A DNA stretch of 64,000 nt from Rhodospirillaceae bacterium (GTDB lineage: Bacteria; Pseudomonadota; Alphaproteobacteria; GCA-2731375), in assembly GCA_018660265.1 (NCBI GenBank), contig JABJKS010000065.1, positions 1-64,000 on the forward strand, in the 5' to 3' direction. Every line of letters starts with the position of its first letter. Within the stretch, counting starts at the first letter, position 1. The notes under the pieces were generated by a model. The model saw nothing but the letters and a program-made list of their open reading frames with translations, was not told the origin of the DNA and ran no database searches. Below are positions 1-64,000 of this stretch, one piece after another. A program made the position numbers and the translations under genes.

Positions 1-17
1 AGCCAAGGGATCGGTAA

Positions 18-326
18 CTGAGCCTGTCGGCCGCTATCTGGTGCTGTGCCTCCTTGTTGCACGTCCCCGCTGTGGAATTTGAGGATGTGTTGATGCGCCT
101 CCATGCAGCATTGAGACCGGGGGGCGTTTGCTACATGTCGTTCAAGTACGGCGTGGGAGAGCGCCTGGCGACGGGCCGCCTCTTCTGCGACCATACTGAG
201 GCCACATTGGAAAAAGCAGTGGGTGCCGCGCCGGACTTCCGCCTCATCGATGTCTGGACTTCTCCCGACGCTAGACCGGATAGGGCATCGGAATTTTGGC
301 TAAACGCCATAGCCAGGCGGACATAA
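18..326 (+). pseudogene. C-terminal fragment of a SAM-dependent methyltransferase
   Basis: The frame reads through a typical class I methyltransferase C-terminal half: an IWCCASLLHVP stretch (post-motif II), then LRPGGVCYMSFKYG, the usual motif III strand and loop, and it ends at a TAA at 324-326. An in-frame TAA at 15-17 closes the frame upstream, so the SAM-binding N-terminal half is not contiguous in this frame. Either the gene is frameshifted just before the window or only a fragment is left; the missing upstream sequence prevents a decision. The substrate cannot be inferred. Fold call is fairly confident, pseudogene status is not. Confidence 0.5.
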
Positions 327-350
327 CCGCAACGATTTGATTTAGCGGCA

Positions 351-929
351 CTAAATTTCCATTGGCTCCTCATGGTTCTCGACACCCCATCTCCCCCTGG
401 CCTCGTTAAATGAGACGACGCAAACGAAGCGATAGCCATAGGTAAAATCGTCATCTTCGTCTTGCTCCAGGTCACATTCCAACGTGCTGAACACGACCTG
501 AATTTTTCCATCCGCCAACTGAATTTGGCGATCAATGCTGTAGTTGATAACGGTCGAGACGTATGTGCCGAGCCATTCTGGCGCGTAACGTTCCACCGCT
601 CTCCAAAAGTCGTCTTCGGGAACGGGGTGTTGCGGCTCAACCCCTTCTGGCATCTCTTTCGGTTCCGGCGCCTTAGCTTTGGCGGGAGCGGGGTTGTCCA
701 TATTTGCCGCCCTCCAAGACTCGATCGCCGGATGCAAGAGGCTGCGCTCCAGCACCTCGCGCTGGTGATCGAGTTCTTCTTGCGTTGGCGGCTCGGGCTT
801 GAGCGCGTTGGCCTGAGCGAGACTGTATATCGGCATCAACTGCTCCCGCGACATCAGGTCCAACTCGTCCTGGGAGTACATCTTTAAGGCCATTGCGGAG
901 ATAGCGTCCGATGATACCTGCTCTGCCAT
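351..929 (-). CDS. Hypothetical acidic protein (192 aa)
   Basis: I do not recognise a family. The start at 929 is chosen because a GGAG lies a few bases upstream; an in-frame ATG at 941 would add four residues. The first half is helical and rich in Glu and Gln, followed by a Pro/Ala/Lys/Glu-rich linker around residues 80-100, then a compact C-terminal part with several aromatic residues and an acidic run (EQDEDDD). No signal peptide or membrane span is visible, so it is probably cytoplasmic. It sits between a methyltransferase fragment and a serine recombinase, which suggests accessory cargo. Confidence 0.55.
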   Translation of the reverse strand: MAEQVSSDAISAMALKMYSQDELDLMSREQLMPIYSLAQANALKPEPPTQEELDHQREVLERSLLHPAIESWRAANMDNPAPAKAKAPEPKEMPEGVEPQHPVPEDDFWRAVERYAPEWLGTYVSTVINYSIDRQIQLADGKIQVVFSTLECDLEQDEDDDFTYGYRFVCVVSFNEARGRWGVENHEEPMEI

Positions 930-1033
930 TGTCTGCTCCATTCCATTAAAGGGCGATACCGCCTAGCTCAAACCCAGTGTCTCAGAAAGCGTCCCCATAC
1001 ATGCCGGATGCCGCCTGGGTGCGCGTGTAACGG

Positions 1034-1585
1034 CTAAATGGTATCCGCCAAGATGCGGTAGACCGACGCCCGACCGATACCCAGCTCCACCGCGATGGCG
1101 GTGGCCTTCATACCCTTGGATCTCAAATCCAAGACCTCCTGCGTCTTAGCCCTGGCGGTTGGTTTCCTGCCCTTGTATTTGCCTGCAGCCTTTGCCTTGG
1201 CGATGCCTTCCCGTTGCCTCTCCAGCATCATCTGCCGTTCGAACTGGGCAATGCCGCCAATAACGGTCAGCACTAGTTCGCCGGTTGGCGTGGCGGTATC
1301 GATGCCGAGGTCCAATATCTGAAGATGAGACCCCTTTTTACGCAACCCATCCACAATGTCGTTTAGGTGCCGCGTGGAGCGCGCCAGGCGGTCAAGCTTG
1401 GTCACTACCAGTGTGTCGCCCTCCCGGACGAAATCTAGCGCCACGGCCAGCTCAGCGCGGGCGCCGACGGACGAGACCTGCTCCTGGTAGACCTTTTCGC
1501 AGCCCACGGCTTCCAGGTCACGAACCTGGGCTTCAAAACCCGCCTGCTGATCTGTCGTTGATGTTCTTGCGTAGCCAATGCGCAT
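1034..1585 (-). CDS. Serine recombinase, resolvase/invertase family
   Basis: Small serine recombinase of normal length (183 aa) that cuts and rejoins DNA through a covalent phosphoserine intermediate. The N-terminal catalytic domain carries YARTS with Arg7 and nucleophile Ser9, and KLDRLARS (residues 63-70) with the two further active-site arginines. Residues 121-142 form the long E helix and arm, and 154-180 a helix-turn-helix of Hin/resolvase type. All key residues are present, so it is probably active. A cluster of inverted TGGGA-type repeats directly upstream (1597-1673) is a good candidate for its own crossover and regulatory site. It may be a transposon or plasmid resolvase, or an invertase; no transposase is visible in the window. 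Confidence 0.9.
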   Translation of the reverse strand: MRIGYARTSTTDQQAGFEAQVRDLEAVGCEKVYQEQVSSVGARAELAVALDFVREGDTLVVTKLDRLARSTRHLNDIVDGLRKKGSHLQILDLGIDTATPTGELVLTVIGGIAQFERQMMLERQREGIAKAKAAGKYKGRKPTARAKTQEVLDLRSKGMKATAIAVELGIGRASVYRILADTI

Positions 1586-1596
1586 AATTTCTCGCC

Positions 1597-1673
1597 TCCC
1601 ACATATATCTCGTTAGCCTTAAAGATTATGTGGGAATTATGTCCCAAAAATCAATAGATATTTATATGGGACA
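1597..1673. other. Candidate recombination (res-like) site of the serine recombinase
   Basis: The gap upstream of the recombinase contains nested inverted repeats. TCCCACATA (1597-1605) faces TATGTGGGA (1627-1635). TGGGA (1631-1635) faces TCCCA (1642-1646). TGTCCCA (1640-1646) faces TGGGACA (1667-1673) across a 20-bp AT-rich spacer, giving a 34-bp imperfect palindrome. Lengths and position fit resolvase subsites (28-34 bp, next to the resolvase gene). Binding by the encoded recombinase is inferred. It probably also overlaps the recombinase promoter. Confidence 0.5.
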
Positions 1674-2031
1674 CTATTTAAGCCTGCCAAACGATCCCAC
1701 AGGGGCTAGCCCTATTGAGATGAAAGTGTTTGAGACCGCTGTCTGCGGCTTCGCCCTAAGGCGCAGAGATTATAGTAGCGGTGAAGTAGTTGGCTCTTAT
1801 GAAGCGGTATTGAGCGCTGAGAACGGTATTTTCACGGCCCAGACTGCGGCGACAAATTTGCACAACAATGCGATCACCCATTTGAGGGCAAGGAGGATGT
1901 TTCACCGACCAGATCTCATGCCAGTGCGCCCTTGTTCTGGGTATTTCGCTCCATCGTATCCTCTTTTCCCCGGCGCACTTTGCGTAGAGGAAAACGCACA
2001 GTATGAGGATGTTTATTACTGCGGGGCATGA
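1639..2031 (+). CDS. Hypothetical protein (130 aa)
   Basis: Open frame divergent from the recombinase. I recognise no family. Possible starts are ATG 1639 (chosen) or the in-frame ATG at 1666, which lies inside the candidate recombination site; a GTG at 1630 is also open. The product has no signal peptide or clear membrane span, with a Cys-containing C-terminal tail ending YYCGA. The ribosome site is weak and the C-terminal half has low-complexity character, so this may be a fragment of a longer gene. Confidence 0.35.
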   Translation: MSQKSIDIYMGHYLSLPNDPTGASPIEMKVFETAVCGFALRRRDYSSGEVVGSYEAVLSAENGIFTAQTAATNLHNNAITHLRARRMFHRPDLMPVRPCSGYFAPSYPLFPGALCVEENAQYEDVYYCGA

Positions 2032-2066
2032 TCATACATCCAACGCAGGTGCGGCAATTCAAGCAC

Positions 2067-2420
2067 TTAATCCTTGCGAAAAAGCCTCCCTAAGCCTTCT
2101 TTTAGTTGCTCAATTGGATTGGCGTCCAGCTCGCCTGGTTGCCGCGATCTTCCAATAAGCGTCCGTGCAACACGAAACCCCAAGTCGGAGTAACGTTAAG
2201 TAGGTCCAAATTTTATGCGAAATGCAGCGCGCAGGTGTCCAGGATAACTAGACCAGGAACCGCCCCGCTGAACTCGAGTTATGCATGCACCCTCCAGCCA
2301 AGGGAGACCGTCAGCAGTGGAATTGCGGTAGTTTTTATGATAGCATATCGCTCGTCTATATTGAGCTGATTGTATTTTGTTCCCATTGCAATTCCCGGTC
2401 ATAAAGGAATTGCACTTCGT
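2067..2420 (-). pseudogene. C-terminal remnant of a formylglycine-generating-enzyme-like (SUMF1/FGE) gene
   Basis: Reading right to left, the frame carries the family's C-terminal signatures: CYHKNYRN, then RVQRGGSWSSYPGHLRAAFR, then RYSDLGFRVARTL. The last two are separated by an in-frame TAA at 2196-2198, and the frame ends at 2067. Further upstream (about 2380-2418) the usual GLYDMTGNVWEW box is still discernible, but only by moving between frames (LYD in one, MTGN in another), so small indels have accumulated. No start or N-terminal half is present here. A matching N-terminal half that stops just before this box lies at 14030-14998 on the other strand. Confidence 0.7.
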
Positions 2421-2720
2421 TTGTGGGTCTAGCGAGTGCCGTTCAAGGACAGGGTCAAGCAAATCAAACACGCCGCCTGAAATCACCGTCACCAACTTTC
2501 GGCCATAGCTCATTTGCGGATGTCCGGGGCCAATTGCCGGAACACAAGGCAGTCATCAATTTGGCTGAGCTACATAGAAGTTCAGGGAACTAAGGGTCTA
2601 TTGTCCTTTCCCATCGAGTTTGCCCACCGCAGCAGTTAGGAACCAGAAGATCTGAACAACTCCATCTGGCTGGACCACTTGCGTTAATATATGGTAAAAA
2701 TAGATCGTAAGGAGAGTGGT

Positions 2721-2993
2721 TTGTGTAGAATTGTAACGAAATATCTGATTTCTGTTTTCACGATTTCCTTTGTCTCAGGTTGCGTCGCTACTGCGTCACC
2801 GGAGGCAACTAGTATAGGAAATCCAAGCGTCATAACGTCGGCTCGTGAATTCATCCGTATTAGGCATGAAATAAATAACGCAGATGCTGCCAATGAGATG
2901 GCAATTAAATGGTGTCAGGAACAAAACTTGAGCGTTGAAAAAACCAATAGTTCCTGCAGCGGTCCGTGTATTACAACTTATCAATGTCGCTGA
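2721..2993 (+). CDS. Small predicted lipoprotein
   Basis: The TTG at 2721 is preferred over the ATG at 2691 because AAGGAG lies at the right distance before it and because the product then begins with a compact signal peptide ending in a lipobox (FVSGC). The cysteine at about residue 21 would be the lipidated N-terminus. The mature part is about 70 residues and has four further cysteines (WCQEQ, SCSGPC, YQC). I do not recognise a family. It is the first gene of the AT-rich block of exported proteins and has the same strand as the next gene, 142 bp downstream. Confidence 0.6.
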   Translation: MCRIVTKYLISVFTISFVSGCVATASPEATSIGNPSVITSAREFIRIRHEINNADAANEMAIKWCQEQNLSVEKTNSSCSGPCITTYQCR

Positions 2994-3135
2994 TAGGTGC
3001 AGGGCTAGCTGCGTAAATGGAATTGGCGTCTGCCATTTTTGCAGGAAAGGCCTGGAACCAAAGCGAATAAGATCAAGAAATATTCCTTGGAGTTTTATCG
3101 ATTTTAGAGGTGTAGTAAATGATGCAGGATGAAGA

Positions 3136-4023
3136 ATGAAGAAATTTTTTCTTTTGATTGCTATCGGTAACTGCTTTGCATTTTTTGCTGTCTATCCTGT
3201 GTCGGCAATAGCAAGCGAGCCGATTATCTTGGTTCTTGGCGACGATTGGGATAAGCGCTCAATTGCACGCAACAGCCAAGCTTTCGAGAGAGTGCTCGGG
3301 GGAATTTCTAATTGGCTTATTCAGAGGAGGATCCGGGTTCTAGATGAACCTATGGTGCCGCAAGGTCGTTCCATTCATCAGCGAGTTCGCCGTACAAAAG
3401 AGAATACATTGGAGGTTGCCCAGGAGTTTAGAACTCCAGTGATTGATGCTGTTGTGGTACTTAAGATTTTTCCGGAGATAGATACGGTGGCAGGCGAAAC
3501 CCTGCTCAATGCATTGATAGTCGGCAATATCACCAACGTCTCAACTGGCAGCCTCATTGGAAACGTCGAGGTTAGACTGCCGGAATACCTCCCTGTCGAG
3601 AAGTCCTGTGTTGTTCACCGCGACTGCGTAATAGCAGCCATAGGGGACCAGGCTCAAAACTTAGGGCAGAAAGTCGGCGAGGTGCTAATGAAGTATTTTA
3701 ATCGCGCAATGGTGGTTGGGCGACCGAGCCTTTCTGAAGCGAACACTAGCTCTGAAGAACCGGCTTTGCTGAGGGTATACAAACTAACCTTTGATAGGTT
3801 TGATCCACCTGAATACCATATTGCGGAGAAATTCATTGTCGCATTTTCGGGTTACCATCGCCATGAGATACTTCTCAATATGATGCGACGTGTTGAAATT
3901 AGTTATGAAACGCGAAGTGGGGACGCGATGCTAAAGCGGAGCCTTCGCATGGTGATGGTTAATATGGGCATCGACGCTTCGGTTAGATGTATTAAACATA
4001 CATGTATTATTTCCAAAAATTAG
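3136..4023 (+). CDS. Exported protein with FlgT/CsgG-like features
   Basis: 295 aa with a clear signal peptide (MKKFFLLIAIGNCFAFFAVYPVSAIA). Residues about 30-200 show the alternation expected of a CsgG/FlgT-type domain: a conserved-looking strand (IILVLGDDW), a helix with FERVLGGISNWLI, RIRVLDEP, and DAVVVLKI. The last 90 residues form a separate small domain (LTFDRFDPPEYH..., FIVAFSGYHRHEIL..., LRMVMVNMGI). The family assignment comes from fold-like pattern only. It converges on the minus-strand operon that starts at 9995 and ends at 4074, and probably belongs to the same envelope function. Confidence 0.6.
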   Translation: MKKFFLLIAIGNCFAFFAVYPVSAIASEPIILVLGDDWDKRSIARNSQAFERVLGGISNWLIQRRIRVLDEPMVPQGRSIHQRVRRTKENTLEVAQEFRTPVIDAVVVLKIFPEIDTVAGETLLNALIVGNITNVSTGSLIGNVEVRLPEYLPVEKSCVVHRDCVIAAIGDQAQNLGQKVGEVLMKYFNRAMVVGRPSLSEANTSSEEPALLRVYKLTFDRFDPPEYHIAEKFIVAFSGYHRHEILLNMMRRVEISYETRSGDAMLKRSLRMVMVNMGIDASVRCIKHTCIISKN

Positions 4024-4073
4024 TACGCGTTTGGTTCGAAAATTCTATTTTTATTTTGTTGTGACGTATAAAA

Positions 4074-4661
4074 TTATTTTCCCCACAAAATATCCAGCAT
4101 AATTTTTTTGTTTTCTTTAAAGAACACCTCGATTTGGATTAAACAAGTCGATAACGCCATATAATTTTTATCGTCATAACCAAATGTAACGAGGTGGTTT
4201 TTGGCGATATGCACAAAACACTTCTCGAATTCAATATCTTCGGCTGCCTCTGGATATGAGAAAACCGTTGAATTCGTATAAAGAGCCTTGCGTTCAGCAT
4301 CACCAAAATTTAACAGACGCTCCACCTTCACAATGTTTTTCTTAAAGGTGAAAGTGGGCTTAATAGGACGGAGCCCAGCTTTGCGGCACTTTGCGTTTTT
4401 GATATTCGCAAGCTCGTAATCAGTGCAGACAATATTCGCGCCCGTCGGATCAAAATTGAAAACAAGAATAGAGCCATCTCCGACATAATGCTGGACGATC
4501 GTGTAGACCGGTTCTGAAAGTGTGTTTCTGCAAACATAAATTGTCTCAAAGGTGCCAGGCGTCGTCTCCTGGTCTAATGTCATACACCCCGCATCCGCCG
4601 TTCGAGGTGCAAAAAATAGCAGCACCGCGACGAGATAAAAAAATACTCGGCTAAAAGTCAT
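4074..4661 (-). CDS. Exported cysteine-containing protein, unknown function
   Basis: 195 aa with an N-terminal signal peptide (FFYLVAVLLFFAPRTADA, cleavage about residue 24). The mature protein has seven cysteines (GCMTL, YVCRN, IVCTD, KCRK, EKCFV, STCLI), suggesting disulfides in the periplasm, and a basic region around residues 90-110. I recognise no family. It is the last gene of a minus-strand operon; its start overlaps the end of the upstream gene by 11 bases, which implies translational coupling. Confidence 0.6.
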   Translation of the reverse strand: MTFSRVFFYLVAVLLFFAPRTADAGCMTLDQETTPGTFETIYVCRNTLSEPVYTIVQHYVGDGSILVFNFDPTGANIVCTDYELANIKNAKCRKAGLRPIKPTFTFKKNIVKVERLLNFGDAERKALYTNSTVFSYPEAAEDIEFEKCFVHIAKNHLVTFGYDDKNYMALSTCLIQIEVFFKENKKIMLDILWGK

Positions 4662-5301
4662 CTTTCAAAGTACTTTTCTTTCTGTAGCCAGTAGTACGGG
4701 TGATTTTTGATGATTTTCTGTTGTCAGTGTCCGTAGCCCTCGTACCCTTATTTCCGCGTTTAACCTCCGATTTAATTTTCTGCTTGGTATCAGCGGCGGC
4801 CTTAGAAAGGCTAGGTTTCCACCCCAATTCTACAAGGACAAATTTTTGACCCGTATCGACACATTCATCCAATTTTACCAACCCAGAGAGAACAGATTTT
4901 GTATCAGACCGCATAATATTAATTTGTGTTTCCAGTTCTCGGACCGATCCCTGTGTGTTGCCGTTTTGGTCCGTTACCTCTTCCTGCTCCATCATGTCTG
5001 TAGCGAGCGTTTCTGACCCTAAATTTTCCTCCATCCACGCTGAAAACGCTCTCTTGGCCTTTAATTCGGCCTTGCGCCGCGCCTTACTGATGAGACTTCT
5101 CTTTGGTGCGAGAAATGACGCATCGGCGTACATTACGATAGCGCGAAGTTTACCGTTTTCGTCAAACTTCGGCACAGCACCTTCAATGGCTTCTGCCTCT
5201 TTTTCAAATTCCACACAACTTGCATAGGCTGCACTGGGTAGCAACGCTGTCGTTGCTAGCAATCCAATAATCATAATTGCCGGCCCGCTTTTACCAATCA
5301 T
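4651..5301 (-). CDS. Exported protein, short paralogue of the 532-aa neighbour
   Basis: 216 aa: signal peptide, then a domain of about 150 residues (FEKEAEAIEGAVPKF..., RKAELKAKRAFSAWMEENLG, then a stretch ending DECVD, and LGWKPSLS) that is shared almost word for word with the N-terminal third of the next gene upstream. The remaining 40 residues are a Lys/Thr/Ser-rich, probably disordered tail. It lacks the C-terminal FlgT/CsgG-like part of its paralogue. Start and end overlap both neighbouring genes by 11 bases. The central 252 bp are nearly identical to the neighbour, a sign of recent duplication or gene conversion. Confidence 0.65.
   Translation of the reverse strand: MIGKSGPAIMIIGLLATTALLPSAAYASCVEFEKEAEAIEGAVPKFDENGKLRAIVMYADASFLAPKRSLISKARRKAELKAKRAFSAWMEENLGSETLATDMMEQEEVTDQNGNTQGSVRELETQINIMRSDTKSVLSGLVKLDECVDTGQKFVLVELGWKPSLSKAAADTKQKIKSEVKRGNKGTRATDTDNRKSSKITRTTGYRKKSTLKDDF
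4854..5105. repeat. Near-identical 252-bp repeat, copy 1
   Basis: By eye this segment matches 6445-6696 at all but two bases (C/T differences in the TTCTCGG/TTCCCGG and CCGTTTTGG/CCGTCTTGG words). Identity drops sharply on both sides, to perhaps 60-70 percent, although the flanks still encode homologous residues. It encodes the AFSAWMEENLG to DECVD part of the exported paralogues. Confidence 0.9.
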
Positions 5302-6889
5302 TTTTCACTCCTTCTTTCACTTTATCGTATGATTTGTTGGCTCGCCTCACCGATGTATCAACATCAACCCGGGATGAGGAATCAACTGAAACGCCGGTCG
5401 GCAATCCCCCTCCCAACTTGTTTGCGATGCGTTTTGCTAGGCGGATCCCGACTTTTTGGCCGAAGCTAGACGAGGGATTCGGCGCCCTTATCCTCAGTTT
5501 TCTAAATCGAAAACGTTGTGATAAGAGTATGTTAGTCGTCGCTACGTTTATGACTTTGACAGATATTTCGGCATTAAACACTGTGCGCTTAATCACCTGG
5601 GTCCCTAGTTGTTTTTGCTCGAGTTCTTGGTTGAAGGCGATTATTTCACTTACAATCATTATGTCGGCACCGGCTGTATTGCCTAGTCTTGCCAAATCGC
5701 TGATAGGCGAATTGCCAGAGGAAATCCTATTGAGTTCCTTCATCTGCTCCTTAACAAAACTTCTGTCCAAAACAGTAATTTTACGCGCCTGATTTAACAT
5801 GCTCTCAATTGTATCCTGAACGGCTCCATTAAACACATCCATGTCGCCTCGTATACCTCGAAGGGAGGGACTTAATTTCGGGTGCAATACAATTGCTCTA
5901 ACTTTATCGGGGTCAATCCCAGTCTCGTACTTTGCGAGGCTCACTTCCAAGAATACTTTAAACCCTGTAGAAGCATCATTTTTGCTCAGATATCTATACG
6001 ATTTGATCAGTCCTTTCGTCTTACTACTCAAGGCGCTAATACTGGATGAGGTCTCGATAGCAGTGCCCTCGGACGCTGACATAGAGGAAACCTCGATCGT
6101 AGTGGTGAGATCTAGTGTCTTTGTTTCGGAGGCAAATTGCTCGCCAAATACTTGCGAAATTGCGCTCCGGAGACCGTCATTAGTGGCCCGCCGCAAATCA
6201 ACGCCATTACCTTCAACTTTGACAACGATAACGTTTACTCCAGGCAATGATTTCCCACGATCGCTTTCGTTAGCTGAAGAATTTCTGGTGCCATTACTCG
6301 CGGAACTAGCCGCCCCGTTGTTTGCACTGCTAGATGGTGGCCTGTTGAGATTTGATCGAGATTGAATTATCTGCTTCGCATCTTTTGCTGCCGCTGATAG
6401 CGAGGGTTTCCATCCTAATTGAACGAGAACAATTTTTTCATTCTTATCGACACATTCATCCAATTTTACCAACCCAGAGAGAACAGATTTTGTATCAGAC
6501 CGCATAATATTAATTTGTGTTTCCAGTTCCCGGACCGATCCCTGTGTGTTGCCGTCTTGGTCCGTTACCTCTTCCTGCTCCATCATGTCTGTAGCGAGCG
6601 TTTCTGACCCTAAATTTTCCTCCATCCACGCTGAAAACGCTCTCTTGGCCTTTAATTCGGCCTTGCGCCGCGCCTTACTGATGAGACTTCTCTTTGCTGT
6701 TAAAAAGGTCCCTTCACCGTACATAAGAATGGCGCGGAGGTTGCCGGCATCATCAAATTTGGGCACGGCACCCTCAATGGCTTCCGCTTCCTTAATATAC
6801 TCATCACAGGATCCCGCGTAAGCGGTTGAACCAGCAATTAGAGCGAACGCAGAAACCAGAATAGCAATTTTTTGTAGTTTCTGGGTCAT
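5291..6889 (-). CDS. Exported multi-domain protein with FlgT/CsgG-like C-terminal half
   Basis: 532 aa. Signal peptide (residues 1-25), then the 150-residue domain shared with the 216-aa neighbour, then an Asn/Ser/Ala-rich linker (about 175-215). Residues about 220-340 resemble the LPP20/FlgT N-terminal domain (VIVVKVEGNGVD..., AISQVFGE, then GLIKSYRYLS and FKVFLEVSLA). Residues about 345-480 resemble a CsgG/FlgT nucleotide-like fold (ITVLDRSFVKEQMKEL, then LGNTAGADIMIVSEI). The C-terminal tail is basic and Ser-rich. Such proteins act in the periplasm in assembling envelope structures; the role here is unknown. The start is preferred at 6889 because the signal peptide begins there. Confidence 0.65.
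   Translation of the reverse strand: MTQKLQKIAILVSAFALIAGSTAYAGSCDEYIKEAEAIEGAVPKFDDAGNLRAILMYGEGTFLTAKRSLISKARRKAELKAKRAFSAWMEENLGSETLATDMMEQEEVTDQDGNTQGSVRELETQINIMRSDTKSVLSGLVKLDECVDKNEKIVLVQLGWKPSLSAAAKDAKQIIQSRSNLNRPPSSSANNGAASSASNGTRNSSANESDRGKSLPGVNVIVVKVEGNGVDLRRATNDGLRSAISQVFGEQFASETKTLDLTTTIEVSSMSASEGTAIETSSSISALSSKTKGLIKSYRYLSKNDASTGFKVFLEVSLAKYETGIDPDKVRAIVLHPKLSPSLRGIRGDMDVFNGAVQDTIESMLNQARKITVLDRSFVKEQMKELNRISSGNSPISDLARLGNTAGADIMIVSEIIAFNQELEQKQLGTQVIKRTVFNAEISVKVINVATTNILLSQRFRFRKLRIRAPNPSSSFGQKVGIRLAKRIANKLGGGLPTGVSVDSSSRVDVDTSVRRANKSYDKVKEGVKNDW
6445..6696. repeat. Near-identical 252-bp repeat, copy 2
   Basis: Partner of 4854-5105, same orientation, 1591 bp apart. Lies inside the 532-aa exported protein gene. 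The abrupt edges inside two otherwise diverged homologous genes point to gene conversion rather than a fresh whole-gene duplication. Confidence 0.9.
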
Positions 6890-6956
6890 ACCTAAACCTT
6901 ATAACAAAGCTATATAAGTAAATAACGGAGTACCACTACATTCCCTTTTTATGATG

Positions 6957-7637
6957 TTACATATCCGCCATAGCGCTAGCTAACCCACTCGTATCGGGCA
7001 CAGCTATATCGTTTTCACGCATGATTGCAGTAAGCTTTTGACCTGCGCTGACAGAGTTCGTCACAAAGCTAATTGCCTTCGGAACTAATACAGGAATATC
7101 TATGGCTGCTTGAAAGGCATCCATTCCATCTGTAATACCCGGCGCGCCCGCTCCAGAGGCGTCTGACCCAACCGATGATAATTGTGAAGCGGCCTTAACA
7201 CCTTTAAATAAAGCAGGTACATATTTTGCGCCGGCCTCTGCCATCTTCTTTTTTTGTTCAGCGTCTAGTTTTACCCCCGCCGCAAGTTTTTCATTAACAA
7301 GAGCGAGCGTAGAGCCGGATTTCGCATTGAACGAATCAAGATCGTCTGCGCCTAGGGCATCACCTTTTTCGCTTATGCTTTTAGCCTCCCCTCTCATTAT
7401 GGCCGCCTCTTGCTTGAGGCCTAAGGCTTCGGCCAAGTCAGCTATTACCTCGCCCACGACACCAGACTGTGTCGATAATTCTACTAAACCCCCTTTGAAA
7501 TTCTTTACGATACTTCCCCAATCACCGCCACCACCACCACCAATCTTGGGCAGGCTAAAAGCCAGAGCTTTGGATGCTGAAAATCCAAGTATGGTCACAC
7601 TAAAGGCACTCAGCAGTACAAATTCTCTACGATCCAT
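6957..7637 (-). CDS. Exported alanine-rich helical protein with Tat-like signal
   Basis: 226 aa. The N-terminus MDRREFVLLSAFS followed by a hydrophobic stretch and ALAF resembles a twin-arginine signal peptide (RR then hydrophobic residues, with a phenylalanine in the right place), though the consensus is incomplete. A Gly run (five glycines) follows at about residue 34. The rest is predicted to be helical and rich in Ala, Gly, Lys and Ser. I recognise no family. It sits in the middle of the exported-protein operon, 54-67 bp from its neighbours. A Sec signal is an alternative reading. Confidence 0.55.
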   Translation of the reverse strand: MDRREFVLLSAFSVTILGFSASKALAFSLPKIGGGGGGDWGSIVKNFKGGLVELSTQSGVVGEVIADLAEALGLKQEAAIMRGEAKSISEKGDALGADDLDSFNAKSGSTLALVNEKLAAGVKLDAEQKKKMAEAGAKYVPALFKGVKAASQLSSVGSDASGAGAPGITDGMDAFQAAIDIPVLVPKAISFVTNSVSAGQKLTAIMRENDIAVPDTSGLASAMADM

Positions 7638-7691
7638 TATAGTACTCTCTTTCTTTGTTGTTCAGTGAGTAGTTGGAGGCGTTTTAACTGG

Positions 7692-8792
7692 TCAACGAAG
7701 ACCTTTTTTCTGAAGCTGTGCCACGACTGTATCCATTGCAACTTTTACAGCGTCATTATAGGCGTTAGTCTGAGCTATGGAGGCGTCACCACCTTGGCCG
7801 TAAACTGCTTGCGGTCGAACCGAAGCAACGGTCTTGGCCCGACCGTCTGTCAACATCCACACTTTAAAGGAGATTTTTGCCAAAACTTTGACTGTGCCAC
7901 GTGCGGCATCATTTGTCGGGGCGCCAATGTCAATAATGCCCATTCCCAAAAATGACCAACCAGCATCGATTGCAGCACGCTTGTAGCTTTTTTCTATACG
8001 CTTTGGTAAGCGGCCGGATTTTTTCATCTTGCCAATAATTTCATCAAGAAGTGGAACATTATCCAATTCATCGATCCCCATGGGCTCAAAGCCGGCATCC
8101 ACTAACTGTTCCTCTACGGCATATGCGACTTCTTCGCTTATTTCTATGCTTGGTTCGTAGGATACATTATCGCGTTTACGTACTGTGCTCCCACCAGTAC
8201 GTTTGACTGTAAGCGACTTAGTTCTGCTTGAGTCTATTGAAGTTGTTCCATTCGACGCACTTTCCTCTTGAAGCGAGGCCGAACTTTCCGTCCCGCTCAC
8301 GGATGTTCGCTTCGCGTCATATGACTGTCTTGAAACTTCTTGACGTGCAATAAACATCGCTCCAAAGTCGCTTGCATCTCCCGCCAATTGATTGCCCGCC
8401 GCCGAATTATCGATAAAGAAAGCGTCGATAGCCCCGGGATCAATAGTCGCTACAATGACGACTTTGTAGGTTTTAGTTGTTTTATCGTCTTTATCTTGTT
8501 GAACCTTAGTCTCAAGGACGAAATCGTCGACGCTGTTATAAAACTCTTGCTCAAAAGATTTGAGCTGTCTCTTCTTCGCTGTTGGAAGCTTTGCAACGTA
8601 TTTTTTTAAGGCAATTTTCTTGGCTTCATAGATAGCCAGTTTTTTGGTTTCGCTGGAAAATATTGAATAATCGATGCTGCCAACAGCGGTGACGTGTACT
8701 GTTCCCTGCGCATCGACATTATTTCCCCCCCAAACCAAGGAGAAAAAGATCGCAATTGAAAAAATTGCCATGAGAAATGATTTTCGGTACAT
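7692..8792 (-). CDS. Exported protein with LPP20/FlgT-like N-terminal domain
   Basis: 366 aa with a signal peptide (residues 1-28). Residues about 30-125 show the FlgT/LPP20 pattern: VTAVGSIDYS, then KKLAIYEAKKIALKKYVA, and a final pair of strands (YKVVIVATIDPGAIDAFF). A Ser/Thr-rich linker spans about 150-205. The C-terminal domain (EEVAYAVEEQLVDAGFEP..., GWSFLGMGIIDIG..., VKVLAKISFKVWML) has the alternating pattern of a second FlgT/CsgG-type unit. Specific function is unknown. It is the second gene of the 9995-4074 operon, 27 bp after the first. Confidence 0.6.
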   Translation of the reverse strand: MYRKSFLMAIFSIAIFFSLVWGGNNVDAQGTVHVTAVGSIDYSIFSSETKKLAIYEAKKIALKKYVAKLPTAKKRQLKSFEQEFYNSVDDFVLETKVQQDKDDKTTKTYKVVIVATIDPGAIDAFFIDNSAAGNQLAGDASDFGAMFIARQEVSRQSYDAKRTSVSGTESSASLQEESASNGTTSIDSSRTKSLTVKRTGGSTVRKRDNVSYEPSIEISEEVAYAVEEQLVDAGFEPMGIDELDNVPLLDEIIGKMKKSGRLPKRIEKSYKRAAIDAGWSFLGMGIIDIGAPTNDAARGTVKVLAKISFKVWMLTDGRAKTVASVRPQAVYGQGGDASIAQTNAYNDAVKVAMDTVVAQLQKKGLR

Positions 8793-8819
8793 TATAGCCT
8801 CTAACCTTCCAAATAAATT

Positions 8820-9995
8820 CTAAAGGCCTGCATAGAAGACCTCTTGTTTGGCTCGTTTGATTTTTTCTGCTGCCTGAGGGTCTCTAGGAGAAGCTTCTTT
8901 CAGAAACCCTTTGTCAGGATTATTGCCAAACTGCTTAGCGACCTGGTTCAAAAGGCTGAGAAGGGATCCGGGAAAGTAAAATGTTTGATCCAATGCCTTG
9001 TCGACATGTACCACTCCACATGATTTTATAGTCCGGCGAAAATGTACATTTATAATCTCATCCAGCAAGCTGCTGATCCGCATGGCAATTGAAACAGCAT
9101 GACAAACAGTTTTTTGGGCGCCTTTAACTTTTTCCACTCGTTTGAATTTTTTGATATCCAACGCAATCCGAAAAGCAGGCTCTTCCGGTAGAATTATTTT
9201 AAAGTTAGAGGATTTAAATGTTGCCATCAATTCTCCGCCCAGTTGCGATTGCCCCATTGAAGGTATCAGAGGAGCTCCCGTTTCCTTGACAATATTAGCC
9301 TCAAAAATTTGGCCAATTTGCGCTTTCCAGGAGGATGGGTCATATCTTCGGGCAATAATTTCCCGAACTGTTTTCCCTAAATTGACTTCTGTAATCTGCA
9401 CATATTTAGCTGAAAAATTGAGGGGATTAATATCCTGGGCGCTTTCATGCAGCCTCTTGAATATATTTTCACCACGCGTCTCGTTAGCCAATAAATCGGA
9501 AAAAACAGAAAACTGTTCGCTCGAACTCGCTGGATGGTCCATCGTATCGGTATATTGAAGCACAACGGGTCGGGAAGCAATAAAACGTCCAGTTCCGAAC
9601 TCGAAAAACATCAGATTAGCAAAAATTCGGTAGACATGAATGAAACTTGTTTTGCCGTCAGTGATGTCTTGAGTTATGCCGATTGTCTCCCTGGCAATCA
9701 TCGGCGCCATAATAGTGCCTTCTACTTCTTGTGTGTCAATAAGATCCAACGATAGGTCAAAATTGCTATAGGTCTTACCTTCAAAATAGGGGCGGGCCAT
9801 TAAGTCAATGTTGCCATCCGGACAACGGTCTGTAGATCGACAAAGTAATTTGCTGGAATAGGGGAAAAGTTGATCGCGATCCTCCCATGAAATAAATCCC
9901 ACGCCTCCCCAGTAAACCTTTTTTGCAACGGCTGTCCCGGACGAAAAAACCAAGTTTATTAAAACCAACAGGGGAAGAATTTTTATGAGCGGCAT
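8820..9995 (-). CDS. Exported protein, first gene of the AT-rich operon
   Basis: 391 aa with a signal peptide (ILPLLVLINLVFSSGTAVA). The mature protein has mixed strands and helices with FANLMFFEFGTGRFIASRPV and a motif LLCRSTDRC near the N-terminus; there are four cysteines in all. I recognise no family, although its size and company suggest a partner of the FlgT/CsgG-like proteins downstream. The upstream gap (9996-10163) is AT-rich and is the likely promoter region for the operon down to 4074, but no clear promoter boxes stand out. Confidence 0.55.
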   Translation of the reverse strand: MPLIKILPLLVLINLVFSSGTAVAKKVYWGGVGFISWEDRDQLFPYSSKLLCRSTDRCPDGNIDLMARPYFEGKTYSNFDLSLDLIDTQEVEGTIMAPMIARETIGITQDITDGKTSFIHVYRIFANLMFFEFGTGRFIASRPVVLQYTDTMDHPASSSEQFSVFSDLLANETRGENIFKRLHESAQDINPLNFSAKYVQITEVNLGKTVREIIARRYDPSSWKAQIGQIFEANIVKETGAPLIPSMGQSQLGGELMATFKSSNFKIILPEEPAFRIALDIKKFKRVEKVKGAQKTVCHAVSIAMRISSLLDEIINVHFRRTIKSCGVVHVDKALDQTFYFPGSLLSLLNQVAKQFGNNPDKGFLKEASPRDPQAAEKIKRAKQEVFYAGL

Positions 9996-10163
9996 TTCGG
10001 ACCATTAATTTAGTAGAGGAAAAAAATACCGCTCCTCTCCCCAAAAAAAGAGCCGCATCGATCGCAACGCTTTACATATTACTAAACAATTATGTTCTTG
10101 TCCCGCAAAAGTTCCGGATACATTGGCCACGCCCCAGCCGCTGTGCGTTGAGCTGATATTTCA

Positions 10164-10772
10164 TTATCTCAAATCCGGCAGGCTGGCGAGAGTACGGCGG
10201 GCGAGGTCGTCGAGCAATGATGCTACGACGTCGTCGTTTCCTTGAAACTCCGCCGTGCGCAATACGGCAAGCGGTATAGAAAATAGCGAAAGGGGCGGGT
10301 CGCCGGAACTGCGGGAGGCGACCGCGCTGGCCTGCCAAAGTAAGGCGCCGTCCCGCGCCCGTGTTATCTCCGCCCCAATGCTGAGGTGCTTTTGCGACCA
10401 GACTAGCGCATTGTCATTTCCACCTCCCAAAACCTGCCATCTCAACAAGGCTGGGCACCTGGCGGCGGCGGCGAAATGGCGCATGTCGCCAGGATGATCC
10501 AGGTCTACGGCCATGGTGCGGACCAGCCTGCGTCTTTCATGGGGATGGATGACCCTGGTAACCCGCCCACTTAATTGCCGAGCTAAGGCGGCCGCAATGT
10601 CCTCGCCAGCTACAATTCCCGCTAGACCGTAACTTGGCAGAACCACCACACATTGGGGCGCTTCGTCATAATAGGCCCGCAATGGCCCGGTTGATTGGGC
10701 GATGGCTCCGGTCGTTGCTAGAAGGACGGACAACAGACCGCCCACGACTACGGTAAGGAAGCGGAGCACCAT
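10164..10772 (-). CDS. Exported protein, last gene of the Tol-like operon
   Basis: 202 aa with a signal peptide (VVVGGLLSVLLATTGAIAQ). The mature part has the layout of small periplasmic proteins related in pattern to the TolB N-terminal/GNA1162-like fold: PQCVVVLPSYG, a helix over IAAALARQL, a strand and helix (VIHPHERRRLV), ALLRWQVLG, then ARDGALLWQASA. This is a pattern match only. It lies 3 bp downstream of the TonB/TolA-like gene and is clearly part of the same transcript. Confidence 0.5.
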   Translation of the reverse strand: MVLRFLTVVVGGLLSVLLATTGAIAQSTGPLRAYYDEAPQCVVVLPSYGLAGIVAGEDIAAALARQLSGRVTRVIHPHERRRLVRTMAVDLDHPGDMRHFAAAARCPALLRWQVLGGGNDNALVWSQKHLSIGAEITRARDGALLWQASAVASRSSGDPPLSLFSIPLAVLRTAEFQGNDDVVASLLDDLARRTLASLPDLR

Positions 10773-10775
10773 GAT

Positions 10776-11714
10776 TTAACTGCCTCCACAGGAGCTTCTC
10801 AGTGCGACGGACCCGGCGATGGGCCTGCCGTCGACCTGAATATCGCGTAGCAAGATGGTGTGCTTACGTAGATAGTAGCGCGCCCTGATCTGCTTTGACC
10901 GGCCATAGCCACCCGCCAAAATTCGATCCAGACCGCCCAGCAACTGCGCATCAACCTGACGTGGAAAGATACGTAAGGCGGGGCTGCGTGGCGACAAACC
11001 ATGACGCCGGGCGATGGCACGTAAATCCTCCCTTTCAGCAGTGGTCAGGCGCCCAGTTGGCTGCCTGGCAAAGGCGCTATAACGATCCCCATTGAGTTGC
11101 CAGTTTTGCCCTGGCGGGCTTTTGGCAACGAATAGCTCCCCCACCCTCCGGCTCAGAGCCACCCGCATGCCCAGGCAATCCCGGAAGCGGCGGTAGAGCT
11201 CTGCTCGTTCGGCCGCGTCCTGGGGCCAGGCCAACTCAATTGCTGGCCCACTGCCATGCTCCAATAGGCGCAACAGCACGCGGCCTTGCGTCGCAGCGTC
11301 TACGGGGTCCGTGATCGCTGATACCGTATCGGTGGCTAAGGATTGCTGTGGTTTTACCGTCGGCGCCGATTTCCGTGTCAAGACGGGCTTCGTCTTTGCA
11401 ACCTGACTTGCCGTCGTCTTGACCTGACTGGGCCGCAAGGGTTGGACGTTCAACGTCCTTGAATGTGTCTTCGTTTCCTCTTTCGCCTTTGGTTGCAGGG
11501 CGCGGATGGATGATGCCGGAGCAAGCTTTGGCGGCGCAGGCAGTATGATGCTGCGGTTGCGAACGAGGGGCTTTGCCGCTGGTGCCTGTTGTCGCAGCAA
11601 TTCTGGTACCTTTACGGCTGGGTGTTGCTTCGGCAGCGGCGTGCTCATCAACAACGCCGCCACCAGGGCAGACAGCCCCATGGATGCACCGCCGATGATG
11701 AATTTGCGGGCCAC
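10776..11714 (-). CDS. TonB/TolA-like single-span protein with proline-rich spacer
   Basis: 312 aa. One N-terminal membrane span (residues about 6-27, GGASMGLSALVAALLMSTPL), then a Pro/Lys/Ala/Ser-rich extended spacer to about residue 135, then a folded C-terminal domain of about 170 residues (GRVLLRLLEHGSGPAIELAW..., LYRRFRDCLGMRVALSRR..., YLRKHTILLRDI). This layout is that of TonB or TolA, which carry energy from an inner-membrane proton channel across the periplasm, but the C-terminal domain is not one I recognise. The upstream MotA/TolQ/ExbB-like gene supports the reading. Two cysteines in the C-terminal domain could form a disulfide. Confidence 0.55.
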   Translation of the reverse strand: MARKFIIGGASMGLSALVAALLMSTPLPKQHPAVKVPELLRQQAPAAKPLVRNRSIILPAPPKLAPASSIRALQPKAKEETKTHSRTLNVQPLRPSQVKTTASQVAKTKPVLTRKSAPTVKPQQSLATDTVSAITDPVDAATQGRVLLRLLEHGSGPAIELAWPQDAAERAELYRRFRDCLGMRVALSRRVGELFVAKSPPGQNWQLNGDRYSAFARQPTGRLTTAEREDLRAIARRHGLSPRSPALRIFPRQVDAQLLGGLDRILAGGYGRSKQIRARYYLRKHTILLRDIQVDGRPIAGSVALRSSCGGS

Positions 11715-11717
11715 GGC

Positions 11718-12242
11718 TTATCGCAATCCGCTGCTGGCAAACAGCAGCTCCATTTCCTCACTGAGAGCATGTAGTTCTTGGCGACGTTGAACGGGTGTCA
11801 TGAATTTTGGTTGTTCCTTGATGGCAGCAGCTGGGCTCGTTGCCAGGACCTCGGATCGACGCCGTTCAACGGCGGGGTCATCATCGATGGGCGGTGGGAT
11901 AAGATTTGGGACCGTGGTGCGGGCGCTATCTGCCTTGGTGGCGAGCGCAGGCGAGGTCAACTCGGGTCGGGGCGGCACCGCCTCTCTGACCGCCACTTCG
12001 ATAGGCGGCGTCTGGGCCGGCGGCGACGCAACAGCGGAAGGAATAGGCGCCGCCGGTTCTTGCCGCATCACCTTGTCGATGACCGTGGCGATGGTCCGCC
12101 GTCCAGCTTCAACAGTGCTCTTGGCCGCCATCGTGACATTGTGCGGCACGCCGCCTTGGTTCAGCGCGCGGGACGACTGGCTACCATGGAATAGATAAAA
12201 TAGTGCGCCGACGACAACCAGATTGAAGATTAAGAACCGCAT
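11718..12242 (-). CDS. Single-span proline-rich membrane protein
   Basis: 174 aa with one membrane span at the N-terminus (FLIFNLVVVGALFYLF), a helical stretch (about 40-65), a long Pro/Ala/Ser-rich region (65-130) and a short helical C-terminus (RRQELHALSEEMELLF). No OmpA-like or classical ExbD domain is visible. Its place between the channel-like and the TonB-like gene suggests it fills the ExbD/TolR slot or links the complex. It overlaps the upstream gene by 13 bases and is 3 bases from the next. Confidence 0.5.
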   Translation of the reverse strand: MRFLIFNLVVVGALFYLFHGSQSSRALNQGGVPHNVTMAAKSTVEAGRRTIATVIDKVMRQEPAAPIPSAVASPPAQTPPIEVAVREAVPPRPELTSPALATKADSARTTVPNLIPPPIDDDPAVERRRSEVLATSPAAAIKEQPKFMTPVQRRQELHALSEEMELLFASSGLR

Positions 12243-12763
12243 GGGAGCACGCCTCCTTTGTCCGTTGTTTTTGCCTCAATCCAGGCCGCACTGATAGAAA
12301 GCAGAGCGCGCAACAGGGCCGATGTGGGTAGCCCGATAACCGTCGTCATGAAAGCCAGGCTGAAACGCTCGGTCAGGCCACGGATGACCTCTTGCACTGT
12401 ATCGGGCGTCAGACTCTGTCCGGCCAGTTCGCCGATCCCCAGGCTGATGCCAAATAGGGTGTACGTAAGGGCCAGCGTTGCTACGCCATTGGCCGCGTGC
12501 AGGCCGGCTTCATGCCAGGCTTGGCGTTGTTGCGGGTTTAGATCGCGGACTAGCAAACGCTGCCAGCAATACAATGTGGTTAGGATCAGAACCGATAACA
12601 GGCCCATGAAGACCAGACCCAACACCCGGGCAGCCCAAGCCAGAATTTGTCCCGGTTCCGGCGCGCCCAGGGCAAGGGCAAGGGCCAGGGCCAAGACGAT
12701 GGCGCCCAGAAAAAAACTCAAGGCGCGGGAGCCTCCGCCCAGTAGGGTGATGGCGGCGGCCAT
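12230..12763 (-). CDS. MotA/TolQ/ExbB-family proton channel-like protein
   Basis: 177 aa with four predicted membrane spans (about 12-33, 41-64, 87-110 and 132-157). The second half matches the family core: a span with TLALTYTLFGISLGIGELAG, a short loop (TPDTVQEVIRGLTERFS) and the final span LAFMTTVIGLPTSALLRALL, close to the ALxTTxxGLxxSxxxR pattern. Family members form pentamers that use proton flow to drive TolR/TonB/MotB-type partners. Unlike classical members the cytoplasmic loop between spans 2 and 3 is only about 20 residues. Sits 1 bp after a small exported-protein gene. Confidence 0.65.
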   Translation of the reverse strand: MAAAITLLGGGSRALSFFLGAIVLALALALALGAPEPGQILAWAARVLGLVFMGLLSVLILTTLYCWQRLLVRDLNPQQRQAWHEAGLHAANGVATLALTYTLFGISLGIGELAGQSLTPDTVQEVIRGLTERFSLAFMTTVIGLPTSALLRALLSISAAWIEAKTTDKGGVLPCGS

Positions 12764-12764
12764 C

Positions 12765-13160
12765 CTAGCGCCGTCCCTGTTTGGCCGACATCAGGTTTTG
12801 GGTGGAAATCCCCAACTGCCCGAGCCAGGTATCCGCCATGGATCGATTTTTCTCGACCGAGGCATGTACCAAAAACGTTAGGTCATAGTTAGCAAAGGCC
12901 TGGCGTACTTTGGGTGTGTTGCGCCCAACGAGTTTGTCGTCGCGCAGGACCATACGTTCCAGATCCAGCAAGCGTCGTTGCCCTCTCTCAAGACGCAGGT
13001 GGCGCTCTGCGGGCGAGATCTCTCCATCCAGCATGGTTTCAATCAACAAGGCGCGTTCCCGTTCCATATTGGCCAGGGTATCGGCCTGAACCGGGGCTGT
13101 GGCGGCGCAGGCGGTCAGAAAGGCGACCATGGGTAGAACCTTTTTTAGGGCTTGTTTCAT
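12765..13160 (-). CDS. Small exported helical protein
   Basis: 131 aa with a signal peptide or lipobox (PMVAFLTACAATAPVQA); the LTAC could be a lipobox, giving a lipoprotein, or the cleavage may come after VQA. The mature part is charged and helical (MERERALLIETMLDGEISPAERHL, ERGQRRLLDLERMV). No family recognised. It shares the operon with the MotA/TolQ-like gene. Confidence 0.5.
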   Translation of the reverse strand: MKQALKKVLPMVAFLTACAATAPVQADTLANMERERALLIETMLDGEISPAERHLRLERGQRRLLDLERMVLRDDKLVGRNTPKVRQAFANYDLTFLVHASVEKNRSMADTWLGQLGISTQNLMSAKQGRR

Positions 13161-13185
13161 TGTCGAAATCCTTCTGTTTGAGCGG

Positions 13186-14046
13186 TCAATTGAGGAAATA
13201 TTTTACGGCGGCTGCTGGTCCGGCTGTGCGCAGGACATCGCTATCAGTCAGCTCCGCGTCCATCACCTGTTCCGACAAAGCCATGGCGTCCAGGGCCACG
13301 AGCTTAGCCATGTAACCAAAGATGTTTTGCTCTTGCTCCAGGATCGCGATGCTGGCCTGGGTATCGGCCAACATCTGGCGGATAAAATCTGCCTTGTTGG
13401 CTGGCCGCCCGGCCATTTGCGGCTGGTTGTTCATGGGATGCTGACGGATGGCGGCCCCCAAAGACGCCATCGCCGACATATTGGCCGAGTATTCCTGGGC
13501 GTATTTGCTTTCAGGCACCGTCGGGGTTGTCAGAACGGTTAGATCAACTTTGGCCAGCGACCCCTTGAAGCGCTCCCGCGCCTGGTGTTGTTGTGCTACC
13601 AGTTGCACCCGCGCAGGCGTCATCGCACCTTTCGCCTGACCAAGCTTTACTAAAAGCCGCTCCAGGGCCCGTTGCTTGGTCTCCATGTGGCGCTGGCGCA
13701 GGTCGACTTTGCGTTTCATCAGCGTGATGAATTTCCGCTTTTGTGCCAAGAATTGATGGCGCAACTCCACCTGCAACTCGCCATCTGCCTGATCAATGGC
13801 GGTGCGTAGATCATCCAGGGTTTGCCCCTTGAGACCGATTTCGCTATCCAAATCCTGTATGGCCAGCGCGAGGGCTGATTGGGCGAAGTCGTGATCCAGG
13901 GATTTTTTCAGATAGTTCGCCGGCAACTTGATTAGTTTTTCGCTGGCTACCGGCTGCCAATCTGGCAGATCGGCGCCCTTGCCTGCCGCCAAACTCGGTG
14001 CCGCAATGGCCAAAGCCAGGGCGAGGCTGGAGCCGATCGAAGGCAC
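13186..14046 (-). CDS. Exported coiled-coil protein, first gene of the Tol-like operon
   Basis: About 286 aa. After a hydrophobic signal (LALALAIAAPSLAAG) come long amphipathic helices (about 45-150, with runs of Lys, Arg, Gln and Glu in heptad-like spacing) and a second helical part (200-275). Probably a periplasmic coiled coil. The only start is a GTG at 14044-14046; the signal peptide then lacks the usual basic n-region and no good ribosome site is seen. Because a foreign FGE fragment begins on the other strand at this very point, the original start may have been cut off. Confidence 0.5.
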   Translation of the reverse strand: MPSIGSSLALALAIAAPSLAAGKGADLPDWQPVASEKLIKLPANYLKKSLDHDFAQSALALAIQDLDSEIGLKGQTLDDLRTAIDQADGELQVELRHQFLAQKRKFITLMKRKVDLRQRHMETKQRALERLLVKLGQAKGAMTPARVQLVAQQHQARERFKGSLAKVDLTVLTTPTVPESKYAQEYSANMSAMASLGAAIRQHPMNNQPQMAGRPANKADFIRQMLADTQASIAILEQEQNIFGYMAKLVALDAMALSEQVMDAELTDSDVLRTAGPAAAVKYFLN

Positions 14047-14998
14047 CTATGTGGCGGTACGCAATGCCAATGTCCGTGCCAAGCCTGATGTTGATGCACT
14101 GAAGGTAACGATGCTAGCCAAGGGCAGCAGGGTTCATGTTGCGGGCAAAGTGGCCTCGAGAGACTGGCTGGCGGTAGACCGTGACGGCGAGCGCCTAGGC
14201 TATGTGTATTCAAAGCTGCTGCAAGACCTCGAGGAGGCTCGAGCCGAGACGCTCGCGAGAGCGAAGGCGAGGCGAGCTGATGCGGAGCTGGCGGCGCGGG
14301 CGAAGCGAAACGAGGCAGTAGTGTGGTGGGACAGCATCAAGGAGAGCAAGAACCGGGCTGCCTTCAGGGCCTATTTGGTACAATATCCGAAGGGACGTTT
14401 TGCCCCCCTTGCTCACCTGAAGCTGGAGGAGCTGAAGCCCCGGCAACTGGCGACGATTATCCCGCCAAAGGTGACGGTGACGAAGCCCGTGAAGCCGGCG
14501 GTTGGCGTCTATAAGAGCCAAAATCCTGGCGAGACATTCAAGGATTGCAAGGATTGTCCCGACATGGTGGTAATTCCGCCGGGTCGGTTCCGCATGGGTG
14601 ATCTGTCTGGCGGCGGCACCGACGATGAAAAACCCGTACACGATGTGCGCATCAACTACAGCTTTGCAGTTGGCAAGTTCGAGGTGACCTGGTCGGAATG
14701 GGATGCTTGCGTCCACGCTGGCGGTTGCAATACTTATGCTCCAGAAGGCTTTCGTGTTGACGCGGGTTGGGGGCGTGGCCGGCTCCCAGTGATAAATGTC
14801 AGTTGGGATGATGCGAGGGCCTATAATGATTGGTTAGGCAGGAAGACGGGCAAAAGCTATCGCCTGTTGAGCGAGGCTGAATGGGAATATGTCGCTCGAT
14901 CAGGAAGCGCTTCGAAATATAGCTGGGGCGATGACTTTGACCCAGCGAAAGTTGCCAGCGGCAGCCATTCGACGAAAACTGTGGGCAGTTATGGGCAT
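14030..14998 (+). pseudogene. Fragment of an SH3 plus FGE/SUMF1-domain gene, truncated at both ends
   Basis: The frame encodes a bacterial SH3 domain (EPIEGTYVAVRNANVRAKP to GYVYSKLLQD), a Lys/Glu/Arg-rich helix, a short module ending in YPKGRFAPLAHLKLEEL, then the start of a formylglycine-generating-enzyme-like domain (MVVIPPGRFRMGDLSGGG, FEVTWSEWDACV, INVSWDDARAYNDWL, YRLLSEAEWEYVARSG). It breaks off at TVGSYG, just before the family's GLYDMxGNVWEW box, and continues only as antisense of Sel1 repeats. Upstream of 14030 the frame is antisense to another gene, so the N-terminal part is lost too. The missing C-terminal part occurs at 2067-2420. Confidence 0.7.
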
Positions 14999-15625
14999 AG
15001 ACATAATCCTGTGTTACGCCTCGTCCTGCCGCATACAAATAACCCAGATTGGTTTGGGCCGTGGCATGCCCCTGTTCGGCAGCAAGAGTGTGCCACTTCA
15101 CTGCAGCCTTATAGTCTTGTGGGACACCTCGTCCTGAGTAGTACATTGCACCCAGATTGTTCTGGGCATCGGCATGCCCTTGTCCGGCAGCTAGGGCGTA
15201 CCACTTCACCGCAGTCTTATGGTCCTGTGGGACACCTTGCCCATCCCCGTACATCGAACCCAGCATGTTCTGGGCATCGGCATGCCCCTGCTCAGCAGCG
15301 AGGGTGTACCATTTCACCGCCGTCTTCTGGTCCTGTGGAACACCTTGTCCACTGCGGTACATCACACCCAGCATGAATTGGGCATCGGCATGCCCCTGTT
15401 TTGCGGCAAGGGTGGACCACTTCACCGCTGTCTTATAGTCCTGCGGAACACCCTGTCCCACTGCATACATCACACCTAGATCGTACTGGGCCTCGGCATG
15501 CCTTTGTCCGGCAGCTAGGGCGTACCACTTCACTGCAGCCTTATAGTCTTGTTGGACACCTCGTCCTGAGTTGTACATTGTACCCAGCATGAATTGGGCA
15601 TCGGCATGCCCCTGTTTAACGCCAT
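14991..15625 (-). pseudogene. Sel1-repeat (TPR-like) gene fragment
   Basis: Five to six tandem Sel1 repeats of 36 residues (108 bp), each with the pattern AAVKWYTLAAEQGHADAQ followed by LGxMYxxGxGVPQD. Such proteins form solenoid scaffolds, often in the periplasm. The reading frame opens inside a repeat (a stop lies just upstream of the word HGVKQGH, and no signal peptide precedes it) and it stops being Sel1-like after TQDYVYAH at about 14991, where the usual MWFNLA continuation is replaced by antisense of the FGE fragment. Both ends are therefore missing. The repeats are very similar to each other at DNA level. Confidence 0.75.
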
Positions 15626-15668
15626 GTCAGAATGCTGGCGCAAATAATCCTGGAAGGGGAAAGTTTTC

Positions 15669-15878
15669 GTGGCGACCGGTACAGTGAAATTTTTCAACAC
15701 AATCAGTGGCTTTGGCGTCATCAAGCCTGACGGGGGTGGATCTGATGCCTTCGTCTACATCTCCGCAGTGGAGAAGGCTGGCATGTCTGGCTTGGCTGAA
15801 GGCCAGAAGGTTCAATTTGATCTGGAACCGGGCCGCGACGGCAAAAGTGCTGCCGCAAATCTGGTCGCTATCGACTGA
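15669..15878 (+). CDS. Cold-shock domain protein
   Basis: 69 aa, the normal length of a CspA-type single-stranded nucleic acid chaperone. Begins with GTG at 15669 after an AAGGGG ribosome site. The sequence TGTVKFFNTISGFGVIKP and the later ISAVEKAGMSGLAEGQKV are typical. The RNA-binding motifs are altered: RNP1 reads SGFGVI instead of KGFGFI, and RNP2 reads AFVYI instead of VFVHI, so lysine and histidine contacts are lost while aromatic residues are partly kept. It lies just after the Sel1 fragment, and may be a diverging extra copy. Confidence 0.85.
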   Translation: MATGTVKFFNTISGFGVIKPDGGGSDAFVYISAVEKAGMSGLAEGQKVQFDLEPGRDGKSAAANLVAID

Positions 15879-16211
15879 TTTGTAAGCGTCGGCAAGCTTT
15901 CTTCGACAATTATTGCCGTAGGCATCTGGAGCATTGCGGCAAACATTCTGGACCGGACCTTAGGTTAGGGCCGCTCTGAACCTATGACGGCACCTGTAGC
16001 CGGGGCTAGGTGCGTCTGTGGACAGGCTGCACGGCCACGCTGATGGGCGGTAGCAGGGGTTGGGCACGGTCAGCGCCGCCAGGAGGGCCGCTACAGCACC
16101 GATATGCGGCTAATCCAGGGCAACGCCTCCCTTGCCGTCCTGGCCCGGCACCCCTTCGTTATGCAGGGATATGAAAGCTCATAGGGCCAGCAACGTCCTA
16201 GCCCGCATTGA
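15879..16211. other. 333-bp gap between cold-shock gene and integrase
   Basis: No convincing gene, tRNA or long repeat seen on either strand. It is GC-rich, and short frames without ribosome sites are present. No attachment-site copy could be matched to the integrase's other side. Confidence 0.4.
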
Positions 16212-17441
16212 TCAAACCCGCAACGGCACAACAACATCGTCGTCTTCGGTGCCATTGACCAGATACATCAGCCGCCGGGACCATTTCTCCAGAGCGGCCC
16301 GCTTCTCGTCAATCATGGACCACTGGTCATAGACCTCTGCCGTGACGCCGCGTGGCTTGTGGCCCAAGACGGCACCCGCGTCGAGGCGGCTGATTTTCAG
16401 GTCGCGGCGCATGGCCGTTAGGACCGTTCTGCGGATGTCGTGGAAGGTCCAGCCTGTTACACCCGACAATTCGTCCAGGCGGGCCTTGGGGCGGCTGTAA
16501 CCGTTAACGTGCCCCGTGCCGGTGACAGTGAACATGAAATCGCAGTCACCCTGCTGGGGGATGCTCTGTATGATGTCCCATGCAGTGGTGGTTATCGGCA
16601 CCTCGTGGTTTTGATTTGTCTTATACCTCGCTTTGGGGATGACCCAGGTGACCTGTCCGTCATCTTCCTGGCGAAACTCCGACCACCGCATCCCAGCCAC
16701 CTCCGTTCGCCGTGCGCCAGTAAGCATTAGCAACCTCACCCACGGCCCCCATGGGTAGCCCATCACGCCGTCTTCGCCGACATCCCCGGCAGCATTCCAG
16801 ATGGCCACTAATTCCTCGTCGGTGAGGTTGCGCTCACGCGGCTCCTCACGATACTTCAGTGGGATATGTTGCGCGGGGTTGTTATCGATGACCAGTTCGT
16901 TGACGCAGAATTTGAAAAATGTGCTGATCAACGAAACAACGCGGATAGAGGTAACGGCACCATTCTTAAAGGCGCGGTCGCGGACGGCGTAGATGTCTTT
17001 ACGTGTTATTTCGCCGATGCGGCTTCTTCCCCAGGCTGGCAGGATGAAGCGGTCAATGTAGCTGTTGTATTCGCGTTGGGTGTTTTTGCGCTTCTTATCG
17101 ACATGCTCCCGGCGGAAGCGTTCGATCAGAATTTCGACCGTGTCCATTGGCACCGCCAGCCGTTCCTGGCGTTCTGCAGCCGGGTCTTTTCCGTCGCGGA
17201 CATCGGCGCGGATGCTGTTGGCTTCGCTGATGGCGTCCTTCAGGGGTATCTCGCTGCACGGCCCCAGTGTCAACTTGCGGATTTTTCTATGACGCCGGTA
17301 GCGGACCGCCCAACTCCGGGCAGCACTAGGCTTGGCCTGGATGATTAGGTACAGTCCGGGGCGCACCGCGATTTCCTGGCGCGTGTCGGTGGCGGGCACC
17401 TTGGCGACATCAGTGTTCTTGGTGATCTCGGCGCTACTCAT
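16212..17441 (-). CDS. Tyrosine recombinase (phage/island integrase)
   Basis: 409 aa from ATG 17441 (chosen because the more distal start at 17492 adds an unconserved tail). N-terminal arm-binding domain of the P4-integrase kind (VRPGLYLIIQAKPSAARSW, then RKIRKLTLGPCSEIPLKDA), a core-binding SAM-like domain (about 110-200), then the catalytic domain with LTGARRTEVAGM (first Arg), HDIRRT (His-x-x-Arg), LGHKP and the nucleophile Tyr in EVYDQW. All catalytic residues are present. These enzymes integrate genomic islands. It points away from the truncated deacetylase gene next to it, so the junction near 17.65 kb is a likely island edge. Confidence 0.92.
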   Translation of the reverse strand: MSSAEITKNTDVAKVPATDTRQEIAVRPGLYLIIQAKPSAARSWAVRYRRHRKIRKLTLGPCSEIPLKDAISEANSIRADVRDGKDPAAERQERLAVPMDTVEILIERFRREHVDKKRKNTQREYNSYIDRFILPAWGRSRIGEITRKDIYAVRDRAFKNGAVTSIRVVSLISTFFKFCVNELVIDNNPAQHIPLKYREEPRERNLTDEELVAIWNAAGDVGEDGVMGYPWGPWVRLLMLTGARRTEVAGMRWSEFRQEDDGQVTWVIPKARYKTNQNHEVPITTTAWDIIQSIPQQGDCDFMFTVTGTGHVNGYSRPKARLDELSGVTGWTFHDIRRTVLTAMRRDLKISRLDAGAVLGHKPRGVTAEVYDQWSMIDEKRAALEKWSRRLMYLVNGTEDDDVVVPLRV

Positions 17442-17603
17442 GGCAAATCTCTTGGGGAAACTTGGGGGAAACAAAGGAAAATCTTGTACCATGATATTGA
17501 ATTAAACGCTATGGACATCAAGAACGTGGGTGAGCATAGATGGGAAGGCACATAATATCGCAGAAAATGGCCATTTCTTAGTGCCAAGTAAAAGTTTTGC
17601 CGG

Positions 17604-18203
17604 ATGGTTTGGGAGGATCATATGGTCATCAATAAACGGAATAATACAGATCGAGCCGTGTGGGAACATCAGGTGCCCAAGGATCTGCAATTAGAGGCGG
17701 AACATTTGGCCAAATCGACCCAGGCCCTTGAGGCGACTTCCGGCCAGCAGCCCGTTGGTTCCCGCAGCTGGCATACGGAAGCCTTGTTGCTGGAGGAGGG
17801 TTATATCTACAACTCCCACGGCTGCGCCCATCATATGCCCTATTATGTGCGAGATGCAGCGGGGGAAAACTGTCTGTTGAACCTGCCGTTTCACTTCGCC
17901 ATCGATGATGCCATGTTCTTCAGCTTCGCCTGGCTGGCGTCCGACAATCCGGCCCAACGCATCACCGAGCCGGAGCGGGTGATGGATATGTGGTGGGACG
18001 CCTTCATTCAACAATATCGCCAGGGTGGCTATCTTAACGTCTGCCTCCACCCTTTTGTCTCCGGGCGGGCCATGCGGATTGAGGCTTTGGATCGCCTGAT
18101 CAATCGCATGAAGGCGTTGCCCGGTGTCTGGTTTCCCAGTTGTGCCGAGATGGCGCGCCATTGCCTGGACAACCATCCCCCACGCCAACAGATGGGAGTG
18201 TAA
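17604..18203 (+). pseudogene. 5'-truncated polysaccharide deacetylase (NodB-like)
   Basis: The C-terminal part of a NodB-type deacetylase. Homology starts around WEHQVPKDL, which corresponds to the second His of the HxxxH metal motif, and continues through QQPVGSRSWHTEALLLEEGYIY, FHFAIDDAMFF and LNVCLHPF. The catalytic Asp and first His of the domain are absent, and residues before about 20 do not look like the family. An ATG at 17604 may start translation of the remnant but it should be inactive. It is followed 4 bp later by an intact homologue, so the two probably formed a tandem pair before an insertion removed the first half. Confidence 0.7.
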
Positions 18204-18206
18204 GCC

Positions 18207-19145
18207 ATGCCCTGGAAAGAAAACTATACCGCCAGTGATGAAATTGGTTTGCGCGATGATCAGGTCCGCTGGCCTGGTGACCGGCGCTGCTGTGTTGTGG
18301 TCAACGTGGATTTGAGCCTGGCCAGAGGTCCCGACGGTCTGCGGGAAAAGGACCTGAACGATGATCGGGCCATGTTCGGTCTGCGCGAGGGGATGAGCCA
18401 GCTGCTGGCCACCTTGGCGCGCTTCGATATCAAGGCGACCTTCACTGTGCCCGGCGTCATGGCGGGGATGTTGGGCGACAGCCTGCGCGAATTGATCCTG
18501 GATGGCCACGAAGTCGCGGCCCATGGTTTCAAGCACGAGGACGTCGCCACCTTAAGCCGTGATGAGGAAAAGGCCCGTATGGACCTGACGACGGAAATTC
18601 TGACGCGGGTATTGGGGAAACAACCCAGCGGTTGGTATTCCTTGCCAAGGCAAAATGATCCCTTCGCCGTCGGTACCATCAGCCCGCACACAATGGAATT
18701 GGCGATCGAGGCGGGCTATCGTTATTTCGGCAATGGCCTTTCAGACGATATCCCCCATTACTGGGTCGCGAATTTCGAACGCCGCAGCGCCATTCTGACC
18801 ATGCCCTATTTCTATCATTTCGATGATCAGTTCTTTTTGCTGTTCCCCGCCAAGGGCACAGGGTTGGAACATGCCGATACATTGTTTGCCAACTGGCGGG
18901 CAGAGTTTGATGCGCAATACAAACGCGGCCGTCATTTCAACATGACCCTGCATCCCCATGCCATCGGCTGGTGCAATCGGATCAAATTGTTGGAGGATTT
19001 TTTTGGCCATATGCGCAGCCTACCCGACGTGTGGAACCCCACCGCCGGGCAATGCGCCGACTATTGGTTGGAAACCTATCCCGCCGCCACCCACCTGCAC
19101 CTGGAAGCCAGCATCTGGCAGGATTATCCCGGCAGTTTGAGTTAG
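18207..19145 (+). CDS. Polysaccharide deacetylase family protein (NodB/PuuE-like)
   Basis: 312 aa, intact. The NodB fold begins with VVVNVDLSLA, where the Asp is the usual catalytic/metal residue, and continues with ATFTVPGVMA, then HEVAAHGFKHED with the HxxxH metal pair. GWYSLPRQ and FNMTLHPHAIG match later family motifs. Members remove N-acetyl groups from sugars or, in the PuuE branch, act on ureides such as allantoin. This branch with few extra domains and no signal peptide is cytoplasmic and more like the ureide type, in keeping with hydantoinase and other amide-hydrolysis genes nearby; that is inference. Confidence 0.8.
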   Translation: MPWKENYTASDEIGLRDDQVRWPGDRRCCVVVNVDLSLARGPDGLREKDLNDDRAMFGLREGMSQLLATLARFDIKATFTVPGVMAGMLGDSLRELILDGHEVAAHGFKHEDVATLSRDEEKARMDLTTEILTRVLGKQPSGWYSLPRQNDPFAVGTISPHTMELAIEAGYRYFGNGLSDDIPHYWVANFERRSAILTMPYFYHFDDQFFLLFPAKGTGLEHADTLFANWRAEFDAQYKRGRHFNMTLHPHAIGWCNRIKLLEDFFGHMRSLPDVWNPTAGQCADYWLETYPAATHLHLEASIWQDYPGSLS

Positions 19146-19167
19146 GACATTTCGGGATATTGGTGAG

Positions 19168-20304
19168 CTATTTCGCCTGTTCTTCCTCGTCAACGAATTC
19201 AAAGGCCTTGCGTCGTTCGGGCGGCATGGCGGCGACGAAGGCTTTGGCTTCGTCACCGGGCATGGCTTCCAAGCGGCCATCTTCATGTTGTACGACGACA
19301 CCGCTGGAATGCAGGGTCTTGATGCGGCGGTCCCGTTCTTCCCGTTCGGGATGGCAGACCAGAGAGCAGTTGCCGCACGAGGTCCACAGATCATCACGGC
19401 TATAGCCATAGGCAATCGCTGCTGTGCTGTGGCCACCGTCGGGTATTTCACGCTCCTGCATGGCGGGAATGGCTTTTTTGTAGGATGCCCTGAGTTCCTT
19501 GTCGTCTTTGGGAATGGGGAAACGGGCTGGCGACCAGGTAGACCAACGGCCATTTGGGTGCAGGCCATTATAGCCTGCACAGACATAGCTGCACCGGGCG
19601 TATGAGCGCCGTTTGGCATAATTGAATTCCCGCCCGCCCATGCTGATGACTTCCTTTTCCTTGGCCCCATAGCGGAAAAAACCTGATGGGCAGGAGGCGT
19701 TGCAGGCCTGACAGTCGTCGCAATAATTATCTTCTTCCGCCAGCGGCTGATCGGCAAGCAGGGGCACGTCCGTGACGGTGGTGGCAAAAACCACGTTGGG
19801 GCCGTGTTCGGCTGTAAGGACATTGCCGGAGAAACCAAACCAACCCAGGCCGGAGGCAACAGCCAAATAGCGGTGCGACAGATCTGGGTGTTGGTCTATA
19901 TATCGCAGGCCATTGCCATCGCGGTAAACGTTGTTCGCCATGACGGCCTCTGCCCTGGCACCGAACTGGGCCAGATAGCTGGCCGCCTGGCTGGCGATGC
20001 CGCTGGCCAGGGTATTGGTGAAATTCTGATCCTTTTGATGGGCGGTGCGGTCCTCTTTGGCGAGGTATTTGCGGATCGCTTCATCGTCAAAGGGAACCAC
20101 AAAGGTTATCGCGGCGCGGGCACCTTGCATGACATAGTTGAGATCGGTCGAGGGTGGACCGCCCGCCAGGGACTCTAAGTTGCTGATGCCAACTGCCGTT
20201 GCGCCCCATTGCCGGGCGACCTTTTTGATCTGGGTGCCCATCTCCTCAATCGAGAGGCTGCCGGCCTTGCCCTGCACTATGCCGTCTGCATAATCATTCG
20301 CCAT
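19168..20304 (-). CDS. 4Fe-4S oxidoreductase related to QueG/reductive dehalogenase
   Basis: 378 aa from ATG 20304, which has a GGAG upstream; an extended start at 20361 is less likely. Two ferredoxin-like cluster motifs are visible: CDDCQACNASCP (about 225-236) and CGNCSLVCHP (about 325-334), plus CSYVC between them. The N-terminal part with GATAVGISNL, ITFVVPFD and YLAVASGLGWFGFSGNVL is the layout of epoxyqueuosine reductase and cobalamin-dependent dehalogenases. Length matches QueG-like members. The substrate is unknown, and the Tat signal of dehalogenases is absent. Confidence 0.65.
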   Translation of the reverse strand: MANDYADGIVQGKAGSLSIEEMGTQIKKVARQWGATAVGISNLESLAGGPPSTDLNYVMQGARAAITFVVPFDDEAIRKYLAKEDRTAHQKDQNFTNTLASGIASQAASYLAQFGARAEAVMANNVYRDGNGLRYIDQHPDLSHRYLAVASGLGWFGFSGNVLTAEHGPNVVFATTVTDVPLLADQPLAEEDNYCDDCQACNASCPSGFFRYGAKEKEVISMGGREFNYAKRRSYARCSYVCAGYNGLHPNGRWSTWSPARFPIPKDDKELRASYKKAIPAMQEREIPDGGHSTAAIAYGYSRDDLWTSCGNCSLVCHPEREERDRRIKTLHSSGVVVQHEDGRLEAMPGDEAKAFVAAMPPERRKAFEFVDEEEQAK

Positions 20305-20309
20305 TATCC

Positions 20310-20337
20310 CAACTCCATTGTCGCAACTCCATTGCCG
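20310..20337. repeat. Short tandem duplication (14 bp x 2)
   Basis: CAACTCCATTGTCG at 20310-20323 is followed directly by CAACTCCATTGCCG at 20324-20337 (13 of 14 identical). It lies just upstream of the iron-sulfur protein start and duplicates the region near its ribosome site. Confidence 0.8.
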
Positions 20338-20434
20338 CAAGTACGAAAAAGATAACCACAAGTTCGGCTTCCCTCAATCTGTTTCTAGCGCGGATAAGGT
20401 GCTACTATTCAATTGCAATAGGGAGGCACAGAAC

Positions 20435-21592
20435 ATGATTAAGCGATTTTCAAGTTTATTCGCCGGCCATGTGGACCTTGGCGATATGGGAACGGATGCA
20501 ACGCCGGCGAATGAGCGGCGCTATTCCGATGCCCATTTGGCGACGATTTTTGATAAGACCGAGGCCATGGCGAAGTGCATGGACGGCTTGGGCTATGACA
20601 CCCTGTGGCTGGCGGAGCATCATTTCCAACGCGAAGGATATGAGTGCATTCCCAATCTGATGATGATGGGGGTGCATCTGGCCCATTTAACCAAAAACCT
20701 GCGTATCGGCTGCGGCTTTAACATCGCGCCTATGTGGCATCCCCTGCGCCTGGCGGAGGATTTCGCCATGGCCGATCACATGACCAAGGGGCGGGTCATC
20801 TTCGGCGTCGGGCGTGGCTATCACACCCGCGAGGTGGAAAGCCTTGGCGGCCCCATGCTGGATAAGGAGGCCAATCGGGAGTTGTTTGAAGAGCAGGTGG
20901 AGATCATCTTGAAAGCCTTCCACAACGAGGCGTTCTCCCACGAAGGCAAACACTACATCTTGCCTGCAAAGGTGCCCTACCGTGGCTATGAGATGGAAGA
21001 GCTAACCCTGGTGCCACGGCCCTTGAACCTGCCGGTGGAATGCTGGCAACCGGTAGTGAGTGCGACGGAGCGCGGCTTGGATTTCATGATCAAGCATGGC
21101 ATCAAAGGCGTCATCGGCGGCGGCTCTGCCCTGATGGCCGATAATTCCGTTATCGCCTTTCAACAGGCCCAGCAGCGCGCCGGTGTCGATGTGCCCCTGG
21201 GGACGGATCTGTGTTTCGGTATCTCCTTCCATCTTGCCCCGACAAAGGAGCAGGCCATTGCCGAGGCGACGCCGTTCTATCAAGAACATGCCAAGTTGTT
21301 TGCTCCCCTGGGCTTTATGGGCCCTATGGAGGATGAGCAGCTGAACGCATTGGGCCGGCGCGGCGGCTATGACGACAGCGGCCTGGCCAGCCTGGAATTT
21401 TCCTGCGAACGGGGTGCTTGGTATTGCGGCCCGCCCGAGGGTTTCGTTGAATTCCTGCAGGAGCGGGCGGAGAAATATCCGGGACTGGAGGCGGTCAATG
21501 TCCAATCCTCCATGGGTACGCCCCTGGAGGTCATGCTTGAACAATTGCAATGGTTCGCATCCGACGTGATGCCGAAGGTTCAGGGCAAATAG
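20435..21592 (+). CDS. Luciferase-like flavin monooxygenase
   Basis: 385 aa from ATG 20435, preceded by GGGAGG. The bacterial luciferase-like TIM barrel is clear: GYDTLWLAEHHFQREGY, LTKNLRIGCGFNIAPMWHP, RLAEDFAMADHMTKGRVIFG and GVGRGYHTREVES. Family members use reduced flavin and oxygen to oxidise organic substrates, for example in sulfonate or amine use. The exact substrate is not apparent. Downstream lies a convergent methyltransferase gene, upstream a divergent iron-sulfur protein. Confidence 0.85.
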   Translation: MIKRFSSLFAGHVDLGDMGTDATPANERRYSDAHLATIFDKTEAMAKCMDGLGYDTLWLAEHHFQREGYECIPNLMMMGVHLAHLTKNLRIGCGFNIAPMWHPLRLAEDFAMADHMTKGRVIFGVGRGYHTREVESLGGPMLDKEANRELFEEQVEIILKAFHNEAFSHEGKHYILPAKVPYRGYEMEELTLVPRPLNLPVECWQPVVSATERGLDFMIKHGIKGVIGGGSALMADNSVIAFQQAQQRAGVDVPLGTDLCFGISFHLAPTKEQAIAEATPFYQEHAKLFAPLGFMGPMEDEQLNALGRRGGYDDSGLASLEFSCERGAWYCGPPEGFVEFLQERAEKYPGLEAVNVQSSMGTPLEVMLEQLQWFASDVMPKVQGK

Positions 21593-21605
21593 GGTGCCCC
21601 AGACA

Positions 21606-22211
21606 TCAAGGATGCCGGGCTATCAGGCGGACGACGGCTGCGGGTTTGCCGGGAAAACGGCCGCTGCGCCGGATGATGGTTTTCTCCTCCAACAGCAGGA
21701 TCTCGGCCCCCTCGATCGCTTGACGTAGAATGTCACTGGAAAAGAGGCGGTCCGGGTCGTCGGGGCCGCCGAATTCATTCTCAGCTTGTGCTTTTGCGTA
21801 AGCTTCGAAAATCAATTGCCCGCCGGGTTTTAGCGCCCGGAACATATTTTCAAGCAACGGGCCCTGTTCCTGGGCTGGTGGATGGATAAAGAACGTCACC
21901 ACCAGATCGAACGATGCGGTGGGCCAGACCCAACTTGTTAGGTCTACCTGCAGAGTCTCAATAGATACGCCTCTGTCCGTGGCCAGGGCCCGAGCCTTGG
22001 CCAGGCCATTTTCGGAAAAATCGACCGACAAAACATCCAATCCCTGTTTCGCCAGCCAGACGCCATTGCGCCCCTCGCCATCGGCTACGGCCAAAGTTCG
22101 AAGGCCAGGCGTGAGACGTCCGGCCTCCTCGAGCAGGAAATCATTTGGCTCCGTACCAAACAGGTAACCTTCGCCCTTATATCTGTCTTCCCAGAATGCC
22201 TGCCTTTTCAT
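21606..22211 (-). CDS. SAM-dependent methyltransferase (TehB/thiopurine type)
   Basis: 201 aa from the ATG at 22211, which has a perfect GGAGG seven bases upstream; a start at 22256 lacks one. The fold is class I: WEDRYKGEGYLFGTEPN, LAVADGEGRNGVWLAKQG (motif I), LSVDFSENGLAKA, then SFDLVVTFFIHPPAQEQG and ALKPGGQLIFE. The W-x-x-R and GTEPN start is typical of small cytoplasmic methyltransferases in the TehB-like group. Substrate unknown. Confidence 0.8.
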   Translation of the reverse strand: MKRQAFWEDRYKGEGYLFGTEPNDFLLEEAGRLTPGLRTLAVADGEGRNGVWLAKQGLDVLSVDFSENGLAKARALATDRGVSIETLQVDLTSWVWPTASFDLVVTFFIHPPAQEQGPLLENMFRALKPGGQLIFEAYAKAQAENEFGGPDDPDRLFSSDILRQAIEGAEILLLEEKTIIRRSGRFPGKPAAVVRLIARHP

Positions 22212-22281
22212 GTGCGCGCCTCCATTTACATAGTCCGAAAAATCTAGCGGGCTCATACGACTTTACATGATTTCAGCGCGC

Positions 22282-24498
22282 TTAAAGCGGTTCCGGATCC
22301 AGGAAGCGCTGCAAGACATTGCCGGTGATGCGCGCGACATTATTCTCGTAGTCGTCGTGTGCCAGGGATGCGCACCAGGAAATCGATCCCGTTGTGAAGA
22401 CGCCGCCACCTGCCGGCGTTTCGTAAAATAACAGATCGGCACGAACGCGTGGGTTCTCTGCCCCGCTCATGACCGGATGATGGAATGGTGTTTCTTCCGG
22501 GCAAAGAAAATAAAGCTGCGAATGTCCCTCCGAACGGGCAACGACGAGAGCATGGGGCGGCGTGCCGAGTTTGCGGTTGGCACCGTCGAGTTCAACGCCT
22601 GCGGCACCGCCAAGAAGGGAGCCGAAATCACCGATCATTTCATCGTCGCCGACGCCTTCAAAGATGAAGGTTGCGCGGGGATCATGGCTATCTTCCGTGC
22701 GCCGATAGTAGGAAGCGGAATCAAATCCGGTTCCGACCGTGCCCGCCCCCACAAGGGTATTGGGTGGTGCCCCCAAACGACGCCACAAACCGCCCAGTTC
22801 ACCATTGAAGCTTTGATGATATTCGCCTGGCTCGGTCGTTTGGTAACGCATGCCGCCCTCTGCCCGTCGCAACTCAAGAACGCCGGGCAGGGCGTCGTGG
22901 TAGGCGATGCGCCAGTAAAACCCATTACCGCCCAGATACATCAATCGCCCGCCTTGACCCTGATAGGCGACCATGGCGTCCCACATGGGCGTCGTCCAAT
23001 ATTCAGGGTGCGCGCCAGTGATGACCACGCGATAGGGCTCAATCGCGGCCAGGCCTTCTTGATGAATGTCTTCATCGGTGACCACGTCGAAGCCTTGGCC
23101 GATCTTTTCAAGCCAATCGGTGACATGGGTGTCGGCGTTGAAACTCCAGACGCCGGTTTTGGGCCGCATGTTGAAGATCGGGCGCAGGCGCGAGGTATAA
23201 CAAACGCCGGTCTGGTCCGAATGCTTGTCATAGAGGGACAGGCCATAACCCGGATTTTCCTGCAGGAAGACATCATCCCGCCCCAGCACCGTGATGCCAC
23301 CGCCCTTCGGCTCGGCAAAGATCGTGTTCATGCTCCATTGCATATTCGCGTAGGCCATGTAGGTCGCTGTGGAGATCAACAAAACCGCATCGGCGGTGAT
23401 TTTTCCGGCCGGGGGGCGGACGAAAAAGGGTATGCGTTCTTCATCGCCAGCGCCCCGAAGGCGGGCGCAATAGACACCGCTGGCCATGCTTTCGGGTATG
23501 GTGAGGCTAAAGTCGGTCTGCCATCCGGCGTCATAAAGATCGTCGTCATGAAAATGGATGGCACCGTATTCTTCCGGCGCATGCCGCCAACTATGTTCGC
23601 GGCCGGTCCAGTTGTGACCCCGCATCCCCCTGGTTGGTAGATTGACAATTTCGCCATGTAGCCTGTTGGGGGATATATCCGTGGCACATGTTCCACTGAT
23701 GTCGCGGGAAAAATTCCACCAGCCAACCATATGGGATCGTAGAGCGTCTGGGATGGTTGCGGATTTGGCAGCTTCCATCTCCGCCCGTGAAAGGGATTTG
23801 TTTGCCAGCCGCGGGCGGTCGATCTTGCCGTTGTAGTGGCCCCCGATCACGCTGCCATCCAGATCCACATTGTGCGCCGCCATAAGAAACACTGTCGCAC
23901 CCCGTTGGGAGGGGGCAACAGATGCGCTGCGTTGAACGGCCATTTCGGTGCCGATACCGGGTCCTGGGTTCAGGGGTTCCTGATAGAGCCGCATTTCCCC
24001 GCTGTCGGCATCAAACGCGGCGGCAACAAAATACCACTCCCGCGCGATCATCGGGGTTTCGGCGCGTAAGATGTCTACAGTGCCCCTGCCGTCACCAAGA
24101 CAAAGCGCCGTCGACCCATGATCGTCGATGAATAATTCGAAGCCATTCTCGTCGTCGGCGCACCAGATGCCAAGCAGTGCTTGGCGGCCTTTGTCAGGCG
24201 TTGTCGGCCAGATGAAGGCCTGCAGTGTGAAACTGAAAATATTGTCAAAGGCCCCCGTGTGCGGCACTGTGACGTATGATCCATCATAGATCGGTTGTTC
24301 GCGGCCCGCGTATTCCCCGGCAATTGCCGTTGGTACAGGGGTTTCCTTGAAACCGGGCCCGCCTGGGCTGTCGTCGCCGCATATTAAACGCACGATGTCG
24401 GCCTGATAAGGTTTCCCATTCAGACTGCTGATCTTGAAGTTAATCGTGTCGCCGGGGCGGGCGCTAATTTGATCGCTGTAGCCAAATAATGTTCTCAA
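22282..24498 (-). CDS. N,N-dimethylformamidase-like large (beta) subunit
   Basis: 738 aa, close to the 762 aa of the known DMFase large subunit. The N-terminal part has a LamG-like jelly roll (FDNIFSFTLQAFIWP, then LLGIWCADDENGFELFIDD). The C-terminal half is the amidase core: VITGAHPEYWTTPMWDAM, GGRLMYLGGNGFYWR and GVFTTGSISWCASLAH. The known enzyme splits N,N-dimethylformamide into dimethylamine and formate with iron bound by two Tyr and one Glu; the TGAHPEYW motif contains such a Tyr. The adjoining 100-aa gene supplies the small subunit. Real substrate may differ. Confidence 0.75.
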   Translation of the reverse strand: MRTLFGYSDQISARPGDTINFKISSLNGKPYQADIVRLICGDDSPGGPGFKETPVPTAIAGEYAGREQPIYDGSYVTVPHTGAFDNIFSFTLQAFIWPTTPDKGRQALLGIWCADDENGFELFIDDHGSTALCLGDGRGTVDILRAETPMIAREWYFVAAAFDADSGEMRLYQEPLNPGPGIGTEMAVQRSASVAPSQRGATVFLMAAHNVDLDGSVIGGHYNGKIDRPRLANKSLSRAEMEAAKSATIPDALRSHMVGWWNFSRDISGTCATDISPNRLHGEIVNLPTRGMRGHNWTGREHSWRHAPEEYGAIHFHDDDLYDAGWQTDFSLTIPESMASGVYCARLRGAGDEERIPFFVRPPAGKITADAVLLISTATYMAYANMQWSMNTIFAEPKGGGITVLGRDDVFLQENPGYGLSLYDKHSDQTGVCYTSRLRPIFNMRPKTGVWSFNADTHVTDWLEKIGQGFDVVTDEDIHQEGLAAIEPYRVVITGAHPEYWTTPMWDAMVAYQGQGGRLMYLGGNGFYWRIAYHDALPGVLELRRAEGGMRYQTTEPGEYHQSFNGELGGLWRRLGAPPNTLVGAGTVGTGFDSASYYRRTEDSHDPRATFIFEGVGDDEMIGDFGSLLGGAAGVELDGANRKLGTPPHALVVARSEGHSQLYFLCPEETPFHHPVMSGAENPRVRADLLFYETPAGGGVFTTGSISWCASLAHDDYENNVARITGNVLQRFLDPEPL

Positions 24499-24533
24499 GT
24501 CATGTCCTCTATCAGGCCTGTCAATTTCGCCTG

Positions 24534-24836
24534 TCAGTCAAGCGTCTGGCCGGTATGTGCTTCCCACCGCAGCTTGAAAATCGCCCGTTCAGCGTCGTTT
24601 AAGTTGCTGAACACCTGATCCGTGTGCATGCGGATCGGCTTGCCGCGCTGTCCGGGAAGCTGTGCCAGGGTCCATTCTTCGTAGGGCTTTGTGCAAACCA
24701 CCACATATTTGTCTCTCATACTGGGTTCGAAGCGCAACTTGTTGACCAGCTGTTGCAGCTCAGGGCTGTGGGGGCCTTTTGGGTTTTCCCAGAATGCGGC
24801 AACCAGATCGCGGCGCGTGGGGTCAATTTCGATCAT
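24534..24836 (-). CDS. N,N-dimethylformamidase-like small (alpha) subunit
   Basis: 100 aa, acidic and helical (LVAAFWENPKGPHSPELQQLVNKL..., KYVVVCTKPYEEWTLAQL..., DAERAIFKLRWEAHTG). It lies 35 bp upstream of the large subunit on the same strand. Known DMFases pair a small subunit of about 130 aa with the large one, so gene order and size fit. The assignment rests mainly on the neighbour. Confidence 0.65.
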   Translation of the reverse strand: MIEIDPTRRDLVAAFWENPKGPHSPELQQLVNKLRFEPSMRDKYVVVCTKPYEEWTLAQLPGQRGKPIRMHTDQVFSNLNDAERAIFKLRWEAHTGQTLD

Positions 24837-25145
24837 GGTATGCTCCGGATCGTGCGTTGGTTGGATGGTATCGATTGGTTTGGCTCATTCTACCGACAGC
24901 GTCCCTATGCGCAACCACAGACAAATCGACCAGATTTCCATCCTTGTACATAACCTTGGCGCAGGAGGTGCGACGATCCCGAACAATATTGATAGAGCCG
25001 CCTCGCTGAAAAGCATTCAACTCTGAGGTAAAGACGGACTTGGTTTAGAATGTTCCGAAGACGTTCTAGTTCCTGGTATTGATGCAATCAGTGAACTCCC
25101 GTAGATTTGCAGGTGTCAATGAATGCTATTATCGGATGAGCCAAA
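24837..25145. other. 309-bp intergenic stretch
   Basis: Divergent gap between the DMFase-like pair and the DUF2478 gene, so promoters for both sides should lie here, though no clear boxes were seen. On the minus strand a short frame (about 24823-25035) reads protein-like (INIVRDRRTSCAKVMYKD) but has an upstream stop and no recognised family; it could be a gene remnant. Confidence 0.3.
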
Positions 25146-25667
25146 ATGACCGAGACGACTTTTGCCGCTGCCGTCTATGCCCGCGATTTGCAGGCGCGTG
25201 ATGCGTTGTCTGATTTCGCTGCTGAACTGCGGGGTCAGGGGGTGCGCGTGGCTGGATTGGTGCAGGAGGTTCTGCGCGATGATGATGGTACGATGACCGG
25301 CATCGATATGGTGGAGTTGGATACGGGACGGCGCATTGCCATCAACCGGCCGACCAAGGAAAATCTGGAAAACAAGACCTGTTCCCTCAACACAAATGCC
25401 TTGGCCGAGTCTACGGAAGCGCTCCGCCGGGCTATTCGGGAGAAAGCCGACCTGATCGTTTTGGAAAAATTCGGCGAACAGGAACAGAAAGGCCAGGGCT
25501 TAAGCGATGAGATTTTTGCGGCCATAGCCGAGGAAATCCCCTTGTTGATCGCCGTGCCGGAATTCGCCTTGCCCTTGTGGCAGGAACGTAGCGGTGAACT
25601 TGGCGATACCCTGCCCTATGATGTGGCCGCGTTCCAGCAATGGTGGAATTCGGTTCGACAACCGTAA
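25146..25667 (+). CDS. DUF2478 family protein (P-loop-NTPase-like)
   Basis: 173 aa. The pattern FAAAVYARDLQARDALSDFA, GVRVAGLVQEVL, MVELDTGRRIAI and ADLIVLEKFGEQEQKGQGL is that of DUF2478, a small cytoplasmic family often found near molybdenum or tungsten uptake genes. The family resembles NTPases of the THEP1 type, but the phosphate-binding loop here is not canonical. Next to it lies a Rieske dioxygenase operon, 36 bp downstream; its stop falls within a tandem repeat. Confidence 0.75.
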   Translation: MTETTFAAAVYARDLQARDALSDFAAELRGQGVRVAGLVQEVLRDDDGTMTGIDMVELDTGRRIAINRPTKENLENKTCSLNTNALAESTEALRRAIREKADLIVLEKFGEQEQKGQGLSDEIFAAIAEEIPLLIAVPEFALPLWQERSGELGDTLPYDVAAFQQWWNSVRQP

Positions 25668-25692
25668 AGCCTAGTTACCGTAAAGCCTAGTT
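25661..25692. repeat. Perfect 16-bp tandem duplication at a stop codon
   Basis: ACCGTAAAGCCTAGTT occurs twice in a row (25661-25676, 25677-25692). The first copy includes the TAA stop of the DUF2478 gene. Confidence 0.95.
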
Positions 25693-25703
25693 AGGGTGTA
25701 ACA

Positions 25704-27011
25704 ATGTCGACACGACAACTGATTATGGAGAGCGCGGACCCGGCCCTGTTCCGCGTTGATCGGCGGATCTACACGGACCCGGATGTTTTTGAGCGGGAAT
25801 TGAAGCAGATATTCGAACGGGGTTGGGTCTATCTGTGTCACGAAAGTCAGGTCGAAGCCCATGGCGACTATTACGCCACCTTTATGGGCCGCCAACCGGT
25901 CTTTGTTATTCGCCAAAGCGATGGCGGTATCGGCGCCTTCATCAACGCCTGTTCCCATCGCGGTGCGGTCCTGACCCCGCGCCGACGGGGGCGGGCGCGC
26001 ACCCTGGTCTGCCGCTTTCATGGCTGGTGCTATAACACCGAAGGCGATTGCGTCCGGGTCAAGGACGAGGCAGAGGGTTGGCCCGATGGCCTTGAAAAAG
26101 AAAACTATGGCTTAACCCCCGTGGCCCGGGTTGGCAATTATCGCGGTTTCATCTTTGGCTGCCTGAATGGTGAGGTCGAGGATCTGGAGGATAATCTTGG
26201 CTCCGCCCGGCCTTTTATCGATTTGCTGTGCGATCAGTCCCCGGACGGTTTGGAAGTGGTGCCGGGGCAACAGACCTATATTATCCGGGGCAATTGGAAG
26301 ATGCAGGCGGAAAACGGCGTCGACGGCTATCACGTTTCCACCGTGCATCGTGTCTTCGGCCAGGCCATGGGCAAACGGGAGGCGTTGGGTGACAACGCCG
26401 GCAAACGCCCCACCGAAGCTGGGCGCATCAAGGGTAGCGTGCCGACAGGCTGCTACGATATCGGCCATGGTCACAACATGATCTGGGCCGGCCGGGCCAG
26501 TCCGAAAGTGGCACCGTTATTTGAGGCCGAGGCGGACTTGCTGCAACTATTTTCACAGGAAAAGGTGGATTGGATGCTGCGCCGTGGCCGCAACCTCTAC
26601 CTCTTTCCCAATGTGCAACTGATGGATCAGTCCTCAACCCAAATCAGGGTTTTTCGCCCCATCGCACCTGACCGGACGGAAATCCGCGTCTATTGCATCG
26701 CACCCAAAGGGGAAAGCCGGACCGCGCGCATGGCCCGCCTGCGTAAATTTGAAGATTTCTTTATGGTCACCGGCATGGCCACGCCCGATGACCTGGCCGC
26801 TTTGGAAGACTGCCAGATCGGGGCCCATGGCAGCCAGGCCAGGTGGAGCGATATGGAGCGCGGCATGACGACCATGACCCAAGGCCCGGACAAGCTGGCC
26901 AAGGAGATCGAAGCGGACGTCCACAGCAGTGCCGAACGCTGGGATCATGAGACCCTCTATCACGGCTATTTCCGACACTGGGCCGCGCGGATGGAGGGCC
27001 AAGTTGAGTAA
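25704..27011 (+). CDS. Rieske aromatic-ring-hydroxylating dioxygenase, alpha subunit
   Basis: 435 aa, usual length. The Rieske [2Fe-2S] ligands are in NACSHRG (Cys, His) and CRFHGWCYN (Cys, His), residues about 73-110. The mononuclear iron site follows in VDGYHVSTVHRVF with the two His ligands. The whole resembles the benzoate/anthranilate type rather than the naphthalene type. It forms a two-subunit enzyme with the next gene, whose TTG start overlaps the end of this one by 8 bases. A ferredoxin reductase component is not encoded nearby, so electron supply would come from elsewhere. Confidence 0.9.
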   Translation: MSTRQLIMESADPALFRVDRRIYTDPDVFERELKQIFERGWVYLCHESQVEAHGDYYATFMGRQPVFVIRQSDGGIGAFINACSHRGAVLTPRRRGRARTLVCRFHGWCYNTEGDCVRVKDEAEGWPDGLEKENYGLTPVARVGNYRGFIFGCLNGEVEDLEDNLGSARPFIDLLCDQSPDGLEVVPGQQTYIIRGNWKMQAENGVDGYHVSTVHRVFGQAMGKREALGDNAGKRPTEAGRIKGSVPTGCYDIGHGHNMIWAGRASPKVAPLFEAEADLLQLFSQEKVDWMLRRGRNLYLFPNVQLMDQSSTQIRVFRPIAPDRTEIRVYCIAPKGESRTARMARLRKFEDFFMVTGMATPDDLAALEDCQIGAHGSQARWSDMERGMTTMTQGPDKLAKEIEADVHSSAERWDHETLYHGYFRHWAARMEGQVE

Positions 27012-27498
27012 ACTATGCGACGAAGTCCGCGACCTGTTGTATTTGGAGGCGGACCTGCTGGATCGTCAGCGTTGGGATGATTGGCTGGCGCTGTACACTG
27101 ACGACTGCGTCTATTGGGTGCCATCCTGGTTGTCCGAGGATGAACTGGGTGATGACCCTGAAATGCAGGTCAACATGATCTACATCGTGGGCAAGCCTGG
27201 CCTTGCCGCCCGCCTGCATCGTATCAGCTCGGGCCAGGCCTATGCGGAAATGCCTTTGAGCCAGACCTCTCACTTGGTGAACACAGTACGCTTATTGAGC
27301 GACGACCAAGACGACGTTGTCTCTGCCTCTGCCAAATGGATGACCCTGTCCGTTGATGCGCGCATGGGCAAACAGATCCGTGGCGGCTGGTATGAATATC
27401 AACTGCGCCGGGCGGGGGAGGGGCTTTCAATTGCGGCCAAAAAGATCGTCCTGTTGGAAGACGTGATCGACGGTGCCGTGGACATCCATCAGATATGA
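27004..27498 (+). CDS. Aromatic-ring-hydroxylating dioxygenase, beta subunit
   Basis: 164 aa from TTG 27004, which has GGAGG just upstream. It shows the scaffold domain of BenB/AndAd-like small subunits: LYLEADLLDRQRWDDWLALY, then DCVYWVPSW, then SQTSHLVNTVRLL. These subunits form the ring of the alpha3beta3 enzyme and carry no metal. Start overlaps the alpha subunit gene, and its stop overlaps the next gene by 4 bases (ATGA), so the three genes are translationally coupled. Confidence 0.88.
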   Translation: MSKLCDEVRDLLYLEADLLDRQRWDDWLALYTDDCVYWVPSWLSEDELGDDPEMQVNMIYIVGKPGLAARLHRISSGQAYAEMPLSQTSHLVNTVRLLSDDQDDVVSASAKWMTLSVDARMGKQIRGGWYEYQLRRAGEGLSIAAKKIVLLEDVIDGAVDIHQI

Positions 27499-28529
27499 AG
27501 GGCCTGTCGAAAGTCAGCGTGGGCGAGGGCGGTATCGCCTTGACCCAACATGCGGTGCCCGAGGCGGGGCCCGGCGAAATTCGTTTGAAAGTGGCCGCTG
27601 CCGGTATTTGTGGCACGGATATGCAGATCTATCATTGGGCCCCGCGCATGGCCCGGAAGATGCAGTTGCCGCGTATTCTGGGGCATGAAGTCAGTGGCGT
27701 GATCGATCAACTGGGCACCGGCGTGGATGGCCTGTCTATCGGCGATCATGTTTCGTTGGAAAGCCATATTTACTGCGGTACCTGCTACCCCTGTATGCGG
27801 GACCGGGCGCATCTGTGTGAGAAGACCGGCTACCCGGGCATCACCATCAACGGTGCCTTCGCCGATTATGTGGTGGTGCCGGCGAATATCGCCTGGCCCA
27901 ATCCCAAGGAGCTGCCCCACGAAATCGCCGCCATGCTGGAACCATTCGGCATTGCCGTTCACGCCTGTATGGAAGGCAGTGGTGTTGCGGGCCAGCGCAT
28001 CCTGATTAATGGTTGCGGTCCAATTGGTTTGATGGCGGTTGCGGCGGCCCGCGCCCTTGGTGCTGAACAAGTCATTGCATCTGACCCAAACCCGTTACGC
28101 CGGACCACGGCGGAACAGATGGGGGCAGACTATGGTTTTGATCCCACCGCTGTTGAACTACCGGCGGCTATAGGTGAGGTGACCAACGGCAACGGCGTTG
28201 ATGCGGCAATTGAATTCTCGGGCCAGCCCCAGGGCTTTCTGAATGCCATGGCCTCTGTCACCAAGGGCGGAGATTTCCGCCTGGTCGGTGCGCCGGCCCA
28301 TCCGATGGAACTGGATTTAACCCAATGGCTGCTTCGCTGTCCCCGTATCATCAACATTCACGGCCGCCGCATCTGGAAAACCTGGGAACAGGCAACGCCG
28401 TTGATTTACCAAGGCAGGGTCGATCTGCGACCGGTGATGAGCCACCAGCTCCCCCTGTCCGAGGGCGCGCGGGGTTTTGAACTGATCATTCAAGGTGCGG
28501 CACTGAAACCGATTTTATTGCCTCAATGA
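27495..28529 (+). CDS. Zinc-dependent medium-chain alcohol dehydrogenase (Tdh/sorbitol type)
   Basis: 344 aa. The catalytic zinc site is given by AAGICGTDMQIYH (Cys), LGHEVSGVI (His, Glu), and the structural zinc site by four Cys in YCGTCYPCMRDRAHLC. The Rossmann motif is INGCGPIGLMA. Resembles threonine or sorbitol dehydrogenases. In the operon with the Rieske dioxygenase it may oxidise a cis-diol or a related alcohol, an inference from linkage. Confidence 0.85.
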   Translation: MKGLSKVSVGEGGIALTQHAVPEAGPGEIRLKVAAAGICGTDMQIYHWAPRMARKMQLPRILGHEVSGVIDQLGTGVDGLSIGDHVSLESHIYCGTCYPCMRDRAHLCEKTGYPGITINGAFADYVVVPANIAWPNPKELPHEIAAMLEPFGIAVHACMEGSGVAGQRILINGCGPIGLMAVAAARALGAEQVIASDPNPLRRTTAEQMGADYGFDPTAVELPAAIGEVTNGNGVDAAIEFSGQPQGFLNAMASVTKGGDFRLVGAPAHPMELDLTQWLLRCPRIINIHGRRIWKTWEQATPLIYQGRVDLRPVMSHQLPLSEGARGFELIIQGAALKPILLPQ

Positions 28530-28768
28530 CGCCGCGCGGCAACGACGATTGCTACTATGGTTTCTTCGCCCAGGGCCTTCACCGCTTCCAAACGATGGAG
28601 GCCTTCGATCAGGACATAGCGGTCTTTGCCCAATCGAACCTGGATCGGCATTTTCTGGCCGTTTTCCAAAATATCCTCGGCCATGGCATCAACTTTGTCC
28701 GCCTCCAATGTCTTGCGCCGGTCCGTGGGGACGTAGATTTCTGCGACGGGGATATCAACGTTTTTCAT
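28523..28768 (-). CDS. Stand-alone ParB N-terminal-like domain protein
   Basis: 81 aa. The pattern VPVAEIYV-like start (VDIPVAEIYVPTDRRKTL), VDAMAEDILENGQKMPIQVRL and LIEGLHRLEAVKALGEETI is the ParB/sulfiredoxin-type nucleotidase fold: the residues GxHR are in place. There is no DNA-binding helix-turn-helix and no dimerisation domain. Stand-alone domains of this kind occur outside chromosome segregation. It ends 6 bases inside the convergent dehydrogenase gene and sits 14 bp after the ThDP enzyme gene, in the same direction. Confidence 0.75.
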   Translation of the reverse strand: MKNVDIPVAEIYVPTDRRKTLEADKVDAMAEDILENGQKMPIQVRLGKDRYVLIEGLHRLEAVKALGEETIVAIVVAARRH

Positions 28769-28782
28769 GTTTGTCTCGCCAT

Positions 28783-30375
28783 TCAGCCGCGCAGGGCGCG
28801 TAGTTGTTCGCGGTAACCACTGGCATCAATACGGATATCAACCAAGCGCGGACCGGTCGCTGCTGCGGCCTGTTTCAGGGCAGGGGCCAACTCATCCTCC
28901 GCCTTGACCTGCCAGGAAGTGAAGCCGAAACCGCGTGCAATCGCGGCGAAATCCGGTGGCGTCCAGGATAAACCCAAATCGGCCATCTGGCGATCCTCAC
29001 GCTTTATATCAATCAGGGACAATCGACCATCATTGAAGACGATGATGGTTATGTTGGCCTTCATCGCAACAGCCGTCTTGAATTCACCCAGACACATCAA
29101 CAGGCCGCCATCGCCGGTAATGGCAACGGCACCACGGTCAGGCTCGTGCAGGGCGGCTGCAATGGCAGCCGGTACGGCAAATCCCATGGAGGCGAGACCG
29201 TTGGAAATCAGAACGTCCCGCGGTGCCTTGCCTGGCCAAAAGGCGCAGGCAGAAAACATATGGGCACCTGCATCAACACAAAGGCGCGGATGTTGCGTGA
29301 AGGCATCCCGCGCCGCTTTCACCACCGCGGTGGAGGATAAGCCGGAGCCGTCATCGCTGGCCATGCCGTTCAGGAAACCGTCCCGAAATGCGGCGATCTC
29401 CTCCATACGCCAATCGCTGGCTGCCAGATCATGGGACAATGCCTGCAGCGTCAAGGCCAGGGGGGCGCTAATCCTCTCCGCAGGTTGATAATAATGTGGA
29501 TCATAGACCCGTTGGCATAGATCCAGGATAGGTGCCGTAAAGCTCCACGGTTTGCGTAACAGTTCCACCGGGTCCAGACCGATTGCGATGATGAGATCGC
29601 TGGACCCCACACAATCCTGCTCAATCGCACCGCCAGTGAATATCCCTGCAAAATGTCCATCGTCATCCGGGATACAGCCCTTGGCCATATAAGTGCACAA
29701 CACAGGCGCGCCCAAGGCATTTACAAAATCGCGCAGAATAGGTGCCAGGCCTGATCGTGCCGCCTCCAACCCCACGACGACAACGGGCCGTTTACTGTCG
29801 GCTAATAATGACAGGGCAGGGGCAACATCCGGTGTGTCAACGCCAGGCGTAATTCTTGGCGGCATAACAGTGGCAGGTTTATTGAGATCGGCAGAACCTG
29901 AAAACATCGTGGCGGGCGCCATATGGTCCTGATCCAACCAGTTATCGACAGCTTCCTGTTCCGGCTCCAACGCCATGCCCTGGCCTTGGCGCAACAAGGG
30001 TGCCACCAGCTCCGATTGCGCAAAAACCTGGTGGGAGAGGAATTCAAGCTCATCGTCCGTAAAGGATTCAGACATCAACAATGCCGGCATACGGTCCAAC
30101 GCGGCTGCCGCCAAACCATTTGTGGCGCTGGCCAGGCCGGGACCTTTGGTGGTGAAAGCCAGGCCGGGGCCCTCCATCAGGACGCCGGAGACGCCAGCCA
30201 TAATGACGGCGGCATCTTCCCGTGCGGTAATGACGGTTTCGATATTCTGTGCCCGAAGCGCGGCCAACAGATCCAGGCTGGTACCACCGCCCGGCACACC
30301 ATAGGCATGGCGCATACCGCGTTCCGATAAGCGTTGGGCGAGCCAGGTGACGAAATCAATTTTGTCCCGGCTCAT
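28783..30375 (-). CDS. ThDP-dependent enzyme (acetolactate synthase-like)
   Basis: 530 aa with the three-domain layout: N-terminal Pyr domain (MRHAYGVPGGGTSLDLL..., TAREDAAVIM with the activating Glu), central domain with VVVVGLEAARSGLAPIL, and C-terminal PP domain with the cofactor motif GDGGLLMCLGEFKTAV followed by an Asn in IIVFNDGRLS. Enzymes of this type act on 2-keto acids by decarboxylation or ligation. The upstream hydantoinase-type genes overlap its start by 4 bases, so it works in their pathway; the true reaction is unknown. Confidence 0.85.
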   Translation of the reverse strand: MSRDKIDFVTWLAQRLSERGMRHAYGVPGGGTSLDLLAALRAQNIETVITAREDAAVIMAGVSGVLMEGPGLAFTTKGPGLASATNGLAAAALDRMPALLMSESFTDDELEFLSHQVFAQSELVAPLLRQGQGMALEPEQEAVDNWLDQDHMAPATMFSGSADLNKPATVMPPRITPGVDTPDVAPALSLLADSKRPVVVVGLEAARSGLAPILRDFVNALGAPVLCTYMAKGCIPDDDGHFAGIFTGGAIEQDCVGSSDLIIAIGLDPVELLRKPWSFTAPILDLCQRVYDPHYYQPAERISAPLALTLQALSHDLAASDWRMEEIAAFRDGFLNGMASDDGSGLSSTAVVKAARDAFTQHPRLCVDAGAHMFSACAFWPGKAPRDVLISNGLASMGFAVPAAIAAALHEPDRGAVAITGDGGLLMCLGEFKTAVAMKANITIIVFNDGRLSLIDIKREDRQMADLGLSWTPPDFAAIARGFGFTSWQVKAEDELAPALKQAAAATGPRLVDIRIDASGYREQLRALRG

Positions 30376-32474
30376 GAAGTAGCATCCAGAATAAGGTTCA
30401 TGGAGCGATCTACATGTAGGTGAAATCCTCCAGGCAGAACCAAAGTGGATTCGACCTCCTCTATAATGGCAGGCCCGTTGATTTCAGCCCCCATGGCAAT
30501 ACCGGCCCGGCTGTACACTGGTGTATCGATGAATTCGTCGCCGAACCAGACCGACCGTGTCCCCTTGGCGACGGGCACGCCCGTCTGATCATCCGTCCGC
30601 CGTCCCAGGGTTTCGCCCAAGGTTGAACGCTGCCCCGTCACCGCCAGACGCCAGGATAATATTTCCGCCGGCATGGCCTCGCTCCGGCCATAGCGGTTGC
30701 GATAGCTCGTCGCGAAATTCTCCAACAAGGCGTCACGGTCCTTGGCCTCGATCATTTCCAACGTCACCGGAACTTCGATTTCATAACCCTGTCCCAGATA
30801 ACGCATCATGGCGCTGAAAGTTTCCGTGACCTCCTCATCAGAGGCACCGGCGCTGGAGACCAGGGCGGCGGCTTCCCCGGCCATGTCCCGCAATAGCCCG
30901 GCGGCTTTGGTGAAGTCCAGGCTGGCAATGGGGCTGGGTGCCGCGCGTCCGATCTCGAACGAAACAGCCGCCGCCAACATTCCGATGGCAGAGGCGACGC
31001 CCGCACCTGCCGGACAGACCATTCGGGTAATGCCCATTTTCTGCGCCATGGAACAGGCATGCACCGGGCCCGCACCACCGATCGGCAGCATGGCAAAACG
31101 GGTCGCATCCAGGCCCCGTTCGATGGCATGAATGGTCGCCGCCTGCGCCATATTGGCCGTTACCGTTTCGTGCACGCCCCAGGCCGCCTCAATCGCCGTG
31201 ATGCCCAAGGGATCGGCCAGATGTGTCTGCACCGCCTTTGTGGCAGCTGCACGATCCAGAACCATCTTGCCGCCCAGAAAAGCGTTTTCATCCAGATAAC
31301 CCAGCAATAAATCGCAATCGGTCACCGTGGGATGTTCATTGCCCCTGCCATAGCAGGCGGGACCGGGGTCGGCGCCGGCACTGTGGGGCCCGACCTGCAA
31401 CAGGCCGCGTTGATCAACCTGTGCGATAGAGCCGCCACCCGCCCCAATCTCGATCATATCAATGGCCGGGATCAATAGCGGAAGTCCGCTACCCTCGGCG
31501 AAGCGGGTTTCCCGTGCGACTTCAAAATTGACCGTACGTTCGGGTTCTCCATCATGGATCAGGCAGGCTTTCGCCGTGGTGCCGCCCATATCGAAACACA
31601 GGATGTCGTTTTGATTGGCTAGTTCACCGAACAGGCGGGCGGCTTCCGCTCCTGCCGCGGGGCCCGATTGCACCAGGCGGATTGGGTATTTTACCGCAAC
31701 GTCCGCCGCGATCCCCCGGCCATCTGACAGCACCAGCAATAATTCCCGTGTATAGCCAAGTTCATCCAGGGCGGCGGCCAGGCGCTCCACATAATCGCGA
31801 AACAAGGGATGGACATAGGCGTTGGCGACGGTGGTTGATGTGCGTTCATACTCACCCATTTCCGGGCAGACATCGGACGACAGGGATATGGTGACGTCCG
31901 GCATGGCCTTGGCCAAGGCAGCACCGACGGCTTGTTCGTGCGCCGGGTTTAAATAAGCATGCAGCAGACAGACGCCAATGGAGCGCACGTTCTGCGCACG
32001 GAAAGTTTCGACGAGCGCCGGCAGCTGGTCCAGATTAAGGGCGGTATCAATGGCACCATTTGCATCAATCCGCTCGTCAATCTCCAGGCACAGACGACGG
32101 GGCACCAGGGGGGGCGGCATTTCAATATCAAGATTGAACAAATCGTAGCGCCATTCCCGCCCGATCTCCAACACATCGCGAAAGCCCGTGGTGGTGATCA
32201 GGCCCGTTGCAACGCCCTTGCGTTCGATCAGTGCATTCGCCACCAACGTCGTGCCATGCACGACGGAGGTTAATTGCCGGGCATCAATGCCGGCCCGGTC
32301 CAGAGCCTGGCCAACACCGTCCAGGACAGCGCGGGATGGGTCATCGGGCGTGGTCAGCAGCTTGACCTGCACAAGGTTTTCCGAACCCTCCCGCCACAGC
32401 ACCACATCCGTGAACGTGCCGCCGATATCAACGCCAACGCGCCAGTCGTCCGATGCTGCATTAGTCATTGCCAT
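30372..32474 (-). CDS. hyuA: Hydantoinase/oxoprolinase subunit A (HyuA-like)
   Basis: About 700 aa. ASKHA-type ATP-binding motifs are visible: VGVDIGGTFTDVVLW near the N-terminus, and ILCFDMGGTTAKACLI around residue 295. VVHGTTLVANALIER and GAGGGSIAQVD follow family patterns. The family opens 5-oxoproline, hydantoins or related cyclic amides in an ATP-dependent way with subunit B. The start at 32474 has AGAGG upstream; the ATG at 32468 is also possible. It overlaps the HyuB gene by about 14 bases and the ThDP gene by 4. Confidence 0.9.
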   Translation of the reverse strand: MAMTNAASDDWRVGVDIGGTFTDVVLWREGSENLVQVKLLTTPDDPSRAVLDGVGQALDRAGIDARQLTSVVHGTTLVANALIERKGVATGLITTTGFRDVLEIGREWRYDLFNLDIEMPPPLVPRRLCLEIDERIDANGAIDTALNLDQLPALVETFRAQNVRSIGVCLLHAYLNPAHEQAVGAALAKAMPDVTISLSSDVCPEMGEYERTSTTVANAYVHPLFRDYVERLAAALDELGYTRELLLVLSDGRGIAADVAVKYPIRLVQSGPAAGAEAARLFGELANQNDILCFDMGGTTAKACLIHDGEPERTVNFEVARETRFAEGSGLPLLIPAIDMIEIGAGGGSIAQVDQRGLLQVGPHSAGADPGPACYGRGNEHPTVTDCDLLLGYLDENAFLGGKMVLDRAAATKAVQTHLADPLGITAIEAAWGVHETVTANMAQAATIHAIERGLDATRFAMLPIGGAGPVHACSMAQKMGITRMVCPAGAGVASAIGMLAAAVSFEIGRAAPSPIASLDFTKAAGLLRDMAGEAAALVSSAGASDEEVTETFSAMMRYLGQGYEIEVPVTLEMIEAKDRDALLENFATSYRNRYGRSEAMPAEILSWRLAVTGQRSTLGETLGRRTDDQTGVPVAKGTRSVWFGDEFIDTPVYSRAGIAMGAEINGPAIIEEVESTLVLPGGFHLHVDRSMNLILDATS

Positions 32475-34101
32475 AAGCCTCTCGGCTGGCACCGGATGTC
32501 GTCAGTCCGCTCTCTAAATCCTGATTTATCATGGCGTCGTCTCGTTCTCCGGGCGGATACAGGCCACCGCCGCCCGGCGTCTCGAAGACGACCACATCGC
32601 CGGATTTAAGTTCGCTGCGGGACTTGGCTGGGATGACCTGGCCATTGATCTGGTCAATCCCGGCCCGGCCTGCCGCACCACCCAACAAACCGCGCGGGGG
32701 GTAGCTGATACGTTCATGACGAATGGTCATGGTGATGGGATTTTCCGAGCGTGCTTCAAAGACCAGGCGCTGGGCATTGCCGCCGCGATATTTTCCGATC
32801 CCGCCAGAGTCCGGAATAAAGCTTTTCTCCCGCACCAGCATGGGCACCTGATGCTCGAAAGCTTCGATAGGTTGGTTCGAGACATTGGAAGGGAAACTTA
32901 AACAGCCCGGCCCATCGCCTTTTGAACGGGCCCCGTGGCCACCGTTCATAAAGAACATTTTCACGAAATTGCCGCGCGTCTCATCTTCATAGCGGCCGGC
33001 GAAGTAAACATTCCACAGCGGCGATCCGGATTCCGCGACCACCTGATCCGACATAATGGGTGCCATGGCACCAATGATCGCCGGCGGTACATAATGCCCC
33101 GACAGATGCCGCCCCCAAACAGGCGCAGGCGGCGTGGCGTTCAACAAAGAGCCTTCCGGTGCCTTGATATGGACGGGGGCCAGGGATCCGGCGTTGTTCG
33201 GTGCATCCGGGTCGACCAGGCATTTCACGGCATAGCGGGCATAGGCTTGGGTGTAGTTGAGCACACTATTGATAGGCCAAGGGACCTGGGGGGAGGTGCC
33301 TGCGAAATCCACGGTTAGTTCTTCGCCGGCAATGGTAACCTGGCATTCAATTCGCAAGGGCACATCGACACCGTCAATGTCAAAGCCGTCGCTGTAGGTG
33401 CCATCGGGTAATGCGGCGATGGCGGCCCGCATGCTTTGCTCCGACCGGGCGATGATTTCATCAGCGACCGGGATCAGATCATCCAGGCCTTCCTCATCCA
33501 ACAGCGCCATGAGCTTGCTGTTGCAATCACGGTAGGCAGCGAATTGCGCCCGCACATCGCCTAATGTCTCATCCGGCTGGCGCAGGTTCTCGGTCAGGAA
33601 GTCCATGACCACTGGGTTGTCTTCGCCTGCCACGACGATTTTGCAGATCGGGATACATAATCCTTCTTCGTAACAATCCTTGGCGTTGGGTGACGGTGCG
33701 CCGCCGATGTCTACGGTGTGCGCCGTGGAGGCCGCGAATGCCACCAATGTGTTGCCGCGAAAAATCGGATGCACCATGGAGATATCGTTCAGATGGCCGG
33801 TACCGATCCAGGCATTGTTGGAAATAATCACGTCGCCGGGCGACAGTTTATCGATGGGAAACTTATCCAACACCGCATCCAGTGTCCGGGGCAGGGTGCC
33901 CAGGAACGAGGGGATGGAGCGTTTTGATTGGGTCAGCTGCCGGCCTTGGGAATCAAACAGACTGAACGCCATGTCATAATTATCCCGAACCACCACGGAA
34001 AACGCCGCCCGTAAGAATGTCTCGGCCACCTGATCAACAATGCCGTCAAGACGCCGCCATATAAGTCCAAGGCGGACCGCATTCAATTCTGGATTAGGCA
34101 T
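32461..34101 (-). CDS. hyuB: Hydantoinase/oxoprolinase subunit B (HyuB-like)
   Basis: 546 aa. Typical HyuB motifs: VRDNYDMAFSLFDSQGRQL, PGDVIISNNAWIGTGHLNDI, STAHTVDIGGAPSPNAKD, EEGLCIPICKI and GGGLYPPGERD. It partners the A subunit in the ATP-dependent ring opening of cyclic amides. The gene starts 7 bp after the aminotransferase gene; the operon runs 35056 to 28523. Confidence 0.9.
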   Translation of the reverse strand: MPNPELNAVRLGLIWRRLDGIVDQVAETFLRAAFSVVVRDNYDMAFSLFDSQGRQLTQSKRSIPSFLGTLPRTLDAVLDKFPIDKLSPGDVIISNNAWIGTGHLNDISMVHPIFRGNTLVAFAASTAHTVDIGGAPSPNAKDCYEEGLCIPICKIVVAGEDNPVVMDFLTENLRQPDETLGDVRAQFAAYRDCNSKLMALLDEEGLDDLIPVADEIIARSEQSMRAAIAALPDGTYSDGFDIDGVDVPLRIECQVTIAGEELTVDFAGTSPQVPWPINSVLNYTQAYARYAVKCLVDPDAPNNAGSLAPVHIKAPEGSLLNATPPAPVWGRHLSGHYVPPAIIGAMAPIMSDQVVAESGSPLWNVYFAGRYEDETRGNFVKMFFMNGGHGARSKGDGPGCLSFPSNVSNQPIEAFEHQVPMLVREKSFIPDSGGIGKYRGGNAQRLVFEARSENPITMTIRHERISYPPRGLLGGAAGRAGIDQINGQVIPAKSRSELKSGDVVVFETPGGGGLYPPGERDDAMINQDLESGLTTSGASREAYGND

Positions 34102-34108
34102 ATTTCTC

Positions 34109-35056
34109 TCACTCGCCGTCTTTGGCGTAAACTGGTGTTAGCCAGGATTTATAGGCCTCGTTCCGGCAACGCACGATATCGTCATAGCTTTGTTGCAGGC
34201 GCCGGGTCAGAGGTGCCGGTTGTCCGTCGCCGATTTGTTTGCCATCAACCGAGAGGATCGGCACGATTTCCTGGCCTGTGCCGCAATAGAGGCACTCTTC
34301 CGCCAGATACAACTCCGTTCGTCCCACATCACGCTCGACCGCGTCCAGGCCCATATCCTTGGCCAGCACCAGCAGGGTGCGCCGTGTAATGCTTTCCAGA
34401 ATACCGGCAGTCACGGGTGGAGTAATCAATTGACCTTCGCGGACGATAAACAAACAGCCGCCGGGTCCTTCGCTCACCGTGCCGTCCCGGTTCAAGATGA
34501 TTGCACCATCGGAGCCAATGCGTTTCGCTTCCAATCCGGCCAGGCGGCTGTTGAGGTAGTTTGCCGTCGCCTTGATGCGGGGTGGCGAGGCATCTTCCGC
34601 ATTGCGCCGCCAACTGCTCACCGCGAAATGCTTACCTGTGGTAAAAGCTTCAACCCTGGCCCGTTTTCGACAGACGACAGAGCTGCCGACCGGCCCGGTG
34701 GCGATAATTTCGCCCCAATCATCCACATAGGCCTGGACCCGGATATAACAATCCTCCCGCAGATCGTTGGCCTGCAGACAGGCGATGACCTGGGCCGTGA
34801 AGTCAGCCGTCGTTGGTGGGTTGTCCAGTTCAATCACCCGCATGGAAAATTGCAATCGTTCCAAGTGATCGTGCAGGTGCAAAATATAAAGCTGTTCATG
34901 CTCGGCGTTCCAATAGGCACGCATGCCCTCGAACACCGTCGAGGCAAAGGTTAAGCCTGGCGCCATGATGGAGACCGTGGCGTCTGCATAAGGCACGACT
35001 TGGCCATTTTGAACTGCGAAGTCCGGGCGATAGGGTGGGGTGGTGTTATCGTTCAT
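34109..35056 (-). CDS. ilvE: Branched-chain amino acid aminotransferase (fold type IV PLP)
   Basis: 315 aa from ATG 35056; a longer frame to 35146 adds an unconserved tail. The sequence VFEGMRAYW, IKATANYLNSRLAGLEAK with the PLP-binding Lys, and DGTVSEGPGGCLF, then LYLAEECLYCGTGQEI are family hallmarks. It exchanges amino groups between branched-chain amino acids and their 2-keto acids. As first gene of the hyuBA-ThDP operon and next to a Liv-type importer, it probably handles an amino acid or keto acid released from the imported compound. Confidence 0.88.
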   Translation of the reverse strand: MNDNTTPPYRPDFAVQNGQVVPYADATVSIMAPGLTFASTVFEGMRAYWNAEHEQLYILHLHDHLERLQFSMRVIELDNPPTTADFTAQVIACLQANDLREDCYIRVQAYVDDWGEIIATGPVGSSVVCRKRARVEAFTTGKHFAVSSWRRNAEDASPPRIKATANYLNSRLAGLEAKRIGSDGAIILNRDGTVSEGPGGCLFIVREGQLITPPVTAGILESITRRTLLVLAKDMGLDAVERDVGRTELYLAEECLYCGTGQEIVPILSVDGKQIGDGQPAPLTRRLQQSYDDIVRCRNEAYKSWLTPVYAKDGE

Positions 35057-35217
35057 GGCGCGTCCGTAAATCTCAATGACCTGACTGTGGACGAGACTAG
35101 CAACTGCGCAACCGTAGAGGAACCCGCATCCCGAAATGAGGCGCAAAACTATTTTATTTGATCGAATGGTTAATGAAACCTTGACATTGCAAGGTGGTAC
35201 ACACGACCCTACTGCCT

Positions 35218-35232
35218 AACCAATAGTTGGTT
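35218..35232. promoter_or_regulatory. Perfect inverted repeat upstream of the livK-type gene
   Basis: AACCAA (35218-35223), TAG, TTGGTT (35227-35232), placed 20 bp before the start codon and next to the ribosome site (GGGAGGAAAG). A TTGACA at 35181-35186 may be a -35 box but no -10 box of matching spacing is clear. Could be an operator for the divergent import and catabolic operons, or a small hairpin in the mRNA leader. Confidence 0.4.
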
Positions 35233-35251
35233 TAATAGAGGGAGGAAAGTT

Positions 35252-36568
35252 ATGCGTAGTTTAGCCATGACGCGGCGGCTGATCGTTGGTCTTGCCGCTG
35301 TATTTGTCGCATTCGCGATGACTGCCGGTGCCCAAGCGGCCGGCAAAACAATCAAAATCGGCGTGATTTATGACTATACAGGCCCCTTGGCGGGCGGCGG
35401 TTCTGATCTGCAGGCCCTAGGCGCCAAGATCATGATCGATCACATCAATTCTCAGGGCGGCGTTGAAGGCTATATGATTGAGCCGATTTATGCCGATGCC
35501 CAGTCCAAGCCCGAGGTGGCCATTAACGAGGCCGTCCGCCTGATCGAACAGGAAAAGGTCGACATGTTGTTGGGCTTTTATTCCTCCGCCCAGTGCGTTC
35601 CCGTGGCCGCCAAAGTGGATTCACTGAAGAAATTCATGTGGATCACGACCTGTATTTCACCCGCTGTGTTGAAAGGACGTAATCTGAAATACGTTTTCCG
35701 CCCGCAGGTGCATGGTGCCATGTTTGGCGAATTGTCGGTGGACTTCCTGAATTCCAATGCCCAAAGCAAGATGGGTATTGACCCGAAAAAACTCCGCGTT
35801 GCGATCATTCATGAAGACGGTCCCTACGGCTCCGGCGTGGCCGGGGGCAATGAGGCCGCGGCCAAGAAATTCGGCATGAACCTGGTGTTGAAGGAAGGCT
35901 ATTCCGCAACCGCACCTGATCTGTCGTCTTTGGTCACCAAGCTGAAGCGTAAGCGTCCCGATGTCATCCTGCATACAGGCTATAACCCGGACATCTCATT
36001 GTTCCTGCGTCAATCGAAAGAACAAGGCCTGCGGTTCAAAGCCCTGATCGGCCATGGTGCCGGCTACGGCGTGGTCGATAAATTGTATGACACCATTGGC
36101 AATGATATCGATCATGTCTTTAACGTAGATCCGGTTTCGATCTGGTTGTTGGATCCCAACTCTTTGGCCCCCGGTCTTGCTGCCGTCACTAAAAAGGTTG
36201 GCGATGAGTACGAAAAAGCCAAACCTGGCGTTACGGTGAAGTCGGCCCATGTGGGTATGGCGGCATCGAATGCGCACGTGTTCTTCTCGGATGTGCTGCC
36301 GCGCGCCATCAAAAAGTATGGCGGTATCGATGCGGAGTCCCTGCGTAAGGCTGCCCTGGAAACTGATATCGCTGAAGGCGGCACGTTGCTGGGCTTTGGT
36401 GTCAAGTTCCCGGGAGCGGGTAAATCTGACATGATGGGGCAGAACACCCGTGCCTCACCCGTGGTGATGCAGTATGTCGGCCGCAAGGTCTATATTGCGT
36501 GGCCCAAGGCATTGCAGACCATTGATCCTATTCTGCCACTGCCAAAATCTTCGCCCTACGCGAAGTAA
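35252..36568 (+). CDS. ABC transporter substrate-binding protein (branched-chain amino acid type)
   Basis: 438 aa, Leu/Ile/Val-binding protein family. Signal peptide over residues 1-30 (VFVAFAMTAGAQA). The mature protein starts KTIKIGVIYDYTGPLAGGG and continues with the two-lobed fold (LRVAIIHEDGPYGSGVAGGN, then KRKRPDVILHTGYNPDISL). It captures the ligand in the periplasm for the importer encoded by the next four genes. The ligand need not be an amino acid; amides and aromatic acids also use this family. Adjacent hydantoinase genes suggest an amide-type substrate. Confidence 0.92.
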   Translation: MRSLAMTRRLIVGLAAVFVAFAMTAGAQAAGKTIKIGVIYDYTGPLAGGGSDLQALGAKIMIDHINSQGGVEGYMIEPIYADAQSKPEVAINEAVRLIEQEKVDMLLGFYSSAQCVPVAAKVDSLKKFMWITTCISPAVLKGRNLKYVFRPQVHGAMFGELSVDFLNSNAQSKMGIDPKKLRVAIIHEDGPYGSGVAGGNEAAAKKFGMNLVLKEGYSATAPDLSSLVTKLKRKRPDVILHTGYNPDISLFLRQSKEQGLRFKALIGHGAGYGVVDKLYDTIGNDIDHVFNVDPVSIWLLDPNSLAPGLAAVTKKVGDEYEKAKPGVTVKSAHVGMAASNAHVFFSDVLPRAIKKYGGIDAESLRKAALETDIAEGGTLLGFGVKFPGAGKSDMMGQNTRASPVVMQYVGRKVYIAWPKALQTIDPILPLPKSSPYAK

Positions 36569-36617
36569 TGTAGCGGACCGGAAGACGACCAAGCGACAAA
36601 CTGACGATTAATGGTAA

Positions 36618-37382
36618 GTGAGTGCAGATATGCTTCGCGTTGAAGGACTGTCCAAACATTTCGGCGGCTTCACGGCCGTCGACAATGTGGAATTTTCCCT
36701 GGAAAGGGGAGAGATCCTGGGCCTGATTGGGCCAAATGGGTCCGGCAAGAGCACGATTTTCAATATGCTCTCGGGGACATTGGAACCCAATGCCGGTTCA
36801 ATTAAGCTGGACGGAAAGGAAATTGCCGGGGCCTCGCCACACGCGATTTGTGTGATGGGTGTGGGCCGGACATTTCAGATCCCACGACCATTTCGTCGTC
36901 TTTCCATACTCGAGAACGCCGCGCTGGCTGGCTATTACGGCCGGGCCGGCGCGGTCACTCGGGCAGAAGCCTGGCGTAGTGCCGAGGAAGCGTTGGAGCT
37001 GGTCGGCCTGCCGACCGATGCGGCGGCCTCTGTCGATATGTTGGGGGCTGCGGGCTTGAAAAAGCTTGAATTGGCCAAGGCGCTGGCGACCAAACCCAGT
37101 TTATTGTTGGCGGATGAAAGCCTTGGCGGCCTGGACCATAGCGAAATGGATCAGGCGGCGGATATGTTGAAGAATATTCGTGACGAGTTGGACGTGACCA
37201 TCATTTGGGTGGAGCACATCATGGGCGTCCTGATGCGTGTTGTGGATCGGGTCATGGTGTTGGATCACGGCGAAAAAATAGCCGAGGGGCGACCCCACGA
37301 AGTCGCTGCCAACCCGAAGGTCATCGAAGTTTATCTAGGTAGCGATGCCGAAGAGACTGCCGCCGCGGCCCATCGCGGCTAA
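36618..37382 (+). CDS. ABC transporter ATPase, LivG-like
   Basis: 254 aa. Walker A is GPNGSGKST, Walker B is LLLADESLGGLD, H-loop WVEHI. The ABC signature is unusual: LGAAGLKKLELA where LSGGQ or LSYGQ is expected, but the rest of the motif is intact, so activity may remain. GTG start at 36618, an in-frame ATG 12 bases later is an alternative. It is the first of two ATPases, 49 bp after the binding protein gene. Confidence 0.88.
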   Translation: MSADMLRVEGLSKHFGGFTAVDNVEFSLERGEILGLIGPNGSGKSTIFNMLSGTLEPNAGSIKLDGKEIAGASPHAICVMGVGRTFQIPRPFRRLSILENAALAGYYGRAGAVTRAEAWRSAEEALELVGLPTDAAASVDMLGAAGLKKLELAKALATKPSLLLADESLGGLDHSEMDQAADMLKNIRDELDVTIIWVEHIMGVLMRVVDRVMVLDHGEKIAEGRPHEVAANPKVIEVYLGSDAEETAAAAHRG

Positions 37383-37431
37383 TTCAATCATTTAAGAACC
37401 AATCAGAGACAAATTAGAGGACTGCAGCGTA

Positions 37432-38136
37432 ATGCTGACCTTGAGAAACATAAACGCCGGTTATGGAGATTTCCAAGCATTGTTCGATGTTTCGTTGGAC
37501 GTCAATGCAGGCGAGGCTGTTGCCGTGATCGGACCGAATGGTGCCGGAAAATCCACCCTGATGCGGGTGATCTCGGGTATGATCCCGGCCACTGCGGGAC
37601 AGATCGAGATGGAGGGGGCCTCAGTCCTTGATGCCCCGGCGCATGATATCGTCGGTATGGGAATTGCCCATGCGCCGGAGAATAGGCGTCTGTTTCCCCG
37701 CATGACGGTGGAGGACAACCTGCGTATGGGTTGTTTCATGCCGCAATTCCGCGACCGTTTTGAAGAGCGTAAGGACTTCGTCTACGATCTGTTTCCCCGC
37801 ATGTTGGAGCGGCGCAATCAGATGGCCGGTACCCTATCAGGCGGCGAGCAGCAAATGTGCGCCATCGGCCGGGCATTGATGTCGGATCCTAAGATATTGT
37901 TGATGGATGAGCCCTCAGCCGGACTGGCCCCGGTGATCGTGCAGCAGGTTTTCAGCCTGATCGAACGAATTCGCGGTGAGGGCCTGACAGTGTTGATCGT
38001 GGAACAGAACGTGAGGCAGGTCCTGCGCATCGTTGACCGCGCTTATGTTTTGGAATCAGGCAGCCTGCGCCTGGAAGGCACATCGGACGAGCTTTTACAA
38101 AGCCCTGAAATTCAAAAAGCCTTTATGGGCATGTGA
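37432..38136 (+). CDS. ABC transporter ATPase, LivF-like
   Basis: 234 aa. Walker A GPNGAGKST, signature LSGGEQQM, Walker B ILLMDEPSAGL and H-loop IVEQN are all canonical. The N-terminal LRNINAGYGDFQALFDVSLDV is the A-loop region. It works as a dimer with LivG or as a heterodimer in the branched-chain-type importer. Ends 7 bp before the permease gene. Confidence 0.92.
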   Translation: MLTLRNINAGYGDFQALFDVSLDVNAGEAVAVIGPNGAGKSTLMRVISGMIPATAGQIEMEGASVLDAPAHDIVGMGIAHAPENRRLFPRMTVEDNLRMGCFMPQFRDRFEERKDFVYDLFPRMLERRNQMAGTLSGGEQQMCAIGRALMSDPKILLMDEPSAGLAPVIVQQVFSLIERIRGEGLTVLIVEQNVRQVLRIVDRAYVLESGSLRLEGTSDELLQSPEIQKAFMGM

Positions 38137-38143
38137 GGCGATT

Positions 38144-39034
38144 ATGTTTGCAGAATTTACCGAAGCCCTGTTCAGCATTTTCTTTGTCGAAACCCTGATC
38201 AACGGCCTTTTGCTGGGTGGCGTACTGGCCCTGTTGTCCCTGGGCCTGAACCTGATATTCGGGGTCATCGACGTGGTTTGGATCTGTTATGCCGAGATCA
38301 TCATGCTGGGTATGTACACGATCTATTTCCTGCATGTAGATGGCGGCATGCCGTTGATTGCCGCCGTGGCCTGCGGGGTTGGGGTGACGGCCTGTCTGGG
38401 CTGGCTGACCCATCGTCTGGTCATCGGCTATTTGTTACAGGCCGCACCTATCAACCAACTGCTGGCAACGGGTGGTCTGTTGTTCTTTTTTCAGGGTGCC
38501 GCCATGGTCGCCTTCGGTGTTGAATTCCGAAGCCTGGGCGTCAGCCTGGGCAGCTTGGCGTTGAGTGAGGATATTTATTTGTCGTGGACCCGGCTGTTGT
38601 CCTTCACCATTGCGGCCGGCGTGGTTGTCGTTTTGTATCAATTCCTCGCCCGCTCCTACCTGGGGGCTGCAATCCGGGCCATTTCTCAGGACCGGGAAAT
38701 CATGATCCTGATGGGCGTGGATACCAAGAAACTGTATCTGCTGACTTCCGCCATTGGTGGCGGTCTGGCCGGGTTAGCTGCGGCGCTGCTTGCCCTGCAA
38801 TATGATGTGCATCCCTTTATCGGCCTCAGCTTTGGCCCCATCACCTTCATGATTTGTGTCATGGGCGGGTTGGGCAATATGGTGGGGGGCTTCCTGGCTG
38901 CCTTCGTCTTCAGCGAGCTGATTACTATTGGCGGTTATTTCGCTGAGCTGGAATGGGGCTATGTGATGGCCTTCGTGTTCTTTATCGCCAGTATGTTTGT
39001 TCGCCCCGAAGGCTTGTTCGCGAGGAAATCATGA
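38144..39034 (+). CDS. Branched-chain-type ABC permease, LivH-like
   Basis: 296 aa from ATG 38144. About eight membrane spans are visible. FVETLINGLLLGGVLALLSLG and NLIFGVIDVVWICYAEIIML are typical of the LivH start; a cytoplasmic loop AAIRAISQDREIMILMGVDT contains the coupling-helix-like motif. Its TGA overlaps the next ATG (ATGA), so both permeases are coupled. Confidence 0.9.
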   Translation: MFAEFTEALFSIFFVETLINGLLLGGVLALLSLGLNLIFGVIDVVWICYAEIIMLGMYTIYFLHVDGGMPLIAAVACGVGVTACLGWLTHRLVIGYLLQAAPINQLLATGGLLFFFQGAAMVAFGVEFRSLGVSLGSLALSEDIYLSWTRLLSFTIAAGVVVVLYQFLARSYLGAAIRAISQDREIMILMGVDTKKLYLLTSAIGGGLAGLAAALLALQYDVHPFIGLSFGPITFMICVMGGLGNMVGGFLAAFVFSELITIGGYFAELEWGYVMAFVFFIASMFVRPEGLFARKS

Positions 39035-40071
39035 ACTCTAAACTTCTGATAGCGGTGATCGCCGCTATTCTGATCTCCCTGCCGTTTCTGGGCCTGGACA
39101 GCTATCCCCTGCACATTGTCATCGTGATCCTGATTTGGTCTTTTGCCTATACCGGCTGGACGATCATGGGTCGGTTTGGCCTTGTCTCCCTCGGCCATGG
39201 CGCTTTCATGGCCATCGGTGGTTATGTTACGGCGCTGCTGTGGAACGAGTTGGGTCTGACGCCGTGGATCGGCATTCCCGTGGCCATGGCTTGTGCAGGC
39301 GGTATGGCGGCTTTGATCGGTTATCCCTGTTTCCGTTTTCGCATTGTCGGCCACTATTTTGCGCTGGTAACGCTGGCCCTGTCCGAAGTGGTGCGCCAGG
39401 TCATAATTGCGACCCGGAATACCACAGGCGGCTCCCTCGGCTATACGCCTGAACGCCATGGCGACGGCTGGTCGATCATGGCGTTGCAGTTTGATGATCG
39501 TGTCGTTTTCTATTTCATAGCATTGGGCGTATGGATGGCCGGCATTGTGATCTGGTATATGGTTGACCGCTCCATGGCGCGCTATGCCCTGGAGGCGATT
39601 TCGGAGGACGAAGACGCCTCTGCTGCCGTTGGTGTGCGGGTGACCAAGGAAAAAATGAAGGTCACGATGTTGAGCGCGGTGATGACCGCCTTTGCCGGTG
39701 CCATGTATTGCCAATATCAGATGTTCATTTCGCCCGACACCATCGGTGGTGTTGGCATATCCCTGCAGATTGTTTTCGCAGTGGTTGTCGGCGGTATCTA
39801 TAATGCCCTGGGCCCCACCATTGGTGCCGTGATTACAATATTGTTGGCGGAAGTTCTGCGTATTAGTATCGGCACCTCAGCTGTCTGCATAACGGATAAA
39901 ATCTGCCTGAATGCCGCCGGTGTGCCGTTATTGGTCTATGGCATAATGTTGATTTTGTTCATCATCTTCCTGCCCAAAGGCATCGTTGGCGGCTTTGCTG
40001 ATCTTTGGCAGGCTCGCTTCAACAATGGTGCCAAAAGCGGCAATAGCGCGAAAAGCATTGCGGCGAAATAG
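39031..40071 (+). CDS. Branched-chain-type ABC permease, LivM-like
   Basis: 346 aa with around ten membrane spans. The motif TGWTIMGRFGLVSLGHGAFM is the usual LivM start, and ALEAISEDEDASAAVGVRVTK is the coupling region. Ends 19 bp from the convergent gene without a strong terminator hairpin visible. Completes the five-gene importer. Confidence 0.9.
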   Translation: MNSKLLIAVIAAILISLPFLGLDSYPLHIVIVILIWSFAYTGWTIMGRFGLVSLGHGAFMAIGGYVTALLWNELGLTPWIGIPVAMACAGGMAALIGYPCFRFRIVGHYFALVTLALSEVVRQVIIATRNTTGGSLGYTPERHGDGWSIMALQFDDRVVFYFIALGVWMAGIVIWYMVDRSMARYALEAISEDEDASAAVGVRVTKEKMKVTMLSAVMTAFAGAMYCQYQMFISPDTIGGVGISLQIVFAVVVGGIYNALGPTIGAVITILLAEVLRISIGTSAVCITDKICLNAAGVPLLVYGIMLILFIIFLPKGIVGGFADLWQARFNNGAKSGNSAKSIAAK

Positions 40072-40089
40072 ACGACAGACAGCAAGGCG

Positions 40090-40575
40090 CTACCGTTCGG
40101 TTTTATTTGCATCCCAGGCTGTGCCATGGGCGCTTTCATCCTGGCCGGCGATAATGCGGAATTGCTCTGTAATGCCGTCGTCGCCCAGGGACCGCTCGAT
40201 CCCCAGCAATGTATTGATGGGATGGAGGCACAGGGAGGCGGCGAATTCCGCTTCCTCCGCAGCCGCCGCTAGGGCGATTTGACGGTTGGGGGCGCTGTAG
40301 TGTGTCAAAAAATGATCCGCCAGGGCGGCGACCACGGCCTGGTAGCCCTCGTTGCTGATCTCCTTGACCACAACGACGGTGGACCAACCGAAACTGTCGC
40401 AGCCCATGAAAGCGGTGGCAAAGGCGATCTCGTCCGCCCCGTCCAAAGCGTTGGGGTCCACATCGTCTCCGGCGAAAGCAAAGGCACCCGAAACCGCCCA
40501 TTCGCCCGGCTGGGCAACATTGTCAAAGATATATTGGTCGGACGCGTCCAGTTGTATGGTCTGGGGAAATTTCAT
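40090..40575 (-). CDS. Hypothetical protein (161 aa)
   Basis: Start set to ATG 40575 because the longer frame to 40665 overlaps the divergent gene. MKFPQTIQLDASDQYIFDNV, PGEWAVSGAFAFAG and FLTHYSAPN recall a small uncharacterised alphaproteobacterial family; I cannot assign a function. Acidic and cytoplasmic, no membrane span. Confidence 0.6.
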   Translation of the reverse strand: MKFPQTIQLDASDQYIFDNVAQPGEWAVSGAFAFAGDDVDPNALDGADEIAFATAFMGCDSFGWSTVVVVKEISNEGYQAVVAALADHFLTHYSAPNRQIALAAAAEEAEFAASLCLHPINTLLGIERSLGDDGITEQFRIIAGQDESAHGTAWDANKTER

Positions 40576-40664
40576 TGTCGCTGCAATACCTCCAACATCG
40601 GGATGAAACGCTATCAGACCCGCCGGGGGTTGCCCAGGGAACATACTTCCGGCACTTTGTGGCA

Positions 40665-41522
40665 ATGCATTTGATGTTTAAGGCTCTGCTGAAATACCAT
40701 TTATCATCCGTCGTCCTATCACTTGTAATCCTTCTTGCACTATCGCAAAGGGCAGGGGCGGAGGATCGATTTATTACCGTGGCATCGACCACATCAACGG
40801 TCGCATCCGGCCTATTTGATGCCATTCTGCCGATCTTCAGCAAAACATCGGGCATCGCGGTTCGGGTTATCGCGGTGGGGACCGGCCAGGCGCTGCGCCT
40901 TTCGCGCAACGGTGATGCCGATGCCCTGCTGGTGCATCATCCACCGTCTGAACGAAAATTCATGGCCGAGGGTTATGGCATTGATCGTCGTGCGGTGATG
41001 TACAACCAATTCCTCATCTTCGGGCCCAAGGCAGACCCCGCCGGGGCGCGGGGAGCGGACGACGTTCTGGCAGCATTGACGCTTATAGCGGAGAGATCGG
41101 CCAGCTTTGTCTCTCGCGGCGACAACAGCGGCACCCATATGAAGGAATTGGGCCTATGGCGGGCAGCCAGGATTGACCCCCGCCCCGGTTCAGGGCTTTG
41201 GTATATGGAGACAGGCTCCGGCATGGGGGCGACATTGCGCATGGGAACGGCCATGGACGCCTACGGCCTGATTGATCGCGGCACCTGGCTGAGTTATCGG
41301 AACAAAGGCAGCTTGATCGCCATCTTTGACCGCCCCGACAACAGCCTGCGCAATCAGTACAGTATTATCCTGGTCAACCCCAAACGCCACCCCCATACCA
41401 AGGCCGATGATGCGCGGGATTTCATGGACTGGATAACCTCTCCCATGGGACAAAGCGCCATTGCCGCCGTTACCGTCGGGGGCGAGACCTTGTTCATTCC
41501 CAATGCGCGGAAAAGGAAATAG
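40665..41522 (+). CDS. TupA-like tungstate-binding periplasmic protein
   Basis: 285 aa with a signal peptide (SVVLSLVILLALSQRAGA). The family motifs are clear: VASTTSTVASGLFDAILP, VRVIAVGTGQALRLSRNGDADALLVHHP, and MYNQFLIFGPKADPAG, SRGDNSGTHMKEL. These proteins bind tungstate (or molybdate) for a TupBC importer through Thr/Ser and Arg contacts. No permease or ATPase gene follows, so it is an orphan in this window. Start at ATG 40665; another ATG is 9 bases later. It overlaps only the antisense extension of the previous gene. Confidence 0.8.
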   Translation: MHLMFKALLKYHLSSVVLSLVILLALSQRAGAEDRFITVASTTSTVASGLFDAILPIFSKTSGIAVRVIAVGTGQALRLSRNGDADALLVHHPPSERKFMAEGYGIDRRAVMYNQFLIFGPKADPAGARGADDVLAALTLIAERSASFVSRGDNSGTHMKELGLWRAARIDPRPGSGLWYMETGSGMGATLRMGTAMDAYGLIDRGTWLSYRNKGSLIAIFDRPDNSLRNQYSIILVNPKRHPHTKADDARDFMDWITSPMGQSAIAAVTVGGETLFIPNARKRK

Positions 41523-41548
41523 CGGCAGGGGCCAATATTTCTTCACGC

Positions 41549-42175
41549 CTATGTTGGTTTCGGACCCTGACCGAACGCGTCTGAATTCGTTTTAAGAAAA
41601 TCATGTTCTTCATCGGTGCCGTCTCGGGCCAGCACCGCGTTGCGATGGGGAAATCGCCCGAAGCGGGCAACGATATCTCTGTGCCTCGTCCAGCCCTCGA
41701 TGCTGAGTTCTACATAAGGCTGCCATTCCGCCGATGCCTGTTGCCGGAGCTTTTTGAGCAGATCGAGCCCTCTATCCTGATCCACGATGTCTTCGGCATG
41801 ATGAAAAGGGTGGTAGAGCCAAATTCGGGAGACCGGGGGCAGCGCAAGATCGAGTTCATCTTCAATGGCCCGGTTCACGATTTCGAAGGCACAGGCATCG
41901 CCCACATAAGCCTGCGGCGTATTGCGATAAATATTTCGCGTGAATTGATCGAGCAGCAGGATCAGCGCCAGCGCGCCCTCAGATGTGGATTGCCATGCCA
42001 TAAGATCGCGCTGGCAGGCTTGTGTGATGAATTTGCCGAACCGGACGCGTATATCATCGTCGACCGCCGCGCCACCTCTGTACCAAAATTCCCGCCGGCA
42101 GGAAGCCAGTTCAGGACTTTCCAGGCTGGAGCCAAGCCAAAAGGCGGCGATCTCAGATATGGTTTCAGCGCTCAT
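41549..42175 (-). CDS. DUF924 family protein
   Basis: 208 aa. IAAFWLGSS-like start with FWYRGGAAVDDDIRVRFG, LILLLDQFTRNIYRNTPQAY, WLYHPFHHAEDIVDQD and RHRDIVARFGRFPHRNAVL are DUF924 hallmarks. It has TPR-like helical structure and no known role. Cytoplasmic, no membrane span. Confidence 0.85.
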   Translation of the reverse strand: MSAETISEIAAFWLGSSLESPELASCRREFWYRGGAAVDDDIRVRFGKFITQACQRDLMAWQSTSEGALALILLLDQFTRNIYRNTPQAYVGDACAFEIVNRAIEDELDLALPPVSRIWLYHPFHHAEDIVDQDRGLDLLKKLRQQASAEWQPYVELSIEGWTRHRDIVARFGRFPHRNAVLARDGTDEEHDFLKTNSDAFGQGPKPT

Positions 42176-42310
42176 GAAAGGGTACTCGCTTCGTCCTTCC
42201 GCTCAATATGTGAATAACCGACCATGACAGCGGTTCAGACCTTTGATATATCGCTTTATACAAAATCTCCTCCCGAACGCCAATTGCAGCGTGGCCGGAG
42301 GCATCCTTGG

Positions 42311-43780
42311 TTATGTGTTTCTGACGACTTGGCCCGCCCTATCAGGGCATAGATTACCAAGCATCAATGACAGGGTGCCGTTGACCAGAACATAGTCGAT
42401 CCCAACAGATTGCTGCAGGGGCTGTTCAAACGTTGCCAGGTCCTTGACCTTGACAGGATCGAAAACCACCAGATCAGCGTAGGCACCTTCGCGAACAACG
42501 CCGCGATCGGTGATGCCAAAGGTCTGTGCCGACAGGCCGGTCATTTTATGAACGGCGGTTTGCAGATCAAACAATCCAAGATCCCGGCTGTAATGACCAA
42601 GGACCCGGGGGAAGGTGCCCCAAAGTCGGGGGTGGGGATGCTCATCATGGGGCAGACCGTCGGAGCCGATCATGGTCGGGGGATAGGCCAGGATGCGCTG
42701 CATATCCCCCTCATCGATCTGAAAATAGATGGCACCGGCGGGTGATAGTTTGACCGCTGCTTCCTTCAGGGAGCAATTCCATTCTTCGGCAATGTCAGAG
42801 AGGTCCCGGCCCTTGGCGCCCGGATAGGGCGCGGATGTGGTGATCATGATCCGGATGTCGTCGTGGGCCCAGTCAGGATCCAGGACGGTTGATCCGGCGG
42901 CATAAGGATAGGCATCCAGCCCCATGGCAATGGACCCGCGCGTCTCTTCAATAAAGGCCAGTGTCTCGTTGCTGCGGCCCCAATTTCTCGGTTGGGCGCA
43001 TTTATGATGCGAGACGACGACAGGCACATTCGCTTCTTCCGCCGTGGTCTTGGTTTCCTGCAAGGAGTCCATGATGTGGTCAGCCTCGTCCCGCATATGG
43101 GTGGTATAAATCCCGCCCCCTTTTGCCAGCACTTTGGCCAGGGCGATGACCTCCTCCATTTTTGCAGCCGTTGCGGTCTTGTAGTAAAGCCCGGTGCTGA
43201 ACCCAATTGCACCCGCTGCCAAAGACGCTGCCAGTTTTTGCCCCATGGCATTGATTTCCGTCTCGGTCGCGCTGCGTTTCAGATCGTCCATAACGCCGGC
43301 CCGCAAGGTACTGTGACCGACCAAGGCGGCGACATTGATACTGGGTTTGGCGGCCTCCACGGCACTGAAGTAAGCTGCCATGGTCTCAAAGCGGAACTTG
43401 CTGCTGTCCCCAAGCAGGTTCAGTGGTGCGGGTGGATCGATATCAATGATTGGTGCCAGGGAGATGCCGCAATTGCCGACGATCACCGTCGTCACGCCCT
43501 GGCTGATCTTGGCCGGCATTGATGGCGTCGCCAGAACGGCATTGTCATCATGGGTGTGGACGTCGATGAAACCTGGGGCCAGGACCCGATCCGTGGCATC
43601 GATTTCCAACTTGCCCCACCAATCCTTCGCATCCTCGGGCGCGGCAATGGCTGCGATACGATCACCTGATACGGCAACCTCCATAGCCCGGCCTGGGCTT
43701 CCCGTGCCATCTATCAGGAGGGCACCGCGAATAACCACATCAAAGGTTACAGTTTCAGTATCAGTCGCCGACTGGCTCAT
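42311..43780 (-). CDS. N-acyl-D-amino-acid deacylase (D-aminoacylase)
   Basis: 489 aa, normal length. Amidohydrolase motifs: IDVHTHDDNAV, the Cys ligand of the metal site in VIVGNCGISLAP, YTTHMRDEADH and VVVSHHKC (His ligands), and IGSDGLPHDEHPHPR with the catalytic Asp. The family removes acyl groups from N-acyl-D-amino acids, or hydrolyses related N-carbamoyl or cyclic amides. A TauD-type remnant abuts its start. Works in the cytoplasm. Confidence 0.85.
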   Translation of the reverse strand: MSQSATDTETVTFDVVIRGALLIDGTGSPGRAMEVAVSGDRIAAIAAPEDAKDWWGKLEIDATDRVLAPGFIDVHTHDDNAVLATPSMPAKISQGVTTVIVGNCGISLAPIIDIDPPAPLNLLGDSSKFRFETMAAYFSAVEAAKPSINVAALVGHSTLRAGVMDDLKRSATETEINAMGQKLAASLAAGAIGFSTGLYYKTATAAKMEEVIALAKVLAKGGGIYTTHMRDEADHIMDSLQETKTTAEEANVPVVVSHHKCAQPRNWGRSNETLAFIEETRGSIAMGLDAYPYAAGSTVLDPDWAHDDIRIMITTSAPYPGAKGRDLSDIAEEWNCSLKEAAVKLSPAGAIYFQIDEGDMQRILAYPPTMIGSDGLPHDEHPHPRLWGTFPRVLGHYSRDLGLFDLQTAVHKMTGLSAQTFGITDRGVVREGAYADLVVFDPVKVKDLATFEQPLQQSVGIDYVLVNGTLSLMLGNLCPDRAGQVVRNT

Positions 43781-43984
43781 TTAAGCCCCCATCATGATCG
43801 TTGACCAACGCATATTTGATGCGTTGTAAATATTCCTGCGCCTTGTCCTGGCACCGATACGCCGTTGATACGCCGTTACCGCCTCAATCGCGGCAAAGGT
43901 GGCGTCGTTAAGATTGGCGCTCAGATCAATGCCGGTTATTGTGGCACCATAGGTTGCCTCGCGCGGGATGATATCCATCTCCAT
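43781..43984 (-). pseudogene. N-terminal remnant of a TauD/TfdA-type dioxygenase
   Basis: The first 36 residues (IIPREATYGATITGIDLSANL, NDATFAAIEA) match the N-terminus of Fe(II)/2-oxoglutarate dioxygenases of the TauD type. Then an 11-bp tandem duplication shifts the frame and the rest is not family-like (basic, ending in STIMMGA). The metal-binding HxD...H core is gone. A full-length relative is at 50341-51189. Confidence 0.6.
43856..43877. repeat. 11-bp tandem duplication inside the TauD remnant
   Basis: GATACGCCGTT occurs twice in direct succession (43856-43866 and 43867-43877). Since 11 is not a multiple of 3 it shifts the reading frame of the remnant. Confidence 0.95.
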
Positions 43985-44029
43985 TCTGTCCTCGTGTTAC
44001 CTAATGAGGCATTTAGATAGGAATGTGCC

Positions 44030-44722
44030 ATGATCAGCCTGTTTTTGGCCAGCTTGTTGTTTGTTGTCATTCACGCCTTGATCTCAGGCACGAGCCTGCG
44101 TGGCAAGCTGGTGGCTCGGATGGGCGAGAAGGTGTATTCCAGCCTGTTCTCGTTCTTATCCGCCTTGTCGCTGGCCTGGATGATCATAACCTTTAGTGAA
44201 GCGCCACACATGGAATTGTGGGCGCCGATGACAGCGCTAAAGCATCTGGCTATGCCTTTGATGTTGATTGCCTGCGTGCTGGTGGTGTTGGCCTTTACGA
44301 CGCCGAACCCGACGTCAGTGGTGGGGGGCGGCAAGTCGCTGCGTGAAGAGGATGCGGCGAAGGGCATCATCAAGATCACGCGGCACCCCTTTTTGGTGGG
44401 TGTGACCATCTGGTCCGTGGCCCACATGCTGGCGAATGGAGACCTTGCCTCCATGTTGTTTTTCGGTGGTTTTCTGGTTCTGTCACTGATTGGCCCGCCG
44501 CAGATCGATGCGAAACGGGAAGCGAAAAATGCGGAAAGCTGGGCCAGATTCGCAAGACAAACATCGTGGTTACCTTTCGCCGCTATAATCGAGGGCCGCA
44601 CCAAAGTCACGTTGGGGGAAATCGGTTGGGCCGGGATCATTGGCGGCGTGGCGCTGTACCTTGCAATACTACTATTTTTTCATACATGGGCTTTCGGTGT
44701 AACAGTGCATCCGTTTCGTTAG
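44030..44722 (+). CDS. nnrU: NnrU-family membrane protein
   Basis: 230 aa with about six membrane spans. LASLLFVVIHALISGTSLRG, TPNPTSVVGGGKSLR, IIKITRHPFLVGVTIWSVAHM and the GPPQIDAKREA loop match NnrU, first described with nitric oxide and nitrite reductase gene sets, related to isoprenylcysteine methyltransferase-like membrane proteins. Not proof of denitrification, as no reductase is in this window. The hemN gene follows 59 bp downstream. Confidence 0.8.
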   Translation: MISLFLASLLFVVIHALISGTSLRGKLVARMGEKVYSSLFSFLSALSLAWMIITFSEAPHMELWAPMTALKHLAMPLMLIACVLVVLAFTTPNPTSVVGGGKSLREEDAAKGIIKITRHPFLVGVTIWSVAHMLANGDLASMLFFGGFLVLSLIGPPQIDAKREAKNAESWARFARQTSWLPFAAIIEGRTKVTLGEIGWAGIIGGVALYLAILLFFHTWAFGVTVHPFR

Positions 44723-44781
44723 CTGCGACAATATTTGCCCTTGAAGTTCGCCCGGCGACATGGAATGTGTTGCCGTAAGAA

Positions 44782-46158
44782 ATGGGGATGTTGAGGGTTA
44801 TGGATTCTGCAATTCTATTGAAATATGATCAGCGGGTGCCGCGCTATACCTCCTATCCAACGGCGGTGCAGTTCACCGATACAATTGGTGCGGAACAGCA
44901 CGCTGCTTGGCTGGGTGAGGTGGGACGGGATGAGCCCGTATCCCTGTATGTCCACGTGCCGTTTTGCGAAGTTTTGTGTTGGTATTGCGGCTGCAATACA
45001 CAAGTCGGCCGGCATCAGAATACATTTGAAAATTACACCAACCTGGTCTGTGACGAAATTGACCGGGTTGCAGCCAACCTTGGCGCCAGACCCCAGGCAG
45101 CTGCCGTACATTGGGGCGGCGGGACACCAAGTTCCATCGGGCCGGCGCGGATGATGCGGATCATGGCAAAGTTGCGCCAGCATTTCGATTTCCTGCCCGA
45201 CGCTGAAATTGCGGTGGAGATGGACCCTCGTGTTATCTCTGCCGAAGACATCGTTACATTAACTGGCGATATGGGCGTCAATCGTACGTCTATCGGGGTA
45301 CAGGATTTTGATGCGGATGTGCAAAAGGCCGTCAATCGCGTCCAGCCATACGAGATGGTGGCGGATGCCATCACGAATTTGCGGGCCGGCGGCATTCGGG
45401 ACCTGAACCTGGATTTGATGTATGGCTTACCCTTCCAACAACAATCGCAATTCGGCACCTCTGCTGACCTGGCGGTGGGACTGGGGCCGGAACGGATGAC
45501 TTTGTTCGGCTATGCCCATGTGCCGTGGATGTTCTCCCACATGAAGTTGATCAAGGACGGCGACCTGCCCGATGCGGAGGCGCGCCTGAACCTCTTTAAC
45601 GAGGCGTTGGAGCGGTTGGCGGCGGCTGACTATGTGCACATTGGCCTGGATCATTTCTCCAAGGCCGGCTCCGAGATGGATATCGCCCAACAGGAAGGGC
45701 GCTTGCATCGAAATTTCCAGGGTTACACCACGGACACAGCCAAGACCTTGTTGGCCTTTGGTGCCTCCGCCATCTCTACGTTGCCCAGTGGCTTTATCCA
45801 GAATAAATCCGCTGCCAGGGATTACATGAAGGCGATCAAGGACGGCGGCCTGGGCACCAATCGTGGTGTCGGCCTGACGGCGCAGGATCGCCTGCGCGCC
45901 GATATTATCGAACGCCTAATGTGCGATTTTAAAATCGACCTGGGCGAGATCTGTGAACAACATAAAGTCCGGGTCGAGGATTTAACAGACGAGGTCGCGC
46001 GCCTGAAGCCGCTGATCGCTGATGATTTAGTCTCGGTTGATGGTTGGCAGGTCAACGTCCTGCCCCGGGGCCGTATGCTGGTGCGCATGGCCTGCGCCGC
46101 GTTCGATGAATACCACGCGCCCGATCCGGATAAACCAGCCCACGCCCGTGCCATTTAG
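44782..46158 (+). CDS. hemN: Oxygen-independent coproporphyrinogen III oxidase
   Basis: 458 aa radical SAM enzyme that decarboxylates coproporphyrinogen III to protoporphyrinogen IX without oxygen in haem synthesis. The 4Fe-4S motif CEVLCWYCGC has Cys62, 66, 69 and 71, as in characterised HemN. PRYTSYPTAVQF, HWGGGTPSS, EMDPRVIS and IGVQDFDADVQKAVNRVQ are further family motifs. C-terminal HemN domain is complete. Start at 44782; a nearby in-frame ATG also has a ribosome site. No FNR box was recognised upstream. Confidence 0.95.
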   Translation: MGMLRVMDSAILLKYDQRVPRYTSYPTAVQFTDTIGAEQHAAWLGEVGRDEPVSLYVHVPFCEVLCWYCGCNTQVGRHQNTFENYTNLVCDEIDRVAANLGARPQAAAVHWGGGTPSSIGPARMMRIMAKLRQHFDFLPDAEIAVEMDPRVISAEDIVTLTGDMGVNRTSIGVQDFDADVQKAVNRVQPYEMVADAITNLRAGGIRDLNLDLMYGLPFQQQSQFGTSADLAVGLGPERMTLFGYAHVPWMFSHMKLIKDGDLPDAEARLNLFNEALERLAAADYVHIGLDHFSKAGSEMDIAQQEGRLHRNFQGYTTDTAKTLLAFGASAISTLPSGFIQNKSAARDYMKAIKDGGLGTNRGVGLTAQDRLRADIIERLMCDFKIDLGEICEQHKVRVEDLTDEVARLKPLIADDLVSVDGWQVNVLPRGRMLVRMACAAFDEYHAPDPDKPAHARAI

Positions 46159-46161
46159 GGG

Positions 46162-47361
46162 TTAAGCTGCACCATCCACGGTGACACCGTCGGCCAACAT
46201 TGCCTCAATTTCGGCCTCTTCCAGACCCGCCTCCCGCAACACCTCAATGCTCTGTTCGCCCAGACGCGGGGCGTGGCGGCGATAGGTGCCGGGCGTTTCG
46301 GAAAAACCTATGGGTTGGTCCGTCATGCGGATGGGACCTTCGCTTGGGTGGTCGGACTCCTGCCAGAAACCGGTGGCGTTCAATTGCGGATCATCGATTA
46401 GTTCGTCCGGTGTATTCAGGGCGGTCAGGGGTAGTTTCGCCGGATCCAACAGCTCCAGCCACTCAGCCGTCGTCCGCTCCGCGATGATATCGGCCAGTTG
46501 TCCATACAGATCATCAATGAACTGGGTACGTAGGCCAACATTCTTGAAGCGTTCGTCTTTTAGAACGTCATCCCGTCCGGCTATGCCAAGGAAATAGCGC
46601 CAGTGTGCGTCTGTATGGGGCAGTACGGCGATGTAGCCGTCTTTGGTTTTCTGTGGCTTGCGGTGGAGGCTGAGGACCCGGACATAACCGGCACTGCCCA
46701 TGGGCGGCACGAACGTCTGGCCGAACAGATGTTCCGGCATGATGAAGGCGACCATGGTTTCAAACATGGGGACTTCGATGGCCTGACCCTCACCGCTGCG
46801 TTCCCGATGGAACAGGGCTGCGTTGATGGCATAGACGACGGTTAAGGCCGTGGTCTTGTCCGCCACTACGGATGGCATGTAATGCGGTTCCCCCTGGGCC
46901 GCGCGCTGCAGCTCCGGCACCGCGCTTTTGGCCTGGATGATATCGTCATAGGCAGGGTGTTCCGCATAGGGCCCAGCTGCGCGATAGCCATAGGTGGCAC
47001 AATAGATGATCTTTGGATTGATCGCGCTGACGTCGTCATAGCTGAGGCCCAGACGTTTGGCGGCGCCTGGGCGCAGATTATGCAACAGTACATCGGCCCC
47101 TGCCGCCAGTTTTAGGGCGGCAGCACGCCCTGCCGGTTGTTTCAGATCCAGCACCACGCTACGTTTGTTGCGATTGATGCCCAGGAACATAGAGCCCATG
47201 GTCGGGTTTCGGGCGGGGCCAATGTTGCGTGTCGTGTCGCCGGCATGCGGTTCGATCTTGATGACTTCAGCGCCCAGATCACCAAGGATTTGGGCTGCAA
47301 AGGGGCCAAGGACAACGGATGTGATTTCAACGACGCGTACGCCGGCGAGGGGGCCTGTCAA
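46162..47361 (-). CDS. CaiB/BaiF-type (family III) CoA-transferase
   Basis: 399 aa. VRVVEITSVVLGPFAAQILGDLGAEVIKIEP, the GPARNPTMGSMFLGINRNKRSV stretch, DVLLHNLRPGAAKRLGL and the conserved Asp in YDDIIQAKSAVP all fit family III CoA-transferases, which move CoA between carboxylic acids through Asp-anchored anhydride intermediates. Substrates are not evident. Lies convergent with hemN and 138 bp from the divergent enoyl-CoA hydratase gene, so the two may act in a common pathway. Confidence 0.88.
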   Translation of the reverse strand: MTGPLAGVRVVEITSVVLGPFAAQILGDLGAEVIKIEPHAGDTTRNIGPARNPTMGSMFLGINRNKRSVVLDLKQPAGRAAALKLAAGADVLLHNLRPGAAKRLGLSYDDVSAINPKIIYCATYGYRAAGPYAEHPAYDDIIQAKSAVPELQRAAQGEPHYMPSVVADKTTALTVVYAINAALFHRERSGEGQAIEVPMFETMVAFIMPEHLFGQTFVPPMGSAGYVRVLSLHRKPQKTKDGYIAVLPHTDAHWRYFLGIAGRDDVLKDERFKNVGLRTQFIDDLYGQLADIIAERTTAEWLELLDPAKLPLTALNTPDELIDDPQLNATGFWQESDHPSEGPIRMTDQPIGFSETPGTYRRHAPRLGEQSIEVLREAGLEEAEIEAMLADGVTVDGAA

Positions 47362-47498
47362 CGAATAAAACCTCTAACTGGGGAAAGCGGAGAGCTTCAG
47401 GAATGCTTCAATAGATCATTCATCTGGAAAAAAGAAAAGCCGCGAAACGATGTATCTGAACTATAAAAGTTCAACAAACTTGTTCAAGGAACTGCATT

Positions 47499-48311
47499 AT
47501 GACCTACCGGCACAGCATATTCGAGATTGAAGACGGCATTGCGACATTCACGATCAATCGGCCAGACTCCCGAAATGCCCTTAGCTTGGAGTTGCGGGAG
47601 GACTTCAAGGATCTGGTGGCCGAGGTGCGCGGTAACGACGATGTCAGCGCCCTGATCATAACGGGGGCGGGCGGTATTTTCTGCGCCGGCGGTGACACCA
47701 AGGCCATGGCTGCGGGCATTGGCAAGGCGGATAAGGCGCGATCAAGGGTCTTGGATATCCATGTCTGGTTTGAGGTTCTTTACAATCTTGATTGCCCCGT
47801 TATTTGCGCGGTGGATGGCCCGGCCTATGGCGGGGGGATGTCCCTGGCCCTGGTTGCCGATTTCATTTTGGCCACGCCACGGGCGCAATTCTGTGCCGTG
47901 TTCGGACGCCTTGGTTTGGTCCCCGATATGGCCATGTTGTATACCCTGCCGCGGATGGTGGGCGGGCAACGGGCCAAGGAATTGATGTGCACAGCGCGGG
48001 CCTTCAACGGTGAGGAGGCCAAGGATATGGGCATCGTTATGGATCTCTACGAGCCGGAAGATTTAATGGATCAGGCCCGTGCCCTGGCCGGACGTTTAGC
48101 GGTGGGATCGAAAGTCGCCCAGGCGGCAACCAAGGCCCTGGTCAACCAATCCCTGCATCAGGATTATCGTTCCATGGCCGAGATGGAGGCGTCCGCCCAG
48201 GCAGTTTGTTTCGACAGTGACTATCACGCGGACGCCATTGCCCGCTTTGCATCAAAGCAGCCTTTGCCTTATGACTGGAACAAATTGTCCCGCACGAACG
48301 AGAGTAAGTAA
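47499..48311 (+). CDS. Enoyl-CoA hydratase/isomerase
   Basis: 270 aa crotonase-fold enzyme. Two oxyanion-hole regions are seen: ITGAGGIFCAGGDTKAMA and DGPAYGGGMSLALVADF. FGRLGLVPDMAMLYTLPR contains the region where many hydratases carry the second catalytic acid. The start has a weak ribosome site. It is the first gene of a five-gene plus-strand run ending at 51189, with 5 bp before the next gene. Confidence 0.88.
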   Translation: MTYRHSIFEIEDGIATFTINRPDSRNALSLELREDFKDLVAEVRGNDDVSALIITGAGGIFCAGGDTKAMAAGIGKADKARSRVLDIHVWFEVLYNLDCPVICAVDGPAYGGGMSLALVADFILATPRAQFCAVFGRLGLVPDMAMLYTLPRMVGGQRAKELMCTARAFNGEEAKDMGIVMDLYEPEDLMDQARALAGRLAVGSKVAQAATKALVNQSLHQDYRSMAEMEASAQAVCFDSDYHADAIARFASKQPLPYDWNKLSRTNESK

Positions 48312-48316
48312 TTCTG

Positions 48317-49357
48317 ATGTCAAAAGCCGACAAGCGTATCGCCGTATTCGAAAAATTCGCCCATCCCGTCACCGCCGATATCCTGGGGCGTGATCCTTCC
48401 ATCACCATTGATGTGCTGCAATTGGCAGACAGTGATGCGGAAAACTGGCAGGCGCTGTCAGCCGTGCATGGCTACCAGATCCGGGCCGCGCGGGATGAAC
48501 TGCCGATCCAGTTTCACGCAAGTGCCGATTTTCTGGCCCGTTGCCCTAATCTTTTGGCTGTTTCATCCATGGGCGCGGGTTTTGACCCGGTGGATGTGGC
48601 TGCCTGTTCCGCAGCCGGTGTCATCGTGGTCAATCAGGCAGGTGGCAACGCAGAGGCCGTGGCCGAACATGCCCTGGGCTTTATGCTGGGATTGTCAAAG
48701 CGCATTGGTGAAACGGATCAGTTCATGCGCGCCAGGGACGGCATTGGCCGCAATGACTTTATCGGCAGCAACATCCAGGGCAAGACGGTTGGCATTATCG
48801 GCCTGGGCCATGTCGGCCGCCGTATGGCAGAATTATGCGGCACGCTGTTCGGCATGCGCGTGCTGGCCTATGATCCCTATATTGAGGCGAAGGATTTTGA
48901 CGAGCGCAAAGCAACCTCCACACCGTTGGATGAGCTGCTGGCCGCATCAGATTTCGTCACGGTCCATTGCCCCCGTAATGATGAGACCTTGAACTTCATC
49001 AACGCATCGACCTTTAAGAAAATGAAACCAGGGGCCTTCTTCGTTAACACAGCCCGTGGCGGCATCCATGACGAGGCTGCCTTATTCGCGGCCCTGGACA
49101 GTGGCCATTTGGGCGGCGCGGGCATCGACGTCTGGGCGGTGGAACCACCATCGAAGGATCACCCGTTGTTGAGCCTGAACAACGTTCTGGCCAGCCCGCA
49201 CACCGCAGGCGTTAGCCATGAGTCCCGCCACATGGTTGCCACCTACGCCGGTGAGCAACTGCTGGACATCTTCGCAGGCCGCCGCCCGCCGCGCCTGCTG
49301 AACCCGGAAATCTGGCCGATCTTCCAGGAACGCTATAAGGCGTTGTTCGGCGGTTAA
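48317..49357 (+). CDS. D-isomer-specific 2-hydroxyacid dehydrogenase
   Basis: 346 aa. NAD-binding motif VGIIGLGHVGRRMAEL, catalytic Arg in VNTARGGIHDEAAL, Glu in the following AVEPPSKDHPL region and His in NVLASPHTAG. The family reduces 2-keto acids to D-2-hydroxy acids or the reverse, and some members act as glyoxylate or phosphoglycerate-type dehydrogenases. In this operon it may process a hydroxy acid made by its neighbours. Confidence 0.88.
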   Translation: MSKADKRIAVFEKFAHPVTADILGRDPSITIDVLQLADSDAENWQALSAVHGYQIRAARDELPIQFHASADFLARCPNLLAVSSMGAGFDPVDVAACSAAGVIVVNQAGGNAEAVAEHALGFMLGLSKRIGETDQFMRARDGIGRNDFIGSNIQGKTVGIIGLGHVGRRMAELCGTLFGMRVLAYDPYIEAKDFDERKATSTPLDELLAASDFVTVHCPRNDETLNFINASTFKKMKPGAFFVNTARGGIHDEAALFAALDSGHLGGAGIDVWAVEPPSKDHPLLSLNNVLASPHTAGVSHESRHMVATYAGEQLLDIFAGRRPPRLLNPEIWPIFQERYKALFGG

Positions 49358-49458
49358 CCCAGTGCCGCTTAACGATTGAAGGCCCAGGCGATGCACAATT
49401 GCCTGCCAAGCGTACTGTGCTATCGTACATTCCACGCTTCAGGTGATGGGAAAATCAA

Positions 49459-50337
49459 ATGTTCAATATTGGCAATATCAAAGTCAGTCGTGTTGTGGAG
49501 AGCGAGGGGCCGTTTGCGCCTATAGACGTTTTCTTTCCCGATGTGGAAAGGGAGGTGATCGAGGCCAATCGGGATTGGTTGATGCCCCGCTTCATCGATC
49601 CGGCGACTGAGATGATCATCCTGAATATCCAGTCCTATGTCCTACGCACGGCGCATCACACGATTTTGGTGGATACCTGCGTGGGCAACCACAAGGAACG
49701 CCCGGGCCGGGCCAGCTTCCATCAATTGAACCTGCCGTACCTGGCCGACCTGGCAGCAGCCGGCGTACAGCCCGAGGACGTTGATTTCGTGATGTGCACC
49801 CATCTTCACATCGACCATGTGGGTTGGAATACAAAGCTGGTGGATGGCCGCTGGGTGCCGACCTTTCCCAACGCCAAATACATCTTTGGGCGCACGGAAT
49901 ATGAATTCTGGGAACAGCGCCATATTGATGGCACCCAAGGTCCAGTTCCCAACGTCTACGACGACAGTGTGTTGCCGGTGATGGAGGCGGGGCAGGCTGT
50001 CCTGGTGGATATGGACCATCAGATCGATGACAATATGTGGTTTGAACCCGCGCCGGGCCATACCGCCGGGAACATGATTTTGCACCTTCAGGCCGGCGAC
50101 GACAGGGCGGTTTTGTCCGGCGATGTCATGCATCATCCGTTGCAGCTGATCCGCCCGGAATGGTCGTCCCGGGCCTGTGAGGACCCAGTGCAATCCACCG
50201 TCACCCGGCGCGCCCTGATCGAACGTTATGCGGATACGGACACCTTGATCGCACCGGCCCATTTTGCCTCGCCCACGGCTGGTCATATTATCAGACGCGG
50301 CGATGCCTTTGCCTTTCGCTTGCTTGGGGAGGAATAG
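49459..50337 (+). CDS. Metallo-beta-lactamase-fold hydrolase
   Basis: 292 aa. Metal motif THLHIDHVGWN (HxHxDH), a further His in APGHTAGNM and Asp in LSGDVMHHPL, then APAHFAS. The N-terminal SYVLRTAHHTILVDTCVGN is typical of the quorum-quenching/alkylsulfatase-like branch that includes lactonases. Substrate is unknown; the neighbouring enzymes suggest a lactone or thioester. Starts 102 bp after the dehydrogenase and 4 bp before the dioxygenase. Confidence 0.85.
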   Translation: MFNIGNIKVSRVVESEGPFAPIDVFFPDVEREVIEANRDWLMPRFIDPATEMIILNIQSYVLRTAHHTILVDTCVGNHKERPGRASFHQLNLPYLADLAAAGVQPEDVDFVMCTHLHIDHVGWNTKLVDGRWVPTFPNAKYIFGRTEYEFWEQRHIDGTQGPVPNVYDDSVLPVMEAGQAVLVDMDHQIDDNMWFEPAPGHTAGNMILHLQAGDDRAVLSGDVMHHPLQLIRPEWSSRACEDPVQSTVTRRALIERYADTDTLIAPAHFASPTAGHIIRRGDAFAFRLLGEE

Positions 50338-50340
50338 ACG

Positions 50341-51189
50341 ATGAGCGAGCTGATTGAAATCAAGGCCGAAACAACTGGTTTCGGTGCCGAAATCGGCGGC
50401 GTTGATTTAGGCAGTGAGATTTCGGACGAGGCATTTGCGGCTATCCGCGCCGCTATTGTAAAGCACAAGGTTCTGGTCTTTCGCGAACAACATTTGGACG
50501 ACGACAAGCATCTGGCCTTTGCACAGCGGTTCGGACCTTTAGAAGGCCATATCAATCGCTCCAGCCGTCACAGCGATTTGCCGAAAATTCAGATTTTTGG
50601 CAATGTGGATGGGGACGGTAACATCATCGGCTATCACCCAGAAAAAGGCACCCTGGTCTGGCATACGGATAAATCCTATGTGGCCACACCGTCGTTGTTC
50701 ACCATTCTGCGGTCGCCCGCTGTTGCGCGGCAGGGCGGTGATACCTTGTTTGCGGATATGGTGCGGGCCTATGAGGATTTGGATGCCGCTGAACAAACAC
50801 GTCTGGATGGTCTGCGTGCGGTGCATGATTGGAAACGCAGCCGGGAAAAATCGGACGAGCGCGCCGCCACGGCAGACGAAATCGCCGCTGCCCCACCGGT
50901 CGACCATCCCTTAATCCGCACGCACCCCGAAACAAAGGCGCGGGCCATCTATATGGGTAATCATGCCTCCCACATCCTGGATTGGGATCAGGGAGACGGT
51001 GAGGCGCTGTTGGCGGCGTTGGAACGTCATGCGACCCAGGAGAAATACGTCTATCGCCACCAATGGCGCGATAATGATGTGCTCATGTGGGACAACCGCT
51101 GCACCATCCACTGTGTCACCGGCTATGACGCGGCCAAAGAACGGCGCGTCGTGCATCGCGCCGTGGTCCAGGGTGACGTGCCCGTCTAA
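50341..51189 (+). CDS. TauD/TfdA-type Fe(II)/2-oxoglutarate dioxygenase
   Basis: 282 aa. The N-terminal TTGFGAEIGGVDLGSEI is characteristic, followed by HKVLVFREQHLDDD. The iron ligands are His and Asp in VWHTDKSYV and His in RCTIHCVTGYD, and the 2-oxoglutarate Arg in RRVVHRAVV. Such enzymes hydroxylate taurine, aryloxyalkanoates or similar acids using 2-oxoglutarate and oxygen. The substrate cannot be read from sequence. It ends the plus-strand run. Confidence 0.88.
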   Translation: MSELIEIKAETTGFGAEIGGVDLGSEISDEAFAAIRAAIVKHKVLVFREQHLDDDKHLAFAQRFGPLEGHINRSSRHSDLPKIQIFGNVDGDGNIIGYHPEKGTLVWHTDKSYVATPSLFTILRSPAVARQGGDTLFADMVRAYEDLDAAEQTRLDGLRAVHDWKRSREKSDERAATADEIAAAPPVDHPLIRTHPETKARAIYMGNHASHILDWDQGDGEALLAALERHATQEKYVYRHQWRDNDVLMWDNRCTIHCVTGYDAAKERRVVHRAVVQGDVPV

Positions 51190-51211
51190 TTCTTAGCTCT
51201 AATTCTGGGCT
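51186..51211. repeat. Imperfect 13-bp tandem duplication after a stop codon
   Basis: CTAATTCTTAGCT (51186-51198) followed by CTAATTCTGGGCT (51199-51211), 11 of 13 identical. The first copy overlaps the TAA of the dioxygenase gene. Confidence 0.75.
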
Positions 51212-51215
51212 CTAC

Positions 51216-52085
51216 TTAAAAATCGTAAAGCCGGGTCGGGTTATCGACCATGATTTTTTGCCGCACGGCTTTGTCCCCCGTCCAGGCGAGGAGGCGGTTG
51301 AACAGATCGCCATCATCGGGCATGGGGCTTGTTTGCAGATGCGGGTGCGGCCAGTCACTGCCCCAGACCAGTTGGTCGGGGGCCGCGGTGATCAGAGCCT
51401 CGGCGAATTTGTCAGCCAAAGGCCATGGCGCACCGCTGTCATCGACCCGGTAGGCACCGGAGATTTTTACCCAGGCGCGTCCACCGCCCAATAGGTCAAG
51501 CAAGGCGCGGAAGGCCGGTTGATCCACGCCCTTGCCGGGATCGGGCTGGCCCAGATGGTCGAATACCAGATCCACCGGCATTTTCTTAAAACGCGGCAAC
51601 AGATCAATCAGAGTTTGATGGTCGATGAAGCATTGAATATGCCAGCCCAGTTCCGCGATGCGTCTGGCCACGATTTCCAATTCGTCCAGGTCGACGCCAC
51701 CACCCGAATGCAGATTGAAACGGGTGCCGCGAAAGCCCGCGTTATGCAGGCGTTGTAGCTCATCATCCGATACGGTTTGATCCAACACCGCAACGCCCCG
51801 GCCACTGTCCTCCATGGCCTCCACCGCTTCCCGGCTGCAATCGTTGACCGTACCGTAGACGCTGGGTTGAACAATTACGCCGCGCTGAATGCCCAAGGTG
51901 GCCAGCATGGCCTGATAGTTGGCCAATGTTGCCTCGGGCGGGATATAGCCGCGCGCGGGATTGAGGTAATGCGCCCCCGGTGCCGCGAAGACATGGGCGT
52001 GGCAATCAATGGCACCTAGTGGGGCTTGCGCCTCAGGCCGCGTGGTAACGGCGTGGGGGGAGGGGATATCTGGTTCTATGGACAT
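51216..52085 (-). CDS. Amidohydrolase family 2 protein (pyrone-dicarboxylate-lactonase-like)
   Basis: 289 aa. GAIDCHAHVFAAPGAHYL gives the HxH of the TIM-barrel metal site, followed by LATLGIQRGVIVQPSVYG, CFIDHQTLIDLLPRF, LVFDHLGQPD and VWGSDWPHPHL with the Asp. The pattern is that of amidohydrolase family 2, near 2-pyrone-4,6-dicarboxylate lactonase and related enzymes that split lactones or amides. It converges with the dioxygenase gene. Cytoplasmic. Confidence 0.85.
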   Translation of the reverse strand: MSIEPDIPSPHAVTTRPEAQAPLGAIDCHAHVFAAPGAHYLNPARGYIPPEATLANYQAMLATLGIQRGVIVQPSVYGTVNDCSREAVEAMEDSGRGVAVLDQTVSDDELQRLHNAGFRGTRFNLHSGGGVDLDELEIVARRIAELGWHIQCFIDHQTLIDLLPRFKKMPVDLVFDHLGQPDPGKGVDQPAFRALLDLLGGGRAWVKISGAYRVDDSGAPWPLADKFAEALITAAPDQLVWGSDWPHPHLQTSPMPDDGDLFNRLLAWTGDKAVRQKIMVDNPTRLYDF

Positions 52086-52145
52086 GGATGCAGCCTATGC
52101 GCGGACAGGCGCGGTTACAAGGTCGCTCTAATTTGGCCGCGCAGT

Positions 52146-52646
52146 CTAATCCTTACGGAACTGATCCAAGGTGACGACGTTGTCGCCATTTTCAGATTCT
52201 TTGGGCAGGGGTTCTTTTTCGGGCGCTGGATCCGGCATCCCAGCCGCTTCATTATGCGAGGCTCCGGCAGTGTCCGTAGTGGCATCGCCGTCCTGTTGTC
52301 CGAACTGCAAGCCGAATTGCACACTGGGATCCAGAAACGAGGTCAAAGCCTGAAACGGTATAAACAGACGTTGCCCCTGACCATTAAAGCTCAAGGTGAT
52401 CTCAAAAGCCTCCTCGCCGACCTCAAGGCCCCAGAATTTATGCTGCACGACAATTGTCATTTCTTCCGGGTATTGGAGGCCCAGGTGGCCGGGTATCTCT
52501 ACGCCTGGATATTGGGTGTTAAAGCCAATATAGAAATGATGCTCTCCCAACAGGCCGTCGGTGGCGGCGCGTTTGAGGGCCATGCGGACAACGCCCCGCA
52601 GGCTGTCTTCGACCATTTGGCCGTATTGCATCAGGTCTTGTGCCAT
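52146..52646 (-). CDS. sspB: SspB-type ClpXP adaptor
   Basis: 166 aa. MVEDSLRGVVRMALKRAA, HHFYIGFNTQYPGVEIP, MTIVVQHKFWGLEV, FEITLSFNGQGQRLFIPF and SFLDPSVQFGLQF are the alphaproteobacterial SspB pattern; a Ser/Pro/Glu tail follows, probably the flexible link to ClpX. SspB binds ssrA-tagged proteins and hands them to ClpXP for degradation. The ssrA gene itself lies just upstream on the same strand, an arrangement that links tag and adaptor. Start at 52646. Confidence 0.88.
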   Translation of the reverse strand: MAQDLMQYGQMVEDSLRGVVRMALKRAATDGLLGEHHFYIGFNTQYPGVEIPGHLGLQYPEEMTIVVQHKFWGLEVGEEAFEITLSFNGQGQRLFIPFQALTSFLDPSVQFGLQFGQQDGDATTDTAGASHNEAAGMPDPAPEKEPLPKESENGDNVVTLDQFRKD

Positions 52647-52699
52647 TCCGGCCTACCTTATGGTTCGTTGTCTTACGCGGACATAACCCCAGCATTCGA

Positions 52700-53040
52700 C
52701 GGGGCGTCCTGAAACGAGTGGGGGGCTTCTGTTGCCCGGTGCCCCCCGAACCGCGCTTGCCTGTTAATTAGGCAGCGAGTACCATTTCATTATCATTGGC
52801 ACTTGTAGAAATGGCCCGATAACGGTGGAGCCATACCGAACGCAAACTTTACCTTTATCACGCGCGTCGATCCTATTTCGCCCCCATCACAAATGCACCT
52901 GCCTTATTCGGGCCCAAATCCGTAAGCTGATTCGAGCCCCGATGCGCTTGTGGTGGAGGCGCCGGGTACCGCCCCCGGGTCCGCTACGTCTATTTCGTAA
53001 AGCGTTTAGCGCCATAGCCGGACAAGCCGGCACCCTGAAT
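52700..53040 (-). ncRNA. ssrA: Circularly permuted two-piece tmRNA
   Basis: Read on the minus strand, the acceptor piece comes first and ends in CGCCTCCACCA (52961-52951). An intervening segment follows, and the coding piece begins at about 52885 with GGGGGCG, which pairs with CGCCTCC of the other piece and leaves the G3-U70 pair expected of an alanine-type acceptor. The tag frame at 52800-52768 reads ANDNEMVLAA and stops with TAA. GAAATAGGATCGACGCG after the acceptor stem is typical. A GC-rich hairpin (about 52750-52720) closes the coding piece. The outer ends are approximate. It rescues stalled ribosomes in trans-translation. Confidence 0.92.
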
Positions 53041-53189
53041 ATAAGCATTTTTGCCCATTTTGAAAGGGCATTAGCCAAATTGCTTGGAATTGATGAGCGG
53101 AAGGTGCTGTGTGATTGGCCCCCACGTCCCAGGACTGTATGTTAGCCCCGTCGCACTTATGGCGGCGTTTCGATAGTTTGGAGAGCCTA

Positions 53190-54128
53190 ATGCCGGTCAG
53201 TGAAGCCCAACAACAGGAAATAGAACAGCTTCGCGGTGCTGCTGTTCCGACATTGCGCGCCACGGTTCCGGCTTTGGAGGAGATGCTGTATCGTCCCCTG
53301 CCGGTGCTGGATCAGGGCTTTGTCCGTGTGATCGACTATATGGGTGATGATGCGGCGGTGGTTCAGGCAGCCCGGGTTTCATATGGCAAGGGCACCCGTA
53401 AGATCAGCGAGGATCGCGGCCTGCTGCGTTACCTCATGCGCCATCGCCATACCACACCGTTTGAGATGTGCGAGATCAAATTTCACGTAAAACTGCCGGT
53501 TTTCGTGGCCCGACAGTGGATCAGGCATCGCACGGCCTCGGTCAATGAATATTCCGCCCGCTATTCCATCCTGAACCGGGAATTCTATATTCCGGCACCC
53601 GATCAATTGTCTGCCCAGTCTCAGGACAACCGCCAGGGTCGCGGCAACGTCCTGCAAGGCGATGAGGCGGTGCGCGTACTATCGATTTTGCGGGAAGACG
53701 CGGCCCGCAATTACGCCGATTATCAGGAAATGTTGAACGAGGACGATGAGGGCAACGTGATTGATCCCGACCGCCAGGGCCTGGCGCGGGAGTTGGCGCG
53801 GATGAACCTGCCGATGAATATTTATACCGAATGGTATTGGAAGTGCGATCTGCATAATCTGTTACATTTCCTATCGTTACGGGCTGATCCTCATGCACAA
53901 TATGAGATACGGGTCTACGCAGATGCCATGATGGAAGCGTTGCGGGCCTGGGTCCCCATTACGGCGGAAGCGTTCGACGATTATCGCATGGGCAGCACCC
54001 ATTTATCCAAGGCGGGCCTGGATGTGGTCCGGCGTTTGTTGGCGGGCGAAAACGTCACGGTAAAAGACAGCGGCCTCGCACCGCGCGAATGGCGGGAGTT
54101 GATGGCCGATCTGGGGCGTGAGGCCTAG
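53190..54128 (+). CDS. thyX: FAD-dependent thymidylate synthase
   Basis: 312 aa from ATG 53190, with GGAG upstream. The ThyX signature [15 protein letters not shown] (RHRxxSxxxxSxR) is complete. [26 protein letters not shown] and the later [20 protein letters not shown] fit as well. It makes dTMP from dUMP with methylenetetrahydrofolate, FAD and NADPH, an alternative to ThyA. It starts divergently from the tmRNA gene, about 150 bp away. Confidence 0.95.
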
Positions 54129-54168
54129 ACAGTGTGCGGCCCCTTGATCTGAAGGAACGGACGACGAT

Positions 54169-54982
54169 TTGTTTCAGATTACGCTTCTTGGCACAGGCTC
54201 TCCCAGCCCAAATCTAACACGGCACCATCCTGCCGCCCTGGTTGAATGGGGTGTTGGCGGCCACATGCTGGTCGACGCGGGGGACGGCGTCGTTGGTCAA
54301 TTGCTGGCAGCCGGTAAGAGCCTGGGGGCGATAGAAAATATTGCCCTGACCCATATGCATTGGGATCATATCCTCGGCTATCCCGCTCTGGTCTGGGGTG
54401 GCTGGAGTGCCGGGCGAAACCGGATGGACGTAACAGGGCCCGTGGGCACGGGCGATATGCATCACCAATTGGTCGAAAATTACTATCGGGAGCAGGCGGA
54501 ATGGGCCATCGATCTGGGCTTTTCCAGGCCTGGATTCGATGCCATTGCCGTGCGGGATGTGCCTGTTGGCTGGTCCGAGATGCTAGACGGTTGCTTGCTT
54601 GAGGCCGGACCAGTGCATCATCCGCCCATGGACGCCCTGGCTTTTAAATTTACCTATCAAGGCCATAATCTGGTGGTAACGGGCGATACGGGCGCGCTGC
54701 GATGAATTGGTGCAATTCGTCCAGGATGTGGATGTTCTTGTTATCGATGCCTGTGCGGTCACGCCGGGGGACGATTTAGCTCCGGCGCGGCGCAAGATTA
54801 TCCAACGGCTGCATGAATTCCATGCCAGCCCGCAGGATTGCGTCGATATTGCCGCCGCAGCCAACGTGGGGAAGGTGGTGTTGACCCACCACCTTCCCGG
54901 TGTCATGCCCGAAGTCGATGCCTCCGCCTATTCAGGCGAGGTCATCATCGGTAATGATCTTGACGTTATCGATGTGATTTAA
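54169..54982 (+). pseudogene. Metallo-beta-lactamase-fold (RNase Z-like) gene with a frameshift
   Basis: Two frames carry one protein. The first (54169-54705) starts FQITLLGTGSPSPNLTRHHP and contains the metal motif LTHMHWDHILGYPALVW, GPVHHPP and LVVTGDTGAL. The second (from about 54697 to 54982) carries the rest: DELVQFVQDVDVLVIDACAV and VVLTHHLPGVMP with the last His. One base inserted or lost near GGGCGCGCTGCGATG breaks the frame. Family: ribonuclease Z/phosphodiesterase-like. Starts with TTG. A sequencing error would have the same look. Confidence 0.7.
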
Positions 54983-56148
54983 CCCTGCCAGCCGATGGCT
55001 TTTTCTTCCATCAGGTTAGCGATTTCACTATCACTCATCCCCCAGGACGACAGACCAGCTGCGGTATCGGCACCGTATTCGGGCGGCGGTGAGGATATGG
55101 ATGATGGCGTGCGCGAAAAACGCGGTGCGGGCGCGGGCTGTTTGACGCCGTCCACCTCAACAAAGCTGCCCCGTGATTTGGCGTGGGGATGATCGAACGC
55201 CTCGTCAAAAGTTAGCACGGGGGCAAAACAGATATCCGTGCCTTCCATGATATCGCACCATTCGTCGCGGGATTTCTGGGCGAACAAGCCTTCGAACTTC
55301 GCCGACATATCGGGCCATGTGGGGCGGTCCATTTGCGCCGGCAGGTCGGCAGGGTTCAGGCCCAGCTTGTCCAGCAGGATGGCGTAGAACTTCGCCTCAA
55401 TTGAGGCGATGGAGACAAATTTGCCGTCGGATGTTTTATAACAACGATAAAAATGCGCCCCACCGTCCAGGGTGTTTGAATTCCGCTCGTGCGACCATTC
55501 GCCTGCAGCAAGGGTGCCAAAGGCACCTGTGCCCAAATACGCCGAACCTTCCGTCATGGCGGTATCCACCACCTGGCCCTGGCCCGACTGCCGCGCCTCG
55601 ATGACGCCGGCCAGGATACCCACGGCCAGGAACATGGCACCACCGCCCATGTCCGCCACTACATTCAGGGGCGGTGTGGGCAAATCTTTCGATCCGATGG
55701 CGTGCAATACGCCGGTCAGGGCCAGATAGTTCAAATCATGGCCGGCGGCTTGATTCAGATCACCGTCCTGGCCCCAGCCGGTCATGCGGCCGTAAACCAA
55801 TTTCGGGTTGCGCGCCAAGCATTCCTCAGGCCCCAGGCCCAGACGCTCGGTCACGCCGGGGCGGAAGGGGTCGATGATGGCATCGGCCTGTTCCACCAGA
55901 CGCAGAACTGTTGCGATGCCGTTGGGGTGCTTCATATCGATGGCGACCGAGGGCCGGCCCCGGCGCAGCAAATCCGTCTTTGTGGTGCGCGGGCTGCCCA
56001 GACCGGAAGGAGCGTTGCGGTCGATGCGCAGAATATCCGCACCCATGTCCGACAGCAAAGAGCTGCACAGGGGACCAGGCCCGATGCCGGCCAGTTCAAT
56101 GATTTTGACGCCTGTCAGGGGGCCGGTTTTTTGACCATTCTTACTCAT
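54979..56148 (-). CDS. Family III CoA-transferase (alpha-methylacyl-CoA racemase-like)
   Basis: 389 aa. VKIIELAGIGPGPLCSSLLSDMGADILRIDR, RRGRPSVAIDMKHPNG, ADAIIDPFRPGVTERLGLGP and the GHDLNYLALTGVLHAIG stretch with the key Asp are those of the AMACR/CaiB branch. Such enzymes epimerise 2-methylacyl-CoAs or transfer CoA. Second CoA-transferase of the family in the window, with only low resemblance to the first. Confidence 0.88.
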   Translation of the reverse strand: MSKNGQKTGPLTGVKIIELAGIGPGPLCSSLLSDMGADILRIDRNAPSGLGSPRTTKTDLLRRGRPSVAIDMKHPNGIATVLRLVEQADAIIDPFRPGVTERLGLGPEECLARNPKLVYGRMTGWGQDGDLNQAAGHDLNYLALTGVLHAIGSKDLPTPPLNVVADMGGGAMFLAVGILAGVIEARQSGQGQVVDTAMTEGSAYLGTGAFGTLAAGEWSHERNSNTLDGGAHFYRCYKTSDGKFVSIASIEAKFYAILLDKLGLNPADLPAQMDRPTWPDMSAKFEGLFAQKSRDEWCDIMEGTDICFAPVLTFDEAFDHPHAKSRGSFVEVDGVKQPAPAPRFSRTPSSISSPPPEYGADTAAGLSSWGMSDSEIANLMEEKAIGWQG

Positions 56149-56248
56149 GATAATTCCTCGTTCATTCTGATATCTGTATTAAGCGGATCACTGTCGGACG
56201 AAGACACGCGCCATTGAGGCACACAGCCTGCGCGGTGCCTGAACGCTC

Positions 56249-57148
56249 TTAAGAATTTTTCCCCGCGGGACCAACCTGTTGTCCCATGGCAGCTTCGTAA
56301 ACTTTTAGGACTGCGGTGACGTTCTCGCCGCCCTGATCCTTGCTGCGTGCCATGCGCATGACGCTATGGACCTGTGGTCCCAGAAACAGGGGCATGTCCA
56401 GCTCATCCGCCAGTTCCAAGGCAAGGCGCATGTCTTTGTAGGCCAGATCAACGGTGAAGGCGGGGGCGAAATCCCGCTCCAGCGCGCTTTTGGCGACGCC
56501 GCGATAGCCCATGGAATTGCCTGAGGCGTTGCGCACAATTTCATTGAGAACGACCGGGTCCATCCCTGCCGCAACGCCCAACATCAGGCCCTCGGCCGCT
56601 GCCGTCATATTAACAAAAGCGATCATATTGTTGACCAGCTTCGCCACACAGCCGCTGCCCAATTCGCCCGTATGGACAATAGTTTTGCCGAATGATTCAA
56701 AGATCGGCATGCAGCTGTCAAAGGCGGATTTATCGCCCCCCACCATGATAGCGATGGTGGCCTTTTCAGCCCCCACAACGCCGCCCGAGACGGGGCCGTC
56801 CAGGGTGGTGATGTCTTTCGCGGCCATCTCGCCGGCGATCTTTTTCATCATCGAGGGTGAATTGGTGGACAGATCAATGTAGATCGTGCCGGCCTTGGCG
56901 TTTGCTATGATGCCGTCCGGGCCCAGGGCAACCGCCTCCACATCTTTGGGCATGGGCAATGATGTCATGACCACATCCGCGCCCGCTGCCGTATTGGCGA
57001 CGGAGCCACCCGCAACACCACCGATTTCAACACAGGCCTGAACCGCGGCCTCTGAGAGATCGTGCACAACGACTTCGTGCCCGCCCTTGATAATATTGCG
57101 GCACATAGGGCCACCCATATGGCCCAACCCGATAAACCCGACTTTCAT
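56249..57148 (-). CDS. 3-hydroxyisobutyrate dehydrogenase-type oxidoreductase
   Basis: About 300 aa. VGFIGLGHMGGPMCRNI is the NAD(P) motif, followed by DLSTNSPSMMKKIAGEM, DGPVSGGVVGAEKATI and the catalytic Lys in GSGCVAKLVNNMI. Relatives include tartronate semialdehyde reductase and 3-hydroxyisobutyrate dehydrogenase. The start at ATG 57148 has AGAAGG at good distance; ATG 57154 is two codons upstream. Followed on the same strand by the CoA-transferase gene, preceded by an HpaI-type aldolase gene, which fits a 2-keto/semialdehyde pathway. Confidence 0.88.
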   Translation of the reverse strand: MKVGFIGLGHMGGPMCRNIIKGGHEVVVHDLSEAAVQACVEIGGVAGGSVANTAAGADVVMTSLPMPKDVEAVALGPDGIIANAKAGTIYIDLSTNSPSMMKKIAGEMAAKDITTLDGPVSGGVVGAEKATIAIMVGGDKSAFDSCMPIFESFGKTIVHTGELGSGCVAKLVNNMIAFVNMTAAAEGLMLGVAAGMDPVVLNEIVRNASGNSMGYRGVAKSALERDFAPAFTVDLAYKDMRLALELADELDMPLFLGPQVHSVMRMARSKDQGGENVTAVLKVYEAAMGQQVGPAGKNS

Positions 57149-57254
57149 GATCATCCTTCTCTATTGGTTGCCACCATTATCTAGGGCAACCGGGGTAATG
57201 ACCATGACGAATTTTACAGAAAGCAGCGTTTTAGCGTTCGCCCGAAAAGGTAAC

Positions 57255-58070
57255 TCAGGCGACATCCACCGTATCACGGGCTTCTGACGCAACCCCGCCG
57301 GCGATTTCGCGCAGGGTGTTGAATTCGTTTTGCAACGCACGTTGGAGGATATTGCCATCCATGGCGTGCAGCACAAAGCGGGCCCCGCGTTCAATGGCCA
57401 TGGTGGAATCCGCGATAGTTTGCTGATGCACCATGACGGGAACATTGACCGCTTCACAGCGTTTGATGATGTCTTCGATCACCGCAATGTACTGGGGGTT
57501 GGTGTAATCGTTGGGAATGCCGAGGGAGGTGGACATATCGTTCGGTCCGATAAAGACACCGTGGATGCCCTTCACTTGCAATATGGCGTCCAGGTTTTCA
57601 TAACCCGGCTCACTCTCGATCCCGATAATCACAAAATTATCTTTATGCCGGCCTTCAAGGTATTCACGGGATGCCTCGGACGGCAGTTTATCTTCACGGA
57701 CGGCACGCAGTAGATATTCGCCCTTCAGGGGATGCCAGTTGGCGGTCGCCACTACAGCTTCGACCTCTGCAACCGTTTCGCAATAAGGCACCAGGATGCC
57801 GGCCGCCCCTGCATCCAGGGCCATGGCCACCCATTCCGCCTTTGGTACGGGGACACGCACTACCGGGGTGATCTCGGCCTGTCGTAACATGGTGCAAAGC
57901 TGTTGGATTTCCGCTCGGTCGCGAGAGCCGTGCTCGGAATCTATAATGGCATAGTCCAGTGTGCTGCCCTTGAGGACCGGGCCAAACCGGGTGGAGGCCA
58001 TTTGCGACAACATGCAGCCAAAGACCCGCCCGCCATCTTTTAAATTTTGCTTCAAGGTGACGGGATCCAT
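57255..58070 (-). CDS. HpcH/HpaI aldolase family protein
   Basis: 271 aa. GGRVFGCMLSQMASTRFG, the GSTLDYAIIDSEHGSRDRAEIQ stretch, VRVPVPKAEWVAMALDAGAAGILVPY and IHGVFIGPNDMSTSLG are class II pyruvate aldolase motifs (Glu and Asp metal ligands, Arg, His). Family members split 2-keto-3-deoxy or 4-hydroxy-2-keto acids to pyruvate and an aldehyde. Together with the reductase 100 bp downstream (tartronate semialdehyde type) this suggests sugar-acid or aromatic breakdown. Confidence 0.88.
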   Translation of the reverse strand: MDPVTLKQNLKDGGRVFGCMLSQMASTRFGPVLKGSTLDYAIIDSEHGSRDRAEIQQLCTMLRQAEITPVVRVPVPKAEWVAMALDAGAAGILVPYCETVAEVEAVVATANWHPLKGEYLLRAVREDKLPSEASREYLEGRHKDNFVIIGIESEPGYENLDAILQVKGIHGVFIGPNDMSTSLGIPNDYTNPQYIAVIEDIIKRCEAVNVPVMVHQQTIADSTMAIERGARFVLHAMDGNILQRALQNEFNTLREIAGGVASEARDTVDVA

Positions 58071-58096
58071 GGCGTTTTTCCTCGTTATCTCTATTA

Positions 58097-58164
58097 ATTA
58101 CGGGGACACAATACTTATATCCACATTCCAGCTTCAGGGGATATAAGTATTGTGTCCCCGTAAT
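58097..58164. repeat. 68-bp palindromic element with 26-bp perfect arms
   Basis: The left arm at 58097-58122 (starting ATTACGGGGACACAATACTT and ending TATCC) is the exact inverse complement of 58139-58164; a 16-nt loop lies between. It lies between the aldolase and the DOPA-dioxygenase-like gene. The loop and right arm contain ATTCCAGCTTCAGGGG (58125-58140), repeated at 58189-58204 inside the end of the next gene. GGGGACACAATACTT-like words are known from repeats linked to Y1-type transposases (REP/RAYT kind); that link is a memory-based guess. It could form a strong hairpin and act as a terminator on either strand. Confidence 0.85.
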
Positions 58165-58168
58165 AGGA

Positions 58169-58516
58169 TTACTTTTTGTTTTCGAATAATTCCAGCTTCA
58201 GGGGCAGCATTTCGCCCATCCAGATGGGCCAGTCGCGATGATCTTCCAGATCCAACGATGTGTTGGGATGCAGGAAAACCGTCAGGCCCCGCCGGTTTTG
58301 CATCAGCCACGGGACCAATGCACTGAAGACATCGTTACCAAATTTTACCTGATAGCTCCATCGTGGATGGGGGCCCACTTCCTTTTCGTGGAAGCGCCCC
58401 ATCTCGATGTCAAATTTGGCTTCGATCTCTTCGCGCACAGCCCAGGCCACATCCCGACTATCCGCGTCAAAATAGACATGAGCGTGATAGTCCTGGATGG
58501 GTTCCGGTGTCGTCAT
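58169..58516 (-). CDS. DOPA 4,5-dioxygenase-family protein
   Basis: 115 aa, the usual length of this small family. IQDYHAHVYFDADSRDVAW, MGRFHEKEVGPHPRWSYQV and GLTVFLHPNTSLDLEDH contain the conserved His residues that probably bind iron. Some members cleave aromatic diols, many have no known substrate. 2 bp downstream of the glutaredoxin stop. Its last codons are partly repeated in the palindromic element. Confidence 0.85.
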   Translation of the reverse strand: MTTPEPIQDYHAHVYFDADSRDVAWAVREEIEAKFDIEMGRFHEKEVGPHPRWSYQVKFGNDVFSALVPWLMQNRRGLTVFLHPNTSLDLEDHRDWPIWMGEMLPLKLELFENKK

Positions 58517-58518
58517 AA

Positions 58519-58857
58519 CTAGGCTGCTTCGGATTCGATGCCCTTCGCCTTGAAGGTTTCCTGCAGCTCACCCGCCTCATACATTTCGCGGATAATGTCA
58601 CAGCCGCCAATGAACTCACCCTTAACGTAAAGTTGCGGGATAGTCGGCCAGCTGGAGAATTCCTTGATGCCGTTGCGAATGCCATCATCGGCCAGGACAT
58701 CAATGCCCTTGAACTTGACGCCAACATGGCTCAACACCTGCACCACCATGGAGGAAAAACCGCATTGCGGAAAGACTGGCGTGCCCTTCATGAACAAAAC
58801 CACGTCGTTGCTGTCGAGCTCCCCTTGGATTTGGTCGAATACTGGATTGTCACTCAT
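58519..58857 (-). CDS. grxD: Monothiol glutaredoxin (Grx4/GrxD type)
   Basis: 112 aa from ATG 58857. Thioredoxin-fold protein with the CGFS active site in PQCGFSSMVVQVL, and the GTPVFPQ and WPTIPQLYVKGEFIGGCDI signatures. It binds and passes on a [2Fe-2S] cluster using glutathione, often together with BolA, whose gene lies 97 bp upstream on the same strand. Confidence 0.93.
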   Translation of the reverse strand: MSDNPVFDQIQGELDSNDVVLFMKGTPVFPQCGFSSMVVQVLSHVGVKFKGIDVLADDGIRNGIKEFSSWPTIPQLYVKGEFIGGCDIIREMYEAGELQETFKAKGIESEAA

Positions 58858-58925
58858 TTTCAAGCTTCCTTCGGTTTGGGCGGCACCCCACGGCCACCAC
58901 TTTAATTTCATAGTATAAATGCCTT

Positions 58926-58953
58926 AACTTATCCGCACCAACTTATCCGCACC
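58926..58953. repeat. Perfect 14-bp tandem duplication
   Basis: AACTTATCCGCACC twice (58926-58939 and 58940-58953), directly after the bolA stop codon (58954-58956 on the minus strand) and before the grxD start. Confidence 0.95.
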
Positions 58954-59196
58954 TTAATTTTCAGATCCCGGTATAGCCGTTTGCAAGGCCAGGGCATGTA
59001 ATTGCCCGCCCATGCGCCCTTGCAGGGCCTGATAGACCATCTGATGCTGTTGCACCCTTGATTTGCCCTCGAACGCGGCCGAGACGACAAGGGCGGCATA
59101 ATGGTCGCCGTCGCCGCGCAGGTCCTCAATAGTGACCTTGGCATCAGTGATACCCTCTTTGATCAATTGTTCAATCTCTGTGGCGTCCATGGCCAT
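58954..59196 (-). CDS. bolA: BolA-family protein
   Basis: 80 aa. IKEGITDAKVTIEDLRGDGDHYAALVVSAAF, GKSRVQQHQMVYQALQGRMGG and LHALALQT are BolA hallmarks; the invariant His in LHAL is present. BolA proteins pair with monothiol glutaredoxins to coordinate or sense iron-sulfur clusters, and grxD follows here. GGAGAG upstream of ATG 59196 fixes the start. Transcribed after purL on the same strand, 22 bp away. Confidence 0.92.
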   Translation of the reverse strand: MAMDATEIEQLIKEGITDAKVTIEDLRGDGDHYAALVVSAAFEGKSRVQQHQMVYQALQGRMGGQLHALALQTAIPGSEN

Positions 59197-59218
59197 GGCG
59201 GGTCTCTCCTAATCTATT

Positions 59219-61405
59219 TTAGCCGTTCTGCATGTAGTCAGGCAGCCAAGCCTCGTGCCCACGGCGCAACTCTGTTAACGATATAGGCGTCCCACCCTCC
59301 AGGGTCAATGTCTCACCACCACTGGAGCCAATGACCCGGGCCGGCACGCCGGCGTCTTTTGCCTGCTGCAAAACGCTGTCCGCACCTGTTTTAGGCAGGG
59401 CGATGAGGTAACGGGCCTGATCCTCGCCGAACCAGAAACCTGCGTCATCATCACCCATCAGAGCCAAACCAATATCGCCTGCCATGGCCATTTCAGCCGC
59501 CGCCACCAACAGACCGCCGTCGGAGAGGTCATGGCAGGTATCGATCTGACCGCCTGCAATCAAGCCACGGACAAAATCACCGTTCCGCCGTTCCACCGTC
59601 AGGTCCACTTTCGGGGCCGGGCCTTCGCTGCGTCCCAAAAGTTGACGCAGATAGATAGACTGGCCCAAATGACCTTCGGTGGCGCCGATCAAAATCAGGC
59701 TGTCACCCTCACGGCGCAGCGCCAGATCCGCATGGGTTTCCAATTCGTCCAGGATCCCGATGCCGCCAATGGCCGGGGTGGGCAGGATGGCCTTGCCATG
59801 GGTTTCGTTATAGAGGGAGACATTGCCCGAAACGACGGGGAAATCCAGGGCCCGGCAGGCCTCTCCCATACCCTTAATGCAGCCAACAAATTCGCCCATG
59901 ATTTCCGGGCGTTCGGGATTGCCGAAGTTCAGGCAATCCGTGACGGCAAGGGGGCGGGCACCAACGGCTGTAATATTGCGCCACACTTCAGCCACTGCCT
60001 GGGCCCCGCCCGCATGGGGTTCCGCCCGGCAATAACGGGGCGTGCAGTCGGTTGCAATGGCCAGACCCCGGTTGGAGCCGTGAATGCGCACGATGGCCGC
60101 ATCGCCGCCCGGTTTGCGAACCGTATCCGCCATGACGGTGTGGTCATATTGCTCCCACACCCATCGCCGCGAAGACAGATCCGGGCCGCTCAATAACGCT
60201 TGCAAAGCCGGGATATGAGCCATGGGAGCCGTTACCGGGCCCAGTGATGCCGGTGCTTCAGCTTGGGTCCAGGGCCGCTCGTACTCCGGGCTTTCTTCCA
60301 CCAAAGGTCGGACGGGAATATCGAAGACGACTTCGCCATCCAAACGGCCGGTGAAGCGGCCCGTGTCTGTGACATGGCCGACGACGGCAAAATCAAGCTG
60401 CCATTTATCAAAGATGGCTTCCGCCTGGGCTTCCGTACCGGGACGGAGGACGATCAACATCCGTTCCTGACTTTCCGACAGCATGACTTCGTATGGCGTC
60501 ATACCCAACTCCCGCTGGGGTACCTTGTCGATATCCAGATCAAAGCCGACGCCGCCCTTATCAGCCATCTCGACCGATGAACATGTCAGACCGGCAGCAC
60601 CCATATCCTGGATGGCGACGATCGTGTCCGTCGCCATCAGCTCCAAACAAGCCTCGATTAACAGCTTTTCCGTGAACGGGTCGCCGACCTGAACCGTCGG
60701 GCGTTTTTCTTCCGTGGTGTCGTCAAATTCAGTGGAGGCCATGGTGGCACCATGAATGCCGTCGCGACCGGTTTTTGAGCCCACGTAGACAACTGAATTG
60801 CCGATACCGGCGGCGGCGGAATAGAAAATCCGGTCTGCATCGGCCAATCCCACCGTCATGGCGTTGACCAGGATGTTGCCGTTATAGGCGGGATCAAAAT
60901 TGACCTCGCCACCTACCGTGGGTACGCCGACACAGTTGCCATAGCCGCCCACGCCTGCCACTACGCCGGATACCAGATGCCGGGTCTTGGCATCTTCCGG
61001 TGCGCCAAACCGCAGGGCGTTCATGTTGGCGATAGGCCGCGCGCCCATGGTAAAGACATCCCGCAGAATGCCGCCCACGCCCGTGGCCGCACCTTGATAC
61101 GGTTCGATGAAAGAAGGGTGATTGTGGCTTTCCATTTTGAAGATGGCCGCCTTGCCCTCGCCAATATCCACCACACCGGCGTTTTCGCCAGGGCCACAGA
61201 TCACCCAAGGGGCCTCTGTCGGTAGGGTTTTGAGCCAGAATTTGGAGGATTTATATGAACAATGCTCCGACCACATGACAGAAAAGATGCCCAGTTCAGT
61301 CAAATTCGGCTGCCGCCCCATGACGCTCAGAATGGTCTGGTACTCTTCGTCCGTCAGGCCATGCTCGGCGATTTGGGCGGGCGTGATGTTTGCTTCTGTA
61401 GACAC
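59219..61405 (-). CDS. purL: Phosphoribosylformylglycinamidine synthase subunit II
   Basis: 728 aa from GTG 61405, the usual size of the small PurL of the PurSQL complex. [51 protein letters not shown] and [19 protein letters not shown] are family motifs; AIRM-type ATP-binding residues follow. It makes FGAM from FGAR with ATP and ammonia from PurQ in purine synthesis. A longer frame reaches 61435 and would overlap purQ. Confidence 0.95.
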
Positions 61406-61415
61406 AATGGAACCC

Positions 61416-62120
61416 TTAGGCGAGTGCGGAAACAAGGCTGCTTAACATGGCGCGGCCATCGGTGCCCCCGTGGGTGGCGTCCGCCGCCCGTTCAGGATGA
61501 GGCATCAGACCCAGCACGGTTTTGCGTTTATTGAAGACACCGGCGATATCATCGATGGAGCCATTGGGATTTGCCGTATGGTTGGCCTCACGGTCGTCAT
61601 CGCCTGTGCAGTAACGAAAGGCGATTTGGTCTTGATCCCGCATACCCGCCAATTCGTCCGCTTCAACGAAATATTGCCCGTCATGATGGGCGACGGGAAT
61701 GCGCAGGGTCTGCCCCGCCTCGTAGGCATTTGTAAAAGGCGTCTGACTGTTTTCAACCCGGATGTGTACATCGCGGCAGACGAATTTCAGGTCAGAATTT
61801 CGCAACAGGGCACCGGGTAGCAGGCCCGCCTCGGTCAGGATCTGAAAGCCATTGCAGATACCTAGAACCGCAACACCCTGTTCGGCCTGGGCGATTACTT
61901 CACGCATGACGGGGGAGCGGGCCGACATGGCACCACTGCGCAGATAATCGCCATAGGAGAAACCGCCCGGCAAGACGATCAGGTCGGTCTTTGCCATCTC
62001 ACGATCGCCGTGCCAGACCATGTCAACAGCATCCGGGGTGCCGCCAATGGCATCGGCAAGGGCGACCTGAACATCACGGTCGCAGTTGGAGCCGGGAAAT
62101 ACGATTACGGAAGCTTTCAT
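61416..62120 (-). CDS. purQ: Phosphoribosylformylglycinamidine synthase subunit I (glutaminase)
   Basis: 234 aa. Class I glutamine amidotransferase: the nucleophile Cys is in [19 protein letters not shown], followed by the His and Glu region near [11 protein letters not shown]-terminal [17 protein letters not shown] and [18 protein letters not shown] are typical. It provides ammonia to PurL. 10 bp before purL and 41 bp after purS. Confidence 0.95.
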
Positions 62121-62161
62121 CGCCAGTTTTCGCTTTTGTGAGGGCCCAAAAATCTAGGGAT

Positions 62162-62407
62162 CTAGTTGTCGTCCAGTTCGATGGTGTAGTTTTCGATCAC
62201 CGTGTTGGCGAGAAGTTTTTCGCACATCGCCTCGACGGATTTTCGTGCGGCGGCGGCATCAGCCTCGTCCAGGTCAAGCTCTATCAACTTGCCTTGGCGC
62301 ACTTCACCGACACCTTCGAAACCGAGATTTCCCAAGGTCAAGCCAATGGCCTTGCCTTGCGGGTCCAGGACGCCATTTTTTAATGAGATATGTACGCGTG
62401 CCTTCAT
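62162..62407 (-). CDS. purS: Phosphoribosylformylglycinamidine synthase subunit PurS
   Basis: 81 aa. MKARVHISLKNGVLDPQGKA, LGNLGFEGVGEVRQGKLIEL and CEKLLANTVIENYTIEL are the PurS pattern. It joins PurL and PurQ in the three-subunit complex found in Gram-positives and alphaproteobacteria. 10 bp after purC. Confidence 0.95.
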   Translation of the reverse strand: MKARVHISLKNGVLDPQGKAIGLTLGNLGFEGVGEVRQGKLIELDLDEADAAAARKSVEAMCEKLLANTVIENYTIELDDN

Positions 62408-62417
62408 TGCATCACCC

Positions 62418-63182
62418 TCATTGCATAACTGACGGGCCCTTCATATCGCCGGGCCCTCCCTCTGGCAGAATACCCAAACGGCGGGCAACTTCCTGATAGG
62501 CCTCCGCCACACCACCCAGATCACGGCGAAAGCGGTCCTTATCCAACTTTTCATTGCTGCGGGCATCCCACAGACGGCAACTATCGGGGCTGATCTCGTC
62601 CGCCAGGACCGTGCGGACGTCTTCTTCGCTATACAGGCGGCCGAATTCAATCTTGAAATCCACCAGACGGATACCGACACCGGCGAACATGCCGAACAAG
62701 ATATCGTTGATACGCAAGGCCAAGGCCATCATGTCGTCAACCTCTGACGGCGTGGCCCAGCCAAAAGCGGTGACGTGTTCTTCGCTCACCAATGGATCAT
62801 TTAAGTCATCGGATTTATAACAGAATTCGACAATGGACCGGGGCAGGGGCGTGCCCTCGGGGATACCAAGGCGTTTCGACATGGAGCCGGCGGCGACGTT
62901 ACGCACAATCACCTCAACCGGAATAATTTCCACCTCCCGGATCAGCTGCTCCCGCATGTTCAAGCGGCGCACGAAATGGGTTGGAATACCAATCTCTGCC
63001 AGGCGCAGCATGATATGTTCCGAGATGCGATTATTCAGGACGCCTTTGCCAATGATGGTGCCCTTTTTTTCGTTGTTAAAGGCAGTGGCATCGTCCTTGA
63101 AATACTGCACTAAAGTGCCCGGTTCCGGTCCTTCGTAAAGAACCTTTGCCTTGCCTTCGTAGACTTTTCTACGTCTGGCCAT
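62418..63182 (-). CDS. purC: SAICAR synthase
   Basis: 254 aa from ATG 63182; the longer frame to 63278 is unconserved. [49 protein letters not shown] and FKIEFGR are SAICAR synthase motifs. It joins aspartate to CAIR with ATP in purine synthesis. First gene of the purC-purS-purQ-purL-bolA-grxD run. The 234 bp upstream should hold the promoter; no unusual leader or purine riboswitch was recognised. Confidence 0.95.
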
Positions 63183-63416
63183 GGTAACCTCAAAATTATG
63201 GGGCGGTGGTTTTTGGGGCGCGAATCTGTCCCTGCACCGAAGGCCTCGACATATAGCCGATAAGGGCGGGCAAAACAACGCCGCCCTGGGATAATTCCAT
63301 GTTGATCCCGGGTCTTTTTGTCAGGCACCGTCGAACGCATAATTTTAGTTTGCTTGATCCCTTGACCTTACCCCAAGGGGAAGCCCTATATCGCCATTAA
63401 TGGAATATGATAATTG

Positions 63417-63794
63417 ATGTTTAAAGCGCGACAAATACTTCTTGGGATACCTGTATTGTTGGGTCTTGGGCTTGCCGTTTGGTCCACACATGATGGTGGA
63501 GACCTAACGGCCCCCGACGGGAAAGTCGCCGCCGTTCTCCATCACACCCAACATGACCATGGGGCCCCGGTAAAAGTTAATCGCGAACAATCTCATGATC
63601 GGGCTCACGATCATGGAGACCTGGATCATTGCCAGGATAAGGCCGGTCATTGCGCCCCAGCTGCACCTGCCATGGCCGTTGATATGGCCGGACCTGGAGC
63701 CAAGCTGACGATACCCTTGGTATTATGGATCCATGATGACCTGACACTTGGTCTTGATCCCCTGCCGGCTGTTCCACCGCCTGAAGTGGTCTAA
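63417..63794 (+). CDS. Histidine-rich exported or membrane-anchored protein
   Basis: 125 aa. An N-terminal hydrophobic segment (ILLGIPVLLGLGLAVW, residues about 6-22) acts as signal or anchor. The next 60 residues are unusually rich in His and Asp (AVLHHTQHDHGA, then SHDRAHDHGDLDHCQD), a look typical of metal-binding periplasmic proteins. Two Cys follow (DHCQDKAGHC). I do not recognise a family. It is followed by another exported-protein gene, suggesting a metal-related operon. Confidence 0.6.
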   Translation: MFKARQILLGIPVLLGLGLAVWSTHDGGDLTAPDGKVAAVLHHTQHDHGAPVKVNREQSHDRAHDHGDLDHCQDKAGHCAPAAPAMAVDMAGPGAKLTIPLVLWIHDDLTLGLDPLPAVPPPEVV

Positions 63795-63913
63795 CAACCA
63801 ATATCGGCACGATCCCTATTTAGCGAACATTCAACTCTGAAACTGAACTGCGTTGCCCGGCGCTCACCTGATCTTGTATCCGGTGCCTCCGCTGGGGCGT
63901 ATGGAGACTTCAT

Positions 63914-64000
63914 ATGACGATTAAGACAACATTATTGGCGGCCCTGCTTGGTTCCGGCGTTGCCCTCGGCAGTGGCGCAGTACTGGCCGCAGGGTCCCAT
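63914..64000 (+). CDS. Exported protein, 5' end only
   Basis: Starts with ATG 63914 after GGAGA. Only 29 codons lie in the window: MTIKTTLLAALLG followed by GVALGSGAVLAAG is a clear signal peptide. The identity of the mature protein lies beyond the window. It probably shares a transcript with the His-rich gene 120 bp upstream. Confidence 0.55.
   Translation, partial: MTIKTTLLAALLGSGVALGSGAVLAAGSH

Follow-up and report, generated by a model that had tools for sequence, protein, structure and literature searches.

What is encoded by six closely packed minus-strand genes of an alphaproteobacterium (Rhodospirillaceae), and do they make up a machine of the cell envelope? The genes lie at positions 10164–14046 of the window, the 64,000-nucleotide stretch of DNA that was analysed, and were proposed in a preliminary description to form a Tol/Ton-like machine. 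All six open reading frames were found, with gaps of 25, 1, 3 and 3 bp between neighbours and a 13-bp overlap of C and D:

13186–14046, minus strand: A, exported coiled-coil protein, 286 aa (open reading frame; orthologues 45–80% identical)
12765–13160, minus strand: B, small exported periplasmic protein, 131 aa, with an NMERERA motif (open reading frame; orthologue signal peptides)
12230–12763, minus strand: C, four-span stator-like protein, remote MotA/TolQ/ExbB/ZorA relative, 177 aa (profile matches, conserved threonines)
11718–12242, minus strand: D, proline-rich periplasmic protein with a single span and a conserved helix motif at its C-terminus, 174 aa (open reading frame and orthologue alignment)
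10776–11714, minus strand: E, single span, proline-rich linker and conserved C-terminal α/β domain, 312 aa (open reading frame and orthologue alignment)
10164–10772, minus strand: F, exported protein, 202 aa, with weak GNA1162 similarity (open reading frame and family search)

No Pfam or NCBIfam model matches any of the six proteins over its cut-off. The A-B-C-D-E-F order on one strand, for which a search in other alphaproteobacteria had been suggested, is repeated at about 18 other loci (this genome's second copy and about 17 more) from many alphaproteobacterial families, and A–E (D sometimes by position only) are found with most upstream genes in six genomes from other classes of proteobacteria; given this recurrence, the set is not a product of chance. 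Elsewhere the order is TolR/MotB-like gene, lytic transglycosylase(s), P577, P190, Lon-like P440, lipoprotein and A-B-C-D-E-F. Genes A–F form one end of a set of 12 to 13 genes whose order is conserved across many proteobacteria. The idea of six genes as one complete machine was rejected, as the set elsewhere is larger, with a likely stator partner and peptidoglycan, protease and lipoprotein genes upstream. C and the TolR-like gene are adjacent on their own in one locus (L126), and in another (L213) the two blocks are swapped yet still together. A literature search returned no description of this gene set, no family model matches it, and a plasmid collection held no match to the system.

Central to any motor function would be C, which carries the motif LAFMTTVIGLPTSALLR, as previously stated, and had been described as MotA/TolQ/ExbB-like. 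Pfam PF01618 (MotA_ExbB) does not match C of the window and reaches a best E of 0.1 in 2 of 20 orthologues, and NCBIfam yields no match for C. Failure against such models, named beforehand as grounds for abandoning the assignment, is thus found in letter, though not in substance: remote kinship was recovered by way of ZorA2 and an intermediate family. Of 20 C orthologues, 16 match a PADLOC ZorA2 profile, with a best E of 2.2e-5, and ZorA accounts for 12 of the 16 families that C orthologues match; the matches cover the TM3–TM4 membrane core. By hhalign, C aligns with a MotA_ExbB family that serves as intermediate (85%, P 5.8e-6; reversed control 0.18) and that family with TolQ (97%, P 8e-11); direct comparison of C with TolQ/ExbB gave P of 0.03–0.05 and was also weak for MotA.

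Located in the last two spans of C are T102, conserved in 31/31 sequences, and T141, which is T or S in 30/31. In an automatic alignment they fall on the TolQ threonines of GTVWG and FATALG; the ion role of such threonines is known from TolQ/ExbB. With the AF2 model of C (pLDDT 74), stator subunits made up about 23 of the 50 top-ranking Foldseek rows, none significant (E 0.26–1.1), and comparison with ZorA by VIA gave Z of 7.9–9.6, a range within helical-bundle noise. A PDB sequence search with the C and TolR-like profiles returned nothing, and loose genome searches with the two models gave weak matches only, with stators not visibly enriched. Judging from the profile alignments, C is a remote relative of the MotA/TolQ/ExbB superfamily, with a cytoplasmic loop much shorter than in known stators and no stator-size cytoplasmic domain.

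ZorA2 being the nearest recognised profile of C, the set could be read as a Zorya-like phage-defence system. This is hardly credible, and Zorya identity was rejected: nine other proteins of the set gave no match to ZorB, ZorC, ZorD or ZorE in PADLOC, the envelope composition is fixed and multi-gene, and the match of the window's own C to ZorA is weak (E 0.008).

The TolR/MotB-like protein has a single N-terminal span with an acidic residue near the cytoplasmic side (E in 19 and D in 1 of 20). Neither ExbD/TolR PF02472 nor MotB PF13677 matches any of 16 members of this family. Its profile against known B subunits gave P of 0.02–0.035 (reversed, 0.03–0.04), a test of little power, since TolR against MotB fails likewise. 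Ion-site-like residues are invariant in C and in this single-span partner. On balance, and slightly more likely than not, the uncharacterised set of 12 to 13 genes that includes A–F encodes a new envelope-spanning machine that is stator-powered and does force or remodelling work.

Two cytoplasmic proteins, P577 and P190, are encoded upstream of A elsewhere, as are a lytic transglycosylase with an SLT domain (E 2.5e-21) and P440, a membrane-anchored Lon-like protein that is absent from the window. P440 has no match in a Pfam search; its N-terminus aligns with Lon_C (hhalign 71%, P 3.8e-5; reversed 0.37), and the Ser-Lys dyad of its S16-like domain, putatively a peptidase, has Ser and Lys each in 17/17 sequences. 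These SLT and Lon-like domains are the sole recognisable catalytic parts, in keeping with a different reading, in which C and its partner are a stator-derived but motorless membrane scaffold or sensor and the system does no ion-driven work, using the lytic transglycosylases and the Lon-like protein to regulate peptidoglycan and outer-membrane remodelling. The small cytoplasmic portion of C and the lack of a recognised ExbD/MotB domain in the partner point the same way. We nevertheless consider it unlikely, because conservation in both proteins is among the highest at the putative ion-site residues, which a pure scaffold would not need.

Of the periplasmic components, E had been called TonB/TolA-shaped; a relationship to those proteins is not supported beyond the layout. 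Nothing convincing matched its C-terminal domain in sequence or fold searches, and the orthologue alignment shows no conserved membrane-span His of the SHLS type described for TolA/TonB (PMC12204202). Residues C180 and C309 of E are invariant in 29/29 sequences. Fold searches with its low-confidence model found no match (Z under 4); marginal rows for a histidine-kinase ATPase and an HPF-like fold, likewise with Z under 4, are not believed. The likening of F to TolB/GNA1162 is not supported either, its GNA1162 match being weak and below cut-off (E 0.06); in many orthologues F is a lipoprotein. B was rejected as a conserved lipoprotein, as the lipobox-like LTAC occurs only in the window copy, whereas the signal peptide of orthologues is of the ordinary kind and has no lipobox. 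The Tol/Ton-like proposal is thus supported in part, by the remote kinship of C and the wide co-occurrence of the genes in fixed order, but not in the identities given to E and F.

Frequently flanking the system are genes for CsgG/FlgO-, OmpA- and caspase-domain proteins; neighbours also include CsgG plus PG-binding and DUF4384 genes. On the F side, the surroundings in the window are:

10031–10070, minus strand: possible terminator hairpins and T-run 3′ of F (consensus scan, predicted from sequence alone)
8820–9995, minus strand: exported protein downstream of F, 391 aa, no family match (open reading frame and family search)
7692–8792, minus strand: exported protein, 366 aa, no family match (open reading frame and family search)
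5291–6889, minus strand: CsgG/LpoB-like exported protein, 532 aa (PF03783, E 1.9e-5)
3136–4023, plus strand: exported protein of an unnamed family, recurring next to the system in L116, L117, L127 and L129

A relative of the CsgG/LpoB-like gene (28.5% identity, LpoB domain) follows F in L017. Repeated flanking by CsgG/LpoB/FlgO-like and DUF4384 genes, together with lytic transglycosylases, which are usual in secretion systems, could indicate a secretion or surface-export apparatus, in which a surface polymer or protein leaves the cell by way of inner-membrane parts, the lytic transglycosylases and a CsgG-like outer-membrane pore. The CsgG-like genes, however, are variable neighbours outside the conserved core, and nothing among the scanned proteins could be recognised as an export ATPase, a secretin, a pilin or a dedicated substrate, making this quite improbable.

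In the stator-powered system that we favour, the stator would be driven by protons or sodium ions, with C as its ring and the TolR/MotB-like protein providing the two helices at the centre. Ions passing Glu12 of the partner and Thr102/Thr141 of C would power a movement that the single-span D and E transmit through the periplasm, reaching the lipoproteins Lp and F as well as partners of the CsgG/FlgO or OmpA type. The peptidoglycan would be opened for the machine by the lytic transglycosylases, and control from the cytoplasmic side could come from P577, P190 and the Lon-like domain of P440. The gene set itself is observed; that it conducts ions and passes on force is inferred.

The window copy is partial, with gene A cut at a recombination junction near 14040. 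At and beyond the junction lie:

13928–15376, plus strand: SH3 and truncated FGE-sulfatase gene abutting A and marking the junction (apparent remnant of a caspase-SH3-SUMF1 gene)
16212–17492: integrase-like gene

A starts at a GTG immediately after an in-frame TAG stop at the junction; orthologues start further upstream, and the first residues of their signal peptide are missing from A here. The second A–F copy (contig C109), in the same order on one strand, is fuller, with the TolR-like-to-lipoprotein genes that the window copy lacks. The window copy may be a truncated and possibly silent duplicate that recombination has moved and that is idle by itself, a possibility to be taken seriously while remaining doubtful, and compatible with any whole-system reading. 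Consistent with it are the joining of A, at its signal peptide, to the truncated SH3-SUMF1 gene, the integrase-like gene, the partner genes absent here yet found on C109, and the loss of A, B and most of C from a related copy (G007). Against it, all six frames are intact, dN/dS relative to the C109 copy is 0.07–0.30 per gene for A–F, and absent parts could be supplied in trans; as part of a stator-powered system, the window copy would need partner genes from C109.

Ion-driven envelope motors with known tasks are few (flagellar MotAB, ExbBD, TolQR, gliding and Zorya). They would gain another branch in a conserved set whose minimal stator-like subunit the standard family model is not sensitive enough to detect. 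Tentatively, and at somewhat less than even chances, the set represents a novel class of ion-driven machine that spans the envelope and occurs in several proteobacterial classes. Such a machine would combine a minimal MotA/TolQ-type stator with built-in peptidoglycan opening by lytic transglycosylases and with a Lon-like protease anchored in the membrane, and exported proteins with caspase domains would be its recurring partners. The set would give a dozen hypothetical proteins a common context, and tests can start from a defined list of genes and exactly specified residues.

Among known systems, Zorya provides the best library matches of C, the ZorA membrane-core profiles over TM3–TM4, but the set has neither an OmpA partner of the ZorB type nor ZorC/D/E, and C lacks the long cytoplasmic tail. 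With Exb-Ton it shares the layout of a stator and a single-span proline-rich protein, whereas neither a TonB C-terminal domain nor a conserved membrane His was found in E, and no linkage to a TonB-dependent receptor was seen. The vWA-type TolQ-coupled force transducers likewise pair TolQ-like motors with unusual single-span partners (PMC12204202), but differ in gene set and in the vWA domain, which is not recognised here. Tol-Pal (TolQ-TolR-TolA-TolB-Pal-CpoB) offers a four-span TolQ-like protein, a single-span partner with an acidic membrane residue, a single-span proline-rich periplasmic protein and lipoproteins, and in L116, L117 and L125 an OmpA-like gene follows F. The Tol models are nonetheless unmatched by the set proteins, the scanned proteins include no match to the TolB β-propeller, in place of a Pal gene only an OmpA-like gene is seen, confined to a few other loci, and the genome has a separate TolQ/TolR-type pair (contig C87). 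Relative to Tol-Pal, the new set adds lytic transglycosylases, a Lon-like domain and two cytoplasmic proteins.

The six open reading frames on the minus strand, which the preliminary description had placed at 10164–14046, are present there, separated by gaps of 25, 1, 3 and 3 bp and with C and D overlapping by 13 bp:

A, minus strand: exported coiled coil, 286 aa
B, minus strand: exported protein, 131 aa
C, minus strand: four-span protein, 177 aa
D, minus strand: single-span protein, 174 aa
E, minus strand (10776–11714): single-span, proline-rich protein with a C-terminal domain, 312 aa
F, minus strand: exported protein, 202 aa

A hairpin followed by a T-run lies 3′ of F at 10031–10070 (consensus scan only).

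When the window proteins were compared by tblastn with loci fetched using C, the A–F order proved to be shared by a second copy in this genome (locus L020 on contig C109), by four sister genomes and by more distant MAGs. C itself is encoded by 21 of 385 alphaproteobacterial genomes in a class-wide search, the 21 covering 13 families and leaving out three weak matches, and by six further genomes outside Alphaproteobacteria in a phylum-wide search. With HMMs built from the found sequences, about 18 loci other than the window have A–F uninterrupted and in one orientation, and several additional loci have A–E, F being the least conserved of the six. The dN/dS of 0.07–0.30 between the window and C109 copies covers all of their shared history, of which the time after rearrangement is only a part.

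The proposal that the six genes form one set holds in that their order recurs widely, but elsewhere the system exceeds six genes. The full order, observed in L017, L024, L114, L115, L119, L120 and L123 (where some genes are fragmented), is a TolR/MotB-like protein, one or two lytic transglycosylases (SLT domain, E 2.5e-21), the cytoplasmic P577 and P190, the Lon-like P440, a lipoprotein and A–F. L020 has every gene except P577, which in this genome is located on contigs C21 and C33. The same genes form two divergent blocks in L127 and two blocks in swapped order in L213, and L126 has only the TolR-like protein and C, side by side (3640–4775); this pair adjoins a caspase-SH3 protein and integrase-like genes. 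Genome G002 (L023) also retains the order, although its C is only ~31% identical. The set is often flanked by a CsgG/FlgO-like protein that has a peptidoglycan-binding domain, by DUF4384 proteins, by a protein with an OmpA domain and by exported caspase-domain proteins that also carry SH3.

In the window, A starts at a GTG directly after an in-frame TAG, inside the signal peptide region of its orthologues, and is abutted upstream by an opposite-strand gene resembling the caspase-SH3-SUMF1 genes of C21:

Window 13928–15376, strand opposite to A: SH3 and truncated FGE-sulfatase gene
L247 3381–5386: the corresponding gene

The natural reading of this start codon and adjoining truncated gene is that recombination severed the operon at A. 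An integrase-like gene (16212–17492, by eye) near the junction of the partial copy would fit a region that is mobile or has been rearranged. On C21, the SH3-SUMF1 arrangement comes after an exported caspase-domain protein adjoining P577-P190-P440. The 3′ half of the SUMF1 ORF is degenerate and is overlapped by the opposite-strand frame of a Sel1-repeat protein (14799–15590). One of the genes downstream of F (4074–9995) encodes a CsgG-like protein, and L017 has a related gene after its F. Two adjacent exported proteins of 216 and 532 aa (4651–6889) have near-identical N-terminal regions, which suggests a recent duplication.

C had been described as MotA/TolQ/ExbB-like. Neither the window protein nor its orthologues gave a match over the PF01618 cut-off in a Pfam search; the kinship that stands is remote, C being, as judged from an independent library, profile–profile comparison and residues, a distant stator relative. 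One PADLOC profile for the Zorya stator subunit (ZorA2) was matched by 16 of 20 orthologues (best E 2.2e-5); of the 16 PADLOC families with any match, 12 are ZorA. In profile–profile comparison, C scored 85% (P 5.8e-6) against an intermediate MotA_ExbB family, versus P 0.18 for the reversed control and 0.24–0.87 for shuffled columns, albeit with some selection, as two family members were originally picked by a C search. The intermediate family in turn matched TolQ at 97% (P 8e-11). With the family limited to two members selected solely through Pfam, P was 0.03, and direct comparison of C with TolQ/ExbB gave P 0.03–0.05 in the right register. T102 and T141 align with the threonines in the TolQ motifs GTVWG and FATALG, and T102, G105, F138 and P146 are invariant across 31 sequences. 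The AF2 model has four long helices (pLDDT 74, pTM 0.61); stator chains account for ~23 of the 50 best Foldseek rows, but at E 0.26–1.1, and VIA Z scores of 7.9–9.6 do not rise above the noise level given for helical bundles. The MotA_ExbB protein of L138 and L146 is the closest link from C to TolQ. It is ~270 aa long, and by eye its gene cluster includes kinase-, vWA-, FHA- and PP2C-like genes.

The TolR/MotB-like protein spans the membrane once, at its N terminus (AMTEIALALAMAFFSIMVL), and this span carries Glu or Asp in 20/20 sequences. Profile search gave no ExbD or MotB model match, and comparison with TolR or MotB profiles did not clearly beat controls, a weak test, as TolR against MotB fails too. 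The acidic residue, topology and gene adjacency suggest that it is the stator partner.

P440, absent from the window, matches the Lon peptidase domain in its N-terminal cytoplasmic part (71% by hhalign, with P 3.8e-5 against 0.37 for the reversed control). All 17 sequences keep the Ser and Lys that align with the catalytic dyad of Lon; one span and a periplasmic part follow. Two cysteines of E, C180 and C309 (window protein numbering), are invariant in 29 sequences, making a structural disulphide likely in E and its orthologues. The E C-terminal domain was modelled with moderate confidence, in parts only, and fold searches with this partly confident model gave no convincing structural match. 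Many F orthologues are lipoproteins, but F of the window genus is not.

In the most likely mechanism, C and the TolR/MotB-like protein would form a stator-type pair powering an envelope-spanning assembly under cytoplasmic control. Lytic transglycosylases would open the peptidoglycan, letting D and E reach through and contact outer-membrane lipoproteins and CsgG/OmpA-type partners. For such a system we infer ion flow, force transfer and purpose; the genes, their order and their conserved residues are observed directly. No description of the gene set was found in the open-licence literature searched, which is not proof of novelty. The membrane His reported to be conserved in TolA/TonB-type transducers (PMC12204202) is missing from both D and E. 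The working outline is similar to those of Tol-Pal and Exb-Ton, but by the tests made the set belongs to neither.
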